A DNA stretch of 64,000 bases from Paludibacter sp. Its GTDB lineage: Bacteria; Bacteroidota; Bacteroidia; Bacteroidales; Paludibacteraceae. The stretch covers positions 62,001 to 126,000 of the forward strand of contig JAQTTH010000004.1 in assembly GCA_028710895.1 (NCBI GenBank). The letters run 5' to 3'. Of the stretch, positions 1-64,000 are shown piece by piece. Within the stretch, counting starts at the first letter, position 1, and the number at the start of each line of letters is the position of its first letter. The notes under the pieces were generated by a model. The model made no database searches, had not been told where the DNA came from, and was given only the letters and a program-made list of their open reading frames with translations. The position numbers were made by a program, and so were the translations under genes.

Positions 1-705
1 GGTAAGCTGGCAAATCATGGCTTTAGCAATAACATCGGGCAACATGCCGTTTTGTTCGTCCTTTTCCATTTTACCAACCGATTTTTTCATGGTTTCATAA
101 TAAGCCGACGAACTGTTTTGAGACGCTTCGGTGTATTTACGTGCCGACGTGAAATCTGTTTTTGTATCTCCCGGCAAAATGGTACAACACTGAATGCCGT
201 ACGGTTTTGTTTCCAACGCCAACGCCTGCATAAATACGATTAATGCTGCTTTTCCGGCCGAATAAAATGCCTGAAACGGAATTGGAACCACACCCGCCAC
301 CGACGAAGTGGTGATAATTTTACCGTAACCCTGTTTGCGAAAAACGGGCAAACAGGCCTGAATGGTTTTTACTGCTCCGAAGAAATTGGTTTCCATTTGG
401 TATTTCACTTCTTCGGACGAAGAATCTTCAATAGAACCGGCAATACCGTTTCCTGCGTTGCTAATAACGGCATCGAGACGATTATTTTCTTTCACGATTT
501 GAGCTACAACCGACACAATTTCTGCTTCGTTGTTCACATCCATTTTTACATGAATAATCTCTCCTGCTCCGGTTGATGATTTTTGAGGAACCCCACCACG
601 ACGCGATGCCGCGTATACTTTCATTCCTTTATTCATCATCAGATTTGCTGCTACCAGACCAATACCGGCACTAGCACCTGTAATCAATACTACCTTTGTT
701 TCCAT
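1..705 (-). CDS. SDR family oxidoreductase, 3' end missing
   Basis: Short-chain dehydrogenase/reductase, probably a cytosolic NAD(P)(H)-dependent enzyme of unknown substrate. The frame is open from the ATG at 705 to the window edge (235 codons), so the C-terminus lies outside. Visible motifs: cofactor glycine motif TGASAGIG (residues 9-16), NAG (83-85), catalytic Ser region ITTSS (131-135) and catalytic YSAGK with Tyr148 and Lys152. The order and spacing are those of classical SDRs of about 250-280 residues, so roughly 30-40 residues should be missing. It is divergent from the epimerase-like gene at 830, sharing a 124-bp intergenic region. The substrate cannot be inferred. Confidence 0.9.
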   Translation of the reverse strand, partial: METKVVLITGASAGIGLVAANLMMNKGMKVYAASRRGGVPQKSSTGAGEIIHVKMDVNNEAEIVSVVAQIVKENNRLDAVISNAGNGIAGSIEDSSSEEVKYQMETNFFGAVKTIQACLPVFRKQGYGKIITTSSVAGVVPIPFQAFYSAGKAALIVFMQALALETKPYGIQCCTILPGDTKTDFTSARKYTEASQNSSSAYYETMKKSVGKMEKDEQNGMLPDVIAKAMICQLT

Positions 706-793
706 AAATATTAAAAATTTAAATGGCTGCAAATATAATTATAAAATAGTAAAAATCAATTTTATAGCCCGTGGATATGCCATAAAGAATCGT

Positions 794-801
794 TACTTTT
801 G
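794..801 (+). promoter_or_regulatory. Bacteroidota-type -7 promoter element
   Basis: TACTTTTG matches the Bacteroidota -7 consensus TAnnTTTG and lies 28 bp before the ATG of the epimerase-like gene. A weak -33 partner (GTGG at 771-774) lies 19 bp upstream. Inferred by motif only. Confidence 0.5.
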
Positions 802-829
802 CATTTATTAAAATTACAACAGCTAAATT

Positions 830-1813
830 ATGAAAGTTTTAGTCACCGGGAGCAATGGATTGTTGGGGCATCAGGTCGTTTTCGAATTACTGAAAAACCG
901 GCACGAAGTGAGCATCATTGTCAGGAGTAAAAAGAATATTTATTTCGATTTACAAGCCATAGATACTGTTATCGAAGGAAATTTTACAGACTACAAAACG
1001 CTCAAAACGGCAGCCGAAAGTTGTGACGCCATTATCCATGTGGCAGCTGTTACAGCTACCGATTTGCTGCACTACGATGACTATGCCAGAATAAATGTAG
1101 ATGGATCGGCTACCGTACTAAAAGTAGCCGAAGAATTGAATATAAAGCGGTTGATATTTGTGAGTACGGCTAATACAATTGGTTTTGGAAGTAAAAATAA
1201 GCTATCAGAAGAAACTTCGGATATTGAATTTCCATTTTCGGAGTCGTATTATGCACAAAGCAAACTGGAGGCAGAACAGTTGTTTAAAAAGGCCTCACTC
1301 CTACCCGATCGACATGTGATTATTGTCAACCCAACCTTTCTGATTGGATCTTTTGACACCAAGCCTAGTTCCGGAAAATTGATGCTGATGGGCTATAAAA
1401 AGCGAATTATGTTTGCTCCCGGTGGTGGTAAAAATTTTGTGGCTGCCAGCGACGTGGCTGTGACTATTTGCAATGCATTGACTCAGGGGAAAAACGGTGA
1501 AAGGTATCTGGCTTTGGGAGTCAATCTTTCCTTCAAAGAGTTTTATACTCTCCAACAAGAAATAGGTAACTATAAGCAATACCTTATTCAATTGCCTGAT
1601 TTTTTGTTGAAAGCAGTTGGAAAAGTGGGCGATATTATTCGCCGGTTTGGAATAAAAACCGAAGTATGTAGCAGGAATATCCGGCAATTACTGGTGCAGG
1701 AATATTACAGCAACGCAAAAGCAAAGTCGGAACTTTCCATGCCCGAAACAGCATTGAAAACAGCCATTGGTGAAGCATTGGATTGGTTTAAGGAAACCGA
1801 AAAGATAAAATAA
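830..1813 (+). CDS. NAD-dependent epimerase/dehydratase family protein
   Basis: Extended-SDR protein of 327 residues, similar in plan to dihydroflavonol 4-reductase-like or nucleoside-sugar epimerases. The N-terminus has the Rossmann glycine motif TGSNGLLG (6-13). The catalytic triad region is visible as VST (111-113) and YAQSK with Tyr141 and Lys145. Length and single-domain layout are normal for the family. The product is probably soluble and cytosolic. It starts at an ATG just downstream of a -7 promoter element and is convergent with the DUF4249 lipoprotein gene, with only 11 bp between stop codons. The substrate is not evident; neighbours give no pathway clue. Confidence 0.85.
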   Translation: MKVLVTGSNGLLGHQVVFELLKNRHEVSIIVRSKKNIYFDLQAIDTVIEGNFTDYKTLKTAAESCDAIIHVAAVTATDLLHYDDYARINVDGSATVLKVAEELNIKRLIFVSTANTIGFGSKNKLSEETSDIEFPFSESYYAQSKLEAEQLFKKASLLPDRHVIIVNPTFLIGSFDTKPSSGKLMLMGYKKRIMFAPGGGKNFVAASDVAVTICNALTQGKNGERYLALGVNLSFKEFYTLQQEIGNYKQYLIQLPDFLLKAVGKVGDIIRRFGIKTEVCSRNIRQLLVQEYYSNAKAKSELSMPETALKTAIGEALDWFKETEKIK

Positions 1814-1824
1814 TTTACGGGATT

Positions 1825-2640
1825 TTATTTAATAACGATTTGTTTTCTCTCAGTAGTGTGCGCACTGAAAAACCCCAACACAGCACCATTCAGATTGGTG
1901 TATGGATTGGCCGGGGTCGAAGAACTCGGACCCATTCCTAAATTTCCAAAGCTGTTGAAGTATTCATACACGGCTTTATCGATGCATTGCATTTCCACGG
2001 TTACTGTATCATCTTTTACGAGGTAGCGGGTGAAATTCAACAGGGTTTTATCATTTGTTTTTCCGTTGTTCAACCTGTCGTCATACACGTAAATATTGCC
2101 GGTTGGTTTACTGTTGATATATTCAATAAAACGGTAATAATTTGTTTCATTTTCAGGGTCATTAAACTTTACTCTCACGGTGTATAACGAGCCTGTTTGG
2201 GTAGTAGTTCCGCCGCCAAATCCTCCCCCGCCAAATCTGATTTGTTCCATTACATTTAATGAATCAAATCTTACCGGGTTGGGTATGGTTCCCGATGATG
2301 TAATCGTTTTATCGTTCGCTTTTACTGTCAACGAATAAGTACGACCTACCATTCCTACCGTTTTCGACGAAGTATAAATTCCCGGTTTACTCTCTTTCAG
2401 CGTATCGGGTTTGCCTATATTATCCGAAATGATAACAGTGGCATTACTGACTGTTGGAAAACTATTGTCGTCATTAAAATTGACAGATTTAGTGATGGAA
2501 ATTCTTGTTGGTCCGTCAACAGAAACAGAACCTTCTACTACAATTTGAGGATTGGAAGAATTCAAATCCAGTTCAATATTTTCGCGGCAGGCCGAAAACA
2601 AAAACAGAATAAGTATCGGAAAATATATATTGATTTTCAT
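1825..2640 (-). CDS. DUF4249-family outer-membrane lipoprotein
   Basis: A 271-residue predicted lipoprotein. The N-terminus is a hydrophobic signal ending in a lipobox, LFSAC, with Cys18 as the lipidated residue. The rest reads like DUF4249: a beta-rich protein beginning IELDLNSSNPQIVVEG, then Ig/transthyretin-like beta sheets. A Gly-rich stretch (GGGGFGGG) lies near residue 137. It follows the TonB receptor gene by only 4 bp on the same strand, so they form an operon; this pairing recurs in Bacteroidota and suggests a partner lipoprotein for the receptor, by analogy with SusCD. The ligand is unknown. Confidence 0.85.
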   Translation of the reverse strand: MKINIYFPILILFLFSACRENIELDLNSSNPQIVVEGSVSVDGPTRISITKSVNFNDDNSFPTVSNATVIISDNIGKPDTLKESKPGIYTSSKTVGMVGRTYSLTVKANDKTITSSGTIPNPVRFDSLNVMEQIRFGGGGFGGGTTTQTGSLYTVRVKFNDPENETNYYRFIEYINSKPTGNIYVYDDRLNNGKTNDKTLLNFTRYLVKDDTVTVEMQCIDKAVYEYFNSFGNLGMGPSSSTPANPYTNLNGAVLGFFSAHTTERKQIVIK

Positions 2641-2644
2641 TTAT

Positions 2645-4969
2645 TTAGAATTTGAAATTGTAAGTAATTGAAGGAACGAAAGTAAACAGATACGTCATCA
2701 CGGCATTTATTTTTGTCGGATCTTTTTCATCGGTTTCAAAGTCGATTGAATAGGGGTTTTTATGTCCGTAAGCGTTGTAAACTGAGAAATTAAGGCTGCT
2801 TTCAAACTTTTTTGTCTTTTTCATTGTGTAGGTTGCACCAAGGTCTAACCTATGATAATCTGGCATTCGATAGCCATTGCGTTCGGTGTAGTAAAACTGC
2901 GTTTTTCCTCCAATTGTGTATTTTCCACTCGGGAAAGTAACCGCATTTCCGGTGTTGAAAACCCAGGTGCCCGAAACCGACCATTTTTTATTGATTTCGT
3001 AAATCCCCACTACCGAAATATCATGCGTGATATCTTGTCGTGCCGGATACCAGTTTCCATCGTTGATGCCACCAATTTTACGCTCGGTTTTAGAGTAGGT
3101 ATACCCTACCCAACCGGTTAGTTTGCCGTATTTCTTTTTTAGCAATAATTCAAGTCCGTAAGCCCGTCCGTGTCCAAAAAGTAATTCCCCTTCGATGTAT
3201 TCATTTGCCTGAATTTGCGCACCATTTCTCAAATCGAGCTGATTTTGCATCCATTTGTAATAGGCTTCGGCGCTAAACTGATATTCGTTATTCTTCAAAT
3301 TGCGGAAGTAACCAAGCGAAACCTGATCGCCAATTTCGGGCTTTACAATGTTGCTCGACGGTATCCAAATGTCGGTTGGCGTTGACGAAGTGGAGTTGGA
3401 AACCATGTGCAGGTATTGTGTAAACCGGTCGTAGCTTGCTTTAATAGAACTTGCTTCATCAAAAACATAAGCCACATTTACACGTGGTTCGGGCTCAATG
3501 TATGTTTTTACCACTTTGCCCGCATTGAAATGCGTTGTGTCTTTTACTACAGCATTAGCATAGGAATAAAAATCGCCCGGTCCCAGCAAACTGAAAGAGG
3601 ATAAGCGAACTCCGATATTGATATTCAGATTGCTTGTTGGCTTCCACACATGACTTACAAAAACAGCATTTTCAAGTCCCAGTTTATTTTGTAAATGGTA
3701 AGGGGTGATTAAAGTATCGGGTGTTTCAAGCTGACCGGGTATAATTGTATGGTAAATACTGTTCAAACCGAATGTGAGTGTATTTTGGCTGTTTATATAA
3801 TACTGAAAATCATGCTTAAAATTTAAATCTTTAATCACGGAAGTAAGACTAAACGATGTTTTAGCCGTAATAGCCACTTTATAATCGTAGTCGGAATAAA
3901 TGAGCGCTGTATTGCTGAATAATTTCTCGTTCCAGATATGATTCCAACGCAGTGTACCGGTTATATTTCCCCAATCTATCCCAAATCGATTTTGAAATTT
4001 CAATACATCCCTGCCAAAATATCCCGAGAAAAATATCCGGTTTTTGTCATTTATCGTGTAATTTGCTTTTGCATTCAAATCGTAAAAATACAATTGGTTG
4101 TTGTTTATAATCGTATCTTTTGATAGCTTTAAAAACAAATCAGCATAGGTTCTGCGGGCCGTAATCAGAAACGAACCTTTTCCTTTTACAATTGGTCCTT
4201 CTATGTTCAACCTACTGGAAATAAGTCCAATTCCACCACCAACATGGTAGGTCTGATTATTCCCTTCGTTCATTTTCACATCCAATACCGACGAAATTCG
4301 CCCGCCATATTCTGCCGGAGCAGTTCCTTTGTACATTTCAATATCTTTAATGGCATCACTGTTGAATGTGGAAAAGAAGCCAAGCAGGTGGTCGGCATTA
4401 TATACATTTGCTTCATCCAATAATATCAGGTTTTGCGAATTCGTTCCACCTCTTACAAACATGCCACCACTACCCTCGCCTACCGATTTTATTCCGGGAG
4501 TAAGTTTAAGAGTCTTCATGATATCTGCTTCACCAAACAAAACCGGAATCTTTGCAATTTCTTTGATTTCCAGCTTTTGCATGCCCATTTCGGTGGAAGT
4601 AATATTATGGTTTTTCCGTTGTGCGTACACTTCTACACCGGTTAGAACCTTCGAATCGGGTTCCAGTTTGATATTAATCATCTTATTTTCCGACAACTCA
4701 ATTTTTTGCACACTGTTTTTATAGCCGATGTATCCTACTGTAAGCGTATATTTCCCTTTAGGAAGTGTAAGGGAATAGTAACCATAATGATTGGTCGAGG
4801 CTAAAGCTCCGGGCATTTCTTTGATGGATATATTGGCTCCAATCATTGTTTCACCCGTTAAAGTATCGGAAATCATTCCGCTGATGCTGAATTTTTTTTG
4901 TGCTGAGAGATCGACTGAAAAGAATAAAATTGCGAGAAAAAATAGTTGAAGCAGGTATTTTTTTGTCAT
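2645..4969 (-). CDS. TonB-dependent receptor with carboxypeptidase-like N-terminal domain
   Basis: Outer-membrane receptor of 774 residues for an unknown ligand. A signal peptide (1-23, ending in LSAQ) is followed by a carboxypeptidase D regulatory-like beta sandwich (about 26-110), a plug domain (about 120-230, with the conserved MFVRGG and LLDEANVY motifs) and a TonB-type beta barrel to a C-terminal aromatic residue (NFKF). It is shorter than SusC proteins (about 1000 residues) and belongs to the general class co-encoded with DUF4249. First gene of a two-gene minus-strand operon. Energy would come from a TonB/ExbBD complex. No siderophore or vitamin signature is apparent. Confidence 0.92.
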   Translation of the reverse strand: MTKKYLLQLFFLAILFFSVDLSAQKKFSISGMISDTLTGETMIGANISIKEMPGALASTNHYGYYSLTLPKGKYTLTVGYIGYKNSVQKIELSENKMINIKLEPDSKVLTGVEVYAQRKNHNITSTEMGMQKLEIKEIAKIPVLFGEADIMKTLKLTPGIKSVGEGSGGMFVRGGTNSQNLILLDEANVYNADHLLGFFSTFNSDAIKDIEMYKGTAPAEYGGRISSVLDVKMNEGNNQTYHVGGGIGLISSRLNIEGPIVKGKGSFLITARRTYADLFLKLSKDTIINNNQLYFYDLNAKANYTINDKNRIFFSGYFGRDVLKFQNRFGIDWGNITGTLRWNHIWNEKLFSNTALIYSDYDYKVAITAKTSFSLTSVIKDLNFKHDFQYYINSQNTLTFGLNSIYHTIIPGQLETPDTLITPYHLQNKLGLENAVFVSHVWKPTSNLNINIGVRLSSFSLLGPGDFYSYANAVVKDTTHFNAGKVVKTYIEPEPRVNVAYVFDEASSIKASYDRFTQYLHMVSNSTSSTPTDIWIPSSNIVKPEIGDQVSLGYFRNLKNNEYQFSAEAYYKWMQNQLDLRNGAQIQANEYIEGELLFGHGRAYGLELLLKKKYGKLTGWVGYTYSKTERKIGGINDGNWYPARQDITHDISVVGIYEINKKWSVSGTWVFNTGNAVTFPSGKYTIGGKTQFYYTERNGYRMPDYHRLDLGATYTMKKTKKFESSLNFSVYNAYGHKNPYSIDFETDEKDPTKINAVMTYLFTFVPSITYNFKF

Positions 4970-5179
4970 GTTTAAATCAGCTAGGTGTGCAAAGTAGATT
5001 TGCTAAATATTTACAGGGGCAAAATTACCGTTAAATAAACGATTAATATAATAAATGGAGTTGTTTTTATTATTATTTCACTCCTTTTGAACATTTTACA
5101 TTGATATTGTCAATAAAGTAATTTATATAACTGCTTTAGATTCAAATAAGTTTTTTGTCAGCTTATTAAATAAATATAC

Positions 5180-5187
5180 TATCTTCG
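5180..5187 (+). promoter_or_regulatory. Possible -7 element before the aspartyl protease gene
   Basis: TATCTTCG matches seven of eight positions of TAnnTTTG and lies 21 bp before the preferred ATG at 5209. It lies 3 bp upstream of the TTG at 5191, which argues against TTG as the start. Confidence 0.35.
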
Positions 5188-5208
5188 CTTTTGAAAAATC
5201 ATCACGTC

Positions 5209-6414
5209 ATGAGAAGAGTTTTACTTTTCGCATTGTGCTTATTCGTACTGACTTATTTGTTCTCTGCAAACAAATCCAGGCCGATAGCATCCATTCCTTT
5301 CGAAATGGTTGGCACCTACGTGGTTATTAAGGTAAAAATCAATGATTCTTCTCCGCTAAATCTCATTCTTGACACCGGTGTTCGCAACACAATAATTACC
5401 GAACTTCAAACCGGCGACCGTATTTCACTCAATTATTCCGATGTAAAAGATTTGATGGGTCTTGGAGGTGGTGAACAACTCGAAGCTTATACAAGTAATT
5501 TTAATTCGCTGATAATCGGAAAGCTGAAATTAAATCCTAAAACAGTTTACGTACTCAAAGAAGATGCTTTCAACCTCTCGAAGCATTCCGGTACAAAAAT
5601 AAACGGCTTAATCGGAGTTGATGTTTTCTACGATCATGTTGTCGAGGTAAATTATACATCCCGAAGAGTCAATTTCTACAACAATGAGTCGTTTATTGAG
5701 CCTAAAGATTACGAAAAAACGAGGCTTAGCATTGAATCCCGAAAAATGTTTGTACAACTATCGGTTATGCAGGCCGACAGTAGCTCGCGGGATGTAAAAA
5801 TGCTTTTAGATACCGGTGCTGAGTTGAATGCCTGGTTTCAAACCTATAAAGATCAGTCTGTCAAAGCTCCTGAAAATGGTGTAAAATGTACAATTGGTCA
5901 GGGGCTTAATGGAGAAATAAAAGGAAAAATCGGACGAATTTCCCGCATTTGTTTTGGTAGTTTTTGTTTCGAGAAACCAATTGTTTCCTTCCCCGATTCA
6001 GCCAGTATTTCCGAAATTGTTGGAAACTCGAACCGCGATGGTACCATTGGAAGTCAGCTATTAAGCCGTTTCAATTATTATATTGATTTTGCGAACAAGC
6101 AATTTTACTTCAAACCGAACAGTAATTTTAAAAGCCGCTTTAATTACAATGTGGCCGGTATCGAGATTTCTCAAGTGGTACCTTATTTACCCATAAAGGA
6201 AATCTGGCGCGTATGGACTGATTCCCCGGCCGAAAAAGCAGGAGTATTGAACGGTGATCAGTTGGTTGAGATAAACGGTCAAAAAGCATTTGAGCTGACT
6301 TTGAATGAGATAAGGCATATATTTGAAACAGCATCCAGGTATCCAATGAAACTTACCCTGATGCGAAATGCACAGGAAATAAGCGTTGAAATAGATATGA
6401 AAAGTAAGATTTAA
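5209..6414 (+). CDS. Retropepsin-like aspartyl protease with C-terminal PDZ domain
   Basis: A 401-residue protein with an N-terminal hydrophobic signal or anchor (MRRVLLFALCLFVLTYLFSA). Two aspartic protease half-site motifs are visible, LILDTGVRN and MLLDTGAELN, each with the DTG catalytic triad, so one chain may form a complete pepsin-like pair. The last roughly 90 residues look like a PDZ domain (SPAEKAGVLNGDQLVEING). This aspartyl protease plus PDZ plan is known in Bacteroidota; probable location is periplasm or cell envelope. The frame also allows a TTG start at 5191, but the ATG at 5209 gives a clean signal sequence and fits the nearby -7 element. Substrate unknown. Confidence 0.82.
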   Translation: MRRVLLFALCLFVLTYLFSANKSRPIASIPFEMVGTYVVIKVKINDSSPLNLILDTGVRNTIITELQTGDRISLNYSDVKDLMGLGGGEQLEAYTSNFNSLIIGKLKLNPKTVYVLKEDAFNLSKHSGTKINGLIGVDVFYDHVVEVNYTSRRVNFYNNESFIEPKDYEKTRLSIESRKMFVQLSVMQADSSSRDVKMLLDTGAELNAWFQTYKDQSVKAPENGVKCTIGQGLNGEIKGKIGRISRICFGSFCFEKPIVSFPDSASISEIVGNSNRDGTIGSQLLSRFNYYIDFANKQFYFKPNSNFKSRFNYNVAGIEISQVVPYLPIKEIWRVWTDSPAEKAGVLNGDQLVEINGQKAFELTLNEIRHIFETASRYPMKLTLMRNAQEISVEIDMKSKI

Positions 6415-6509
6415 ACTTTTGTAAATCCAGTTATTTTCAAAAACATAGGTTTTAAAGAATGTTTAAAGCAATTGTTTTTCATATTTTGTGAAGAAAAAGT
6501 TATCAACAG

Positions 6510-6540
6510 TTTGCAGATTCGAAAAAAACATCTATTTTTG
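6510..6540 (+). promoter_or_regulatory. Consensus Bacteroidota promoter of rpmH
   Basis: TTTG (6510-6513), a 19-bp spacer, then TATTTTTG (6533-6540): an exact match to the primary sigma factor consensus TTTG-N19-21-TAnnTTTG, 50 bp before rpmH. The best promoter in the window and a strong phylum marker. Confidence 0.8.
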
Positions 6541-6590
6541 CACTCCCAAACTCCGAGATGGAATAATAATAACGCAAAATACACAAAGCA

Positions 6591-6749
6591 ATGAAAAGGA
6601 CATTCCAACCTTCTGTTAGAAAAAGAAAAAACAAACACGGTTTCCGTGAAAGAATGGCAACAGCTAACGGACGCAGAGTATTAGCAGCCCGTCGTGCCAA
6701 AGGTAGAGCTAAACTTACAGTTGCAGATGAAGCACGTCACAAACACTAA
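6591..6749 (+). CDS. rpmH: 50S ribosomal protein L34
   Basis: Encodes the 52-residue large-subunit protein L34, very basic, beginning [20 protein letters not shown] and containing the family signature [13 protein letters not shown]. The length is typical for Bacteroidota. It has its own consensus promoter and a short untranslated leader, as expected for a highly expressed gene. No dnaA or rnpA neighbour is seen, so this is not the classical oriC arrangement of other phyla. The next gene, a PASTA protein, starts 167 bp downstream. Confidence 0.97.
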
Positions 6750-6840
6750 TCATTCTGCCAAAACAGTATAAAGAAAGTAAAGACTTCAAGTAAGTTTTTA
6801 CTTTTTTTGTTTTTATACCTCAATGAAACAATAAATTCAC

Positions 6841-6848
6841 TATTTTTG
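6841..6848 (+). promoter_or_regulatory. -7 promoter element before the PASTA gene
   Basis: TATTTTTG fits TAnnTTTG, 68 bp upstream of the PASTA gene. No good -33 box at the right spacing was seen. It suggests that the PASTA-RluD-Ddl group is transcribed separately from rpmH. Confidence 0.4.
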
Positions 6849-6915
6849 GCGTCAGATATTTTAGGGCATAACCTCTGATTGAATCTCTATAAATCAATAA
6901 CTTGTAACTACAAAT

Positions 6916-7755
6916 ATGGATATTAAAAAATTTTGGAAGGAAACTTTTGGCGGTTTTGTCTTGAAAAATCTGTTGATTGCTATCGGTATTGTTGTTGCTT
7001 TGTCGTGGATTGCGCTTATTGCTGTTGATTATTATACGCATCACGGCGAGTCGGAAACAATCCCCGACCTTCGCGGAATGTATGTGGAAGAAGCCGAAGT
7101 TTTGTTAGCCAAAAAAGGTTTATATCCCCAAGTGATTGATTCGGTGTATGTTCGCGACAAAAAGCTGGGTACAATTATCGACCAGATTCCAGGTGCCAAC
7201 TCAAGTGTAAAAACAAATCGTCCGGTTTATATAATTATCAATTCGCGAAAGGTCCATCAGGTTTCATTGCCCGAAATCAGCGATGTTTCTTTCCGTCAGG
7301 CTGACGCCATGCTTAAATCCGTTGGTTTAAGCTATTCCAATGTGGAATATGCGCCGTCCGAATATAAAGATTTGGTTATTGATGTGAAATTTCATGGAAG
7401 GAGTATTTTGCCCGGAACCCGAATTCCTGAAGGAAGCTCGGTGGTTTTGGTTGTCGGGAATGGTTTGGGTGAATCTGATTCTGTAGCCACTGTTCCGTCA
7501 ATAAAAGGTTTAGCATTGGAGGAAGCCCGTCAACGTGTTCAGTCTGCCTCATTTGTTTTGGGTGCGGTAGAGTTTGATGTTCCTCCTTCAGGAAATGAAG
7601 ATAAATACATTATTTACCGTCAGCGCCCTGCTGCGGGTAGTTCTTTGCCGGTTGGAAGTCGTATCGATATTTATTTGTCGAAGGATAAATCGCGCGTAAA
7701 TGAAACTTTTGAAGAAGACAAGAAAAAAGAAGATACTGACGAACAGTTTTTCTAA
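6916..7755 (+). CDS. PASTA domain membrane protein
   Basis: A 279-residue protein with a short cytoplasmic N-terminus, one transmembrane helix (about 17-40) and three successive PASTA repeats (about 48-112, 115-180, 190-256), each with the typical pattern of a conserved hydrophobic-Pro start and G-xx-DQIPGA or RPAAGSSLPVG end. The tail is acidic and lysine rich. PASTA domains bind peptidoglycan or muropeptides in other bacteria; here there is no attached kinase or transpeptidase domain. It is followed by RluD-type and Ddl genes on the same strand, spaced 21 and 39 bp, a probable operon linking it to the envelope. Confidence 0.9.
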   Translation: MDIKKFWKETFGGFVLKNLLIAIGIVVALSWIALIAVDYYTHHGESETIPDLRGMYVEEAEVLLAKKGLYPQVIDSVYVRDKKLGTIIDQIPGANSSVKTNRPVYIIINSRKVHQVSLPEISDVSFRQADAMLKSVGLSYSNVEYAPSEYKDLVIDVKFHGRSILPGTRIPEGSSVVLVVGNGLGESDSVATVPSIKGLALEEARQRVQSASFVLGAVEFDVPPSGNEDKYIIYRQRPAAGSSLPVGSRIDIYLSKDKSRVNETFEEDKKKEDTDEQFF

Positions 7756-7776
7756 AACTCACATAAATAGCAACAC

Positions 7777-8847
7777 GTGGCAGAAGATTTTTTAGACGAA
7801 ATAGAAGAAGATGAGTTTGATGGAGTGGGAGAGGGGCAGGAGCTTTTCGAACATTTCCGTTTTGTGGTGGATAAAGGTCAGGCCATAACGCGTATTGATA
7901 AGTATCTGGTTAACTGTATGTCGAATACTTCGCGTAACCGGATTCAGGAAGCAGCAGAAGCCGGTAATATTCTGGCAAATGGTAAACCTGTAAAATCGAA
8001 TTACCGCGCAAAACCGCTGGATGTTATTACCATTGTGTTGGCTTATCCACCAAACGAATTTCAAATTATTCCGCAGGATATTCCTCTAAACATTGTTTAC
8101 GAAGACGACGAAATTATGCTTGTCAACAAGCAACCCGATTTGGTTGTACATCCCGGATTTGGGAATTTCGATGGAACATTACTCAATGCCGTTGCCTGGC
8201 ACATGAAAGACAATCCGGGCTTTGATGCCAACGATTCGCGTATCGGATTGGTGCATCGCATCGATAAAGACACCTCGGGATTGATTTTAATTGCCAAAAC
8301 AGAAGAAGCTAAAACTTTGCTTGGCAAACAGTTCTTTGATAAAACCACTCAGCGCCGCTATCAAGCTTTGGTATGGGGAAACGTAAAAGAGGACGAAGGA
8401 ATCATCATTGGAGCCCTGGCTCGCGATCCGCGCGATCGTATGCTGTTCACAGTTTTTCCCGAAGGAGAAAATCCGGCAGCCAAACACGCTGTTACACACT
8501 ATAAAGTTATCGAACGAATGGCCTATGTAACTTTGGTGGAATGCAGACTGGAAACAGGTCGTACGCATCAAATTCGTGTTCACATGAAGCATATTGGCCA
8601 TACACTTTTCAATGATGAGCGTTACGGTGGACATGATATTTTGAAAGGTACAACAGCTGCCAAATACAAACAATTCGTGAAAAATTGCTTCGAAATTTGT
8701 CCACGACAAGCATTGCATGCTAAAACACTTGGATTTGTGCATCCCCGCACGGGTGAGATGATGCATTTCGAAAGTGAATTACCGGATGATATGCAGCAAT
8801 TGATTGACAAATGGCGGAATTATGTCAAATTTTTGGATGAAGAATAA
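7777..8847 (+). CDS. rluD: RluA-family 23S rRNA pseudouridine synthase (RluD-like)
   Basis: Pseudouridine synthase of 356 residues. An acidic N-terminal extension is followed by an S4 RNA-binding domain (about 38-95, ITRIDKYLVNCM...SRNRIQ) and the catalytic domain. The catalytic motif HRIDKDTSG is at 160-168 with Asp163 as nucleophile, and the later motif GRTHQIRVHMKHIGH is intact. Start is GTG at 7777, the only candidate near the operon junction. RluD isomerises uridines in helix 69 of 23S rRNA; the exact site specificity here is inferred from overall similarity, and RluC-like activity cannot be excluded. It sits 21 bp after the PASTA gene. Confidence 0.88.
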   Translation: MAEDFLDEIEEDEFDGVGEGQELFEHFRFVVDKGQAITRIDKYLVNCMSNTSRNRIQEAAEAGNILANGKPVKSNYRAKPLDVITIVLAYPPNEFQIIPQDIPLNIVYEDDEIMLVNKQPDLVVHPGFGNFDGTLLNAVAWHMKDNPGFDANDSRIGLVHRIDKDTSGLILIAKTEEAKTLLGKQFFDKTTQRRYQALVWGNVKEDEGIIIGALARDPRDRMLFTVFPEGENPAAKHAVTHYKVIERMAYVTLVECRLETGRTHQIRVHMKHIGHTLFNDERYGGHDILKGTTAAKYKQFVKNCFEICPRQALHAKTLGFVHPRTGEMMHFESELPDDMQQLIDKWRNYVKFLDEE

Positions 8848-8886
8848 TAAAGAAAATCAAACTATCTTTTTAAATATAAAGGTCTT

Positions 8887-9864
8887 ATGAAAAAAAATAT
8901 TGCCATCGTAGCGGGTGGAGATTCGTCGGAAGTAGTAGTTTCGCTTAAAAGCGCAGCGGGATTATATTCGTTTATGGACAAAGAGCGTTATAACGTTTAT
9001 ATTGTGACAATTGTAGGTCAAACCTGGCAGGTTGAATGGTCTGACGACGAAAAAATAACGATTGATAAAAACGATTTTAGTTTTGTGCGAAACGGTGAAA
9101 AAACCACTTTCGATTTTGCCTACATCACCATTCACGGAACGCCTGGCGAAAACGGAATTTTACAAGGATATTTCGAACTAATTGGTTTACCTTATTCCTG
9201 CTGTGGTGTATTAGCTGCGGCCATAACATTCAATAAATTTACCTGCAATCAATACCTGAAAGGCTTTGGAGTAAAGGTTTCGGAATCGTTGGTGTTGCGT
9301 TCCGGACAAACAGTTTCCGACGAAGAAGTGGCTCAAAAAATAGGGTTTCCATGCTTCGTAAAACCAAACGTAGGCGGAAGCAGCTTTGGAGTTACCAAAG
9401 TGAAAAGCATAGAGCAGGTTCAACCTGCTATTGCACTGGCTTTTGCCGAAGGTGAAGAGGTTATGATTGAAGCCTTTATGGCAGGAACAGAGATTACCTG
9501 CGGTGTTTACAAAACGAAGACAAAAGCGCAGGTTTTGCCCATTACCGAGGTTGTGAGCGAGAATGAATTTTTTGATTATGATGCAAAATACAAAGGTCAG
9601 GTACAGGAAATTACTCCGGCTCGCATCAGCGATTCGTTGACCGAGCGTGTTCAAAAACTCACTTCGGCTATTTACGATATACTTGGTTGTAAGGGTATTG
9701 TGCGGATTGATTACATTATTTCTGAAGGAGATGTAATTAACCTGTTGGAAGTAAATACAACACCGGGAATGACTGCTACCAGCTTTATCCCACAACAAGT
9801 AGCTGCTGCAGGATTAGACATTAAAGATGTGATGACTGAAATTATTGAAAATGAACTTAATTAA
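8887..9864 (+). CDS. ddl: D-alanine--D-alanine ligase
   Basis: ATP-grasp ligase of 325 residues making D-Ala-D-Ala for peptidoglycan in the cytoplasm. Conserved features visible: an N-terminal NIAIVAGGDSSE nucleotide fold, the HGTPGENGILQGYFEL segment, the substrate loop GLPYSCCGVLAAA, ATP-binding KPNVGGSSFGVTKV, and the C-terminal metal and substrate motif LLEVNTTPGMT. Length agrees with the Ddl family. It is third in the PASTA-rluD-ddl group. The TPGM motif is the usual D-Ala-D-Ala form; nothing points to D-Ala-D-Lac specificity. Confidence 0.95.
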   Translation: MKKNIAIVAGGDSSEVVVSLKSAAGLYSFMDKERYNVYIVTIVGQTWQVEWSDDEKITIDKNDFSFVRNGEKTTFDFAYITIHGTPGENGILQGYFELIGLPYSCCGVLAAAITFNKFTCNQYLKGFGVKVSESLVLRSGQTVSDEEVAQKIGFPCFVKPNVGGSSFGVTKVKSIEQVQPAIALAFAEGEEVMIEAFMAGTEITCGVYKTKTKAQVLPITEVVSENEFFDYDAKYKGQVQEITPARISDSLTERVQKLTSAIYDILGCKGIVRIDYIISEGDVINLLEVNTTPGMTATSFIPQQVAAAGLDIKDVMTEIIENELN

Positions 9865-9960
9865 CCACTAAGGCACTAAGTTCTCAGAGAAACACAACGT
9901 TTTTATAGTATTATTTTAAAATTATTCTAAGTGTCACTAAATGTTCTTAGTGACTTAGTG
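9865..9960. repeat. Imperfect inverted repeat between ddl and the polyprenyl synthase gene
   Basis: CACTAAGGCACTAAG (9866-9880) is nearly complementary to CTTAGTGACTTAGTG (9946-9960), one mismatch in 15, with about 65 nt between. Each arm itself holds two CACTAAG-type words. The arms fill the intergenic space; there is no T-run, so it is not a typical terminator. Confidence 0.6.
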
Positions 9961-9970
9961 CTGAAGCATT

Positions 9971-10948
9971 ATGAAAACATTCGACGAAATAACTCAAATT
10001 GTAAGTTCGGAACTGGACAAAATAAACTGGACAAAAGAACCTCGTGGGCTTTATGAACCAATTGGTTATGTGCTTTCGATGGGTGGAAAACGGATTCGTC
10101 CGGCTTTGGCATTGATGGCTTGTAATCTGTTTTCGGACGATGTAACACCTGCTATTCAGTCGGCATTGGGTTTAGAAGTTTTTCACAATTTTACCTTGTT
10201 ACACGACGATATAATGGATCGGGCCGATGTGCGTCGTGGTCGTCCAACAGTACATAAAAAATGGAATGATAATACAGCTATTTTATCGGGTGATGTAATG
10301 CAAATAGCTTCTTATCAGTTGGTTGCTAATACTCCCGCTAAATATCTGAAGCCGGTTTTAGATTTATTCTCAAAAACTGCAGCGGAAATTTGCGAAGGTC
10401 AGCAATACGATGTTGATTTTGAGAATCGTGATGAGGTGAAAGCAGAGGAATACCTGGAAATGATTCGATTGAAAACAGCCGTATTGCTTGGCTGTGCACT
10501 CAAAACCGGTGCCTGGATAGGTGGAGCAGGAGAGGAGGATGCACAAAACCTGTACGATTTTGGAATCAATATTGGTCTTGCCTTTCAGTTGAAGGACGAT
10601 TTGCTTGATGTATATGGTGATGAGGCCACTTTTGGGAAAAAAATTGGAGGTGATATCCTTTGCAATAAGAAAACCTTTATGCTCATTCACGCTTTGGAAC
10701 TTGCCAAAGGAAGCGATGCCGAAGAGCTGCAAAAATGGCTCAAAATATCTGACGAAAATCTCTCGGAAGCAAAAATTGAGGCAGTGACTTCACTTTTCAA
10801 CAAACTTGGAGTTAAGGCTATTTGCGAAGATAAGATGCAGTTTTTCTATACAAAGGCCATCGCAAATCTTGAAAATGTAACGGTTTTGGACAATAAAAAG
10901 CACGAATTGAGAAAATTAGCCGATAAATTAATGTCTCGGAACGATTAA
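9971..10948 (+). CDS. Polyprenyl (trans-isoprenyl) diphosphate synthase
   Basis: All-trans prenyltransferase of 325 residues. The first Asp-rich motif DDIMD is at 79-83 and the second, DDLLD, at 209-213; GGKRIRP (38-44) binds the pyrophosphate of IPP. It condenses IPP onto an allylic diphosphate in the cytosol. Chain length cannot be read safely: the residues before the first motif (FTLLH) lack the bulky aromatic expected for very short products, compatible with a long-chain synthase for the menaquinone side chain. It starts 10 bp after an inverted repeat and is not clearly in the ddl operon. Confidence 0.9.
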   Translation: MKTFDEITQIVSSELDKINWTKEPRGLYEPIGYVLSMGGKRIRPALALMACNLFSDDVTPAIQSALGLEVFHNFTLLHDDIMDRADVRRGRPTVHKKWNDNTAILSGDVMQIASYQLVANTPAKYLKPVLDLFSKTAAEICEGQQYDVDFENRDEVKAEEYLEMIRLKTAVLLGCALKTGAWIGGAGEEDAQNLYDFGINIGLAFQLKDDLLDVYGDEATFGKKIGGDILCNKKTFMLIHALELAKGSDAEELQKWLKISDENLSEAKIEAVTSLFNKLGVKAICEDKMQFFYTKAIANLENVTVLDNKKHELRKLADKLMSRND

Positions 10949-10953
10949 TTATT

Positions 10954-10961
10954 TATCTTTG
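10954..10961 (+). promoter_or_regulatory. -7 promoter element before the unknown gene at 11040
   Basis: TATCTTTG fits the Bacteroidota -7 consensus TAnnTTTG, 78 bp before the ATG. No convincing -33 box was found. Confidence 0.4.
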
Positions 10962-11039
10962 TGGGCAAGAATCAATTTTCGGTTTCTTAATTCCAATAAT
11001 TTATTGTGAATTACGAAATATTAATAAGCAATTGTATTT

Positions 11040-11759
11040 ATGCCATACCGACGACTACCCAATACCGATCAGGCTCGGTTGCGTGCACTGCGCACAGCCA
11101 TTCAGCAAGCCGATAAGCAGAACTATGGCGAACTGGTTGTTTCCTATAAGACTATTCACGAAGCAAAAACATACCTGAGCATTTTTGAAAAGCAATTAGT
11201 TCAGTATCAACAAACGCTCGAAAGTCAGGTTTCAGCCAATAAGCGCTATCAGCAAATCGTTCATAATGCCCGTCTTTATATATCCCATTTTATTCAGGTT
11301 TTTAATCTTTCCGTAATTCGTGGCGATATAAAAAAAGATCATAAACTCTTCTACCAACTCGATCCAAATGTACATACTGTGCCTGATTTAAGTACTGAGG
11401 CAGCTTTGATTCATTGGGGAAAATGTGTGATTGATGGTGAAAATGAACGACTCCGAAATGGGGGTTTACCCATTTATAATCCAACTATTGCCAAGGTAAA
11501 AGTGCATTACGAGGTTTTTAAAGAATATAAATCCACGCAAAAACTGCATCAGAGCACCACCAATCGTAATTGGGAAGAGCTGGTAAGCTTGCGAGAGAAA
11601 GGTGATGAAATTATTCTGGAAATCTGGAATCAGGTAGAAGCAAAGTTTAAAGACGAGAAGCCATATAGTCGACTTATCAGATGTCAGGAGTTTGGTTTGA
11701 TTTATTATTACCGTAAGGGTGAAAAGGAACTTACCAAAGCAGATGATTTAGTGGAATAA
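11040..11759 (+). CDS. Hypothetical protein, soluble, mostly helical
   Basis: A 239-residue protein I do not recognise. No signal peptide or membrane segment is visible. It begins MPYRRLPNTDQARLRALRTA, a basic N-terminus, and is predominantly helical, with a central conserved-looking stretch (IHWGKCVIDGENERLRNGG). It has its own -7 element and ends exactly at a palindromic terminator shared with the convergent folate gene. Base composition is like its neighbours, so it is probably a core gene of the lineage. Confidence 0.7.
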   Translation: MPYRRLPNTDQARLRALRTAIQQADKQNYGELVVSYKTIHEAKTYLSIFEKQLVQYQQTLESQVSANKRYQQIVHNARLYISHFIQVFNLSVIRGDIKKDHKLFYQLDPNVHTVPDLSTEAALIHWGKCVIDGENERLRNGGLPIYNPTIAKVKVHYEVFKEYKSTQKLHQSTTNRNWEELVSLREKGDEIILEIWNQVEAKFKDEKPYSRLIRCQEFGLIYYYRKGEKELTKADDLVE

Positions 11760-11785
11760 AAAAAGAGGCAATTGCCTCTTTTTTT
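11758..11785. terminator. Bidirectional intrinsic terminator
   Basis: A perfect palindrome centred on GAGGCAATTGCCTC, flanked by A-run and T-run, so it can act in both directions. It lies between the stop codons of two convergent genes (11759 and 11788). Confidence 0.9.
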
Positions 11786-11787
11786 AT

Positions 11788-12387
11788 TTATACTATTTCG
11801 GTTGCAGTAATAATTTTATCCATTTTAATATCGTCGCGGGTTACCGGCACATAATCAAGTAACTGAAAATTAAAGCCCACACCAATTTTAAGTATTTTAT
11901 TCTCGCTCAGAAACTTATCATAATACCCTTTTCCTCGGCCCAAGCGATTCCCTTTTCTGTCAAATGCCACTCCCGGCACAATTACCAAATCAAATTTGCC
12001 TTTATAGCTTTCAATTGAATCAGGCTCTTCAATCCCTAAGTTTCCTTTCCTCATTTTCCCAATGGCGAAATAGCGTTTAAATTCCATTTCATGCTCATTA
12101 ATGACCGAAGGAAGTATAATAATCTTATTGTAGCACCATTTTCGTACTATTTGGTGAGTTGGCAATTCATCCGGAGTTGACCAATACATCAAAATTGTTG
12201 TTGCAGCCTTAAATTCAGGTAGGTTTTCTATTTTACTGAACAGGATATCAGCTTCACTTTGCATGTCTGTTTCGGAGATTTTCTTTTTTAAATCACTGAT
12301 TTGTTGCCGAATAATTTTCTTTTCGGCAAATAACTCTTCGCTACTTTTCGCGTTTCGTCTAAAAAACTTTACAATACTTCTTTTCAT
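11788..12387 (-). CDS. 5-formyltetrahydrofolate cyclo-ligase family protein
   Basis: Homologue of 5-formyl-THF cyclo-ligase (199 residues), which converts 5-formyl-THF to 5,10-methenyl-THF using ATP in the cytosol. The N-terminus is basic and helical (KKIIRQQISDLKKKI), like the family's nucleotide-binding start. The diagnostic motif NRLGRGKGYYDKFL, which binds the ATP phosphates, is intact near residue 150, and the preceding DLVIVPGVAFDRKG is also typical. The ATG at 12387 gives a slightly extended basic N-terminus; an internal start is possible. Single gene, convergent with the unknown gene at 11040. Confidence 0.9.
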   Translation of the reverse strand: MKRSIVKFFRRNAKSSEELFAEKKIIRQQISDLKKKISETDMQSEADILFSKIENLPEFKAATTILMYWSTPDELPTHQIVRKWCYNKIIILPSVINEHEMEFKRYFAIGKMRKGNLGIEEPDSIESYKGKFDLVIVPGVAFDRKGNRLGRGKGYYDKFLSENKILKIGVGFNFQLLDYVPVTRDDIKMDKIITATEIV

Positions 12388-12587
12388 ATCTAAGTTCCTT
12401 TATTAATTGGTCGCACAGAATAAATTCTATGTTTAAAGAAGGTAAACTTTGACCAATAGTGTGATTTTTTGCAATTTCGTTTCTGCAAATTTAAGAAATT
12501 AATTGAAATCGGATTAAGAAATTTGATTTTTTTTTCGTTTTCATAAAAAATTTCCTCAAAACCATGTTAATATTAAAAATATAGTTG

Positions 12588-12595
12588 TAATTTTG
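12588..12595 (+). promoter_or_regulatory. -7 promoter element
   Basis: TAATTTTG fits TAnnTTTG. It overlaps the upstream TTG of the open frame, so translation must begin downstream, supporting the ATG at 12659. Confidence 0.4.
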
Positions 12596-12658
12596 TTAAC
12601 CGAGTTCTCGATTGAGAATCTTTTGTTTACTGATTTTGAAACTCAAACCAATGTAAAT

Positions 12659-13477
12659 ATGAAGAAACTTATCTCATTATTCATCCTGATAGCTCTTAAT
12701 CAGGTTTTATTATCTCAGATTTCCACTATACTTCCTTCCGCGGCATCAATTGCGAACACTTCGGTTGCTGACACTAAAAATTGGAGTGCATTTAGTAATC
12801 CCGCTATGTTGGGCTATGTCGATAATTCGGAAATTGGAATGCAATATGAGAACCGATTTCTGATTTCGCAGCTCTCTAATAAAACCATTCAGGCTGCATT
12901 TTCAAATAGATTGATGAATGGTGGACTCTCCTTCTCACACTTCGGCTATTCGCTCTACCATGAAATGATTGTCGGATTGGACTTTGCCCGTAATTTTTCC
13001 GAAAAATTCGCTATGGGACTGCAGTTTAATTATTATACGGCGTATTTTAATGCATCCAATTCTTATCATGGAGCTTTTTTGCCACAATTAGGTTTATCGG
13101 TGAAATTAACTCCCGGTTTTAGTATGGGATTTCAGTCATTTAATCCTTTCCAAACCAATATTCGAACTGACTTAGGCACGAAACGTCTTCCATCTATTTT
13201 CAGTCTGGGAACCGAATATTCCTTTTCCAACGAATTAATCTGGCGAACTCAGATTGATAAAGAAGTGAGTAGCAATTATCGTTTTGCTACTGGTTTTGAA
13301 TACCAAATGTTGCAAGCAATGAATATAAAACTTGGTGCATATGCTTCTGATTATTTAGTTCCATGTTTAGGAGTAGGCTTTGGATCCGGACAGTTGAAAT
13401 TTGAGTTGAATTGTGAGTTGCATCCATTGTTGGGACTGAATACAATGGCTTTTGTAAAATATCGTTTTCGACACTGA
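12659..13477 (+). CDS. Outer-membrane beta-barrel protein, PorV/PorP-like
   Basis: A 272-residue exported protein. The signal peptide MKKLISLFILIALNQVLLSQ is followed by a segment resembling Bacteroidota FadL/PorV-type barrels (ANTSVADTKNWSAFSNPAML), then alternating beta strands to the aromatic-basic end VKYRFRH. The frame remains open upstream to a TTG at 12593, but that would put 22 charged residues before the signal peptide and lies in the promoter, so the ATG is preferred. The next gene follows by 15 bp; both look like outer-membrane proteins and are probably co-transcribed. A link to T9SS is possible but not shown. Confidence 0.7.
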   Translation: MKKLISLFILIALNQVLLSQISTILPSAASIANTSVADTKNWSAFSNPAMLGYVDNSEIGMQYENRFLISQLSNKTIQAAFSNRLMNGGLSFSHFGYSLYHEMIVGLDFARNFSEKFAMGLQFNYYTAYFNASNSYHGAFLPQLGLSVKLTPGFSMGFQSFNPFQTNIRTDLGTKRLPSIFSLGTEYSFSNELIWRTQIDKEVSSNYRFATGFEYQMLQAMNIKLGAYASDYLVPCLGVGFGSGQLKFELNCELHPLLGLNTMAFVKYRFRH

Positions 13478-13492
13478 ATAATCTAATTTGCA

Positions 13493-15562
13493 GTGAAACA
13501 GTTTGTTACTTTGTTAGTTGCTTTTCTTTTTTGCTTCTCATTAAAAATGAGTGCTCAGGATGCTGTTGCAACAACTGAGCAGTTGATAGCTGATATTTTT
13601 GAGCAATACACCGCCGAAAGCGAAGAAACGCTGGATTACGACAGCTTTTTCGAAGACTTGATGTTTTGTGCTCAAAATCCGATTAATCTGAATCAGGCAA
13701 CGCGTGAACAACTTGATAAGCTTCCATTCCTCTCGGATATTCAGGTTGAAAATATTTTGTCGTATGTTTATGAATCGGGTTCCATGCAAACTATTTACGA
13801 ATTGCAATTGGTTGAGGGACTCGATATGACTGATATAAGGCGCATGTTACCTTTCGTAGTGCTAGGCGAGCTAAACAATCAAACAACGAAAATTTATTGG
13901 CCAGATTTGTTGAAATATGGCAAAAATGAATTGTATGTGAGATTGGATAAAGGGTTGGAGACAAAAGAAGGCTATCAGTTTTTGCCCGAAGAAGATCAAA
14001 ATTCCCCGACCGGCAATTCGAAAAATTATCTGGGGAATGAGCTTTATAATTCGCTTCGGTATAATTTTCATTTCAAGGACCGGATTCAATTTGGTTTTAC
14101 TGCCGAAAAAGATGCGGGTGAACAGTTTTGGGGAGCGATACACAAAGGCTATGATTTTTATTCCTTACATGCTCAACTGAATAATTTCGGGAAGTTCAAA
14201 ACCATTGTACTTGGTGATTTTCGAGCTAACTTCGGACAAGGATTAGTCTTACATCCGGAGTTTGGAATGGGAAAATCATCGTATGTGCTTAATGTGAGTC
14301 CACATAATTCCGGTTTAAAGAAGTTTAGTTCGACCGACGAAAGCAATTTTTTTCGTGGTGGCGGTGCAACGATTAAGCTTGGAAAACTCGATTTTTCGGC
14401 ATTTTATTCCAATAAAATGATTGATGGAGACACGGTAAACGGCACATTTTCAACAATAATAAAAACCGGTTATCACCGAACTTTGGATGAACTGAGTAAA
14501 AAACACACGGTGAATCAACAAATTGTAGGTGGAAATGTAACTTATACCAACATGAATCTGCAAATTGGAGTTACTGCTGTACACACACAGTTGAATAATG
14601 CTTTAGTTCCTGATAAATCGGTTTACAATTATTTCTATTTTTCAGGAAAACAACAAACAACTGGTGGCATTTTTTATCGTTACCGGTGGAAAAAGCTGAA
14701 TCTGTTTGGCGAAACGGCCATCGCTGATAATGCTTCGGTTGCCACGCTAAATGGTTTTTCTTTTAGTCCTGTGACACAAGTAAGTCTGGTGGTTTTGTAC
14801 CGGTATTATTCACCCGAATACAACACTTTCTATGCATCTTCTTTTTCAGAAACATCACGAGTAAACAATGAAAGTGGGCTGTATCTCGGTGCTGAGGTTC
14901 GTCCATTCAGGAAGTGGAAATTTGCAGCGTATGCCGATAGTTATCGCTTCCCCTGGCCAAAATATGGCATTGATGCACCTTCCATTGGTAAAGATTATTT
15001 GTTGCAGGCTGATTTTAATCCTAAGCGGAACATAAGCATGTTTTGGCGCTTAAAGTACGAAGAAAAAGCGACCAATCTCTCAACCTTGGAAGCAGTTATG
15101 CCGGTAATTGTTCCATTGAAAAAGGCTTCGCTCAGGTATCAGTTGACGTATTCTTACGGAGATTTCAGTTTTAAAAATGTGCTGGAAGGAAATTTGGTGC
15201 AAAAAGGTAATCCGGCATGGACCTATGGTGTTATTGCGTCGCAAGATGTGAGTTATGCTTGTCGTCGAATTCCACTAAAAATTGATTTTCGGTACCAATT
15301 TTTTGATGCAGTGGATTACGAAAACCGCTTTTATTCGTATGAAAAGGATGTGCTTTATGCTTTTTCTATTCCCATGTATTACGGTTTGGGAAGCCGGTAT
15401 TATTTAAATTTGAAATATGAATTAAATAAATCGCTCTCATTTTGGTTTAAAATTGCCCAAACTGTGTACGCCGATGACCGCGAATCGGTAAGCAGCGGAA
15501 ACGAAACAATTGTAGGAAACCGAAAAACCGACATTCGATTTCTGTTAAATTGGGAGTTTTGA
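13493..15562 (+). CDS. Helix-hairpin-helix domain outer-membrane protein
   Basis: A 689-residue protein with a GTG start. Signal peptide about 1-21 (ends MSAQ). Residues about 62-120 form two helix-hairpin-helix motifs of the ComEA type (NPINLNQATREQLDKLPFLS, then IYELQLVEGLDMTDIRRMLP). The remaining roughly 560 residues are beta-strand rich with many aromatic residues and end in LLNWEF, typical of outer-membrane barrels. HHH motifs normally bind DNA, so the combination suggests a surface or periplasmic function, possibly DNA contact, but this is inference. It follows the PorV-like gene by 15 bp. Confidence 0.8.
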   Translation: MKQFVTLLVAFLFCFSLKMSAQDAVATTEQLIADIFEQYTAESEETLDYDSFFEDLMFCAQNPINLNQATREQLDKLPFLSDIQVENILSYVYESGSMQTIYELQLVEGLDMTDIRRMLPFVVLGELNNQTTKIYWPDLLKYGKNELYVRLDKGLETKEGYQFLPEEDQNSPTGNSKNYLGNELYNSLRYNFHFKDRIQFGFTAEKDAGEQFWGAIHKGYDFYSLHAQLNNFGKFKTIVLGDFRANFGQGLVLHPEFGMGKSSYVLNVSPHNSGLKKFSSTDESNFFRGGGATIKLGKLDFSAFYSNKMIDGDTVNGTFSTIIKTGYHRTLDELSKKHTVNQQIVGGNVTYTNMNLQIGVTAVHTQLNNALVPDKSVYNYFYFSGKQQTTGGIFYRYRWKKLNLFGETAIADNASVATLNGFSFSPVTQVSLVVLYRYYSPEYNTFYASSFSETSRVNNESGLYLGAEVRPFRKWKFAAYADSYRFPWPKYGIDAPSIGKDYLLQADFNPKRNISMFWRLKYEEKATNLSTLEAVMPVIVPLKKASLRYQLTYSYGDFSFKNVLEGNLVQKGNPAWTYGVIASQDVSYACRRIPLKIDFRYQFFDAVDYENRFYSYEKDVLYAFSIPMYYGLGSRYYLNLKYELNKSLSFWFKIAQTVYADDRESVSSGNETIVGNRKTDIRFLLNWEF

Positions 15563-15731
15563 ACAGATATGAAAAATAATCTACTGATTCAATCCTATTA
15601 ATTAAACTTACAATTTGAAAAAAGCAGGTCATTTTAGCTATAAAACAGGCTCACTTATACCCTAAAAAATGATTTTTTTATTGCATAATTTGACATACTA
15701 TCAAATATTTACAGAAAATTGCCATCTCTAC

Positions 15732-15762
15732 ATTGCAACTTTCTAAAATAGCTGTATCTTTG
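15732..15762 (+). promoter_or_regulatory. Promoter of the acetate (pta-ackA) operon
   Basis: ATTG (15732-15735), a 19-bp spacer and TATCTTTG (15755-15762): near-consensus Bacteroidota promoter 66 bp before pta. Confidence 0.65.
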
Positions 15763-15828
15763 TATCGTTTTTCAGCCCGAAGAATAATCCTCCCGCCGAA
15801 TATCAAAAAATTATATATCTTTACAAAC

Positions 15829-16830
15829 ATGGATTTACTCGAAAAAATTATGGCTCGTGCCAAGGCAAACCTGCAACGCATTGTTTTGCCCGAAGGAACT
15901 GAAATTCGCACATTGAAGGCTGCAGATATTATTCTGAAAGAAAAAGCTGCCAAACTTATTTTGATTGGAAATGAGGCTGAAATTAAAAAACTTGCTTCGG
16001 AAAATAACCTTACAAACATTGCTGAAGCAACAATTCTCGATCCGGAAACCGATTCGAAAATGGCTGAATATACCAATTTGCTTTTCGAATTGCGCAAAAG
16101 TAAGGGAATGACAATTGAAGAAGCAACAAAACTGGCAAAAAATCCATTGTATTTAGGTTGTTTGTTGATTAAAAACGGAGATGCCGATGGTGAATTAGCC
16201 GGAGCTCAAAATACAACCGGAAACGTACTTCGTCCGGCTTTCCAAATTGTGAAAACATTACCCGGAATTAATGTTGTTTCAGGTGCTATTCTGATGTTTA
16301 CGCCTGCTACTCAATATGGCGAAAACGGGTTGTTGGTTTTTGCCGACTGTGCCGTGAATCCAAATCCAACGGCAGCCGAATTGGCTCAAATTGCTGTTTG
16401 TACTGCTGATACCGCTCGCGTTATTTGTGGTTATGAACCTCGTGTGGCTATGTTAAGCTTTTCCTCGAAAGGAAGTGCAAAACATGAATTGGTTGATAAA
16501 GTGGTTGAAGCTACCCGTTTGGCAAAAGAAATGGCTCCTGAATTGATGATTGACGGCGAATTGCAGGCAGACGCTGCGTTGGTTCCGGAAATTGGTCAGA
16601 GCAAAGCTCCGGGAAGCAAAATTGCCGGACATGCAAATGTATTGGTTTTCCCCGATTTACAGGCCGGAAACATTGGTTACAAAATGGTGGAGCGCTTCTC
16701 AGGGGCTCAGGCCGTTGGTCCGATTTTACAGGGAATGGCTGCGCCAATCAACGACCTTTCGCGTGGTTGCTCGGTAGATGATATTGTGCGTATGATTACG
16801 ATTACAGCCAATCAGGCAATGAAAAATTAA
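15829..16830 (+). CDS. pta: Phosphate acetyltransferase
   Basis: Short-form phosphotransacetylase of 333 residues, interconverting acetyl-CoA and acetyl phosphate in the cytosol. Family motifs: [17 protein letters not shown] near the N-terminus, [28 protein letters not shown] and [14 protein letters not shown], followed by [17 protein letters not shown]. There is no N-terminal regulatory domain. The open frame extends upstream to 15733, but that region contains the promoter, so the ATG at 15829 is chosen. Phosphate butyryltransferases are related, but the DGELQADAA signature and ackA downstream favour acetate. First gene of pta-HAD-ackA. Confidence 0.93.
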
Positions 16831-16926
16831 TTGATAATTGAAAATGCATAATTCATAATGGAATCATGCATTTTGATTTTCAATTATGCATTTTGAATTA
16901 TAAATTATGCATTAAAAAGAAATATT
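16831..16926. repeat. AT-rich imperfect palindrome between pta and the dehydrogenase gene
   Basis: A 96-bp spacer built from repeated ATGCATAATT, ATGCATTTTG and TTGATAATTGA words in both orientations, able to form a long imperfect hairpin. Similar AT-rich intergenic elements are scattered in Bacteroidota genomes; here it separates two genes of one apparent operon. Function unknown. Confidence 0.55.
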
Positions 16927-17883
16927 ATGGCAGAAGAAATGATCGAAGCAATTGAACGCTACGGATTGAGTAAGCGAAACCGTAAAAGGTCGCTTTTTTC
17001 TCGTATCGGCGTTGTTGGCTGCGGCAAAGAAGGTAGTGTAATTGCGACTACTGCAGCTCTGAAGGGAATGGAAGTCGTGTTTTTCGAACCAAGCGAGGAC
17101 AGAATTGCGAATGCTTATGCTCGTATTGAAGAGAAACTGGACAAGAAAATCGATAACTGGGGTTTGACTTTAAACGAGAAAAAAGCAATTCTTGGTCGTA
17201 TTCAGGGAACCTCGGCATTCGAAGATTTCAGTGGATGCGATTTTGTTATTGAAGCTATTCGCTACGATGATCACACCGGTGAGCGCCGCGTGCAACAACG
17301 TAAAGAAGTTTTCAGAAAGCTTGAATCTGTTTTATCCGAAAAAGCCATTATCGCTTCTAATGTTTCAACGGTTGTTGTAACAGAGTTGGCTTCCGAAATG
17401 GAGCATCAGGAACGTTGTATTGGTCTGCATTTCCTGTCGAATATTCCTGATTCACAAATTATTGAAATCGTACGCGGTTTAAATACTTCGGACGAAACTT
17501 TTGAAAAAGTTTGTCTTTTTGCCCGTTTAATTAATCACGACTTTGTTCCGGTAATGGAATCGTCCGGATTAATTAGTATCCGTTTATTCCTTATTCAGTT
17601 AAACGAAGCTTGTTCTATTTTGATGGAAGGAATTGCTTCGGTTGATGATATTGACCGGGTATTGACAGTTGGATTTGGTCACCGCCAGGGTGTTTTCCGC
17701 ACGGCCGACCAAATGGGAATTGAGAAAATTGTAAAATTGCTTGAGAATTTATACGAAGAATATGGTCATGTAAAATACAAACCATCTCCGATTTTACTTC
17801 GTCTGTGGCGTGCCAAACATTTTGGTATCAGTAAGAATAAAGGATTTTACAATTACGACGAATCCGGTAATATAATCAAATAA
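16927..17883 (+). CDS. 3-hydroxyacyl-CoA dehydrogenase-like protein, altered active site
   Basis: A 318-residue protein with the 3-hydroxyacyl-CoA dehydrogenase plan: NAD-binding GCGKEG (31-36), CDFVIEA (104-110), ASNVSTVVVTELA (143-155), the catalytic-His segment GLHFLSN (His168) with partner Glu180, and the C-terminal GKGFYNY (305-310). Two family positions deviate: the usual HFFNP reads HFLSN, and the Asn of the GFVVNR motif is Ile218 (GLISIR). Activity or specificity may therefore differ from 3-hydroxybutyryl-CoA dehydrogenase. It sits 14 bp before ackA and 96 bp after pta, so it should be co-expressed with acetate metabolism. The extra N-terminus (1-25) is charged. Confidence 0.8.
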   Translation: MAEEMIEAIERYGLSKRNRKRSLFSRIGVVGCGKEGSVIATTAALKGMEVVFFEPSEDRIANAYARIEEKLDKKIDNWGLTLNEKKAILGRIQGTSAFEDFSGCDFVIEAIRYDDHTGERRVQQRKEVFRKLESVLSEKAIIASNVSTVVVTELASEMEHQERCIGLHFLSNIPDSQIIEIVRGLNTSDETFEKVCLFARLINHDFVPVMESSGLISIRLFLIQLNEACSILMEGIASVDDIDRVLTVGFGHRQGVFRTADQMGIEKIVKLLENLYEEYGHVKYKPSPILLRLWRAKHFGISKNKGFYNYDESGNIIK

Positions 17884-17888
17884 GGAGG
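17882..17888 (+). promoter_or_regulatory. Strong Shine-Dalgarno sequence of ackA
   Basis: AAGGAGG, starting within the dehydrogenase stop codon and 9 nt before the ackA ATG, is nearly a full anti-SD match. Most genes in this window have no visible SD, so this one stands out. Confidence 0.7.
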
Positions 17889-17897
17889 ACTAAAAAC

Positions 17898-19103
17898 ATG
17901 AAAATATTAGTTTTAAACTGCGGAAGTTCGTCGGTAAAATATAAATTGATCGACATGGATACCAAAGAAGAATTGGGATCCGGAGCTGTTGAAAAAATTG
18001 GGATGAAAGGTTCGTTTCTGAAACATGTTCGTCGCGATGGTCAAAAAGTGATGCTTAAAGGTGAAATCCTAGAACATCAATTAGCTGTTGAATACATTTT
18101 AGGAGTTCTTACAAGTGCCAAGCATGGTTGCGTTGAATCGTTAGACGAAATTAATGCTGTTGGGCATCGTGTGGTTCACGGGGGCGAAAAATTCAATTCG
18201 AGTGTATTGATTACCGATGAGGTGATTCGTAAGATTGAGGAATGTATAGACATTGCTCCGCTTCATAATCCACCAAATTTAGCCGGTATCAATGCAATCA
18301 ATGAATTGCTTCCTAACGTACCGCAGGTTGGTGTTTTCGATACAGCATTTCACCAAACAATGCCTGAGCATGCTTACATGTATGGTATTCCGTATTCGTT
18401 ATACACAAAATATGGTATCCGCCGTTATGGTTTTCACGGAACAAGTCACCGCTACGTTTCAAAACGTGCTGCTGAATTCCTGGGATTGGATTATAATAAC
18501 AGCAAAATCATCACTGCTCATATCGGTAATGGTGCATCCATTGCAGCTATTTTAAACGGAAAATCGGTCGATACTTCAATGGGTTTCACGCCTATCGAAG
18601 GATTGATGATGGGAACACGTTCGGGCGATGTTGATTTAGGTGTTGTGACTTTCCTGATGGAAAAAGAAATGATCGGTTCAGCTTCTGTGTCTACTTTGTT
18701 TAACAAACACAGTGGTGTGTTGGGTGTTTCGGGTGTTTCGTCGGATATGCGCGATGTAGAAGCCGCAATAAAAGAAGGCAATCACCGCGCAAAATTGGCC
18801 TGGGACATGTACGAATACCGCATCCTGAAATATATTGGTTCATACATAGCGGCTTTGAATGGCGTAGATGCCATCATTTTCACGGGTGGAGTAGGAGAGA
18901 ACCAGACAAGTACACGTCAGTTTATTGCTGATGGTTTAGCCTACATGGGTGTAGAAGTTGATGCTGAATTAAATGCAAAATCGCGCGGAAAAGAAGTACT
19001 GTTAAGTACTCCGAATTCGAAAGTGAAGATTGCCGTTGTACCAACCGACGAAGAGTTTATGATTGCTTCGGATACGCTTGAAATTGTACTTCAACAGAAA
19101 TAA
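17898..19103 (+). CDS. ackA: Acetate kinase
   Basis: Acetate kinase of 401 residues, making ATP and acetate from acetyl phosphate. Motifs: LNCGSSSVKYKL at the start (phosphate loop), GHRVVHGGEKF, GVFDTAFHQTMP, RRYGFHGTSHRYV, the ADP-binding AHIGNGASI, and IIFTGGVGEN. Length and order are normal. It ends the pta-HAD-ackA operon and is followed by a strong terminator. The upstream SD is unusually good, suggesting high translation. Butyrate kinase is a possible relative, but the overall motif pattern is that of AckA. Confidence 0.96.
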   Translation: MKILVLNCGSSSVKYKLIDMDTKEELGSGAVEKIGMKGSFLKHVRRDGQKVMLKGEILEHQLAVEYILGVLTSAKHGCVESLDEINAVGHRVVHGGEKFNSSVLITDEVIRKIEECIDIAPLHNPPNLAGINAINELLPNVPQVGVFDTAFHQTMPEHAYMYGIPYSLYTKYGIRRYGFHGTSHRYVSKRAAEFLGLDYNNSKIITAHIGNGASIAAILNGKSVDTSMGFTPIEGLMMGTRSGDVDLGVVTFLMEKEMIGSASVSTLFNKHSGVLGVSGVSSDMRDVEAAIKEGNHRAKLAWDMYEYRILKYIGSYIAALNGVDAIIFTGGVGENQTSTRQFIADGLAYMGVEVDAELNAKSRGKEVLLSTPNSKVKIAVVPTDEEFMIASDTLEIVLQQK

Positions 19104-19133
19104 GATTTTGATTTGAGATTTTTGATAATTTGA

Positions 19134-19168
19134 AAAAATGCCTTGCAGATTCTGCAAGGCATTTTTTG
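19134..19168 (+). terminator. Intrinsic terminator after ackA
   Basis: Perfect 15-bp stem AAAAATGCCTTGCAG / CTGCAAGGCATTTTT with a 3-nt loop followed by Ts. It closes the acetate operon and shows that the upstream open frame of the next gene (to 19130) is not its real N-terminus. Confidence 0.92.
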
Positions 19169-19238
19169 TTACATAATTTTCCAGAGCATGTTTATCAATT
19201 CAAACAAGAGGTTTTGAATCTCTTTCGTATTTTTTTTC

Positions 19239-19246
19239 TACTTTTA
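19239..19246 (+). promoter_or_regulatory. Possible -7 element for the VIT1-family gene
   Basis: TACTTTTA, one mismatch from TAnnTTTG, 15 bp before the ATG at 19262, downstream of the ackA terminator. Confidence 0.35.
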
Positions 19247-19261
19247 CAAAAAATATCAACA

Positions 19262-20356
19262 ATGAAAAATAAGAGTCTTCAAACAGAAATAGATGCTTGC
19301 TATTTGTACACTAAACTAGCAGAAAACGAAAAAGATGAGGCAGTTGCAAACGTGTTTCGACAAATGAGCGAGATAGAGCAAAGCCACGCGGAAGCTTTTG
19401 CCCGAAGAGAGAATATACCGTTTGATAGCTTGCGAAAGCCATCCTGGCGAGCTTTAACCCTGAATACTATTGGAAAAGTATTTGGTTACGATTATGTACT
19501 TGGTGCTTTGATGGACACAGAGAAAAGCCTCTCTAATGCCATCATTTCCACTAAGGAAAGAAATAAGCAGACATTAGATGGCAGTGAAACAAATCATGTG
19601 AAAATTCTGTGGTCTATCATTGAAAAAGATCAGAGTATAAGTGGTAGTCAGCATGCCAAATTTGAAAAGAAGCACCGTTCGGTAGGTGGCAACGCCATTC
19701 GTGCTGCGGTGTTGGGAGGCAATGATGGGTTGGTTTCCAATTTCAGTTTAATCATGGGAGTTGCCGGGGCAACTTCGGGTGAGCAGGGTGTGTTACTGGC
19801 TGGATTGGCCGGATTGCTTGCCGGAGCGTTGTCGATGGCTATGGGGGAATGGATTTCGGTAAAAAGTTCTCAGGAGCTTTACGAGAATCAGATGGCAATA
19901 GAGATGGATGAACTTGAAACAAATCCCGAGGGCGAAAAACGCGAACTGGCACTTATTTACATCGCTAAAGGCATCCCCGAAGAGCAGGCACATAGTATGG
20001 CCGACGAAATAATGCAGGATAAAACCCGTGCCCATGAAGTACTCGTAAAAGAAGAGCTTGGAATCAATGCCGAAGAGTTGAAAGGCTCGGCCATTGAGGC
20101 TGCATTGTATTCGTTTTTCTTATTTACAATTGGGGCGATAATTCCGCTGGCACCATTTTTCTTTACAAGCGGATTTCACGCTATATTGCTTAGTGTAATT
20201 GTAAGCGCTCTTGGTTTATTTCTGATTGGTGGCTCAATCACATTATTCACGGGCAAAAATGTATGGTATTCAGGCTTCCGTCAGGTTCTTTTTGGTTTGG
20301 CAGCTGCAACTATTACGTTTGGAATAGGAAAATTAATTGGCGTTGCCATATCGTGA
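19262..20356 (+). CDS. Ferritin-like domain fused to VIT1/CCC1-family transporter
   Basis: A 364-residue membrane protein. The N-terminal half (about 1-135) is a ferritin-like/rubrerythrin-type helical domain with an ExxH-type di-iron motif (EIEQSHAE). The C-terminal half is a VIT1/CCC1 iron or manganese transporter: AAVLGGNDGLVSNFSLIMGVAGA in TM1, a Gly/Ala-rich second helix, a cytosolic helical metal-binding insert, and three further helices. Likely role is export of Fe(II)/Mn(II) from the cytosol, with the N-terminal domain binding iron. The longer open frame to 19130 runs through the ackA terminator, so the ATG at 19262 is used. Single gene. Confidence 0.88.
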   Translation: MKNKSLQTEIDACYLYTKLAENEKDEAVANVFRQMSEIEQSHAEAFARRENIPFDSLRKPSWRALTLNTIGKVFGYDYVLGALMDTEKSLSNAIISTKERNKQTLDGSETNHVKILWSIIEKDQSISGSQHAKFEKKHRSVGGNAIRAAVLGGNDGLVSNFSLIMGVAGATSGEQGVLLAGLAGLLAGALSMAMGEWISVKSSQELYENQMAIEMDELETNPEGEKRELALIYIAKGIPEEQAHSMADEIMQDKTRAHEVLVKEELGINAEELKGSAIEAALYSFFLFTIGAIIPLAPFFFTSGFHAILLSVIVSALGLFLIGGSITLFTGKNVWYSGFRQVLFGLAAATITFGIGKLIGVAIS

Positions 20357-20441
20357 ATCAATATTTCGAAGTTTTCGAGACTACTTACTAATCTGTCAGT
20401 GAGTGTGGTTCTTTGTTTTTTATAAGAAATAACGCAAAAAG

Positions 20442-20472
20442 CTTGTCAGTTCAAATAAAAGCAGTACTTTTG
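20442..20472 (+). promoter_or_regulatory. Promoter of the initiator tRNA gene
   Basis: CTTG (20442-20445), 19-bp spacer, TACTTTTG (20465-20472), 14 bp before the tRNA: near-consensus Bacteroidota promoter. Confidence 0.65.
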
Positions 20473-20486
20473 CACTCACAAAATAT

Positions 20487-20566
<80 letters not shown>

Positions 20567-20578
<12 letters not shown>

Positions 20579-20599
20579 TTCGAAGCAGCCTTATTTTTT
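20567..20599 (+). terminator. Terminator of tRNA-fMet
   Basis: Stem AAGGCTGTTTC / GAAGCAGCCTT with one G:T pair and a 4-nt loop, followed by a T-run. Confidence 0.85.
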
Positions 20600-20655
20600 T
20601 GCAAATTAATTCCATTGAATTCCTATTTCGCAGCTATCTGATAATTTTTGATGAT

Positions 20656-20907
20656 ATGTTTCACGTATATGTTCTTCATAGCGCACATACCGGGAAGATT
20701 TATATTGGATTTACTTCAAATATAGAAGCAAGACTTATTGCGCATAATCATCCGTCAAATAAAGGTTGGACCATGTCTTTTATGCCATGGAAACTTATTC
20801 ACTCAGAAGTGTATGAGGCGAAAGAAGATGCTATGGCAAGAGAGAAGTAATTAAAATCGGCAAGAGGAAGAGAATTTATTTACAGTATTATTCAATATTT
20901 GAGTTAG
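20656..20907 (+). pseudogene. GIY-YIG nuclease-domain protein, interrupted by a stop codon
   Basis: From the ATG at 20656 the frame reads like a small UPF0213-type GIY-YIG protein: FHVYVLHSAHTGKIYIGFTS carries the VYVL and IYIG halves of the motif, followed by EARLIAHN and WKLIHSE. After MAREK a TAA stop (20848-20850) falls where relatives continue with an aromatic residue and LKS; the same frame downstream gives LKSARGREFI, exactly the expected ending, up to a second stop at 20907. One base change (TAT or TAC to TAA) would explain it. It lies between two copies of a tRNA-fMet fragment. A functional truncated product cannot be excluded. Confidence 0.8.
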
Positions 20908-20964
20908 CTCGATGGGCTTATATCCGCCAGCTGGCGGACGTTCGTTCGAGTCGGGCCTCCGCAA
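20903..20964 (+). pseudogene. Partial, degenerate tRNA-fMet copy
   Basis: Aligns to tRNA-fMet from the D arm to the discriminator base. The D-arm 3' strand (TAGCTCG) and anticodon stem 5' strand (TGGGCT) are recognisable. The anticodon arm is replaced by the palindrome CCGCCAGCTGGCGG (20923-20936). The T arm and acceptor 3' strand are identical to the intact gene. There is no acceptor 5' strand, so it cannot fold as a tRNA. Confidence 0.85.
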
Positions 20965-20984
20965 CTAAGGAAAAGGCTGTTTCA
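20939..20984 (+). repeat. 46-bp direct repeat, copy 2
   Basis: Identical over 46 bp to 20533-20578. Together the copies resemble attachment-site repeats at a tRNA 3' end or a tandem duplication. Confidence 0.9.
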
Positions 20985-21004
20985 ATTAGAAACAGCCTTT
21001 TTTA
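20972..21004 (+). terminator. Second copy of the tRNA terminator, restored stem
   Basis: Stem AAAGGCTGTTTC / GAAACAGCCTTT, 12 bp perfect, loop AATTA, then Ts. It differs from copy 1 in the loop and 3' arm but keeps pairing. Confidence 0.8.
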
Positions 21005-21288
21005 TTTAATAAACTTATAGCTTATTCAGGTCGTGCTTCTCAGCCGAAAAAGAAGTGTTTTAGTAAGACATTTTTTTAGTTTTAATGCCTGATAGTTTCT
21101 CTCTGCTTTCAATCCTATTTCTCATTATATATGAGCTAATTAACAATGAAATAGCTCGTTTATAAAATAAATATTCTCATTGCAAGTACTGTTTGCCGTT
21201 TTTTTATGTTTGTAATAAAAAAATCGTTATATTTGCACCTCTTTAAAAAAAAAGAAATAATTAATGTCTTATTTTAAATAAAATTTCC
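21005..21288. other. Intergenic region before secDF
   Basis: About 280 bp of AT-rich DNA with no supported gene. The only signal I see is a -7 element TATATTTG at 21228-21235, 54 bp before secDF; a TTTG box (21209-21212) lies only 15 bp upstream of it, shorter than the usual spacing. Confidence 0.45.
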
Positions 21289-24200
21289 ATGCAAAACAAA
21301 GGACTTATCAGACTTTTTGCGGTAGCACTCACCCTTGTGTGTTTATTTTACCTCTCATTTAGCGTTGTTACAAATATGTACGACAAAAAGGCTAAAGAAT
21401 ATGCCCAGGGAGATAAAATGAAGGAGTACAATTACCTAGACTCTATCGGGGGTCAAAAGGTTTGGTTGAGCTACACGTTGAAAGAATGTCGCGACAAAGA
21501 AATTAACCTGGGTCTCGACCTTAAGGGTGGTATGAACGTTACTCTTGAAGTATCAGTGGCTGAAGTTGTTCACTCATTATCGGACTTCAACAATTCTCCT
21601 AATTTCCTTCAGGCTTTGAAAATAGCCAGCGAACGTGAAAAAACAAATAGTCAGGTTTCATACGTTGATTTGTTTGTTAAGGCCTATTTGGAGCTTGATC
21701 CTCAAGCGAAACTATCTACTATTTTCAGTACATTCGAATTAAAAGACAAAATCACGTTGACTACTTCGAACGATGATGTTGTTAAAGTATTGAAAACAGA
21801 AGTTGATGGTGCAATTGCTAACTCATTCAACGTATTACGTCAACGTATCGACCGCTTTGGAGTGGTTCAGCCGAACATTCAGAAATTAGGTAACGGACGT
21901 ATCCTTGTTGAACTTCCGGGTATTAAAGAGCCGGAACGTGTTCGTAAATTGCTTCAGGGATCTGCTAACCTTGAGTTTTGGGAAACATATGAATTAAGCG
22001 ATATTATCAGCAATTTGACTGAAGCTAACAAAGTGTTGGCTACATTGCAAGCTAATGGTTCTAAAGCTCCTGCTGCTGTTGATTCAACCAAAAAAACTAT
22101 TGCTGCTGCAGCTGCTCCTGTTGCTAAGAAAGCTACACCTGCTGTATCGAGCGTTGATAGCCTGAAAGCTGCGTTGGGTAAAAAAGCCGAAACTTCTACC
22201 GACTCTACCAAAATGCTTGAAAAGAACCGCAAAGAAAATCCTTTGTTTGCAGTGCTTCAAATCAATGCTCAGGGTGGACAAGTTGCTCCCGGTCCTGTTG
22301 TAGGTATGGCTCAGGCTAAAGATACGTCTAAAATCAATGCTTATTTTGCAACAAAACAGGTTCGCGAAGTATTGCCACGTGATTTAGGTTTGAGATGGTC
22401 GGTTAAAGCGCTTGACAAAAAAGGCGAAATCTTCCAATTGATTGCTATCAAAATGACTAACCGTGATGGACGTGCTCCACTTGGAGGTGATGTAATTACC
22501 GATGCCCGTGCCGACTTTGCACAAACTTCAGCTTATGCTAACGTAAGCATGAGTATGAATCAGGAAGGTGCTAAAACATGGGCTCGTATGACCAAAGACA
22601 ATATTGGTAAATGTATTGCCATTGCGTTGGACGGATATATTTATTCATTCCCACGTGTAAATACCGAAATCGAAGGTGGTAACTCACAAATCACCGGTAA
22701 CTTTACAGTTGAGGAAGCAAAGGATTTAGCAAACACATTGAAGTCGGGTAAAATGCCTGCTCCTGCACGCATTGTACAGGAAAGCATTGTTGGTCCATCA
22801 TTGGGTCAGGAAGCAATTAATAACGGTGTAATCTCGTTTATCATTGCATTTGTACTTGTATTGTTATACATGATTCTTTATTATGGTGTGGTTCCGGGGC
22901 TTATTGCTGATATTGCTTTGCTTATCAACGTATTCTTCCTGTTTGGTGTGCTGTCGTCGTTTGGTGCAGTTCTTACACTGCCTGGTATTGCGGGTATCGT
23001 ACTGACGCTCGGTATGGCGGTGGATGCAAACGTGCTTATGTATGAGCGTATACGTGAGGAAATGAATAAGGGTAAGACCATGCGTAAAGCGATTGACGAT
23101 GGTATCGGACACGCGCTTTCGGCTATTATCGACTCGAACGTTACAACCATTATTACCGGTGTTATTTTGGCATTCTTCGGAACAGGACCTATCAAAGGTT
23201 TTGCTGTAACTGAAATTATCGGGGTATTGACTTCATTCTTTACTGCTGTGTTCCTTACACGTTATATGTTGTATTTGTATGCCGATCACAAAAGTGCCAA
23301 AGAAATCTCTTTCATTACAGGGGTTACCAAAAACTGGTTTAAAGACACTAAAATTGACTTCATGGGAATCCGTAAATGGATGTACGGTATCTCAATTGCT
23401 TTGATGTTGATTAGCTGTATTTCGTTTGCAACCCGTGGATTTAGTTTGGGTATTGACTTCGCCGGTGGACGTAACTATGTTGTTGCTTTTGACAAAGCTG
23501 TAAGTACTGAGCAGGTTCGTAAACTTCTCGATAAAGCATTTGATGGTGACATGCCACAGGTAATCACTATCGGTACCGATAATCAGGTTCGTATTGCTAC
23601 AAAATACAAAATCAACGATAATGCCCCAACTATCGATAACGAAATTGAAGGCAAAATCTACGATAACCTGAAACCTTTATTGGGCGCTTCGGTTACTAAA
23701 GAACAATTTATCAAAGAAAATATCAAGAGTTCGCAAAAAGTGGGACCTACGGTGGCTGACGATATTAAAAGATCGGCTATCTGGTCGGTAATTTTGGCTA
23801 TCTTCGGTATTGGTTTGTATATCTTTATTCGTTTCCGCGAGTGGGGTTATGCTCTTGGTGCTATTGTTTCGTTGGCTCACGATGCTATTATTACCTTAGG
23901 TTTGTTCTCACTGTTCTATGGTCTTTTACCATTCTCTATGGAAATTGACCAGGCATTTATAGCGGCAATTCTGACGGTAATCGGTTACTCGGTTCACGAT
24001 ACTGTAATCAACTACGACCGTATCCGTGAAAACGTATTGCTGTTCCCTAAACGCGACAGAATATCGCTGATCAACCTTTCGGTAAACGAAATGTTGGGAC
24101 GTACTTTCAGTACCACTGCAACAGTAATCCTGACACTGCTTTCGATGTTTATCTTCGGTGGTGAAACAATTCGCGGATTTATCTTCGCCATGTTGTTTGG

Positions 24201-24324
24201 TATCTTTATCGGAACGTATTCTTCGGTATTTATCGCTTCGCCAATTACAGTGGAAATGGAAAAACTTGTTAGCATGGCCAGAGTGAAAAAGGCTAACAAA
24301 AAACTTGCTGAAACAAAGAAATAA
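21289..24324 (+). CDS. secDF: Fused protein translocase subunit SecDF
   Basis: A single 1011-residue SecD-SecF fusion, the form common in Bacteroidota. It uses proton motive force to help Sec-dependent export across the inner membrane. Order: TM1 (about 8-28), periplasmic SecD domain with the conserved LGLDLKGGMNV (75-85), an Ala/Lys/Ser-rich insertion (about 250-315), then five TMs with the signature GMAVDANVLMYERIREE. The SecF half begins near residue 695 with its own TM, FSLGIDFAGGRNY, a periplasmic domain and five TMs with IGYSVHDTVINYDRIREN. All key motifs are intact. The Ala-rich insertion looks lineage specific. Ends before a terminator. Confidence 0.96.
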   Translation: MQNKGLIRLFAVALTLVCLFYLSFSVVTNMYDKKAKEYAQGDKMKEYNYLDSIGGQKVWLSYTLKECRDKEINLGLDLKGGMNVTLEVSVAEVVHSLSDFNNSPNFLQALKIASEREKTNSQVSYVDLFVKAYLELDPQAKLSTIFSTFELKDKITLTTSNDDVVKVLKTEVDGAIANSFNVLRQRIDRFGVVQPNIQKLGNGRILVELPGIKEPERVRKLLQGSANLEFWETYELSDIISNLTEANKVLATLQANGSKAPAAVDSTKKTIAAAAAPVAKKATPAVSSVDSLKAALGKKAETSTDSTKMLEKNRKENPLFAVLQINAQGGQVAPGPVVGMAQAKDTSKINAYFATKQVREVLPRDLGLRWSVKALDKKGEIFQLIAIKMTNRDGRAPLGGDVITDARADFAQTSAYANVSMSMNQEGAKTWARMTKDNIGKCIAIALDGYIYSFPRVNTEIEGGNSQITGNFTVEEAKDLANTLKSGKMPAPARIVQESIVGPSLGQEAINNGVISFIIAFVLVLLYMILYYGVVPGLIADIALLINVFFLFGVLSSFGAVLTLPGIAGIVLTLGMAVDANVLMYERIREEMNKGKTMRKAIDDGIGHALSAIIDSNVTTIITGVILAFFGTGPIKGFAVTEIIGVLTSFFTAVFLTRYMLYLYADHKSAKEISFITGVTKNWFKDTKIDFMGIRKWMYGISIALMLISCISFATRGFSLGIDFAGGRNYVVAFDKAVSTEQVRKLLDKAFDGDMPQVITIGTDNQVRIATKYKINDNAPTIDNEIEGKIYDNLKPLLGASVTKEQFIKENIKSSQKVGPTVADDIKRSAIWSVILAIFGIGLYIFIRFREWGYALGAIVSLAHDAIITLGLFSLFYGLLPFSMEIDQAFIAAILTVIGYSVHDTVINYDRIRENVLLFPKRDRISLINLSVNEMLGRTFSTTATVILTLLSMFIFGGETIRGFIFAMLFGIFIGTYSSVFIASPITVEMEKLVSMARVKKANKKLAETKK

Positions 24325-24353
24325 TTCATAGAAATACGATTTATAAAAGCCGG

Positions 24354-24390
24354 AAAAGCCTTACTGATTAAGTTCAGTGAGGCTTTTTTG
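24354..24390 (+). terminator. Intrinsic terminator after secDF
   Basis: Stem AAAAGCCTTACTGA / TTCAGTGAGGCTTTT with one G:T pair, then Ts. It has a near-identical relative at 25481. Confidence 0.88.
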
Positions 24391-24432
24391 TATTCTACAT
24401 ATTCGCTAACTTTTTCATAGTATTATAATTGC

Positions 24433-24440
24433 TATATTTG
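24433..24440 (+). promoter_or_regulatory. -7 element before the YitT-family gene
   Basis: TATATTTG fits TAnnTTTG, 34 bp before the ATG at 24474 and 13 bp before a GTG at 24453. Confidence 0.4.
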
Positions 24441-24473
24441 TTCTGAATTTGTTTGGTGGAAACTAAAAGAATA

Positions 24474-25454
24474 ATGCGTATGAATCCCATCTTTCTGTAT
24501 CTGATATTTCAGATTATTCTTCGAAAAAAGAAAAAAGCATCTAAAACGGATAGGCGATACTCCGACTTCGAGCTGGCCAAAGCATACCGGGAATTGATAA
24601 TTGTGCTGAAAAGAATGATTAAGGATATTGTTCTGATTACTCTGGGTGCCTTTTCGGCCGCTTTTGGGCTCAAGGGCTTCCTTCTGAGCAATCATTTTAT
24701 CGATGGTGGGGTAACGGGTATATCGTTGCTTGTATCGGCCATTACACCCGTTCCGCTTTATATTCTTATCATTTGTATCAATATTCCGTTTATTCTGTTG
24801 GGATACAAAGTGATGGGCAAAGAGTTTGCCGTTAAAACTGTTTATGGCATTTCGTGTCTGGCAGTTTGCCTGGCCACTGTGAGCTTTCCGCTTATCACCT
24901 ACGACAAATTACTGGTAGCTGTTTTCGGTGGATTTTTCCTTGGAACAGGTATCGGGCTTGCTGTGCGCGGCGGCGCTGTGATTGATGGCACCGAAGTGCT
25001 AGCCATTTACCTGAGCCGCAAGCTGAGCACGTCTATCGGTTCGGTTATTATTGCTATCAACGTATTGGTTTTCTCGGTAGGAGCCTATTTATTGGGCATT
25101 GAGATTGCCCTTTATTCGATGATAACCTATCTGGCCGCTTCGAAAACGCTCGATTTTATTGTGGAGGGAATTGAGGAATATATTGGTGTAACGATTGTGT
25201 CGTTTCACAGCGAAGAAATACGCCAGATGATAACCACCAAAATGGGACGTGGTGTGACTGTGTATAAAGGGAAGCGCGGGTTCGGTAAGCGTGGCGAAAC
25301 GAAGGATGTTGATATTATTTATACCGTTGTAACCCGCCTGGAGCTGAACCGGCTGAAAATGGAGATTGACAAAATAGAGCCCGATGCATTTTTTGTGATG
25401 AATAGCGTGAAGGATGCTAAAGGCGGTGTAATAAAAAAACGTCCGCTGGCATAA
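24474..25454 (+). CDS. YitT family membrane protein (DUF161 and DUF2179)
   Basis: Membrane protein of about 326 residues with a basic N-terminal region, five or six hydrophobic helices (about 45-210) and a C-terminal cytosolic DUF2179 domain (about 225-318). Family-typical strings include GLKGFLLSNHFIDGGVTGIS, GGAVIDGTEVLA and, in DUF2179, GRGVTVYKGKRGFGKRGETK and DAFFVMNSVKDAKGG. The transport substrate of the family is unknown. A GTG at 24453 (7 codons earlier) and an ATG at 24480 are alternative starts. Single gene with its own -7 element and terminator. Confidence 0.88.
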   Translation: MRMNPIFLYLIFQIILRKKKKASKTDRRYSDFELAKAYRELIIVLKRMIKDIVLITLGAFSAAFGLKGFLLSNHFIDGGVTGISLLVSAITPVPLYILIICINIPFILLGYKVMGKEFAVKTVYGISCLAVCLATVSFPLITYDKLLVAVFGGFFLGTGIGLAVRGGAVIDGTEVLAIYLSRKLSTSIGSVIIAINVLVFSVGAYLLGIEIALYSMITYLAASKTLDFIVEGIEEYIGVTIVSFHSEEIRQMITTKMGRGVTVYKGKRGFGKRGETKDVDIIYTVVTRLELNRLKMEIDKIEPDAFFVMNSVKDAKGGVIKKRPLA

Positions 25455-25480
25455 GCGTAATAGCAGATGTACTACTTGCG

Positions 25481-25516
25481 AAAGCCTTACTGATTTATTT
25501 CGGTGAGGCTTTTTTG
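25481..25516 (+). terminator. Intrinsic terminator after the YitT-family gene
   Basis: Stem AAAGCCTTACTGA / TTTCGGTGAGGCTTT with G:T pairs, then Ts. Almost the same sequence as the secDF terminator. Confidence 0.85.
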
Positions 25517-25558
25517 TGTTGCAACTTCCCTTTGTAACTTTCTTCAACCCCTCTAGGT

Positions 25559-25835
25559 TCTGACGAAACCTCTTTGTAAATTTACATAACTAAGTTGGTC
25601 TCTGACAAGTCAAGTTGTAAAATTCCTATAACAAGTTGCTTTCTGACTAACCAAGTTGCAATATTTCTATAACAAGTTAGCTTCTGACAAAGTCAAGTTA
25701 CAATATTCCTATAACAAGTTGCCTCCTGACTCAATCGAGTTGTGAAATTACTCAGTCATGTTGGCTTCTGACAAAGTCAAGTAGTAAAATTACTTAGCCA
25801 AGTAGGTCTCTGACTCAACCCGGAAGGTTTCTGAC
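25559..25835. repeat. Degenerate 41-42 bp tandem repeat array
   Basis: About six and a half units, each starting TCTGAC and containing CAAGTTG twice, around a core like AAAATTCCTATAACAAGTT. First units begin at 25559, 25601, 25642 and 25683 (42, 41 and 41 bp apart); later units are more divergent and end with two short TCTGAC units (25810-25835). All frames have stops, so it is not coding. No Cas genes, and units lack distinct spacers, so it is not CRISPR. Confidence 0.85.
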
Positions 25836-25945
25836 AACTTAGGGTGCGAAAAATACATTCATTGCTCAACTGCTGACAGGGTTTTCAACCGCTGTCGGAG
25901 TTGTATGTATTGATATTTCTTCTCTGGAAACGACTAGGAACAACA

Positions 25946-25975
25946 AGCGCAACTCTTTTTGAATTGCGCTTGTTT
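25946..25975. repeat. Hairpin in non-coding island
   Basis: ACAAGCGCAA and TTGCGCTTGT form a 10-bp stem with a loop of about 10 nt. No T-run of terminator type follows directly. Confidence 0.6.
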
Positions 25976-26035
25976 CCGGGAAAGTAGTGATAGTGGATAA
26001 AGAATATTAATCCGAAGTGCTTGTAAGTAAATTAT

Positions 26036-26322
26036 TTGATATTGGGGTTTTACCCCAAACCCCACTTCATTTTTTGGCTTGAACCAAAAAACGAAGCAAA
26101 AAAGTCCAAGACTTCGCCCGCTTCACTCAAAAAAACTTACGCTCGAAAGGCTAAAATCCTCCAAACTCCTCCCTTCGGTCGTCAAACAAGGAGTATTTTT
26201 GCGCCTTTCTCACTTGTTTTTTGGCTCACCGGACGATGTCAGTCGTCGGTAACCCTTTACAGAATTTTAGGATTATTGACCTTCCTCAGGGATGAATCAA
26301 ACAAATACACTACGAGTATGAA
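26036..26322. other. Non-coding, repeat-like stretch
   Basis: Contains C-rich and T/A-rich words such as GGGGTTTTACCCCAAACCCC followed by text like GAAGCAAAAAAGTCCAAGAC. From memory this type of sequence is scattered in many Bacteroidota genomes and gives spurious open frames. The open frame here has no domain and overlaps the real gene on the other strand. I see no gene in it. Confidence 0.5.
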
Positions 26323-27066
26323 TTATTTTATTTTGACAAAAGCAATGCTACTGATTTGTTTGTATTGGGGACTTGTGGCGCCAAAAGCAGATTTCACATA
26401 TAGTTTTGCGTCGTTGGCCGTATCTACTAATCCCGTGTTGTCGGTATTCATAAGCGTGTTACGCGAAATACGGGCTGCTTCCAAACCTGCTTCGGCTGTC
26501 TTAGTATCTGTGTTTTTTGCTTTGATTGCATCTAATTTTGCCTGTAATCCTTCCACTTTAAGCTCTGCTTCGTTTGGTTTGTAATCGGGAACAGCAGCCA
26601 AAAACAACACATACTTACCCAGATTTTCAATCTTACTGTCGATTGTTGAGTTGTGAACCTTTACCTGAGTTATATTATTCCCCTTTGCTTTCTCGGCTGC
26701 CAGCTCTTCTTCCGAAAGAAGACCGGAAGCCCGTTTGCCACGCAAATCGCGAACAATGGCTTCGGCTTGTGCGAGGGTTTGAGCAGATACGCCTGCAATC
26801 CGCAAGGAATTAATGCTACGTGTAATTAATTTGTCGAAATCGTCGAATTCTACTGCACGTGCAGAACCTGCATTTTGGAATACAACTCCGGCGGCATTTA
26901 CGGCATTGATTTCTAATTTTCCCTTTTGCAGCAAGTCGGTGAGTGCCGGAATTGTAAGTGCCGGTTTAGGTGGATTGTAGGCCTCGCCAAAGGTTGGAAA
27001 GATTGTTAGTAGTAATTCTAAGTTTGTAACATTTTGTTCGTGACCAGTTCCATTAGGTGTTTTCAT
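26323..27066 (-). CDS. Hypothetical helical protein
   Basis: A 247-residue protein I cannot assign. It has no signal peptide or TM segment, is rich in Ala, Lys, Asp and Asn, and appears almost wholly helical, with repeated patterns such as ELKVEGLQAKLDAIKAKNTD. It begins MKTPNGTGHEQNVTNLELLL. The gene is alone on the minus strand between two non-coding regions, which suggests an accessory gene. The neighbouring DNA is repeat-like. The frame is long and codon use looks coding, so I regard it as real. Confidence 0.65.
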   Translation of the reverse strand: MKTPNGTGHEQNVTNLELLLTIFPTFGEAYNPPKPALTIPALTDLLQKGKLEINAVNAAGVVFQNAGSARAVEFDDFDKLITRSINSLRIAGVSAQTLAQAEAIVRDLRGKRASGLLSEEELAAEKAKGNNITQVKVHNSTIDSKIENLGKYVLFLAAVPDYKPNEAELKVEGLQAKLDAIKAKNTDTKTAEAGLEAARISRNTLMNTDNTGLVDTANDAKLYVKSAFGATSPQYKQISSIAFVKIK

Positions 27067-27605
27067 GTGTAAATAAGTTTAAAAGGTTTTGAAAATTTTG
27101 TTGATTATTATTTTGATTAAAGAGCTAACAATCTGTAAACAATGGCTTCGTATTATGTTAACCGAAGCGTCGACAAATATAAAAACTTTTTTTTTGAATA
27201 AAAATAATCCAACCCTACATATTAACGTTATTTATATTTTTAGATAAAAGTAGCATCAATTCTCAATAATAAATATCCCCAAAAAAGTGCATGATTTTGA
27301 ATCAAATTTACGTTTTGATTTTTCTAAATTTCGGGTTTATATTCTGCTCAAAATAGCCTTTATTTATGCATTTTTCATGCAAATTATTTCGATGTCCAAA
27401 AATAATTGGTCGTCCACTTTTAACTCATTGATTTTTAGGAATGTAAAAATTGTGATGTCCTAAAATAAAATCGACGATTATTTTAATATAATTATACTTC
27501 ATATTAACTTTGCGGGCAAAAAGTCTGATTTGATAGACTCCGAATGAAAATGAGAAATTACCTGATTGCTAAAACTGATAACTAATTTCAAACTATACAT
27601 ACTTT
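27067..27605. other. AT-rich divergent intergenic region
   Basis: 539 bp with no supported gene. A -7 element TAACTTTG (27505-27512) faces the T9SS-tagged gene at 27606. The rest is T/A runs; no repeat or hairpin of note was recognised. Confidence 0.5.
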
Positions 27606-28055
27606 ATGAAACATTTACAAAAACCAACATTTTATTATTTTCTGTTGCTTCTTCTTTCCTTTTCTATTCAAGGAATTTGTCAGAGCAATGTGGTGAGTTA
27701 CTCATACGATAATGCGGGGAATCGCATATCACGAAGAGTAGTCGTTTATAGTACGAATCTTACCCATGCAAAGAAAATAGTTGACCCTGCTCCTGTTGAG
27801 GAGCAACTGGGTGAACGTAGCATTAAAGTTTTCCCCAATCCGACCAAAGGCGCATTAGCTGTTGAAATTACGGGTGGCAGCGACAAAGACCCGCTGCGGA
27901 TTATCCTGTACAATGCCGATGGTAAACAACTACTAAACAAGCAAGTGCAACAGGGTACAACGCCTGTGAATATGGCAGGCTATCCCGCAGCTTATTATAT
28001 CCTCAGGGTAGAGGCAGGGGAGAAGGTGACGGAATTTAAAATCATCAAACAATAG
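27606..28055 (+). CDS. Short protein with RHS-like motif and T9SS type A sorting domain
   Basis: A 149-residue exported protein. The signal peptide (1-25, ending IQGICQ) is followed at once by one RHS-like YD motif, VVSYSYDNAGNRISRRVV, a short linker, and a C-terminal type IX secretion sorting domain (about 73-149: IKVFPNPTKGALAVEI...YYILRVEAGEKVTEFKIIKQ). The sorting domain directs secretion and anchoring by T9SS, so the organism should have T9SS. There is no recognisable catalytic domain. It is the first gene of a plus-strand run leading to the large RHS gene; it may be a remnant of a larger RHS protein or a regulatory or adhesive companion. Confidence 0.8.
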   Translation: MKHLQKPTFYYFLLLLLSFSIQGICQSNVVSYSYDNAGNRISRRVVVYSTNLTHAKKIVDPAPVEEQLGERSIKVFPNPTKGALAVEITGGSDKDPLRIILYNADGKQLLNKQVQQGTTPVNMAGYPAAYYILRVEAGEKVTEFKIIKQ

Positions 28056-28144
28056 GTTTTCCAGTGCAACCGCTGGCAGAGTCCTGCGGACTGCATACAG
28101 GGTTGACAAATCAGAAATATTAATCTATAATTAAAATAATCAAA

Positions 28145-29050
28145 ATGAAAAAAAGTATTCTTGTATTAAGCTTATGTGTATTATCGGCACATTTATTAAC
28201 TGCTCAAGTAAAAGTTGGAGCTGATGGTAAAGTAGGTATTCAAATAGGAGCATTAACGCCACTATCCACTTTATCTGTTGGCAATGCTGGGTCAATATCT
28301 AACAGAGTAAATATTGATGCTCCAACCTACATTTGCGGATTATCTATTAACAGGACAGGAACAAACAGCTATGGAAACTTATATGGAACTCTGTCTAGTT
28401 CAGAAGTAACTTCATCTAAATCAACTTATGGAATTGGAGGATACAATTATGCGGCAACTTTACTTGGTTCAGGAAGATCATGGGGAGTTTTTGGATATGC
28501 TGGAAACGCCAGCACGGGTTATAATTATGGTGTAATGGGAGTTTTGACTGGGACAGGTTATGGAGCAGGAATTGTCGGCACAATCAATGGAAACCAAGAT
28601 GTAAATGTACCAGGAATATATGCTGGTTATTTTGTAGGTGATGTAAAAGTAACCGGATTAGTAACATCATCTAATATCACATCATCAGATCGTCGTTTAA
28701 AAAAGAATATTGAGAAGATAAACCTAAAAAGAAACGCTTTAGATGGCGTTCTATCACTAAATCCTGTTGAATATAATTTGAGCCAAAGATATATTAAAGC
28801 AGCAGGTGATAGTGCATCAGTTCAAAAACCATACTATGACGAAAAATCCCAATTATATCAGAAAAAACAATTCGGATTAATTGCTCAGGAGGTTCAGGCT
28901 GTATATCCCGATTTAGTATATGAGGATCAGGAAGGATACCTAGCTGTAAACTATACTGGAATTATACCTTTATTAATTGAATCTATTAAGGATTTAAAAG
29001 CGGAGGTTGATGCTCTCAAGAAAGAGGTTTCCGCAGGGAAAATCAAATAA
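28145..29050 (+). CDS. Tail-fibre-like protein with S74-type intramolecular chaperone domain
   Basis: A 301-residue exported protein. Signal peptide about 1-20 (LLTAQ). The middle part is Gly/Ser/Asn-rich beta structure (about 60-170). The C-terminal 115 residues are a Peptidase_S74/endosialidase chaperone-type domain, with SSDRRLKKNIEKI at the Ser cleavage site, QFGLIAQEVQAVYPDLV, LAVNYTGIIPLLIESIKDL and a terminal coiled coil. In phage tail spikes this domain trimerises the protein and cuts itself off. In Bacteroidota such proteins occur outside phages as surface fibres. AT-rich, 89 bp after the T9SS-tagged gene. Confidence 0.85.
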   Translation: MKKSILVLSLCVLSAHLLTAQVKVGADGKVGIQIGALTPLSTLSVGNAGSISNRVNIDAPTYICGLSINRTGTNSYGNLYGTLSSSEVTSSKSTYGIGGYNYAATLLGSGRSWGVFGYAGNASTGYNYGVMGVLTGTGYGAGIVGTINGNQDVNVPGIYAGYFVGDVKVTGLVTSSNITSSDRRLKKNIEKINLKRNALDGVLSLNPVEYNLSQRYIKAAGDSASVQKPYYDEKSQLYQKKQFGLIAQEVQAVYPDLVYEDQEGYLAVNYTGIIPLLIESIKDLKAEVDALKKEVSAGKIK

Positions 29051-29083
29051 TCTTTAGATACTAATTGTAAAAGACATATATAA

Positions 29084-30862
29084 ATGAAAAAAATAATATT
29101 ATTAGCATCATTAGCTATTTCAACTTTGACATTACAGGCACAAATGGTAGAAAGTGCCGGAGATGGAAAAATTACAGGAAAACTTTACATTGCACCTTCA
29201 GGTGCTACTCCAGATTTGCAATACAACGGAAGTTTAATGATAACCAAGCCAAGTACCAGTGGACAATATATAAATCTGGTAAGACAAGGATTGATGCCAT
29301 GGTCAATCGGGACAGTGTATTCTTCAAATACATTTGCCATCGGACAAGGCACAATAAATGATGCAGCATTTTCAAATCCGTATTTTAATATAACTAATGC
29401 TGGAAATGTGGGGATAGGGACAACCACTCCCAATACAAAAATAGAATCTGTTTCAGGTGTTAATGCATATCCGGTTACATCAGGTGTCACTCAGAGTGGA
29501 GCAGCTTTAAGGCTTAGGGGAGGAGATAATGCTGTGCTTGACTTTGGTATGAATAGTATAAATACATGGATACAAGCAACCGACCAGTCTAATTTAGCTC
29601 AAAAATACAATATCAGTCTAAATCCAAATGGAGGGAATGTGGGAATAGGAACTGGAACTAGCGCCCCAGGAGCAAAATTAGATGTTGCTGGGGACATTAT
29701 CTTGGGGATTGATGGTTCATATAACTTACTTTCAGGAAGAGCGGCAGGTGGAGCTATTCAATTTGGCACTAATAGTGGCACATGGGATCGGAACTTAAAT
29801 CTTGGTTTTATTGACAATACTCGTGCTTTTTCATCTGTAATTTCTCTAATCCACCAAACCGGATATGTGGGAATAGGGACAACAAGCCCACAAGCAAAAT
29901 TAGATGTAGTCGGCAATGCAAGAATAAGCTCTGATTTAGAGGTAGATGGTAGTTTGATAGTAAAATCAATTGATGCTCAAAATTCATACGGCTCTTTTCA
30001 TGTAGGTGGAGTTTCATCGAATTATTATCCGGTTAGGTTTATGGTTTGCGGAGTTGGATATGTTTCGAGTATGGGAAAATTATCATTATATAGAAATAAT
30101 GTGCATGAAGATGGAAATGGGTTTGGTTCATTTAATTCAGAAATCGAATTTATTCCAACAAATTGGGGGCATATTGCGTCAAAATTAGTGAGCTTAACTT
30201 ATATTCCAGGTTATGGAACGCCTTATGGAGATCCTATAGGTGATATCCAAGATGGGTCAACCGAAAGTGGGGCTTCCGAGCTGGTTATTTGGTTAAAGGG
30301 TGGGGCTACATATCATTGGTCCACAACTCAGAACAGTAGAGTATCCATGATTGATCCGAACACTGATGGAGTTGCAAAAACAAGCTCAAGCAACAAAACT
30401 TTAAATCCAATCACTTCACAAGCCCAATTAGTAACAGATTCAAAAAACAATAGATATCTAAAAGATGTAGGGCTGAGATGTAGTTCTTTAAACATAAACA
30501 ACAATTTGGCTATTGGTACAAGCGCGACGACTCCTACCGATGAATTATTGACTGTATTTGGTGTTATCCATGCCAAAGAAGTAAAGGTTGACCTTACCGG
30601 AACTCTTGCCGACTACGTTTTCTCCCCATCTTACAAACTCATGCCATTGAACCAAGTGGAGCAATATGTAAATGCCAACAGTCATTTGCCGGAAATTCCG
30701 TCGGCATCCGAGGTAAAAGAAAAAGGAATGAATATGGGTGATATGCAAAATAAACTGCTGCAGAAAGTGGAAGAGTTGACTTTGTATGTGATTGAGCTAA
30801 ACAAAAAAAATGAACAACAAAGCACTGAGATTAATCAACTTAAAGAGCGGCTAAAGAAGTAA
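29084..30862 (+). CDS. Large tail-fibre-like repeat protein
   Basis: A 592-residue secreted protein with signal peptide (about 1-19, TLQA). It contains repeated fibre-like motifs GNVGIGTTTP, GNVGIGTGTSAPGAKLDVAG and GYVGIGTTSPQAKLDVVG, each followed by a beta-rich stretch. The C-terminal about 100 residues (HAKEVKVDLTGTLADYVFSP to a Gln/Lys-rich coiled coil) recur almost unchanged in the next gene. There is no S74 Ser/Asp motif; the end module probably trimerises. Likely a fibrous surface or secreted protein; no enzymatic domain is visible. Confidence 0.75.
   Translation: MKKIILLASLAISTLTLQAQMVESAGDGKITGKLYIAPSGATPDLQYNGSLMITKPSTSGQYINLVRQGLMPWSIGTVYSSNTFAIGQGTINDAAFSNPYFNITNAGNVGIGTTTPNTKIESVSGVNAYPVTSGVTQSGAALRLRGGDNAVLDFGMNSINTWIQATDQSNLAQKYNISLNPNGGNVGIGTGTSAPGAKLDVAGDIILGIDGSYNLLSGRAAGGAIQFGTNSGTWDRNLNLGFIDNTRAFSSVISLIHQTGYVGIGTTSPQAKLDVVGNARISSDLEVDGSLIVKSIDAQNSYGSFHVGGVSSNYYPVRFMVCGVGYVSSMGKLSLYRNNVHEDGNGFGSFNSEIEFIPTNWGHIASKLVSLTYIPGYGTPYGDPIGDIQDGSTESGASELVIWLKGGATYHWSTTQNSRVSMIDPNTDGVAKTSSSNKTLNPITSQAQLVTDSKNNRYLKDVGLRCSSLNINNNLAIGTSATTPTDELLTVFGVIHAKEVKVDLTGTLADYVFSPSYKLMPLNQVEQYVNANSHLPEIPSASEVKEKGMNMGDMQNKLLQKVEELTLYVIELNKKNEQQSTEINQLKERLKK
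30565..30862 (+). repeat. Repeated C-terminal module, copy 1
   Basis: DNA and protein repeat with 31856-32135; both encode the HAKEVKVD...coiled-coil end of fibre proteins. Differences are mostly at third codon positions. Confidence 0.8.
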
Positions 30863-30917
30863 ATTCTTTGGCTAATTAACAACGAAGTGTAATCAATAGT
30901 CATAATAAATAAATTCA

Positions 30918-32135
30918 ATGAAAAAACTTCTTTTAATATTGTCTATTTTTCTATCATTATCAATTAATGCACAGAGGTTAACACCAATTAGCTTTATTAA
31001 TCAACCAGGTTCGGCGGATAGCTTCTGGGGAGGTTATACCTTTGCTTATGCTACTTCTGGTACTCCTTTAAATGGTGCCCTTATGAGCTTTGGCGGATTT
31101 CCATCGAACAATTATGATTGTCAGCTAAGTTCAAACTATTTTCAATCGCAATTGGCCTTTAGAACTCGAAATGGAGATGCCGGGTTATGGAATCCCTGGA
31201 CAAATGTGGTAACTGTAGGAGCCGGCAGTGCTCAAAACCGCCTCACAAAGTTTGGGAGTATTAACGATTTAGCCAATTCAATTATTTATGATGATGGAAC
31301 TAGTGTGGGTATTGGCACAACAACCCCTGTTAGTAAGCTTGAAGTAGCAAGCCCCTCTGGCGGAATACTATCAATTAGTACAAATAAAATGAATGGTACA
31401 ACAGCTTCTCCGCTACGCCCTGCAATAGATTTCCTAGGATATGCAAATGGAAATAAAGCGCGTATAAGTGCAACAGAAGCAACTTCTAATACATATAGCT
31501 CTATTCTCTCCATGTTTGTCAATGATGGAACAAATGCAACAAGTTTAGTTGAACGGATGACCATTCTTCCTAATGGTTATGTGGGTATCGGAACAACCAC
31601 TCCCAGAAGCAAACTTGATATAGGGGTTCCTCATGCATACAATCAAAATGAGGTAATACGCATAGGCTCACATTCAGATGCTAATACCTATTGGGGATTA
31701 GGATTAAACTACAGATTAGATAATGCCGGCAACCCTTCGGGTTATTTAGTTGGATATGAGGGTTCAACGAGTTTTGATGCATTATCAATAAATCTATACA
31801 GCAGAAGGGTTGGTATTGGTACTTCGAACCCAGATGAACTCCTTACAGTAAATGGCACTATCCATGCCAAAGAAGTAAAAGTTGATTTAACAGGATCGCT
31901 TGCTGACTATGTTTTCTCCCCATCCTACAAACTCATGCCATTGAACCAGGTAGAGCAATATGTGAAAACAAATAGTCATCTCCCCGAAATACCCTCGGCA
32001 TCGGAAGTAAAAGAAAAAGGCATGAACATGGGTGACATGCAAAATAAACTACTTCAGAAAGTGGAAGAGTTGACCTTGTATGTGATAGAGCAACAAAAAG
32101 AGATTAATCAATTGAAACAAGAGTTGAAGAAATAA
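30918..32135 (+). CDS. Tail-fibre-like repeat protein, shares C-terminal module with preceding gene
   Basis: A 405-residue exported protein. Signal peptide about 1-18 (INAQ). The N-terminal segment (about 20-105: SADSFWGGYTFAYATSG...NPWTNVVTVG) resembles phage tail-fibre receptor-binding beta domains. It is followed by VGIGTTTPVSKLEVA and VGIGTTTPRSKLDIG repeats and the common C-terminal module HAKEVKVDLTGSLADYVFSP to the coiled coil. The last about 95 residues are nearly identical to those of the gene before it, with many synonymous differences, so the module has been kept by selection or old duplication. Confidence 0.75.
   Translation: MKKLLLILSIFLSLSINAQRLTPISFINQPGSADSFWGGYTFAYATSGTPLNGALMSFGGFPSNNYDCQLSSNYFQSQLAFRTRNGDAGLWNPWTNVVTVGAGSAQNRLTKFGSINDLANSIIYDDGTSVGIGTTTPVSKLEVASPSGGILSISTNKMNGTTASPLRPAIDFLGYANGNKARISATEATSNTYSSILSMFVNDGTNATSLVERMTILPNGYVGIGTTTPRSKLDIGVPHAYNQNEVIRIGSHSDANTYWGLGLNYRLDNAGNPSGYLVGYEGSTSFDALSINLYSRRVGIGTSNPDELLTVNGTIHAKEVKVDLTGSLADYVFSPSYKLMPLNQVEQYVKTNSHLPEIPSASEVKEKGMNMGDMQNKLLQKVEELTLYVIEQQKEINQLKQELKK
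31856..32135 (+). repeat. Repeated C-terminal module, copy 2
   Basis: Second copy of the 30565-30862 module. The last residues differ in coiled-coil length. Confidence 0.8.
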
Positions 32136-32165
32136 AATAAGCAACCTTATTAGAATAAATACATT

Positions 32166-32576
32166 ATGCAAATCAAATACAAACATTTAATATTGCCCTT
32201 GCTATTGTGTGTCTGGACTGCACTCTGCTGGGGACAAGCACCACAGGTAACAAGTGTAACTTCTAAATCACAAACAGATACAGTAGCGGTAAGAGATACT
32301 CTTGACTATGATCAATCAGATCGGATAATTAATTGGCTAAAAAATAATATAGTACTTAGCGAAAATCAAAAAGAAAAGATTAAAGCCAAAGGAAAAAGTA
32401 TCAAGAAAAACTTTAAAAAAGAAGGAACGCAAACTGAAGCAATAGTCAAGCAGCTCCAAGCAGAATATAAAGTAGTTGTTGATAGCATTTTGACAACTGA
32501 ACAGAAAAACCAACTTGCAGCGCAATTTAATACAAATGAAGCTAAAGTTAAGAATAAGTCAACAATAGCCAAATAA
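32166..32576 (+). CDS. Small exported hypothetical protein
   Basis: A 136-residue protein with signal peptide (about 1-25, ending LCWGQ) and a mature part that is charged and helical, rich in Lys, Gln and Asn (LSENQKEKIKAKGKSIKKNF; VDSILTTEQKNQLAAQFN). The pattern of a helix pair ending in a TxEQ-type repeat recalls periplasmic Spy/CpxP-like or DUF-type helical proteins, but I cannot assign it. It lies 30 bp after the fibre gene and 32 bp before the RHS gene, so it is probably in the same transcript and may assist RHS export. Confidence 0.65.
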   Translation: MQIKYKHLILPLLLCVWTALCWGQAPQVTSVTSKSQTDTVAVRDTLDYDQSDRIINWLKNNIVLSENQKEKIKAKGKSIKKNFKKEGTQTEAIVKQLQAEYKVVVDSILTTEQKNQLAAQFNTNEAKVKNKSTIAK

Positions 32577-32608
32577 TGAGGTTTCAGCTAACTTAAATAA
32601 ATTGTCAT

Positions 32609-35600
32609 ATGATAACAAAATATAAACTATTCATACTATCTGTATTCTTAATTGGATGCTCATTAATAGGCTGGTCGCAAATTCAACCACAGCCTAACTA
32701 TACGCTGCAAAGTAGTGAAAGCGGTGCACCAAAAACTTACGTGGCGCGTGATTTCGTGTCGTTGAAATCAGGATTCAGTTACAAAGCTGAGCAAGGCCAG
32801 AGCTTCAATGCAAAAATTGATGCAGGATTACTGTTTCCTCCAAAGGATGGAACGTTTAAGTACTCGGATGGTACTACATCGGCAAGTTCGACACAATTGA
32901 TTAAAGATCCTAATGGAGCTGTTGCTTGGGTTGAGGATGGTGTGGCTGTAGGGAGTATTCCCGGACAATTTGCAGTAAGTCCTGCTGGAGGGGCTACCTA
33001 TAATATCCCAATTGATTGCCCTGCCGGAATTAATGGCATGCAACCCAGTGTAGCCTTGGTATATAACAGCTTGGGAGGGAATGGAATTGCCGGATGGGGT
33101 TGGAACATTAGTGGAATGTCAATGATTTCGCGAACAAGCCAGACCATTCATTACGATAATCAAAAATCAGGAATTATATGGGATAAAACCAGTCCCTATG
33201 TATTGGATGGACAGCGGTTGATACCTATCGGATCTGTAACCGGAGATAGCCTTGTGTATGAAACTGATGCAAAATCTGGAAATAGGATAGTTGCGAAAAA
33301 TATAAAAGACTGGGGTCCAGAGTATTTTGTTATTTATACTAAATCCGGACAAAAGATTCAGTATGGTAGTCCCGATGATATTGCCTCCTATCTGCCTCTT
33401 AGAAAGATAAATAGTACCGGCTATTTATACAATATGTCTTGGTCGATTAAATCTATTACAGACAATAATGGGAATACTGTCAATTATTATTATTCCAATA
33501 CTTCCTCGACTACCTCGACTGACGTGAAATATAGTAATAATGTTTTAGATAGGATTACATATGGAGGAAATTCGGCTGCAGGAACTTCTTCGAACATTAC
33601 AATTCAGTTTGCTTATAAGGATAGAACTGCGACTGATAACATGGATGGTTATATTGGAGGAGAGGCAAATGTTAATCATCTGATTCTCGATAATATCTCA
33701 GCTATTTCAAATTCAGTTACAGTTAAGAAATACACTCCCACATATGATATTAATGATGATAAATGGCATCTAACGACCTTATCATTAGAAAATGATAAGG
33801 GAGAACATTTAAATCCATTAAGCTTTGAATGGAGCAATAACACATATCAAATCGTTGATCATGGAGTTGTTAGTTATGATTGGAATTTGTCGAAAGTAAT
33901 AACAGATTTGAGAAATGCAGGTTATAATAATCAAGATCCAGAAGAATTAGGAAAAACGTATGGAGATATTGATGGGGATGGAAGACAAGATGTTGCTGTA
34001 AGGTGGAAATTAGAAAAAAAATATTTTGACGGGTGGTGGAATAATTTGTGGCAAATTCCATCATATGATTATAAATATGTTTGGACAGTATATCACAACG
34101 TAAATGGCACTTTTCAACATCTTTGCAGCGCTGAATATAGCCCATCTCCATTTGCTACCAGCTATGACTTTGAGATGATTGACAGGGACGGTGATGGAAA
34201 CGATGAGTTTTGTATCGGCAGTTCAATCGCAAACTCCAATGGAGGAACAACGCAAAATTATTATAATTTTTATACTTGGAAATATATTAATGGGGATTTT
34301 CGTCCAAATTTCAGAGCCGATACGGAGCGATTTGAACAATTATGGGGGTATTGGGCTGGAACAAATGTTGTATTATCTGTTTTACCTGCCGATTTCTTAG
34401 GTAAGGGGACTCCTCAGTATATGATTATAAATAATTATGACAATACCCCCAGACCAGTAGGAATATCAGGATTGGATGGGATGGCAGGGAGTTATTATGA
34501 CTGCCCTATTGCAGGAGTTGTTGATGCAAAAAAATATGCTCAGATATATATAAGTGACTTTAACGGAAATGGTAAATCGGAACTTGCATATGTAACCGAT
34601 GATGATCATATGAAATTTTATGAGGTGGCTAATAGAAATGGCGTCTCTAATACTTATGAATTAAAATTGATATACGATTTATCTTATGGTATAACAAAAG
34701 CATATCCCGGTGATTTCAACGGAGATGGTAATACTGACTTTTTAGTATTTGTAAAATCACACGGGTGGGAGGTGTTAATTTCAACAGGAAAAGAGCTTGT
34801 TGAATCAGCAGTTATGTCAAATGCGCTTTTAGGAAAGCTTAGTCCTGCTACAGTCGATATTCTTATTACTGATGTAAATCATGATGGTAAATCAGATATA
34901 TGCGCCTTTCAAGAGTCTTATGATTATAATTACGAATATATACCAACTTATTTTCACCTTTTTGTTAGTAATGGATATAGCTTTGAAAATAAGATACAAG
35001 AAGATTATGATTATCAATCTTATTTCGTAGGTACGGCAATTGGTAGATTCAATAATGATAATTATGATGACATCATCTCTAATAGCTCTAATGGGCAAGT
35101 TAAAATTAAAAGTGTATCTGACAATATTGTTTTTGATCGAATAACAAAATTCAAAGATTCCAACCTGAATTTTACCCAAGTAGTTTACGATATGTACAAT
35201 TCTAATCAGGGGAAAGTTTTCAACAATGGTATGCAGTTCAATGTAGCAGATATTGATAAAAAAACCTCAGCAATAGATTATGGTAACTGGGATGTAGTAA
35301 AACAGCTAACAACTCAATCTGCGGATAATAGCGTCTCTAATTCAACAAAATATGAATTTGGAAAAGCTGTTATCAATAAAACAGGGAAAGGATTTTTGGG
35401 CTATTTAAGTACGAAAGTAACTGATCTGACGAATTCAATTGAGAAAACAATAACGAATCAACTAAATAGCAGTTATTCTATTTTATACCCCTATTCTGAA
35501 ACGAGCAAATTGGTTGGTGCTTCAACAAATATAAGTGAAAGTACAATTGAGTATTATCCATTAAGCAGTAAAACTTTATATACTTTATATCCAAAAACTC

Positions 35601-38600
35601 AAATCAGCAAAGATATTTTGAGTAATCTGAATACAAAAGTAGAATACTCCAATTATGATAACTGGGGAAATCCAAAAACTGTAATAACAACGAAAGGGGA
35701 TATTACGCAAACATTAGCAACCAACCTTGTTGAAACAAAAAATATCAATTACATTAGTAAGGGAGCGTGGTGGTGCGACAACAAAGTAAATGATATGACA
35801 ACGGTGAGAGCATTAAATAATGATACCTATACACGGAAAACCCAATATGATTACGATACAAAAGGCAACCTGACCAAAGAAACGGTTGACCCTAGTGATG
35901 AAAATGCAGTGATGACCGAATACAAAGATTTCGATGACTTTGGACATCCTAAAACTGTAAAGGTAAGTGCTAACTCCAAATCACGAACATCAACAGTCAC
36001 TTATACACCTTCGGGGCGATTTATTGCCAGCAAAACGAATGCATTGCTCGAAACTACCGCTTACGATTGGGATGAAACGCATGGACTGTTGAACTTCGAA
36101 ACCGATTATCGGAATAATAAAACAAGTTATACATACGATAATTGGGAGCGGAATACAGAAACAGTATATCCTACGGGCATCCGCAAAGCACAAGTGATGC
36201 AATGGGCTTCGGCAGGGAGCCCTACGGGAGCTAAATACTATAGTTATAGCCAGACATCCGGCTCGGCATTTACTAAGACTTGGTACGATGTACTAGGTCG
36301 TGAGATAGTAACGCAAACCTACGGATTAGACGACAAAAAAATGATAAGCGTATTTACCGAGTACTATGCCGATGGCAAAAAGAAACGTGTTTCCGACCCT
36401 ACGTTTAACACCACAGCCGACACATGGGCAGCCACTTATTATTACAATGATCCTTATAAGCGGTTATCATCAGTGGTTACTCCTATGGGCACAACCAGTA
36501 CTACTTATTCGGGCAGAACCACTTCGGTAACATCGCCAGATGGTACGCAAGAAACTACGTTAAATAACTTAGGGCAAACCCTGACCAGTAAAGTAAACAG
36601 CAAAACGGTAACTTATGATTATTACCCTTCGGGGCTGACCAAAACATCAACTCCCGAAGGAGGACAAGCCATCACGATGGTTTACGACTTACAAGGGAAA
36701 CGAACCAGTCTGATAGACCCCGATGGAGGAACCGTGGAATCGAAATACAATGGTTTTGGTGACTTGCTTTGGGAGCGGCAGAAGATTCATAATAATACTG
36801 ATTATATAACTACTACCAACACTTATGATGATGCCGGATTGGGGTTATTACAAAATATCAACCGAAACGGAGAAATCACCACTTATACGTATGACCCCAA
36901 TTACAAGAGTAGGATTAACGCTATTGAAATTACAGGGAAGAATAAACAAAGCTTTACTTTCGATGCATTCGACAGGGTAACCAACATAGAGGAGACCATA
37001 GGTACTCGGGTATATAACACAAGTAAGTCTTACGATGCGTTGGGAAGAGTAAAAAAAGAAACCTATCCTACTGGTTATTATACCACAAATATCTACGATA
37101 GTAACGGTAACCTCACAGAGGTAAAAGATAACACCCGTTCGATATGGAAACCCATTGACGAAAATGCGAAAGGCCAGCTACTGCATGCCAATAAAGGTGG
37201 AAAAACCATTACTTATGATTTTGACTCACGTGGATTTCCTACCGGCATTACTGCTGTTGGTGTAGTAAAAGCAGCATACTCATTCAATGCTAAAGGGAAT
37301 CTGGAGTATCGCACTGATGAGTTGGATCCAAATAACATTCAAAAAGAAGTGTTTATTGGCGATGGTCACGATTACGATACCCAAAACAGATTGACCTATT
37401 GGGGCATTTATAAAAATGGGGCGCTGGTAAAATCAAACACCATTACCTACGATGCTACTAGCAGTAATATCACTGCAAAAAGCGATTTGGGGGCTTTCAC
37501 GTTTGGCTATGGAGGTAAACGACCCGATAATAGCGATATCGGACCACATGCACTAGCTACTATTTCGGGTGTTCCATCTTGTTTTCCACAAGTAGAACTA
37601 CCGAATTATCCAACAGCTGAATTAAATGTGACCTATACCGATTTCAAAAAAATAGCCACACTTTCCGAAAAGAATAAGTACTACGAATTGACTTATGGAG
37701 TGGACAACCAACGGCGGATGTCAGTGTATTATGCTAATGGAAAATCACAGGGAGCTACATTGACACGCTATTACTTGGGCAATTACGAGGAAGAAGTAGA
37801 TAATATTAATAATACTACCAAGAAAATCCATTATCTTAGCGGAGCTATTCTGATACAAGAAACGAACCAACCGGATAAGTTTTATTATAGCTATGCCGAC
37901 TATCAAGGTTCGTTGATAGCACTTATTGACGAGAGTGGAAATATACAAAAATATGCTTATGACCCTTGGGGATTACGGCGTAATCCGGACGATTGGTCAC
38001 AAAGTGACAGCAGAACTAAGTGGATAGTCAATCGTGGTTATACCGGGCATGAACACCTCGATGCCTTCGGCATAATAAATATGAACGGGCGCGTTTATGA
38101 CCCATATACTGCGATGTTCTTCTCGCCTGACCCGGCGTTAGATGGTCATAACTGGGTAAACTATAACCGTTACTTATATTGCAATGGTAACCCATTTAAA
38201 TATACCGACCCAAGTGGGAATAATCCACTTCTTTTAGCAGCTGCATTGGGAGGTATGTTTAATCTTATGATTCAAATGAATTCAGGTAATATTAATAATG
38301 TCGGGCAATTTTTTGGGGCATTTGCTGTTGGGGCTTTAGCTGGGCTAACCGGAGGTGCACTTGGTGCAGCTGCTAGTGCATCGGTTACTGTAGGAGGTTT
38401 TATTGCTGGTGCTGCGGGAGGTGCTGCGGGAGGTGCTGCAGGAGGATTTATCACCGGAGCTGGTAATGCATGGCTTGGTGGTGCTAGTTTTGACAATGGC
38501 ATGATGGCTGGAATTAAAAGTGCAGGTATAGGTGCTTTAGCAGGAGGATTGATTGGTGGTGTGATTAATGGTCTAGAAGCAAGCAATACCCCTGGTACAG

Positions 38601-39148
38601 AAAGAATAGTTACACAAGAAGAAATGAATGGAGCTACTGGCACTCCAATGTCTGAAGAAGCACTTGAAGAGGTTGCTTCAACCGAATTTAACATGAGAGA
38701 AGGTAAGTGGGGAATTAGTGACATATCTTTAAGATCAACTGAAGACTATACTTTTAATAACAATACACAATTTTTCAATAATAAAGCAGGAGAAGATATA
38801 GGTGGATTTGTTACTCCTCCCAGTTTTTGGACCGGCAAAGTGTCCGTTCATTTTGCTCCAGGGTCTACAATGAATCCAATTCTTCTAAAAGGAGTTATGA
38901 TACATGAATTCACCCATGTTTGGGATTTCTATAGAGGGGCTTATAATCTTTATGGTCATAAGATATTTAAAAACAGCACTGAAAATTCTGCGATAAATGC
39001 TGAAAAAGCATATTATATGTCTTTTAAATCGAATAGTTCCTATATCGAGAGTTTAATTGAAAGCTGCAATACATATCAACTCAGATTTCAAAGTCCTCAT
39101 CCAATACCGTGGGAATCACCTTTTAAAGGTAAAGTCGTATTTCCATAA
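32609..39148 (+). CDS. SpvB/RHS-repeat polymorphic toxin with C-terminal HExxH domain
   Basis: A 2179-residue RHS protein. The N-terminal signal has a possible lipobox (LIGC, Cys17). An SpvB/TcdB-like domain starts near 112 (GQFAVSPAGGATYNIPIDC). FG-GAP/VCBS-type repeats follow (DGDGRQDVAV, DRDGDGNDEF, DFNGNGKSEL, DFNGDGNTDF, DVNHDGKSDI). RHS/YD repeats run about 1070-1870, ending in the core terminus RVYDPYTAMFFSPDPALDG and YTDPSGNNP. Then comes a Gly/Ala-zipper hydrophobic segment (about 1870-1990) and a C-terminal tip with HEFTH (2099-2103) and a downstream Glu in INAEKAYY, a putative zinc metallopeptidase. By RHS precedent the shell encloses the toxin tip. The AT-rich tip and following small gene suggest toxin-immunity modularity. 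Confidence 0.88.
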   Translation: MITKYKLFILSVFLIGCSLIGWSQIQPQPNYTLQSSESGAPKTYVARDFVSLKSGFSYKAEQGQSFNAKIDAGLLFPPKDGTFKYSDGTTSASSTQLIKDPNGAVAWVEDGVAVGSIPGQFAVSPAGGATYNIPIDCPAGINGMQPSVALVYNSLGGNGIAGWGWNISGMSMISRTSQTIHYDNQKSGIIWDKTSPYVLDGQRLIPIGSVTGDSLVYETDAKSGNRIVAKNIKDWGPEYFVIYTKSGQKIQYGSPDDIASYLPLRKINSTGYLYNMSWSIKSITDNNGNTVNYYYSNTSSTTSTDVKYSNNVLDRITYGGNSAAGTSSNITIQFAYKDRTATDNMDGYIGGEANVNHLILDNISAISNSVTVKKYTPTYDINDDKWHLTTLSLENDKGEHLNPLSFEWSNNTYQIVDHGVVSYDWNLSKVITDLRNAGYNNQDPEELGKTYGDIDGDGRQDVAVRWKLEKKYFDGWWNNLWQIPSYDYKYVWTVYHNVNGTFQHLCSAEYSPSPFATSYDFEMIDRDGDGNDEFCIGSSIANSNGGTTQNYYNFYTWKYINGDFRPNFRADTERFEQLWGYWAGTNVVLSVLPADFLGKGTPQYMIINNYDNTPRPVGISGLDGMAGSYYDCPIAGVVDAKKYAQIYISDFNGNGKSELAYVTDDDHMKFYEVANRNGVSNTYELKLIYDLSYGITKAYPGDFNGDGNTDFLVFVKSHGWEVLISTGKELVESAVMSNALLGKLSPATVDILITDVNHDGKSDICAFQESYDYNYEYIPTYFHLFVSNGYSFENKIQEDYDYQSYFVGTAIGRFNNDNYDDIISNSSNGQVKIKSVSDNIVFDRITKFKDSNLNFTQVVYDMYNSNQGKVFNNGMQFNVADIDKKTSAIDYGNWDVVKQLTTQSADNSVSNSTKYEFGKAVINKTGKGFLGYLSTKVTDLTNSIEKTITNQLNSSYSILYPYSETSKLVGASTNISESTIEYYPLSSKTLYTLYPKTQISKDILSNLNTKVEYSNYDNWGNPKTVITTKGDITQTLATNLVETKNINYISKGAWWCDNKVNDMTTVRALNNDTYTRKTQYDYDTKGNLTKETVDPSDENAVMTEYKDFDDFGHPKTVKVSANSKSRTSTVTYTPSGRFIASKTNALLETTAYDWDETHGLLNFETDYRNNKTSYTYDNWERNTETVYPTGIRKAQVMQWASAGSPTGAKYYSYSQTSGSAFTKTWYDVLGREIVTQTYGLDDKKMISVFTEYYADGKKKRVSDPTFNTTADTWAATYYYNDPYKRLSSVVTPMGTTSTTYSGRTTSVTSPDGTQETTLNNLGQTLTSKVNSKTVTYDYYPSGLTKTSTPEGGQAITMVYDLQGKRTSLIDPDGGTVESKYNGFGDLLWERQKIHNNTDYITTTNTYDDAGLGLLQNINRNGEITTYTYDPNYKSRINAIEITGKNKQSFTFDAFDRVTNIEETIGTRVYNTSKSYDALGRVKKETYPTGYYTTNIYDSNGNLTEVKDNTRSIWKPIDENAKGQLLHANKGGKTITYDFDSRGFPTGITAVGVVKAAYSFNAKGNLEYRTDELDPNNIQKEVFIGDGHDYDTQNRLTYWGIYKNGALVKSNTITYDATSSNITAKSDLGAFTFGYGGKRPDNSDIGPHALATISGVPSCFPQVELPNYPTAELNVTYTDFKKIATLSEKNKYYELTYGVDNQRRMSVYYANGKSQGATLTRYYLGNYEEEVDNINNTTKKIHYLSGAILIQETNQPDKFYYSYADYQGSLIALIDESGNIQKYAYDPWGLRRNPDDWSQSDSRTKWIVNRGYTGHEHLDAFGIINMNGRVYDPYTAMFFSPDPALDGHNWVNYNRYLYCNGNPFKYTDPSGNNPLLLAAALGGMFNLMIQMNSGNINNVGQFFGAFAVGALAGLTGGALGAAASASVTVGGFIAGAAGGAAGGAAGGFITGAGNAWLGGASFDNGMMAGIKSAGIGALAGGLIGGVINGLEASNTPGTERIVTQEEMNGATGTPMSEEALEEVASTEFNMREGKWGISDISLRSTEDYTFNNNTQFFNNKAGEDIGGFVTPPSFWTGKVSVHFAPGSTMNPILLKGVMIHEFTHVWDFYRGAYNLYGHKIFKNSTENSAINAEKAYYMSFKSNSSYIESLIESCNTYQLRFQSPHPIPWESPFKGKVVFP

Positions 39149-39194
39149 ATAGTCATTTAAATTCAATACTAACTAAAAAACAAATTATTTTCAG

Positions 39195-39602
39195 ATGAAA
39201 AAAGCAATAAGAATTATTATTTTTATAACAATCTTGTTACCTATTATTTATTATGGATTTATACGTGAAGGATTTAGCTATTTTACCGGTATAGGAACTC
39301 CGTTTAGTTATTTTCAAGCACAGAAAGCAACACACAGGGAAATTTTAATCTTTTATGAGCAAGATTTGGTCGACCCGATTGTTAGTATTAACATTGATAG
39401 TATACAGTTAGCATATGGTTTTAAGACAGAATTTGGTGGAAATGAAGTATCTAATTCTGTGTTGAAATTATATAATTCTACTATCCAAAAAGAATTGTAT
39501 CGTAGGTTAGGAAAAAAATGGGATGAATATCTATTTAAAATTGACTCAATGCAAAAAGTGAAATTAAATAGACTCAGACCAGTTGTGAAAAAGATTGAGT
39601 AA
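39195..39602 (+). CDS. Small membrane-anchored protein, candidate RHS immunity protein
   Basis: A 135-residue protein starting with a transmembrane helix (about 4-23: AIRIIIFITILLPIIYYGF), followed by a roughly 110-residue soluble domain, probably periplasmic. I recognise no family. Position is the argument: it starts 46 bp after the stop of the RHS toxin gene, is AT-rich like the toxin tip, and is followed by an inverted repeat. Immunity proteins of polymorphic toxins typically sit exactly here. A metallopeptidase toxin acting in the periplasm would fit a membrane-anchored immunity protein. This is inference only. Confidence 0.6.
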   Translation: MKKAIRIIIFITILLPIIYYGFIREGFSYFTGIGTPFSYFQAQKATHREILIFYEQDLVDPIVSINIDSIQLAYGFKTEFGGNEVSNSVLKLYNSTIQKELYRRLGKKWDEYLFKIDSMQKVKLNRLRPVVKKIE

Positions 39603-39620
39603 CACTCATGTATAACCATT

Positions 39621-39670
39621 TCCTCCAAGTCTGTAACTTTGCAGTCGGTGCATTGAATAGACTTGGAGGA
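39621..39670. repeat. Perfect 12-bp inverted repeat downstream of the RHS unit
   Basis: TCCTCCAAGTCT (39621-39632) and AGACTTGGAGGA (39659-39670) are exact reverse complements with 26 nt between. No T-run follows. Could be an mRNA 3' structure or a boundary mark of the island. Confidence 0.75.
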
Positions 39671-39801
39671 AGAGGGGATATTATCCAAGTGCTTTAGATC
39701 TACCATAATAGTTATTTATCATGAAAATCAAACTAATTCTTTTGCATTTGTTATTAAAACAACTTCAATAAATCAATAAAAAATTACATGAATAGAAAAG
39801 A

Positions 39802-39829
39802 AATGGTGAGCATCCGCTCACCATTTTTT
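39802..39829. terminator. Intrinsic terminator at the island's end
   Basis: Stem AATGGTGAGC / GCTCACCATT with 4-nt loop, then six Ts, directly before the stop of the minus-strand gene at 39832. It suits plus-strand transcription from the RHS unit; the A-run on the other side would also allow it to serve the minus-strand operon. Confidence 0.88.
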
Positions 39830-39831
39830 AT

Positions 39832-40746
39832 TTAATACAAATCATTCTTATTATACTTATCCAGTATATTTTCGATAACTGAGTCTTCCTGTTCTTTGTG
39901 GAATTCGGTTTTGAGGTCGGTACCGAATATTTTACCTACGCCGTACCAAAACGAGGCGGGTATAGATCCTTTGTAGTCTTTAATAAGTTCGTAGCCGGTT
40001 TTATTGGTTTCGCGGGCAATGAGTTTCAGCAGCAACTTGCCTTGCGAAACTGTCATTGTGCGAACGGCATTTTCGTAGTCGGCAAAGAGCTTTTTCTCGG
40101 TTTCCTTAATCAGCTTAGCCTTTTCAGATTCGTTCTTCATGGTACTGAGCTGCTTATTCAGGTTTTCGATAAGCTGTTTGGTTTTCATGGCGTAAGGATA
40201 CACTTTCCTGAAGTTGCGGATGTTTTTGTAGTTCTTTACGTAATACTGGTATTTTTCCCGTTCGTGCTGGTAGCGTTGGTTGTACGCGTCCGATTGGTTG
40301 GAAACTTTCTGCAGCTTTGTTATCTGGGCAAGTATCACCGAGTCTTTTTTGGCTTGTTTCACCGAGTCGGCCTTTATCAGTTCCACCACTTCGGGTTTGG
40401 GAGTGATAAGGGTATCGGGTGTTGCCAGTGCCACAGCTTCCTGGTCGGCAGCAGTGCGCTCAGTCTCCGTAGGCTGCGATTTGACGACTCCCTGATCTTT
40501 GGATATACTTTCGGATGCTTTGTCGTTTTGCGTGGCTGAGGCGTCTTTTCCCGGGGGTGTCATCTGAATATCTTCGGGAGTCATGTCCTCCATTTGAAGT
40601 TCCATGTTGTCCAGGTCGGCATCGGATAGTTTGGAGGATTGTTCTCCGGTGAAATCGATGCTGAGGGCTGCCAGCAGCAATAAATGTATGAGAACAGTAC
40701 CAATTGCTGCTAAAAAATGACTTTTCGATTTTTTTAGAGAAAACAT
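39832..40746 (-). CDS. TolA/TonB-like membrane-anchored protein of the Exb operon, unknown
   Basis: A 304-residue protein with a short basic N-terminus, one TM (about 12-32: AAIGTVLIHLLLLAALSIDF), an acidic and Pro/Asp-rich linker (about 35-110) and a Lys-rich coiled-coil (about 130-230), then a soluble C-terminal part. The plan of anchor, stalk and periplasmic domain recalls TolA and TonB, but no TonB C-terminal YP motif is seen. The third gene after ExbB- and ExbD-type genes on the same strand, 102 bp after ExbD. It may be the force-transmitting partner of a non-classical energy complex. Confidence 0.65.
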   Translation of the reverse strand: MFSLKKSKSHFLAAIGTVLIHLLLLAALSIDFTGEQSSKLSDADLDNMELQMEDMTPEDIQMTPPGKDASATQNDKASESISKDQGVVKSQPTETERTAADQEAVALATPDTLITPKPEVVELIKADSVKQAKKDSVILAQITKLQKVSNQSDAYNQRYQHEREKYQYYVKNYKNIRNFRKVYPYAMKTKQLIENLNKQLSTMKNESEKAKLIKETEKKLFADYENAVRTMTVSQGKLLLKLIARETNKTGYELIKDYKGSIPASFWYGVGKIFGTDLKTEFHKEQEDSVIENILDKYNKNDLY

Positions 40747-40848
40747 TGTTTTACCAGCTTCAAAAATTCATTATCCATGCCCGGGAACCGAAGCACCGAA
40801 CATGGATAATGATGTGGGTTAATTTGAGATTATTTATTGGCCTATAAA

Positions 40849-41247
40849 CTATTCCTTTTTGGTGGCCAGAATCATTTTTACATTCAGTTTGTTGCCAATT
40901 TCCAACACGTTTACGAGTTGTTGTATGGCAAGCGTATTATCGCAACGCAGCACAACAAATGCTTCTTTGTCCTTAGCAGTTTCTTTCGACAATACGTTTT
41001 GAAGTTGGTCGAAAGGAACTTGTTTGTTGTTGACAAAGTATTGCAAATCCTTGTTTACAGAAAGCAGAATCTCCTTTTTGTGAATGGATTGTGTGTTTTT
41101 TGCGCTGGGCAGGTTGAGTTTGATAACATTGGGACTCAACAGCGTAGAAATAATAATGAAGAACAGCATCAGGAAAAACATGATGTCGTTCATGGCAGAC
41201 GTAAACACTTCTGCTGCCGGTTTATTTTTTTTCTGTAGATTCATCAT
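40849..41247 (-). CDS. ExbD/TolR-family biopolymer transport protein
   Basis: A 132-residue ExbD/TolR protein: cytoplasmic basic start, one TM with the family's conserved Asp (SAMNDIMFFLMLFFIIISTLL, Asp about 21) and a periplasmic domain (KLNLPSAKNTQ... to VLEIGNKLNVKMILATKK). With the MotA/TolQ/ExbB protein it forms a proton-driven complex in the inner membrane. Length is typical. It lies 51 bp after the ExbB-type gene. Assignment between ExbD and TolR is not possible by sequence alone. Confidence 0.9.
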   Translation of the reverse strand: MMNLQKKNKPAAEVFTSAMNDIMFFLMLFFIIISTLLSPNVIKLNLPSAKNTQSIHKKEILLSVNKDLQYFVNNKQVPFDQLQNVLSKETAKDKEAFVVLRCDNTLAIQQLVNVLEIGNKLNVKMILATKKE

Positions 41248-41298
41248 CTGTCAATAGAGTTTTAAATGGTCGCCCGGATTATTCCGGATACACGAAAC

Positions 41299-42006
41299 TT
41301 ATTTGTTAGGTTCCTGTAAAAAGTCGATAAAGTTCATCGCGTTACGCTCCATTTTATTCACAGCTTTAGCCACTTTAATATTCAGCCAGTTGTAGAAAAT
41401 ATACGCTAAAATACCAACAAGCAGCCCCGAAGCACTCGAAACCATTTTTACGTAAAGTCCGGCCGAAACGGCACCGATACTTACGTCGCTTGTTTGCGAA
41501 ATATCAAAGAAAATCTTGATTACCCCCAAAATAGTTCCGAGGAACCCGAACATAGGAGCTATACCGGCAATAACAGCCAGAATAGGAAGTCCGCGTTCCA
41601 GTTCGTATACTTCGAACTTACCAACGATTTCGATCGATTCTTCAATTTCCTTTATCGGGCGACCAATACGTTTGATCCCTTTTTCCACCATACGGGCAAT
41701 GGGCAAACTTGTTTTTGCACACAGTGCAAGGGCTTTTTCAATTTTATCAGCTTCAATAAGTGACTGTACCTCAACCATAAAATTCCCCTCGCTAGCCGAA
41801 GCATTGCGGATGGAAATAAAGCGTTCGATAAAAATGTAGATAGCCGTGGCAAACAGAATCCCAATCGGAATCATGATTATACCACCTTTTTGAATGATAT
41901 CCCAAAGTGAAACGGCAGCTGCTTTAGGAACTACAGGAATTGAGTTTACAGCTGAACTTAGCGTATCGGCTACCGGAGTGGCCTGAAGAATGAGTGAAAG
42001 CATCAT
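41299..42006 (-). CDS. MotA/TolQ/ExbB-family proton channel protein
   Basis: A 235-residue protein with three TM helices (about 39-61, 140-165, 185-210) and the conserved family core AVIAGIAPMFGFLGTILGVIKIF plus YVKMVSSASGLLVGILAYIFYNWL. It forms the proton channel with the ExbD-type protein encoded next and would energise an outer-membrane process. The N-terminus (about 1-35) is an extra hydrophobic and Val/Ala-rich stretch. First gene of a three-gene minus-strand operon; upstream region shared with the divergent regulator at 42322. Confidence 0.92.
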   Translation of the reverse strand: MMLSLILQATPVADTLSSAVNSIPVVPKAAAVSLWDIIQKGGIIMIPIGILFATAIYIFIERFISIRNASASEGNFMVEVQSLIEADKIEKALALCAKTSLPIARMVEKGIKRIGRPIKEIEESIEIVGKFEVYELERGLPILAVIAGIAPMFGFLGTILGVIKIFFDISQTSDVSIGAVSAGLYVKMVSSASGLLVGILAYIFYNWLNIKVAKAVNKMERNAMNFIDFLQEPNK

Positions 42007-42321
42007 GTTGTACTTGTTTGATTATAAAGATATTTTAAAAACGAATGGAGTAGCTTTTTATTTCAATCAAAAACTATTCCAGTTTTAAAAATGCACACAA
42101 AAGTAAGTATTTTAATCAATTAATAGTTTTCTTTTAGCCTGAAACCCGTTGTATTTATGCTTTTTTTAAAAATTGAAACCCGATTGTTGGCTCTTGCAGG
42201 CATTGGTTTAGCGCTGAAAGCCAGTTTAAACGGAAATAATTTTGTTATGTCGAAGAACTTTACGTAATTTGCGATAGAAAAAATCAAACCCGAGCTTCGC
42301 TTTTATCGAAATCACGCCCAT
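42007..42321. other. Divergent intergenic region
   Basis: 315 bp between the ExbB-type gene and the propeller regulator. No gene, clear hairpin or consensus promoter was recognised; promoters for both directions must lie here. Confidence 0.4.
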
Positions 42322-45186
42322 ATGAACCTTTTGTCAAAAAAGTATTTGCTTTTTATACTGATTTTCATCTCAGTTTCTGCCATTGCGCAGGAATTTACTC
42401 CCATTGTAACGCAATTTACGAAGAAAGATTATAACGCCTCCAATCAAAACTGGTCGGTAGGTCAGGCTGCAAATGGCATGTTGTATTTTGGCAACAATCA
42501 GGGTTTGCTCGAGTTTGATGGATCGCTGTGGAAAACCTACAAAATACCCGGCAACAAAACCGTGAGGTCGTTGATGGTGGATAAAGACAACCGGATTTAT
42601 GCGGGCTCGTTCGAAGAATTTGGCTTTTTTGAGAAAGATAAAACCGGTCAGTTGAATTATATTTCCTTGTCGGCAAAGCTCAAAAGCTACTCCATGCAAA
42701 ATGACGAAATATGGACCATTCTGAATATGGACGGAACCATCATATTTCAATCATTCACATCGTATTTTACCTACAAAAATGGCGAAGTAAAAGGCTACCG
42801 TTGTCCGTTCACCTTTCTGTTTTTCAATATTTATAACCACAAGCTTTTTACCCATACCGAGCAATTTGGTTTGAGCGTGTTCAATTCTAAGGGCAACACC
42901 TTTGCGCCGGTAGCGAATAGCTTGCTTAAAAGCCCGGTTATCTCGGTACTGACTTTTGATAAGTCGCAGGCACTACTGGTGACCAAATCGGACGGTTTAT
43001 TTCTATACGATGGAATCAATATTTCGCGTTTTGCAACTACTGCCGACGAGGAATTGCGAAAGGCAGAAGTGAACAGAGCCGTTATGTCGCCGGACGGATT
43101 AATCGTTTTGGGAACAATTCTGAACGGAGTAACAGCCATCAACAGACAGGGACAAAAACTCTGGACGCTGAATACCTCGAATGTGCTTCAGAATAATACG
43201 GTGCTGGGTATGTGTTGCGACCGTGATAATAACTTGTGGCTTGCACTGGATAAAGGTATCACGCTTATTCAACTGAATTCATCCATTCGGTATATCCACT
43301 CGTTTAATCCATCGGTTGGTGCAATTTACTCCTTAAGTTATAATCAGCCCAACTTATTTATTGGAACCAATCAGGGACTTTATAAAGCCGAATTGAGCCC
43401 CGACAAAAAAAGCATTCGCAACCTGCAACTGGAGCCTAAAATAAAAGGGCAGGTGTGGAGTATTGACAAGTTCGACAACCAACAAATATGCGGAAACAAT
43501 GAGGTTACCTTTGATGTGTCGGATAATGGAGCCCGATTTCTTTCGCCTGTAAAAGGTGGAATATGTATTAAAAAAGGCTATATTCATGCCAAAGAAGTGT
43601 TGGTACAGGGGACGTATACGCAGCTTTGTATTTATGAGAAAGTAAACGGACAATGGGTATTTAGCCATGCAGTCGAAAATTTTGTGAACCCGATTCGTTA
43701 TATTGAGATAGATTATACCGGAACGATTTGGGCCAGTCACCTGCATCAGGGTTTGTATGCCATTCAACTGACCCCCGACCTTAAAAAGATAGAGCATATC
43801 AGTACATTTAATTCGCTTGATCAGAAACACAAATACGCTATAAACGTATTTTCGATAAATAACCGCGTTGTATTTACCGATAACACGGCTTTTTATACCT
43901 ACGATGACATCCGAAAGAAGATTATTCCGTACGAAGAACTGAATAAAAGCCTGGGCTATTTTGCTCAATCCTATCGGGTTTGTCATTTCAGGGATGATAT
44001 GTATTGGTTTATTCACGATGGTGAGTCGGCTTTGGTGCAAGTGAAACCGGGTGCTATCAGGCTACTGGATGTGGTTCAGTATGCACTTTTCCTGAATCAA
44101 ACGGTGGACGATTACCAGAATGTGGTTCCTATTTCGGATGATGAGTGTATTTTCACTCTCGAGAATGGTTTGGCGCTTTATCACACCGACAAATTACAGC
44201 GCAAAGCTCCTGCCACCGTTTTGCAATTTAAAAGTATTCAGACATTCGATGCTGAATCGAAGGAAATGGTTTTTCTGGCACTAAGTTCGGAGCAATTACC
44301 ATCAACACCCTATAAACGAAATAATATAGTTTTTACGGTGTTTTTTCCGCAATACAGTAACCTGAACAATATCAACTTCCGCTATAAGCTCGATGGGCTT
44401 GATAAAGTTTGGAGCGAAAACACGTCGTCGTCACAAAAGACTTACAGTTATCTACCCCACGGAGAATACCTGCTCAATGTGGAAGTCTATACTAAAAGTG
44501 GAATAAAACTGTCGGCTGTAAATTATGCTTTCGTTGTAGAACCGCCATTCTACCTGAGTCTGGGAGCCAAAATTGTGTATGGAGTACTGATTTTGTTATT
44601 GGGCATAGGTATTTACTTTTATATACACAGGTTGTTCCAGGTAAAAAAGGAAAAAATTCACCGCGAACAGGAAGAAATTCGTCACAAGGAAATTGAGAAA
44701 CGCGAGAAACAAATCATTGCGCTTCAAAACGAAAAACTGGAATCGGAACTAACAGTCAAAAGCAAAGAATTGGCGGAGTCGACCATGACTATTATCAAGA
44801 AAAACGAAATTCTGGTGACTATCAAAGAAGAGGTTATCAATCAGAAAAAAGCCCTGGGAACACAATATCCAAATAAATACTACGATAAACTTGTCCGCTT
44901 GCTGGACGAAAACCTATCGTCGGAGGACGACTGGGCTATATTCCAAACGAACTTTGACCGCATTCACGAAAACTTCTTCCGCAATCTGCACAGTACTTAC
45001 ACCGAACTAACGTCAAACGACCTGCGTTTCTGTGCTTATTTGCGCCTGAATCTTTCGAGTAAAGACATTGCTCACCTGATGAATATTTCACTCAAAGGCG
45101 TGGAAATGGCCCGCTCGCGTATTCGTAAAAAAATAGGTATTCCTTCCACCAAAAGTCTGACTGAATTTATGATTGAGTTTAAGTGA
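42322..45186 (+). CDS. Beta-propeller/Y_Y_Y regulator with LuxR-type C-terminus and no kinase domain
   Basis: A 954-residue transmembrane regulator. Signal sequence 1-22; a periplasmic beta-propeller of Reg_prop-like repeats (about 40-620; for example GQAANGMLYFGNNQGLLEFDG, IWASHLHQGLYAI); a Y_Y_Y domain (about 670-735: FRYKLDGLDKVWSE...YSYLPHGEYLLNV); one TM (about 750-770); a coiled coil; and a C-terminal LuxR/GerE-like helix-turn-helix (about 895-950: LTSNDLRFCAYLRLNLSSKDIAHLMNIS). The architecture is that of hybrid two-component sensors, but kinase and receiver domains are missing, so it would couple ligand binding to DNA binding directly. Ligand and targets unknown. Confidence 0.85.
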   Translation: MNLLSKKYLLFILIFISVSAIAQEFTPIVTQFTKKDYNASNQNWSVGQAANGMLYFGNNQGLLEFDGSLWKTYKIPGNKTVRSLMVDKDNRIYAGSFEEFGFFEKDKTGQLNYISLSAKLKSYSMQNDEIWTILNMDGTIIFQSFTSYFTYKNGEVKGYRCPFTFLFFNIYNHKLFTHTEQFGLSVFNSKGNTFAPVANSLLKSPVISVLTFDKSQALLVTKSDGLFLYDGINISRFATTADEELRKAEVNRAVMSPDGLIVLGTILNGVTAINRQGQKLWTLNTSNVLQNNTVLGMCCDRDNNLWLALDKGITLIQLNSSIRYIHSFNPSVGAIYSLSYNQPNLFIGTNQGLYKAELSPDKKSIRNLQLEPKIKGQVWSIDKFDNQQICGNNEVTFDVSDNGARFLSPVKGGICIKKGYIHAKEVLVQGTYTQLCIYEKVNGQWVFSHAVENFVNPIRYIEIDYTGTIWASHLHQGLYAIQLTPDLKKIEHISTFNSLDQKHKYAINVFSINNRVVFTDNTAFYTYDDIRKKIIPYEELNKSLGYFAQSYRVCHFRDDMYWFIHDGESALVQVKPGAIRLLDVVQYALFLNQTVDDYQNVVPISDDECIFTLENGLALYHTDKLQRKAPATVLQFKSIQTFDAESKEMVFLALSSEQLPSTPYKRNNIVFTVFFPQYSNLNNINFRYKLDGLDKVWSENTSSSQKTYSYLPHGEYLLNVEVYTKSGIKLSAVNYAFVVEPPFYLSLGAKIVYGVLILLLGIGIYFYIHRLFQVKKEKIHREQEEIRHKEIEKREKQIIALQNEKLESELTVKSKELAESTMTIIKKNEILVTIKEEVINQKKALGTQYPNKYYDKLVRLLDENLSSEDDWAIFQTNFDRIHENFFRNLHSTYTELTSNDLRFCAYLRLNLSSKDIAHLMNISLKGVEMARSRIRKKIGIPSTKSLTEFMIEFK

Positions 45187-45294
45187 TGATGTGGAGCATC
45201 ACAGGAGGATGAGAAGAGGATCAGTTTTTAGAGAGACCTACATTTACAGGAAAATTTTCTGTTGATTACTGAAACATTAAATAAAACGAATATA

Positions 45295-46143
45295 ATGATT
45301 TGGCTTTTACTATCCTTCTTTTTATATGCTTTCAATAACGTAGTCTGGAAATGGACAGCCCGAGATGAAAATTCATTGTATCTTATCAGCCGTAGGGCAT
45401 TATTTACAGTTGGGTTTACTGCCACTGCATTATTTCTAACCGAAAAAGGTGGACTTTCCTTTGTAACATATCCCTTGTTTTACAGAATAGGTATAGGGTG
45501 TTTAATGGGAACATTAGGGTTGATATTGATGGTCACTTTCCTTAAAAGTGGAAGCCTGACACGCTTGAGCTATTATATGTTTTTGGGGCTGACTATAAAC
45601 GGATCATTCACTTACCTTCTAAATCATGAGCACTTTACCCAAAAGCTTTTCATCGGAAGCGTAATTCTAATAGCGGGTTATCTGATATTTCTGTGGGACG
45701 AACGAAGGAAGATAAAACTTGAACCAATATTGTTTAGTCAACATCTGTTACTTGCCGGCATGACTTTGTGTTTCTCAGCAAATACGCTTATACAGTGGAA
45801 AGCATTGACTAACTTCAAGCCGCTCTCTATCATGCTCACACAGGAATCTGTTGTCTTGATCATAACAACAGGGCTATACCTAATACTTGGAAAGCAAAAG
45901 AAACAAAAACCAACTGTTCAGAGCTATGTGCGTTTTCCGATAATGGCTGCTGTTATTATGCTGGCTGTTTTCTGTGGATTAATGGGATTGAAATATACCA
46001 ATCCGTTTATTTCTTCCATAAGTGGAGTACTGGTTCCTCTAATCACCGTTACATTCGGCAGTTTATTTTTTAAAGAAAAACTGAATTGGATGCAGCTGGT
46101 ATCTTTTGGAGTAATAGTTGTGGGAGAAATGTTCTTGGTTTAG
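45295..46143 (+). CDS. EamA/DMT-superfamily permease
   Basis: An integral membrane protein of 282 residues with about ten hydrophobic helices, consistent with a drug/metabolite transporter of the EamA type. The C-terminal end has the typical SISGVLVPLITVTFGSLFFKEKLNW motif. A TTG start at 45262 would add 11 polar residues; the ATG at 45295 gives a normal membrane start (MIWLLLSFFLYAFNN). Substrate unknown. Single gene, followed by a terminator. Confidence 0.8.
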   Translation: MIWLLLSFFLYAFNNVVWKWTARDENSLYLISRRALFTVGFTATALFLTEKGGLSFVTYPLFYRIGIGCLMGTLGLILMVTFLKSGSLTRLSYYMFLGLTINGSFTYLLNHEHFTQKLFIGSVILIAGYLIFLWDERRKIKLEPILFSQHLLLAGMTLCFSANTLIQWKALTNFKPLSIMLTQESVVLIITTGLYLILGKQKKQKPTVQSYVRFPIMAAVIMLAVFCGLMGLKYTNPFISSISGVLVPLITVTFGSLFFKEKLNWMQLVSFGVIVVGEMFLV

Positions 46144-46168
46144 AGTTATTCGAATAAGATTTCACAAA

Positions 46169-46204
46169 AAAACGGACTTGCCTTGTGGAAAGTCCGTTTT
46201 GGTT
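46169..46204 (+). terminator. Intrinsic terminator after the DMT permease gene
   Basis: Stem AAAACGGACTT / AAGTCCGTTTT with a 10-nt loop. The stem's A- and T-runs make it usable in either direction; it lies between convergent genes. Confidence 0.82.
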
Positions 46205-46263
46205 TTAGTTTAAACAAATCCTAACTCTGATTGGCATACTTTGCAAAAGTGCGGAAGTGCCAG

Positions 46264-47256
46264 TTATTTATTTACTTCTTTACCATCTTGAATAAATAAT
46301 TTTATTAAGTTTTCACTGTATTGTATATGACCTTCATAGGTAGGAAGATAAGTCTGGCTATAATGATTATAATTTGATTCATCATTGCTAACTAAAGGAG
46401 GAGTCCTAAAGATGAAATATTTTTCTTTATCAACTCCATTTATTTGTGCTGGTTCCATAAATTTAGTCAAATCTGGGTTCTTAAATAGTGCTTTGAAATC
46501 AATTTTATTATTTGAATCATAATCCAATTTTAAAATTGCATTTGAATCTAATGAGTCCATTTTTAAAGTGATCTTATCAGTTAGTTTATTGTTGTTTTTT
46601 TTGTCGTAATAACACCTCTCGCTTGTCTCAACTCTTCCATTTTTGAATTTCACATTAACCACTGCTGATTTATTATCATCTTCCGCTTTAATAACAAATT
46701 CAATCAAATTAATATCATTTTCTTCGAATTTTATAGTCATAGTTTTATTGCCATTTTCATCAAACAGAAAAAAAACATGATTCTCATATAATTCTTTAAT
46801 TTTAGTTGAAGAATACATTGTTTTAAGCTTAACTAATCTACCATTTTTATGTAAAGAATAACACTTTAAATATGTACTTTTAAAATCTGGCAAGTACTCA
46901 AAAATCTTATTCTCTCCATCTAATTCTCCTTCTCTGTTTCGTGATTCAATTCTTATCAATTTCCCGAATTTATCATAAACTTTTCCAGAAATACATTTTT
47001 CACTAGAAACCAAATCTTTATTTGTTAGTAATTCTTGTTTTAAAACTCCTGTTTCGTAATAAGTTTTCGACAACATATCTCCATTCGGGTATTCAGTTAT
47101 TGCTTCTTTGATTTTTGTATGTTTATAATCGTAATAGTCTGTAGTGGTTACCCCAGGAATTGACGTTGTGTTAATCTTGTTAGTTTTCTTTTTAGTTTGA
47201 CCAGAAGCAATGAATACAAAAAGGATTAATCCTATTAGAAAGATTGTTTTTTTCAT
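46264..47256 (-). CDS. Exported protein with YwqK/MORN-like repeats
   Basis: A 330-residue protein with signal peptide (1-20, MKKTIFLIGLILFVFIASGQ). The mature part has repeated beta-hairpin units of the YwqK type: TTDYYDYKHTKIKEAITEYPNG, YYETGVLKQEL, YDKFGKLIRIESRNREGELDG and FLFDENGNKTMTIKF. Such repeats occur in poorly defined Bacteroidota exported proteins. There is no lipobox. A related gene is not adjacent. AT-rich like the accessory neighbour 47325. Function unknown. Confidence 0.65.
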   Translation of the reverse strand: MKKTIFLIGLILFVFIASGQTKKKTNKINTTSIPGVTTTDYYDYKHTKIKEAITEYPNGDMLSKTYYETGVLKQELLTNKDLVSSEKCISGKVYDKFGKLIRIESRNREGELDGENKIFEYLPDFKSTYLKCYSLHKNGRLVKLKTMYSSTKIKELYENHVFFLFDENGNKTMTIKFEENDINLIEFVIKAEDDNKSAVVNVKFKNGRVETSERCYYDKKNNNKLTDKITLKMDSLDSNAILKLDYDSNNKIDFKALFKNPDLTKFMEPAQINGVDKEKYFIFRTPPLVSNDESNYNHYSQTYLPTYEGHIQYSENLIKLFIQDGKEVNK

Positions 47257-47324
47257 GATAATAAATTATTAATTAAATCCCTACTCGTAAAGCTTTTCGG
47301 GTTTCGCTGATTATAATCTCGTTA

Positions 47325-47873
47325 TTATTTATTGTAAATTTCCATTAAATTACCAGCTTTAAACTCGCCTGTTTTAATTACAGACTTTTTAACTCTATAT
47401 TTTTGTTGGAAATATCCAAGTACTCCTGAGATTTGGTGCTTGCATATCACTCTGAATTTTAGAATATCATTGTTGTCATCAGTCCAAATAGACTCCAAAT
47501 CGATATATGTTACAAATCGAAAAGCATAGTCTGCATTTACATCTTTCTTGTCAAATTTTCCAAGAATGAACGGATCATCCCTTTTAAGTTCTATTAATTC
47601 TGATTTTTCAATTTCACCACTTGGCGTTTGACATTTTCTTATTATATGCAACTGTGCCTTAATATCATAAACATCAAATCTTGTTTTATTTATTACTTTG
47701 ACGGTGTATTTAAGTTTATTTGTTAAACTTATACTTTTTGAAATTTCAGGTGAAATCTCAATTTTAGGTCTTAGTAAACTCAGAATATATAGAAATAGTA
47801 TTGCTGAAATTAATGACGTAAATAATCCTGTTACAATAATCCCTAAATAGTTGTTTTGCAGAAATTCGATCAT
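47325..47873 (-). CDS. Hypothetical single-pass membrane protein
   Basis: A 182-residue protein with one N-terminal TM helix (about 8-32: YLGIIVTGLFTSLISAILFLYIL) and a soluble domain rich in beta strands (KYTVKVINKTRFDVYDIKAQL; RFVTYIDLESIW). I do not recognise a family. It precedes the YwqK-like gene on the same strand, 68 bp apart, so they may be co-transcribed. The domain resembles generic Bacteroidota membrane-anchored beta-sandwich proteins. Confidence 0.6.
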   Translation of the reverse strand: MIEFLQNNYLGIIVTGLFTSLISAILFLYILSLLRPKIEISPEISKSISLTNKLKYTVKVINKTRFDVYDIKAQLHIIRKCQTPSGEIEKSELIELKRDDPFILGKFDKKDVNADYAFRFVTYIDLESIWTDDNNDILKFRVICKHQISGVLGYFQQKYRVKKSVIKTGEFKAGNLMEIYNK

Positions 47874-48216
47874 TTCAAAAATTATTAGATTAGTATTGAC
47901 TTTTCATTCTTTTACATCTTTCCTAAGTTAAGTTCGGTAGGTCTTTCGACCTACCTTCCTTTCAGTGCAACAAACAGTGTTTATCATAGGAGTATTTATA
48001 ATCGTATAAGCGATTCCATTATCTATGTTCACTATGTTGCAAATTTAGAGTTTATTAATTCAGTAAACTTTCTCAAATGTTCTCAAATAAAAAAACCTGA
48101 GCAGAATATTAATCTGTTCAGGTTTTTATGGCAAAGTTTATCTGTTATACAGTGAGTGTATTTTGATTCGAGAAATACAAAAGAATTAATTATATAAGAT
48201 GTACATTGTTGCCTAA
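47874..48216. other. Intergenic region with two hairpins
   Basis: Holds the 8-bp hairpin GGTAGGTC/GACCTACC (47936-47955), without a T-run, and a good terminator (48091-48127). No gene found. Confidence 0.6.
48091..48127 (-). terminator. Intrinsic terminator for the minus-strand gene at 48217
   Basis: AAAAACCTGAGCAGA (48091-48105) and TCTGTTCAGGTTTTT (48113-48127), stem of about 15 bp with one mismatch or G:T pair, loop of 7. Read on the minus strand it ends in Ts. Confidence 0.82.
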
Positions 48217-49437
48217 TTAGTTGTTAATCATGGCATTTACAATTTCATAATGACTGTTGTATAAATTTTGTCTGTACGGACATTGATACATTGGATTATA
48301 GCTTGCAAGTTTGGCTTTAGCATCATTTGGTTTGCCCTCTCCCAACAAAACAAAAGCTTCGTATATTTTCAATATATTATAATTGCGATATAGATGTATG
48401 TTCTGTTGAGGATTACCCTGTGACAAATTTAAACATTCTATCGTCAGTTTTAAAATATAATGGTCTTTTTTATAAAAGATAATATGGCTCAAAATTAAGG
48501 CTATATAAGATCGATCACCCAAATCAATATCTTTTATTAAAAATGGGATTTCCTCCAATAAGCTATCTTTAATCTCTATATTATCGTTAAAATATACCAT
48601 TAGTATAGCTAATCTACGCAACTTAGGCATAAAGTGAACCGGCTCATTTTCACGAAAATGAATCAGGAAATCAAAATGCTCCGATTTATATATTCCATTT
48701 TGAATATCACGAACACACATCAAACAATGGTAAAAAAGCTGAGCTTCCAAATTTGTTTTGTATTGGTGATAAAGCTCCATCATCTCGCCATAATAGCCAT
48801 TCAGATTATCTTCATCAACAAAACGTTCGATATACCATTCTTGTGCCACTACACTTCTTGCATAATACTTAACAAGCTCTCTTATTTTAGGTGACTCACG
48901 TAAAATTAAGCCTAAATCTTGTGCAAAATAGAACTGTGGAGGTTCATAATTAATATTTTCTAAGAAGAAGGGTAACTCAAATAATTTTGATAATGTCTCT
49001 ACATCGTCTTTTTGTACTGCAACCTTTACCAACGTCAATACAATTTCGTATTTGTGAGAGGATGCGGAAAACTCTGAAAGAATATTTTTAAACTCTTCAA
49101 AATTAGAATAACCATTTAACCGCAACGTAGTCAGAATCTCTAAATGCTTGAAACTAGCTATCTGATTTTCTTTCTCCATAAATTCATTCCACCCACCGTA
49201 TCCTATTGTTTTGCATATCGAATCAAGGGTAAACAGCGAAGGATTAGTTGCATCAGGATATAGGAAAAGTCGTTTCAGGGTGCTTATACTGACAGAATTG
49301 TGTGTTGTAGAAAGAATTAGTTGAGCAAGTTTGGAGATATTCTTATTGATTTTAAGCGAATATGGCAATGCATCCTGAACAACCGTTCTGAATCGTTCCA
49401 TAACCTTAGCATCTTGTATAAAAACTCCTTTTGGCAT
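48217..49437 (-). CDS. Hypothetical protein, possible regulator
   Basis: A 406-residue protein when begun at the ATG at 49437 (MPKGVFIQDAKVMERFRTVV). The first 90 residues look like a helical, HTH-type region (KINKNISKLAQLILSTTHNS, SISTLKRLFLYPD...SLFTLDSICKTIGYGGWNEF), resembling uncharacterised Bacteroidota regulators; the remaining 300 residues are alpha-helical, like TPR/ARM-type sensing repeats. The open frame continues upstream to 49647 and further through a 21-bp repeat array without stops, but those residues are hydrophobic, repetitive and unlike the protein body, so the later ATG is preferred. Function not established. Confidence 0.65.
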   Translation of the reverse strand: MPKGVFIQDAKVMERFRTVVQDALPYSLKINKNISKLAQLILSTTHNSVSISTLKRLFLYPDATNPSLFTLDSICKTIGYGGWNEFMEKENQIASFKHLEILTTLRLNGYSNFEEFKNILSEFSASSHKYEIVLTLVKVAVQKDDVETLSKLFELPFFLENINYEPPQFYFAQDLGLILRESPKIRELVKYYARSVVAQEWYIERFVDEDNLNGYYGEMMELYHQYKTNLEAQLFYHCLMCVRDIQNGIYKSEHFDFLIHFRENEPVHFMPKLRRLAILMVYFNDNIEIKDSLLEEIPFLIKDIDLGDRSYIALILSHIIFYKKDHYILKLTIECLNLSQGNPQQNIHLYRNYNILKIYEAFVLLGEGKPNDAKAKLASYNPMYQCPYRQNLYNSHYEIVNAMINN

Positions 49438-49573
49438 AATTCCTAAATTATTGTTGACATTCCTTTGTTTTATTTGAATTTGACAACGATATCCAAAGCA
49501 AAACAGTGTTACAAATATAAATAATAAATTCGTTTTAATCCGGTAGCATTCAAAAAACGGCAATAATACGAAA

Positions 49574-49867
49574 TCTACAGGAAAATGAACAAAGTCAATA
49601 GGAAAAATTTCTTTTACTACAAGAAAAGAAATAAGACCAACAGACATAGTAACAAAACCTGTAGGAAAAGAAACAAAAGCAGTTGGAAAAATTACTAACC
49701 TTATAGGAATTGGAACAAAACCAACAGGAATAATTCTTTTTCTTATAAGAAAAGAAACAAAAGCTATAGGAAAATAGGTTTTTCTTACAAGAAAAGAAAC
49801 AAAACTTATAAGAAAAATGACAAAACCAATTGGAAAAGTTATTTTTCCAATTGAAATCGGAAATGAA
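49574..49867. repeat. Indel-free 21-bp tandem repeat array, 14 units
   Basis: Fourteen consecutive 21-bp units starting at 49574, 49595, 49616 and so on to 49847, with no insertion or deletion. Core per unit is an AGGAAAA- or ATAAGAAAA-like block followed by an ACAAAA- or TTTTT-like end, for example CCTGTAGGAAAAGAAACAAA plus one A. Six-bp palindromes (CTTATAAG, CCAATTGG) recur at the unit start. A degenerate unit may precede it (49553-49573). The unit equals 7 codons or two helical turns. Confidence 0.9.
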
Positions 49868-50084
49868 GCAACTAAAAAGAATTGATTAGCTCTATTTTTT
49901 AGCCATTTCTCCTTAAAATTGATCGATTTTCAATGATTTTTAATTTGCTTTTCACTGAAAATTTATCAGTGTTATATTGTTTATTGTCAGATATATAAAA
50001 TAATTTATTTATTATTTGTAGGGCTAATATAGGGTGCTCCATTTTAATTATTTTTACATGTAGTGTTGATATTGGGGCTAAAAA

Positions 50085-50116
50085 TTTGTTGTATCAAAAA
50101 TAGCGACGTTACTTTG
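50085..50116 (+). promoter_or_regulatory. Promoter-like pair before the GH3 gene
   Basis: TTTG (50085-50088), a 20-bp spacer and TTACTTTG (50109-50116, one mismatch from TAnnTTTG), 39 bp before the ATG of the beta-glucosidase gene. Probable start of PUL transcription. Confidence 0.5.
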
Positions 50117-50155
50117 TGTCGTTAATTTTAAGGTACAAAAACAAATCACATTGTC

Positions 50156-52381
50156 ATGACAAAAAAATTAGTAGTTACAATTCTGGCTGCAGCACTATTC
50201 TCGGCCTGCAATCACTCCACGCAAACTTCCGAAGAAAAAAGAATAGACGAAAAAGTCGATTCAGTAATGAGATTAATGACCATTGACGAGAAAATCGGTC
50301 AAATGGTATTATACACAAGCGATTGGGACGTAACAGGTCCATCCCTCAAAAAAGGATATATAGACGAAATACGCAAAGGAAACTGCGGAAATATATTCAA
50401 TGCACATACGGCAGCGTACACACGCAAACTTCAAAAAATTGCTGTCGAAGAATCAAGATTAGGTATCCCGTTGTTGTTTGGTTATGATGTTATTCACGGG
50501 CACAAAACGATTTTCCCAATTTCGTTGGGAGAATCGGCCTCGTGGGATTTAGCTGCTATTGAAAAATCAGCCCGCGTTTCAGCAACTGAAGCTGCGGCTT
50601 CGGGCATAAACTGGACATTTGCACCTATGTGCGATATTTCCGTTGAACCACGTTGGGGACGAGTTTCTGAAGGAGCCGGCGAAGATCCATATCTGGGATC
50701 AAAAATAGCCGCTGCACGTGTTCATGGTTTTCAGGGCGATAATTTAGGTGACACACTCACTATTTTAGCTTGTGTAAAACACTTTGCTGCTTACGGAGCA
50801 CCCACAGCCGGCCGCGATTACAATACAGTGGATATGTCGGAACGTGTTTTTCTGGATACGTATCTACCTCCTTACAAAGCTGCAATCGATGCCGGTGCCA
50901 TGAGTGTTATGTCGTCGTTCAACGAATACGATGGTGTACCTGCCACCGGAAGTCATTACTTACTTACCGATATTTTACGCAAGAAACTCGGATTTAAAGG
51001 ATTTGTAGTGACAGATTATACATCTATCAACGAAATGGTGAACCACGGTGTGGTTGCTAACGAAAAAGAAGCAGGAATTATGGCAGCGAAAGCTGGTGTT
51101 GATATGGATATGCAGGGCGAAGTATATTTCAAATACATGAAAAAAGCACTTGAAGATGGACTTATTCCGATGAAAGTTGTAAACGATGCCGTAAATCGAA
51201 TTTTGCACGTGAAATTTATGCTTGGCTTGTTTAAAGACCCTTACCTCTATTGCAACGAAGCCCGCGAAAAACGAGAAGTCTATTCCCCTGCTCACTTAGA
51301 TGCATCGTACGATGTGGCTAAAAAATCAATGGTTTTGTTGAAAAATGCGAATCATGTATTACCATTGAAGAAAGGGGAAAAAATTGCAGTCATTGGCGAA
51401 TTGGCAACTTCTACCCGCGACTTATTGGGATCCTGGAAAGCTGCCGGCGACTGGAACTTTATGAAATCAATTCTGGACGAAATAAAAACCTATAACGGCG
51501 ATGCAAATGTAATTTATGCCGAAGGTTGCAAGAAAGAAGGTGAAGATCGCGGTGGATTTCCTGCAGCTTTGGCTGCTGCACGAAAAGCTGATAAAATCGT
51601 TATGGTAATTGGCGAAAGTTGCGAATGGAGTGGTGAAGCTTCGAGCCGAACGAATATAAACGTTCCGGGCGTTCAGACCGAATTGCTCGAAAAACTCAAA
51701 GCCTTGAATAAACCAATTGTGGTGGTATTGATGAATGGTCGTCCGTTGGTATTGACAAAAGAAAACGAACTGGCTGATGCTATGCTCGAAGCGTGGTTCC
51801 CGGGCACCATGGGTGGAAAGGCCATTACGCATGTACTTTTCGGAGAATATAATCCGTCAGGAAAATTGACAATGACGTTCCCCAGAGCATTGGGACAAGT
51901 ACCGATTTTCTATTATGAAAAGAATACCGGTCGCCCTATTTATCTCGCAAATCCGAAATACAAATCAAGATATATTGACTGTCCGAACGACCCCTTGTTC
52001 CCATTCGGTTACGGGTTGAGTTATACAACATTTGCTTATTCCGACATTAAACTTTCAACAACTGAACTCACAGCCGAGGGTGAATTGAAAGCATCGGTAA
52101 ACGTAACAAATACCGGTAATGTAGCCGGCGAAGAAGTGGTTCAATGCTACGTTCGCGATTTAGTAGGAAGCGTTACCCGTCCGGTAAAAGAATTGAAGGG
52201 TTTTGAAAAAGTAGCATTGAAAGTGGGCGAAAGCAAAGTGGTGACGTTTACAATTAAACCTGCTATGCTGGCTTTCCACCGGGCCGATATGACTTACGGA
52301 ACTGAACCGGGAGATTTCAAACTGTTTATTGGAGGAAATTCGCGGGACGTGAAAGAAGTTGGGTTTAAATTGAAGGAGTAA
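50156..52381 (+). CDS. bglX: GH3 beta-glucosidase (BglX-like) lipoprotein
   Basis: GH3-family beta-glucosidase of 741 residues. The signal peptide ends in a lipobox (LFSAC, Cys18), so the enzyme is probably a periplasmic-facing lipoprotein. The N-terminal TIM barrel (about 30-380) contains the Asp nucleophile region FVVTDYTSINE (Asp287) and GWNWTFAPMCD-like INWTFAPMCDIS. The alpha/beta sandwich (about 390-630) has the GESCEWSGEASSRTNINVPG and PSGKLTMTFPR motifs. A fibronectin III-like end (about 660-740) follows. It should release glucose from beta-linked oligosaccharides. As first gene of the PUL it fits hydrolysis of sophorose-type products, by analogy with characterised Bacteroides GH3 enzymes in beta-1,2-glucan loci. 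Specificity is inferred. Confidence 0.92.
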   Translation: MTKKLVVTILAAALFSACNHSTQTSEEKRIDEKVDSVMRLMTIDEKIGQMVLYTSDWDVTGPSLKKGYIDEIRKGNCGNIFNAHTAAYTRKLQKIAVEESRLGIPLLFGYDVIHGHKTIFPISLGESASWDLAAIEKSARVSATEAAASGINWTFAPMCDISVEPRWGRVSEGAGEDPYLGSKIAAARVHGFQGDNLGDTLTILACVKHFAAYGAPTAGRDYNTVDMSERVFLDTYLPPYKAAIDAGAMSVMSSFNEYDGVPATGSHYLLTDILRKKLGFKGFVVTDYTSINEMVNHGVVANEKEAGIMAAKAGVDMDMQGEVYFKYMKKALEDGLIPMKVVNDAVNRILHVKFMLGLFKDPYLYCNEAREKREVYSPAHLDASYDVAKKSMVLLKNANHVLPLKKGEKIAVIGELATSTRDLLGSWKAAGDWNFMKSILDEIKTYNGDANVIYAEGCKKEGEDRGGFPAALAAARKADKIVMVIGESCEWSGEASSRTNINVPGVQTELLEKLKALNKPIVVVLMNGRPLVLTKENELADAMLEAWFPGTMGGKAITHVLFGEYNPSGKLTMTFPRALGQVPIFYYEKNTGRPIYLANPKYKSRYIDCPNDPLFPFGYGLSYTTFAYSDIKLSTTELTAEGELKASVNVTNTGNVAGEEVVQCYVRDLVGSVTRPVKELKGFEKVALKVGESKVVTFTIKPAMLAFHRADMTYGTEPGDFKLFIGGNSRDVKEVGFKLKE

Positions 52382-52422
52382 AATGATTGACTGGTAGTTA
52401 TGTAACTATTATAAAACGTGTC

Positions 52423-52659
52423 ATGAGCTTTGTGATTGACAAAACCATATTGGATGAAACAGTTCATTGCCGCAAAGACTTTGAATGTTTGGAGAATGAC
52501 AATTCACTTTGTATTGCAAAAAAAGTGGAAAGCTGCGTGGATGGCAAAGTGCTTTTTCTGAAATGCAATGAAATGTGCACATATAGAATAACTTATGGCA
52601 ACTCGGCAATTTGTAATTGCCCAACGCGGAAAGAAATATTCCAAAAATATAACCGATAA
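52423..52659 (+). CDS. Small Cys-rich hypothetical protein in the PUL
   Basis: A 78-residue protein from the ATG at 52423; the frame also allows a TTG at 52387. It has eight cysteines (HC, EC, LC, SC, KC, MC, IC, NC), some in pairs such as KCNEMC and ICNC, which could bind a metal or form disulphides. No signal peptide is visible, so a cytosolic metal-binding role is more likely. It sits between the GH3 and the first PF10091 gene. I do not recognise a family. Length and frame support a real gene, at moderate confidence. Confidence 0.55.
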   Translation: MSFVIDKTILDETVHCRKDFECLENDNSLCIAKKVESCVDGKVLFLKCNEMCTYRITYGNSAICNCPTRKEIFQKYNR

Positions 52660-52694
52660 TCTATTTAAGAAGTACTGAAAAAATCGAACTGGAA

Positions 52695-54278
52695 ATGTCT
52701 AAGAAACTAATCATATTAAGCCTTGTAATTCTAATCATTGGTAGCTGTTTTGCCCAAAAGTCGAACTACGTTGTTCCATTTGAACTGAAAGGTCAGGCAT
52801 ACCCGGCACATACTGAACTTAGTTGGGTAAACCGTGCTGGATTTGATTATGAAATCTATCGTTCTGTTGATGGTGGAACTAAGTTTATAAAATCTGGCGA
52901 AACAAGTGCTGATATTTATCTTGATTTCTTTGGCAAGCCGGTTGAGCAAGCCCAGACCTTTGTTTACAGGGTAATTCCAAAAGGATTAAGTGTTGAAAGT
53001 GCCGATGCAGCTAAGTTTGAAATAAAAGTGACAGTTTTGCCGGCAACCGATGATGCCTTGCTTGATATGACACAGCGATATACAACCCGCTATTTTTACG
53101 ATTATGCGCAACCACAAACTGGCCTGGCACGTGAAAGAAGTAACGATGTAAATGGCGATATTATCACCACTGGGGGAACCGGATTTGGTATTATGGCCTT
53201 AGTGGCAGGAGCAGAGCGAAAGTATTTCAGCCGAAATGATGCGCTGAGAACTATTGCAAAAATTGTAACTTTTCTGGAAAAAACAGAACGTTTTCATGGA
53301 GCCTGGTCGCATTGGTACGATGCCAATACAGGTAAAGCCTTTAGTTTCAGTCAGTACGACGATGGTGGTGATCTGGTAGAAACAGCTTTTTTGACAGAAG
53401 GATTGCTTACTGCCCGTGAATATTTCCGCAATGGAAATGCCGAAGAACAAACTTTGGTAAACAGAATCACCAAGCTATGGGAAACTATTGAATGGAATTG
53501 GTACACACAGGGTTCTACAGATGCTCTTTACTGGCATTGGTCAAAAAACTACGGTTTTAAAATGAATCATCGTATCAAAGGATTTGATGAAACAATGATA
53601 ACGTACGTTCTGGCTGCCTCATCGCCAACCTTCCCGATTGAACGTTCTGTGTATGAGAAGTGTTATACTAATTCAAGTTATTATTTGAACGGTAAAAGTT
53701 ATTATGGTATAAAACTGGATTTGGGAATGGAGTACGGTGGTCCTCTGTTTTTCACTCATTATTCATTTTTGGGATTAAATCCGAATGGTTTATCCGACAA
53801 ATACACAAACTATTTCGAACGAAACCGCGCACATGCTCTTATTCACCTCGCTTATGCTATTGATAACCCCCAAAAACAAGTGGGTTACGGAGCTAATTGC
53901 TGGGGATTTACCTCGTCGGACGATCCGATAGTAGGCTACACTTCGCACCATCCGGGTACCAATGATGAAAATGGTACTATATCACCAACGGCTGCACTTT
54001 CGTCAATTGTTTATACACCAAAAGCTTCCATGGAAGCATTGCATCATTTCTATTACGATAAAGGCAGTGTTTTATTGGGAAAATATGGCTTCTACGATGC
54101 TTTCAATCCCGGATTAGTGGAAGGTCAGCAAGTTGTGCATAGTTATCTGGCTATAGATCAGGGTCCGATAGCGGTAATGATTGAAAACTATCGCAGTGGG
54201 TTGCTCTGGAATTTATTTATGGCAAATCCGGAAATTCACACAGGATTGCAGAAGTTGGGTTTTAAAACAGAGAAATAA
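52695..54278 (+). CDS. Glucoamylase-like (PF10091/GH144-type) enzyme 1
   Basis: A 527-residue exported enzyme. The signal peptide or lipobox (LIIGSC, Cys17) is followed by an Fn3-like domain (about 25-115: YEIYRSVDGGTKF) and the PF10091 (alpha/alpha)6 catalytic domain (about 125-525). Signature strings: YFYDYAQPQTGLARERS, GTGFGIMALVAGAERKY, GGDLVETAFLTEGLLTAREYF, LYWHWSKNYGF and LAIDQGPIAVMIENYRSGLLWNLF. PF10091 includes endo- and exo-beta-1,2-glucanases (GH144). It lies in the PUL directly before SusC. Paralogous to the enzyme at 59804, with clear identity along the catalytic domain. Confidence 0.88.
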   Translation: MSKKLIILSLVILIIGSCFAQKSNYVVPFELKGQAYPAHTELSWVNRAGFDYEIYRSVDGGTKFIKSGETSADIYLDFFGKPVEQAQTFVYRVIPKGLSVESADAAKFEIKVTVLPATDDALLDMTQRYTTRYFYDYAQPQTGLARERSNDVNGDIITTGGTGFGIMALVAGAERKYFSRNDALRTIAKIVTFLEKTERFHGAWSHWYDANTGKAFSFSQYDDGGDLVETAFLTEGLLTAREYFRNGNAEEQTLVNRITKLWETIEWNWYTQGSTDALYWHWSKNYGFKMNHRIKGFDETMITYVLAASSPTFPIERSVYEKCYTNSSYYLNGKSYYGIKLDLGMEYGGPLFFTHYSFLGLNPNGLSDKYTNYFERNRAHALIHLAYAIDNPQKQVGYGANCWGFTSSDDPIVGYTSHHPGTNDENGTISPTAALSSIVYTPKASMEALHHFYYDKGSVLLGKYGFYDAFNPGLVEGQQVVHSYLAIDQGPIAVMIENYRSGLLWNLFMANPEIHTGLQKLGFKTEK

Positions 54279-54301
54279 GTTAACCGAAAAATCACAATAT
54301 C

Positions 54302-57301
54302 ATGAGAAAAAAAATTACGTTACTTTTAGTAGCAATCTTAGTCAGTGCAGGTACACTTTGGGCTCAGAATATGAGCATAAATGGTGTGGTTGTCGACAAA
54401 AATACAGGCGAAACATTAATCGGAGCTTCTGTGACACAAAAAGGATCTCAAAATGGAACTATCACCAATGTAGATGGTGCTTTTAGTATTTCGGTTCCTG
54501 TGGGTTCTACGCTGGTGTTTTCGTATATTGGCTATGTTGGTCAGGAGGTAGTTGTAAAAAGTGAGAATAAACTACGCATTCAGCTTAATCCGGATTCTAA
54601 GGCATTGGACGAAGTAGTGGTTGTGGGTTATGGAACTCAAAAAGTAAAGGACATGACTGCACCTATTTCGACTGTCAAAGGGAGTGATCTGAACAAACAA
54701 ACTGCGTCGAATCCGATGTCAGCTTTACAAGGTAAAATGTCAGGTGTACAGGTTGTAAATAGTGGAGTTCCAGGAGCAGGGCCAAGTGTAAAAATTCGTG
54801 GTGTAGGTTCAATTGGAGACTATGCAAACCCACTTTACGTTGTAGATGGTGTATTTGTTGATAATATAGATTTCCTGAGCAGTGGTGATATTGAAGATCT
54901 TACAGTGTTCAAAGATGCCTCAGCGGCTGCTATTTATGGAGTACGTGCCGCCAATGGAGTTGTGTTGGTTACAACCAAAAAAGGAAAGCTAGACCAAACC
55001 ACTATAAGTTACGAAGGATATGCAGGTATACAGATGCCGGTAAATGTAATGAAACTGGCTAGCAAAGACCAATATGTAGAATTGCTAAATGAAGCAAATG
55101 CCAATACAACTGGTTATGTTCCTAAAGTTGCTGCTAATTATCCAACGACTACTGATTGGTATGCTCAATTACTCCGCAATGCCATGATGCATAGTCATTC
55201 TATCGACATTTCCGGAGCTTCAGAAAAAACAAGTTATTCAATCGGCGGAAATTATTTCTATCAGGAAGGTATTATGAATACCAAAAACGATTATGAACGC
55301 TACAATTTTCGTGCTCGTCTCGATCAGAAAGTAAACACATGGATGAATATTGGAGTTAACACGGTTGTATCAAATTACAAGAAAAACAACCCGGATAACA
55401 ATGCTTTCTTTCAGGCTTTTGTGAATCCACCTGTTTACAGTGTATACGATGAGACAAATACAGCGGCATATCCGGTTCGGTTTGGTTCAGCTCAAACTTA
55501 TGGTTTTGGGAATCAATATGGAAACCCTGTTGCCGGAGCTTATTACAATAATAGTAAAGAAGATGGATTGAAACTTGTTTTTTCCACTTTTGCTGAATTC
55601 AGCCTTATTCCGAATAAATTAAAATTCAAAACATCTTATAATCTTGATTTTGGAACATGGAAATCACAAGGCTACACACCTGAATTTAATGTTGGTGGCT
55701 CACAAGGAGTTCGTAAATCGAGTTTGACTAAAACTTTTGGAATTAGCTCAAAGCAAATAATTGATAATTTGCTGACTTACAACGACAAAGTTGATGTACA
55801 TAGTTTTAGCGTGATGTTGGGTCAATCAACAAGAATTGAAAAGCAATCCTGGTTGACAGGTACTGCACAAGATGTTCCAGGGTTTGATGATCAATCTATA
55901 TATTTGTCAACCGGTTCATTTCGCGACAGGACTGCGACAGATGGAGCCGGAACATACAATGGGTTATCATTTTTCACTCGTGGCACTTATAATTATGCTG
56001 ATAAATATGTTGCCTCTCTTACTTTCAGAGCAGATGCAAGTTCTAAATATCAGGAGAAATGGGGTTACTTTCCATCGGTTGGGTTAGGCTGGATTCTGAC
56101 AGGAGAAGACTTTATGAAAAACCAAACTACTTTCCAATACCTGAAAGTGCGTGGTAGTTGGGGGATGCTTGGTAACGATAATATCCCTGCAAACTCTGCA
56201 GTAATACTTGGTTCATCAGGAGCCGGTAGTTCAGGTATTTTTGGAGATGCTTTGGTAGATGGCATTGGTGCGCAAACTGTTGTTCAACGATTCTTGAAGT
56301 GGGAAGTTGTGAGTGAATTTAATTTAGGCGCCGATTTTAGTGTTTTGAATCAAAAACTGAAAGGTGATTTAGATCTCTATAACCGGGTGACAAACAATGT
56401 CGTTTTTTATGCACCAATTGCAACTGGCGGAGGTGTTGCTGAATTGTTGAGTAATAACGGAACTGTTCAAAATCGGGGTATAGAGCTAAATTTAAACTGG
56501 AGCGATAAGATTAGCAAAGACTTGTCGTATAACATAGGTTTCAATGCCACAACGATTGATAATAAAGTTTTAAAACTAGAAGGAAGAGATTATATACCGG
56601 GAGCTTCGGTGCGTGGTAATTATGCAACAAGAACAGCCGTTGGGCATGCAATCGGTTCTTTCTACGGATACGAAATTGACAAAGTATACGCCAGTGAATC
56701 AGAAGCTTTGCGAGATCCTGTAAGTCAGGACATAAAGCTGGGTGGCTACTTCAAATATAAAGATCAAAATGGAGATAAAGTGATTGATGCTAAAGATAAA
56801 GTATATTTGGGAAGTCCAATTCCCTGGTTGATGAGTGGAATTGATTTTGGAATGAATTATAAAAAGATGGATGTAAGCGTCTCATTCCAAGGCCAATTTG
56901 GAAACAAAGTATTGAATGCCAAACGAATGAACCGCGATGTGTTTGCCGATGGAAACTATGATGCAGACTTTTATGCTAACCGTTGGACCGCAACAAATAA
57001 ATCAGCAACCTATCCATCGGCTGAAGCCTATAATACTTCATTTATACAGCAAGCCAACAGTTTCTTTGTAGAAGATGCATCGTATATCCGAATTCAGAAT
57101 TTGCAGGTAGGTTATACTTTTGATAAGATTAAAGGCGTAAAAAGTTTGCGGATTTACCTTTCTGCTCAACGTCCTTTCACCTATTTTACCTACAAAGGAT
57201 TTACTCCTGAAGTTAGTGGATCGCCTCTTAGCAACGGAGTTGATACTTCTGTATATCCAATGCAAGCAGTTTACAGTGTTGGTTTAAAAATGAATCTTTA
57301 A
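54302..57301 (+). CDS. SusC/RagA-family TonB-linked outer-membrane protein
   Basis: A 999-residue SusC-type importer for oligosaccharides. Order: signal peptide (1-21, LWAQ); carboxypeptidase-like domain (about 24-100, VVDKNTGETLIGASVTQKG); the SusC signature before the plug (LDEVVVVGYGTQKVKDMTAP); plug with GVGSIGDYANPLYVVDGV and EDLTVFKDASAAAIYGVRAANGVVLVTTKKG; 22-strand barrel. It forms a lidded complex with the SusD protein encoded 13 bp downstream and uses TonB energy. Imported glycans are probably beta-1,2-glucan pieces, from the flanking enzymes. Confidence 0.96.
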   Translation: MRKKITLLLVAILVSAGTLWAQNMSINGVVVDKNTGETLIGASVTQKGSQNGTITNVDGAFSISVPVGSTLVFSYIGYVGQEVVVKSENKLRIQLNPDSKALDEVVVVGYGTQKVKDMTAPISTVKGSDLNKQTASNPMSALQGKMSGVQVVNSGVPGAGPSVKIRGVGSIGDYANPLYVVDGVFVDNIDFLSSGDIEDLTVFKDASAAAIYGVRAANGVVLVTTKKGKLDQTTISYEGYAGIQMPVNVMKLASKDQYVELLNEANANTTGYVPKVAANYPTTTDWYAQLLRNAMMHSHSIDISGASEKTSYSIGGNYFYQEGIMNTKNDYERYNFRARLDQKVNTWMNIGVNTVVSNYKKNNPDNNAFFQAFVNPPVYSVYDETNTAAYPVRFGSAQTYGFGNQYGNPVAGAYYNNSKEDGLKLVFSTFAEFSLIPNKLKFKTSYNLDFGTWKSQGYTPEFNVGGSQGVRKSSLTKTFGISSKQIIDNLLTYNDKVDVHSFSVMLGQSTRIEKQSWLTGTAQDVPGFDDQSIYLSTGSFRDRTATDGAGTYNGLSFFTRGTYNYADKYVASLTFRADASSKYQEKWGYFPSVGLGWILTGEDFMKNQTTFQYLKVRGSWGMLGNDNIPANSAVILGSSGAGSSGIFGDALVDGIGAQTVVQRFLKWEVVSEFNLGADFSVLNQKLKGDLDLYNRVTNNVVFYAPIATGGGVAELLSNNGTVQNRGIELNLNWSDKISKDLSYNIGFNATTIDNKVLKLEGRDYIPGASVRGNYATRTAVGHAIGSFYGYEIDKVYASESEALRDPVSQDIKLGGYFKYKDQNGDKVIDAKDKVYLGSPIPWLMSGIDFGMNYKKMDVSVSFQGQFGNKVLNAKRMNRDVFADGNYDADFYANRWTATNKSATYPSAEAYNTSFIQQANSFFVEDASYIRIQNLQVGYTFDKIKGVKSLRIYLSAQRPFTYFTYKGFTPEVSGSPLSNGVDTSVYPMQAVYSVGLKMNL

Positions 57302-57314
57302 AAATCTAATCATT

Positions 57315-58799
57315 ATGAAAAACAATATATTATTAGCTATACTAAGCATTTTCCTGTTCGCTGGTTGTCAGGATTTTCTGGATATTCGTCCGGAAGCTAC
57401 AGTTCCTTCAAGTGGGTTAGATTATTCAAAATCGGAAAATATATTCCTTCCTGTAAGTGCAGCTTATGCTAAGATGCGTACTGCAAGTACTCATGCTTTC
57501 CCATATATCGGAGCATTTGAAATAACATCCGACAATGCTGATAAAGGAAGCACGCCCGAAGATAATCCAACAATGAAGCAGTTAGATGATTTTACATTTG
57601 ACTCAAGCAATGGATTGATAAATGAATTGTGGACAGGTTATTTTGATGTAATCAGTGGTGCGAATCATGCCATCCAACAAATGCCGCTTTTTGAAAGTGC
57701 ACTGTTGAATGCCGATTCGAAAAAATATACCCGCCAGTGTGCCGGAGAAGCTAAAGTAATTCGTGCATATGCTTATTTTAATCTCACGCGTCTTTTCGGA
57801 CGGGTTCCAATTATTGAAACTACGTTGACAGCCGAAGAGCTGGCTGCTAAACAACAAAGTTCAACTACAGATTTGTATAACTTCATTGAAAAAGATTTGC
57901 AGGAAGCTATTTCGGTATTGCCGGAATCTTATACAAAAGACTGGGCCGGTCGTATTAATAAATACACAGCAATGGCTTTGAAAGCTAAAGTACATATGTA
58001 TCAGAATGAATGGGATTCAGTGGCTTCGCTTACAGATAAAATAATGGCCTCGGGTAAATATGATTTACTGCCGAATTACAGGGAAGTTTTTTCTATTGAT
58101 GGCGAAAACAGTAAAGAATCATTGTTCGAAATTCAAAGTTCAACATTAGGAAAATCAACCGGAGATGGTACATTTCTAGAATATGGATATGTGCAAGGAC
58201 CTCGCGGAAATTCACCCGGAAATATGCAGGGTTGGGGATTTTGCACACCCAGTGCAAGTCTGATCAATTTCTTTAATTCTCGTGGAGAAACGGTTCGTGC
58301 AGCAACTACTTTTTTATATCGTGGTACCAAGACACCTGAAGGGGATAGTATTAAAGCAGCGTGTACCAATCCGGTTTACAATGGCAAAGTGTACACGCCA
58401 TCGCAATATAACTTATGGAATTACAATGGTTATGCGTTCGATCATAATGTGCGTATTATCCGATATTCGGATGTGCTGCTTATGTTTGCCGAAGCCAAAG
58501 CGCATGGTTCCTCAGCAGGTGGACTTAGTGGTTTTGATGCACTTTCAGCTGTAAATAAAGTGCGTGACCGTGTAAAATTATTGCCGTTGGGGGCCATTAC
58601 TTTGCAGGATATTTGGGATGAACGACGCGCTGAACTTGCCCTGGAAGAAGATCGATTCTTCGATTTAATTCGTACAGGAGAAGCCTCAACAATACTTTCA
58701 AGCAAAGGATTTAATGCTGCTAAACATGGAGTATTTCCCATTCCGAGCCAACAAATGCAACTCAATACTAACTTGACACAAAATCCAAATTACAATTAA
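57315..58799 (+). CDS. SusD/RagB-family nutrient-binding lipoprotein
   Basis: A 494-residue SusD-type glycan-binding lipoprotein. Lipobox LFAGC with Cys18 at the end of the signal. The mature chain starts DFLDIRPEATVPSS and shows TPR-like helices with SusD motifs: AEAKVIRAYAYFNLTRLFGRVP, an INKYTAMALKAKVHMY helix, VRIIRYSDVLLMFAEAKAHG, and the ending WDERRAELALEEDRFFDLIRTG with PIPSQQMQLNTNLTQNPNYN. It is anchored on the outer face of the outer membrane and caps SusC. Position and spacing to SusC are standard. Confidence 0.96.
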   Translation: MKNNILLAILSIFLFAGCQDFLDIRPEATVPSSGLDYSKSENIFLPVSAAYAKMRTASTHAFPYIGAFEITSDNADKGSTPEDNPTMKQLDDFTFDSSNGLINELWTGYFDVISGANHAIQQMPLFESALLNADSKKYTRQCAGEAKVIRAYAYFNLTRLFGRVPIIETTLTAEELAAKQQSSTTDLYNFIEKDLQEAISVLPESYTKDWAGRINKYTAMALKAKVHMYQNEWDSVASLTDKIMASGKYDLLPNYREVFSIDGENSKESLFEIQSSTLGKSTGDGTFLEYGYVQGPRGNSPGNMQGWGFCTPSASLINFFNSRGETVRAATTFLYRGTKTPEGDSIKAACTNPVYNGKVYTPSQYNLWNYNGYAFDHNVRIIRYSDVLLMFAEAKAHGSSAGGLSGFDALSAVNKVRDRVKLLPLGAITLQDIWDERRAELALEEDRFFDLIRTGEASTILSSKGFNAAKHGVFPIPSQQMQLNTNLTQNPNYN

Positions 58800-58870
58800 A
58801 TATCAACAACTAAATTTCAGAGAAAACTAACAATTAATTTTATTTTTTATTTTTAAAACACTATTATTTT

Positions 58871-59734
58871 ATGAAAAAAATCAATTTTATCAGCGTATTC
58901 GCTGTAGCTGCTCTTTTATTGAGCGTGTCTTTCACATCTTGCAAAACAGCAGAACCAGATCCTTATGCAGGAAAAACAAATCCGTCTACAATTGCCGCAT
59001 CTAATTTAGTTGCCTATTTTCCATTTGAATCAGAAACTGCTTCAATTGAATTGGGTACCGGGGTTACTTACAGTAAAAAAGGTGGAGCTGCTTCATTTGT
59101 AACAGGTCGTCGTGGTAATGCATACAAAGGTGCTACTACTCAGGCTTATTTGGAATATACAGTTGCTTCAACCAATCTTTTCAAATCAATGACAGAATTC
59201 ACAATGGGCGCATGGATTAAAACTCCTGCCGCAGGTGGTGCTGCTGACATTTTCCAACTGAATGGTGGTGATAGTTTTATGGGAAATCTTGTTTTAATGC
59301 TAGAAGGTGGCTCAAATGCTGACTCTTTGGATATGAAAGGTTATCTTTTCAATTCTACAACAGAATGGAAAGGTCAGGACATTCGCAAACAGAACAAAGC
59401 TTTCTTATCGGACAAATGGGTACACGTTGTTTATTCTTATAACAAAACAACTTCTACTGAAACATTGTATGCCAACGGTTTACCTGTAGCAACATCTAAA
59501 AGATTTGCAGGTCCGGAAGCAGCAGGAGCACAGCCAGCACTTGGTGCAATTACTTTTGGAACTGATATGACTAAAATTCTTATCGGATCATGGCCACAAC
59601 AACTTGATGGTACAGGCCAGGATTGGATGAGATTCTATCCTGGATTACTTGATGAGTTACGTATTTACAATAAAGCGTTGACCGATGCAGAAGTAAAAGC
59701 ATTGTATGATGCCGAAATTACAGTAATCAACTAA
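58871..59734 (+). CDS. LamG/concanavalin-like lipoprotein of the PUL
   Basis: A 287-residue lipoprotein with lipobox FTSC (Cys24). The mature part is a LamG/laminin G-like jelly roll: LVAYFPFESETASIELGTG, MTEFTMGAWIKTPAAGG, WVHVVYSYNKTTSTETLYANGL, and RFYPGLLDELRIYNKALTDAEVKALY. This concanavalin-like fold in PULs usually binds glycans at the cell surface, as SGBPs do, next to SusCD. It has no catalytic residues that I recognise. It is 71 bp after SusD and before the second PF10091 enzyme. Probable role: surface binding of the target glucan. Confidence 0.88.
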   Translation: MKKINFISVFAVAALLLSVSFTSCKTAEPDPYAGKTNPSTIAASNLVAYFPFESETASIELGTGVTYSKKGGAASFVTGRRGNAYKGATTQAYLEYTVASTNLFKSMTEFTMGAWIKTPAAGGAADIFQLNGGDSFMGNLVLMLEGGSNADSLDMKGYLFNSTTEWKGQDIRKQNKAFLSDKWVHVVYSYNKTTSTETLYANGLPVATSKRFAGPEAAGAQPALGAITFGTDMTKILIGSWPQQLDGTGQDWMRFYPGLLDELRIYNKALTDAEVKALYDAEITVIN

Positions 59735-59803
59735 TCATTCATTATTCTCAATTGCAGGGAGGATGTAATGCATTCTCCCTGTATTTTTTTAAGGAACAAA
59801 ACT

Positions 59804-61450
59804 ATGAAATCACACTTTCTCTACTTCATTCTTGTAGCAACTCTTCTTTCTTCCTGCAAGCAAGATCCTATCATAATACCTCTTACTAATACCTATATTG
59901 AATCGGTAAGTATCAATGGTAATCAGGCTTTTAATGGTGGAAGTGTGTATAATTTGCCTGTAGATTCAGTAGTGATTAGCATTCATTTTTCATCTGGTAT
60001 AGATAAGAAAAAGATAGATCCTACCAAGATTTTTATCAATAACGGCATTGATACTTCATTTGTAGTTCAAACCGATACAATCTCAAAGCAATTGACGTTT
60101 CGGATAAGAAAGAAATTAAACTATTATACTCCCTATACACTTTATTTGGCCGATGGCGAAAACCTGGGTGTAAAACTTATTGATTCTTATCAATTTTCTT
60201 TTGTCACAAAGTTGGATATAACTCCCAAATTTCCAACTATTTCAGATGATAGTTTATTGACATTGGTACAAAAACAAACCTTTAAATTCTTTTGGGATTA
60301 CGCTCATCCTACTTCGGGCCTTGCCCGAGAACGAAACGGCTCCGGCGACATTGTTACTTTTGGAGGTTCCGGTTTTGGTATTATGACCATTCCGGTAGCT
60401 ATCGAACGTGGTTTCATTACCCGTGCTCAGGGATTGGAACGAATGAATAAAATCGTCAACTTTTTACAACTCTCCACCACCGATAAATTCCACGGAGCCT
60501 TTCCGCATTGGATGAATGGCACAACAGGAAAAGTTATCCCATTTGGAACAAAAGATAATGGTGCCGATTTGGTTGAAACCGCATTTTTTATGCAGGGTTT
60601 GCTTACTGTTCAGTCGTACTTCAAAAATGGGAATGCCGATGAAAAAGCAATGTGCAGTAAGATTGAAACATTGTGGGAAAATGTGGAGTGGAGTTGGTTT
60701 CAACAGAGCGGACAACAAAAGCTTTACTGGCATTGGTCGCCAACTTACAACTGGGATATGAATATGCCCGTAACCGGTTGGAACGAAGGTTTAATTATTT
60801 ATGTGCTGGCAGCTTCATCGCCAACGTATCCAATCGCCAAATCGGTTTACGACAATGGTTTTGCGCGTAATGGAGCCATTAAAAATGGTAGAACATTTTA
60901 TGGTATCACTTTGCCGCTGGGCGAGGATAACGGTGGACCTATGTTCTTTGCACACTACTCATTTTTGGGTTTAAATCCAACGCATTTATCCGATACCTAT
61001 GCCAACTATTGGAATCAAAACACGGCTCATGCGCAAATCAATTATAAATATTGCGTTGCTAATCCGCATAAAAACTTTGGATATGGCGAAAATTGCTGGG
61101 GTTTAACGGCCAGCGATATTCCAACCGGCTATACCGCTTCATCTCCCAACAATGATGGCGGCACAATTGCTCCAACGGCTGCTCTGGCGTCCTTCCCATA
61201 CACTCCGGTTGAAAGTATGCGTGCCCTGCATTTCTTTTATTATACTCTGGGCGATAAAATGTTTGGCGAATATGGCTTCAAGGATGCATTCAATTTGAAT
61301 AATCGCTGGTTTGCCGATTCGTATCTGGCTATTGATCAGGGTCCAATAGTAGTGATGATTGAAAACTACCGCACAGGGCTTCTCTGGAATTTGTTTATGC
61401 AAAATACTCAGATTCAGACCGGACTTACCAAACTTGGTTTTAGCTACTGA
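59804..61450 (+). CDS. Glucoamylase-like (PF10091/GH144-type) enzyme 2, lipoprotein
   Basis: A 548-residue enzyme starting at the ATG at 59804; a longer frame to 59768 exists but would place polar residues before the signal. Lipobox LLSSC (Cys18) makes it a surface or periplasmic lipoprotein. An Ig-like N-terminal region (about 25-140) precedes the PF10091 catalytic domain (about 145-545): FFWDYAHPTSGLARERNG, GSGFGIMTIPVAIERGF, GADLVETAFFMQGLLTVQSYF, LYWHWSPTYNW, LAIDQGPIVVMIENYRTG. About half the catalytic-domain residues match enzyme 1 by eye. Likely the extracellular depolymerase of the PUL. Last gene of the cluster. Confidence 0.9.
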   Translation: MKSHFLYFILVATLLSSCKQDPIIIPLTNTYIESVSINGNQAFNGGSVYNLPVDSVVISIHFSSGIDKKKIDPTKIFINNGIDTSFVVQTDTISKQLTFRIRKKLNYYTPYTLYLADGENLGVKLIDSYQFSFVTKLDITPKFPTISDDSLLTLVQKQTFKFFWDYAHPTSGLARERNGSGDIVTFGGSGFGIMTIPVAIERGFITRAQGLERMNKIVNFLQLSTTDKFHGAFPHWMNGTTGKVIPFGTKDNGADLVETAFFMQGLLTVQSYFKNGNADEKAMCSKIETLWENVEWSWFQQSGQQKLYWHWSPTYNWDMNMPVTGWNEGLIIYVLAASSPTYPIAKSVYDNGFARNGAIKNGRTFYGITLPLGEDNGGPMFFAHYSFLGLNPTHLSDTYANYWNQNTAHAQINYKYCVANPHKNFGYGENCWGLTASDIPTGYTASSPNNDGGTIAPTAALASFPYTPVESMRALHFFYYTLGDKMFGEYGFKDAFNLNNRWFADSYLAIDQGPIVVMIENYRTGLLWNLFMQNTQIQTGLTKLGFSY

Positions 61451-61690
61451 TTTTAATAAAAAATGAAAAGTATTAATTAGTCTTTATTTTCTGCCGTCTA
61501 AAATTGGAACTCTGACCCATTGCTGTTTTTTATATTGCTATAAATAAGTGAGATATGGTATTATGCGCTTATGATGTAATCAGAATTACACATGGATAGA
61601 ACCTGAACATTATGCCTGTTCAAACTGTTATTTTGTCTGTTGAATTTGAAAAATAACTTTAGTCCTTCGTTTTATTGTTAGAAACAATAG

Positions 61691-61698
61691 TAATTTTG
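61691..61698 (+). promoter_or_regulatory. -7 element before hemA
   Basis: TAATTTTG fits TAnnTTTG, 23 bp before the ATG. No -33 box at correct spacing was found. Confidence 0.35.
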
Positions 61699-61721
61699 GG
61701 TTCTAAATCAAGATATAGCAA

Positions 61722-62996
61722 ATGCATTTTATCATTGCCGGATTAAATTATAAGACAGCGAATGTCGAAATAAGAGAAAAAATCCATTTCCCAACCGAAA
61801 CCATTCACGAAGCATACGAACTGCTAAACCATTATCCTTCAATCAAGGGGAGCGTAATTTTGTCCACTTGTAACCGGGTGGAATTGTACGCATCTGTAGA
61901 GAAAGTGGAGGATGGTTTTCGGGATTTAGAAGACTTTATAAGCAAATTCCACCAGATTGATATAGAGGAGACGCACAAAAGTATTTACCAAAAAAACTGT
62001 CAGGAAGCCGTTATTCACCTCTTCAAAGTTGCATCGAGCCTCGACTCTATGGTGTTGGGTGAATATCAGATACAAGGTCAGGTTCGGGATGCTTATTTTG
62101 CAGCTCAGGAGAATAAATCGACCAATGGGCTGCTGAACAAAGTATTTCAAACAGCTATTCAAATTGGTAAAAAGGTACGTTCCGAAACTAAAATCGGCGA
62201 CGGCTCGGTATCGGTTGCTACACTGGCTGTGGACGTAATCAAACAGATTCTGGAAGATCAGAAAGATGTGAACATACTGCTGTTGGGTGCCGGAAAAATT
62301 TCGAATCTAACAGCTAACTACCTCAAACAACAATTTGAGAATAGCAATATCACCTTTGCCAATCGCTCAGGAGCAACTCAGCTTGCCGAACGACTCAGTG
62401 CTAAAACCATTGAATACTCGCAACGCTTTGCTGCTATTTTGGAAAATGATGTGATAATTGCCTCAACCAGCGCACCCAACTACATTATTTGCCGACACGA
62501 AATAAGCCTGATGGAAGAGCAGTTACAGGGCAAAACACGCATTTTTATCGATCTTTCTATCCCCCGAAACATCGACCCCGAAATCAATAAAATTGAGAAT
62601 TGCTTTGTTTATTCCATCGACGACATCAACAAAATGATTGATTCGAACCTTGATAAACGAACCCTCGAAGTGTCGAAAGCAGAACAAATCATTCAGGATA
62701 TTTCGGAAGACTATTTCGAATGGTACTCCAAACAATTCATTATGCCGGTGATGGCCGAAATTAAAAAAGGACTTGTAGTACTAAAACAAAGTACCCTGGA
62801 ATTATACGAACCATTTACCAATAAGCTTGATGAAGATCAACAAGAGGAACTGAATAAATTGATGGATTCGTACTCCAACCGAATTATCCGCGTAATCATG
62901 TCGAACCTTCGAAAGGCAAGTACCCGCGAAGAAATGATTTCTATCACTAAAACATTAAAAGATTCATTTTCGATAGACATTCCAGAACATGAGTAA
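61722..62996 (+). CDS. hemA: Glutamyl-tRNA reductase
   Basis: Glutamyl-tRNA reductase of 424 residues: reduces Glu-tRNA to glutamate-1-semialdehyde with NADPH, the first step of C5 tetrapyrrole synthesis. The catalytic Cys50 is in LSTCNRVELYAS. Other motifs: LDSMVLGEYQIQGQVRDAY, GDGSVSVATLAVDV, the Rossmann NILLLGAGKISNLTANYL, and the C-terminal dimerisation helix. An N-terminal FIIAGLNYKTANVEIREK is typical. Starts the hemA-hemC-hemD overlap operon, ending 8 nt into hemC. Confidence 0.96.
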   Translation: MHFIIAGLNYKTANVEIREKIHFPTETIHEAYELLNHYPSIKGSVILSTCNRVELYASVEKVEDGFRDLEDFISKFHQIDIEETHKSIYQKNCQEAVIHLFKVASSLDSMVLGEYQIQGQVRDAYFAAQENKSTNGLLNKVFQTAIQIGKKVRSETKIGDGSVSVATLAVDVIKQILEDQKDVNILLLGAGKISNLTANYLKQQFENSNITFANRSGATQLAERLSAKTIEYSQRFAAILENDVIIASTSAPNYIICRHEISLMEEQLQGKTRIFIDLSIPRNIDPEINKIENCFVYSIDDINKMIDSNLDKRTLEVSKAEQIIQDISEDYFEWYSKQFIMPVMAEIKKGLVVLKQSTLELYEPFTNKLDEDQQEELNKLMDSYSNRIIRVIMSNLRKASTREEMISITKTLKDSFSIDIPEHE

Positions 62997-63909
62997 GAAA
63001 TACATTGTTGCTACCCGTCCGAGTTTACTGGCTTACACGCAAACCGAGCAAACTGTAAACCTGCTCAGAGCGCAAAACCCCGACTGCGAATATGAAATTC
63101 TAAAATTCAGTACGCATGGCGACAAGGTTACCGATAAGCCACTAACAGCTTTTGGTGGAACGGGTGTGTTTGTAAAGGAGCTTGAGAATGCCATTTTGGA
63201 AGGTAAAGCCGATTTTGCTATTCACAGTCTGAAAGATGTGCCGAGCATTCAGCCCGACGAATTGGTTTTGGCTGCTTTTCCACAACGCGAAAACCCCTGC
63301 GACGTGGTTCTTACCCGCGACGGAAAGTTGCTGAGCGATCTTGACGAAAACTGTGTTATTGGCACCGGGAGTCCACGCCGCATTGTGCAAATTGCTACGG
63401 TGCAACCAACTGCTCAGTTTAAAGAAATCCGTGGAAATATAGATACCCGCCTTCAGAAACTGGAAGATGGACAGTACGATGCCATTGTGCTGGCTGCTGC
63501 CGGACTAAACCGTTTGGGTAAATCCATTCAATCAAGTTCAATACTTCCGACCGAAGTTTGCTTGCCTGCAATTGGTCAGGGAGCCATTGCGATCGAATGC
63601 CGCAAAGACGATGCGGAAACCATTCAGATGCTTCGTTCGATAAATCATACCGAAACTGAAATTGCTATCACTGCCGAGCGGAGCTTTATGCTCACAGTTG
63701 GGGGTGGTTGTAAGTTTCCGTTGGCCGCTTACGGAACTATTTCAGGCAATACGCTTCATCTTGAGGCTATGACCGGCGATCATAAAACCTATAAAATGGT
63801 TCGCTTGTCCGAAGACTCCACTATTGATAAAGCAGAGGAACTTGGCAGGTCGCTTGCCGCGAAAATCATTGCGGCTGCGGCCGAAAACGGAATTATGCTG
63901 CAACCATGA
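62989..63909 (+). CDS. hemC: Hydroxymethylbilane synthase
   Basis: Porphobilinogen deaminase of 306 residues, polymerising four porphobilinogens to hydroxymethylbilane. The N-terminus is ATRPSLLAYTQTEQTV; this replaces the usual GTRxSxLAxxQ with conserved Arg and Ser. FVKELENAILEGKADFAIHSLKDVP contains the catalytic Asp. RRIVQIATVQP and NIDTRLQKL are present. The dipyrromethane-binding Cys lies in GGGCKFPLAAYG. Start overlaps hemA by 8 nt and its stop overlaps hemD's ATG, indicating translational coupling. Confidence 0.96.
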   Translation: MSKKYIVATRPSLLAYTQTEQTVNLLRAQNPDCEYEILKFSTHGDKVTDKPLTAFGGTGVFVKELENAILEGKADFAIHSLKDVPSIQPDELVLAAFPQRENPCDVVLTRDGKLLSDLDENCVIGTGSPRRIVQIATVQPTAQFKEIRGNIDTRLQKLEDGQYDAIVLAAAGLNRLGKSIQSSSILPTEVCLPAIGQGAIAIECRKDDAETIQMLRSINHTETEIAITAERSFMLTVGGGCKFPLAAYGTISGNTLHLEAMTGDHKTYKMVRLSEDSTIDKAEELGRSLAAKIIAAAAENGIMLQP

Positions 63910-64000
63910 AACAGCCGTTGGAAAACAAACTCATTATCTCCACCCGACCACTTTCGGACGATGACTCAATCAAGTCTGCATTAATTGGGAAAGGAGCTGT
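63906..64000 (+). CDS. hemD: Uroporphyrinogen-III synthase, 5' end only
   Basis: The first 31 codons of a gene whose ATG overlaps the hemC TGA by 4 nt (ATGA). The peptide MKQPLENKLIISTRPLSDDD is like the N-terminus of HemD (ISTRP motif near the start). The family cannot be confirmed from so few residues; the call rests mainly on the ATGA junction with hemC and hem gene order. The remainder lies beyond the window end. Confidence 0.75.
   Translation, partial: MKQPLENKLIISTRPLSDDDSIKSALIGKGA

Follow-up and report, generated by a model that had tools for sequence, protein, structure and literature searches.

A 21-bp tandem array between divergent genes of Paludibacter and its place among intergenic arrays spaced by two helical turns

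The window, by which we mean the whole stretch of 64,000 nucleotides analyzed here, contains between two divergently oriented genes a tandem array whose units have diverged by substitution while their 21-bp spacing is intact. The question raised by this locus is what kind of element keeps its spacing and not its sequence, and whether it belongs to the genes beside it. The array and its neighbors are the following.

49574..49867, no strand assigned: tandem array, 14 units of 21 bp (equal to 7 of 42 bp), with weak similarity out to 49559–49872
48217..49437, minus strand: divergent neighbor encoding a protein of about 406 amino acids without a Pfam match, its likelier start being the ATG at 49437
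50156..52381, plus strand: divergent neighbor, glycoside hydrolase family 3 (GH3)

The array and the genes beside it

Read in register from 49574, the array consists of fourteen 21-bp units over 294 bp, as the preliminary description had stated. The autocorrelation, with matches summed over lags of 21 to 147, gave 820, compared with 496 ± 16 in 2,000 dinucleotide shuffles (maximum 561), which places the array 20 standard deviations above its null model. The top single lag was 42 bp, with 60% identity, while none of 500 shuffles had a lag above 47%. The unit's second half is either A-rich or carries a T-run at its end, and the 42-bp period is stronger than the 21-bp period because units ending in AAAAGAAACAAAA and units ending in T-runs partly alternate. 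The array had also been described as free of indels, and a profile walk over 49559–49872 found no phase jumps despite at least 81 substitutions among the seven 42-bp units. The small palindromes said to recur at the same place in each unit correspond to an 8-bp dyad that is in register at the unit start (for example CCAATTGG and CTTATAAG) but perfect in only 3 of the 14 units. At this phase 66% of the pairs are complementary, as compared to 9–34% at the other 20 phases. A contiguous conserved block of 10 bp per 21 bp was detected at p 0.04, and at p 0.003 when 31 arrays, not all independent of one another, were pooled by Fisher's method.

A mechanical reading frame, 48217–49647, runs into the array. 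The ATG at 49437 is the likelier start of this gene, since the alignments of its two weak homologues begin only at residues 28 and 38 of the shorter form. With this start, the array falls in the gap of about 718 bp that separates the two divergent genes. The earlier GH3 assignment was confirmed; a glycoamylase-domain gene comes next. The protein of the 48217–49437 gene, the N-terminus of which may be regulator-like, has matches in 3 of 48 genomes of the genus, one being the protein itself and two being weak. No Rfam match at gathering score was obtained over the array, and the sole Rfam match in the window is a tRNA elsewhere; Rfam was likewise without a match over the arrays in 13 loci. A viral origin was rejected: the phage collection returned one weak match of 39 bases, to a Pseudoalteromonas phage (two records). 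Elsewhere in the window, at 16828–16914, AT-rich 7/21-bp repeats form two short blocks in partly inverted orientation.

Arrays of two-turn spacing in the genus and beyond

The window contains a second array.

25574..25818, no strand assigned: second array belonging to this class, with a period of 42 bp and slips of 1 bp
25611..26000, no strand assigned: dispersed element with the second array and hairpins, copied at G000:C33:288303-288738 with one extra 42-bp unit

The copies of this element lie 200 kb apart, and over 433 aligned columns they show 21 mismatches and one gap whose length is exactly 42 bp, besides gaps of 1 and 2 bp. A REP-like hairpin of the element (approximately 25866–25905) recurs by itself on contigs C3 and C5 of the window's own genome, as well as in other genomes of the genus; the element also contains a second hairpin.

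We scanned 1,364,000 bases of Paludibacter, comprising 304 kb of the 4.9-Mb genome to which the window belongs, 560 kb of G016 and 500 kb of ten other genomes of the genus, for arrays of at least 2.8 copies and at least 60 bp that were not flagged as inside a gene. The flag is derived from simple ORF calls, and it was also set on two 21-bp stretches that are probably intergenic (L067 and one in L201). Sixteen of the 23 arrays without this flag have periods of 21, 41, 42, 63, 66 or 84 bp, and the other seven have periods of 7 (three arrays), 17, 24, 51 and 297 bp. The window array falls within the class so defined, namely a period of 21–22 or 41–42 bp, or a multiple, outside any long gene. Unit sequences look unrelated among most arrays of one genome (the window's own genome has one pair that is alike), and the arrays are found in divergent, tandem and convergent gaps. 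A sequence motif common to the arrays was sought and not found. The array belongs to a genus-wide set whose members have their spacing in common and are for the most part unrelated in sequence.

Such arrays are rare beyond the genus. None of three arrays not flagged as coding in 228 kb belongs to the class, two of these having 23 bp, and 400 kb of the family and order yielded no 21- or 42-bp array and one 63-bp repeat, which overlaps an ORF. The surroundings of 80 GH3 genes from diverse bacteria, 628 kb in all, contained one clear case besides a copy of the G014 locus described below: in Labilibaculum euxinus (Bacteroidales), a 21-bp array (L325 5848–6125) has the GH3 operon on one side and a minus-strand gene on the other. 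At another locus, an 8-bp array (L041 14974–15166) has its last part reverse-complemented and could fold as one long hairpin.

The preliminary description had suggested a search for the array in related genomes. At E < 1e-6, the window array matches 4 of 47 other genomes of the genus: G040 (2.8e-18), G036, G019 (three contigs) and G023 (two contigs). A fifth relative, in G020, was found by a pattern search. A 17-mer of the array, with one mismatch allowed, occurs at 31 places in 24 of 100 genomes, as compared to 23 places for the reversed control, and one of the 31 led to the G020 array; the exact 36-base pattern of two array units had no match in the genome contig collection. The relatives in all five genomes retain 21 or 42 bp, while their unit number ranges between roughly 8, for an array at the end of a contig, and roughly 20. 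Their neighbors are an ADP-ribosylglycohydrolase with GHL10, a response regulator with OmpA, a carbon-nitrogen hydrolase, and DUF3244. The neighboring genes differ, and therefore the sequence family of the array is not tied to one gene. In the locus of one relative, Rfam reports a group II intron match (L155 62–138).

Orthologous sites were compared for both arrays of the window. Besides the window's own gene, 1 of 26 GH3 orthologues (L221–L246), in G014, has an upstream array, three of the 26 having less than 320 bp upstream on their contigs. The G014 array (L241 532–1119, also L292) comprises 28 units of 21 bp, differs in sequence from the window array and shows a higher-order repeat of 210 bp (ten units). 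No array was found at the 16 orthologues of the YitT-like gene adjoining the second array, one of which (L263) has about 140 bp downstream on its contig. The arrays at the two sites tested, GH3 and YitT-like, are lineage-specific. A role of the window array as a conserved cis-element of the GH3 gene, or of the divergent neighbor with its few matches in the genus, was rejected on these counts. The array is probably not a dedicated control element of either gene, and any effect on transcription between the two would be a by-product.

Thirty loci with a DUF3244 gene were compared. In 11 of them, from 10 genomes, the gap that follows the gene holds an array with a period of 21, 41, 42 or 63 bp. 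Inspection by eye sorts these arrays into four kinds: an AAAGTTT anchor is common to five, a CCAATTGG-like core to four, and the units of the remaining two (in the window's own genome and in G016) resemble neither the other groups nor each other. Behind DUF3244, the period of the array is thus kept while the unit sequence changes. At 12 of 19 such loci inspected by eye (L170, L171, L173, L174, L176–L180, L182, L191 and L198), we also observed an inverted repeat at a distance of 6–40 nt past the stop codon of DUF3244, in several cases immediately preceding the array. It is of the type AAGCGGTACAGTC, 53 to 96 nt, GACTGTACCGCTT, and its arms covary with compensatory changes (GCGC/GCGC, GTGC/GCAC). 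Six of these loci were scanned with Rfam and gave no match at gathering score over the inverted repeat, which is a candidate for a new structured RNA or DNA element.

Changes within arrays are mostly substitutions. In 32 arrays (the 31 analyzed for folding below, and L152), at least 1,415 substitutions were counted versus 17 phase jumps, of which 7 were judged by eye to be internal and 10 to be at an edge. This deficit of slips is biased, since in a simulation the scan missed diverged arrays that contained slips, and it is reliable for the less diverged arrays only. The rarity of internal slips suggests selection on spacing, and in part reflects ascertainment. Change in copy number by whole units was seen in the paralogous second array (42 bp), and unit counts also differ among the relatives of the window array.

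Folding, bending and coding capacity

Complementary segments were identified within the window array.

49827..49853, no strand assigned: perfect hairpin or dyad, CAATTGGAAAA separated by 5 nt from TTTTCCAATTG, from an inverted-repeat search
49680..49853, no strand assigned: further complementary arms, 49680–49696 with 49837–49853 (88%) and 49737–49749 with 49805–49817 (100%)

The predicted folding of the array is stronger than expected on both strands, with z = −6.0 and −4.2 against 40 tandem-preserving permutations per strand and z = −6.7 and −7.0 against dinucleotide shuffles. The comparison was extended to 31 hand-chosen arrays, 17 from the genus samples and 14 from targeted loci, with L065, L067, L201 and L219 left out. 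Against tandem-preserving permutations, 17 of the 31 fold with z < −2 on the plus strand and 14, among them the second window array, do not. Folding better than permuted was observed for 15 of 22 arrays of 41/42 bp versus 2 of 9 arrays of 21/22 bp (Mann-Whitney p 0.003). The two strands fold alike (mean z −2.4 and −2.7), which argues against a constraint specific to RNA.

Tested against shuffled columns in 30 arrays (L241 left out), a simple consensus dyad was significantly better at p < 0.05 in 7, including the window array (p 0.013), and not in the other 23. In the best dyads, 45 of the 81 cells changed on both sides form Watson-Crick pairs, 10 form G-T pairs and 26 are unpaired, while single changes broke the pair in 276 cells and gave G-T in 69. 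Dyad symmetry is thus favored in the arrays, and it is neither strict nor strand-specific.

We consider, with about even confidence, that the window array is a hairpin-forming intergenic minisatellite with a unit of two helical turns (21 bp), doubled to four (42 bp). The doubling would have occurred where alternate units became mutually complementary. Such an array may grow and shrink when single strands prone to hairpins misalign by whole units as the DNA is replicated or repaired. Its units would be homogenized within the array and its arms perfected by hairpin-templated copying, while loss of the two-turn spacing would be disfavored. That imperfect palindromes can be corrected with a hairpin as template is known from other work; the action of this process on these arrays is our inference. 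The minisatellite reading is supported by the period statistics, the spacing of the class, the folding, the one-unit 42-bp gap between the paralogues, the lineage specificity and the mixed gene contexts. The arrays without strong folding, the non-significant dyads and the pair-breaking changes argue against it, as do the DUF3244 arrays, which recur in more genomes than free turnover predicts. Together with the rare slips, this recurrence leaves room for a phased multi-site array, in which a DNA-binding or architectural protein would contact a core of about 10 bp every two turns on one face, cooperatively, so that spacing is selected and the rest is free. The spacing in whole turns, the conserved 10-bp block, the in-register 8-bp dyad, the rarity of internal slips and the DUF3244 arrays with kept period and changed sequence are all consistent with such binding. 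However, the cores differ among most arrays of one genome, so that one sequence-specific protein could hardly serve them all, and the GH3 and YitT-like orthologues mostly lack arrays; we regard a binding array as rather unlikely. It is improbable that the array acts as RNA, that is, as a transcribed element whose serial hairpins end, stabilize or insulate transcripts. The strong predicted folding and the position of several arrays between convergent genes would suit this function, but the similar folding of both strands, the occurrence of arrays in all three types of gap and the lack of Rfam matches over the window array and the arrays in 13 loci argue against it. A mobile MITE with an internal minisatellite is still less probable: the second window array does sit in an element with another copy 200 kb away, but the array at 49574 (E up to 0.001) and its right flank (E up to 0.01) match only themselves in their own genome, and no terminal inverted repeats were seen around this array.

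The preliminary description had further proposed that repeated A-tracts bend the DNA, and that selection acts on spacing or on translated heptads. A curvature prediction by a wedge model gave a ratio of contour to end-to-end distance of 1.17 for the window array compared with 1.09 ± 0.03 (p 0.02) in 60 shuffles, in which the tandem order is lost, and 3.35 for a phased A-tract control. Curvature is hence slightly raised, but far below that of phased A-tracts. Among five sequence relatives, L150, the closest, and L157 are more curved (1.37 and 1.50), while L151, L155 and L170 are not above shuffles, and p was 0.02 or less in 8 of 29 arrays. Any helix-phased repeat may bend more than a shuffle, and the locus is not conserved; intrinsically bent DNA acting on the divergent promoters is as improbable an explanation as the RNA element. 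As regards the proposed selection, a constraint on spacing by helical turns fits the data, since the relatives keep 21 or 42 bp as unit number varies and the class is concentrated at 21–22 and 41–42 bp. Translated heptads, on the other hand, are unsupported for the class, because arrays of 41 and 22 bp exist, variation in the window array does not follow codon position, and the 28-unit G014 array has at least four stops in each frame. One frame of the window array lacks stops; it is on the minus strand, which is open from 48217 past the array (a 570-aa frame), and an open frame was present in 18 of 24 arrays of 21/42 bp, as compared to 12.8 expected. Heptads are unlikely to explain the class, the excess of open frames leaving room for a minor coding contribution, and it is highly improbable that the window array is a coding repeat of seven-residue units, whether living or decayed.

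More tentatively, and less likely than not, Paludibacter, and more rarely other Bacteroidales, may carry throughout their genomes intergenic arrays in which conservation is limited to the two- or four-turn spacing and the unit sequence turns over, even at a single orthologous position such as the one behind DUF3244 genes; they would then form a DNA element defined by its geometry and not by its sequence.

Comparison with described repeats

Bacterial minisatellites are usually described per sequence family, whereas here the pitch is a trait common to unrelated sequences. The common pitch allows tests of whether two helical turns are measured in these bacteria, be it by a nucleoid protein or in the course of replication or repair, and of whether direct repeats of 21 bp give rise to the hairpin arrays of 42 bp. 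Among the literature matches listed, with most subscription journals outside the scope, none has a title that points to arrays of 21/42 bp in Paludibacter or Bacteroidales.

Iterons and other phased binding-site arrays are direct repeats spaced about two turns apart, on one face of the DNA; iterons share their sequence and bind one initiator. In contrast, most of the arrays described here have no common sequence.

Two sets of the intergenic TAACTGA heptamer direct repeats are reported for Paludibacter propionicigenes (PMC4679880). Those repeats have one fixed 7-nt motif, and the 7-bp arrays found here stand apart from the 21/42-bp class. In Porphyromonas gingivalis W83, tandem direct repeats of 41, 23 and 22 nt had been noted earlier, as reported in PMC4596501, where their locations are not given. 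The period classes of 22 and 41 recur in some arrays here, which is a likeness in period.

The same paper (PMC4596501) describes BrickBuilt of P. gingivalis, which consists of 23-nt intergenic repeats with predicted long stem-loops and a strain-variable repeat number, and forms one sequence family with a leader and a tail with inverted ends, present in 19 copies in one strain. As described there, BrickBuilt and the window array share their occurrence in Bacteroidales, the intergenic location, spacer-free direct repeats of about two helical turns and predicted stem-loops. The unit differs, being 23 nt in BrickBuilt and 21 bp with a higher period of 42 in the window array. Instead of inverted ends, the only complementary pairs that frame the window array within 49380–50160 are AT-rich, 14–17 nt long, 477–546 nt apart and 82–93% complementary. 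Unlike the dispersed BrickBuilt, the window array and its right flank are single-copy in G000 at the thresholds used, while the second array has a second copy, and most arrays of this genome have a sequence of their own, unlike the one family of BrickBuilt. BrickBuilt is thus the closest described case, and by unit length, flanks and dispersal the window array is not a member of it.
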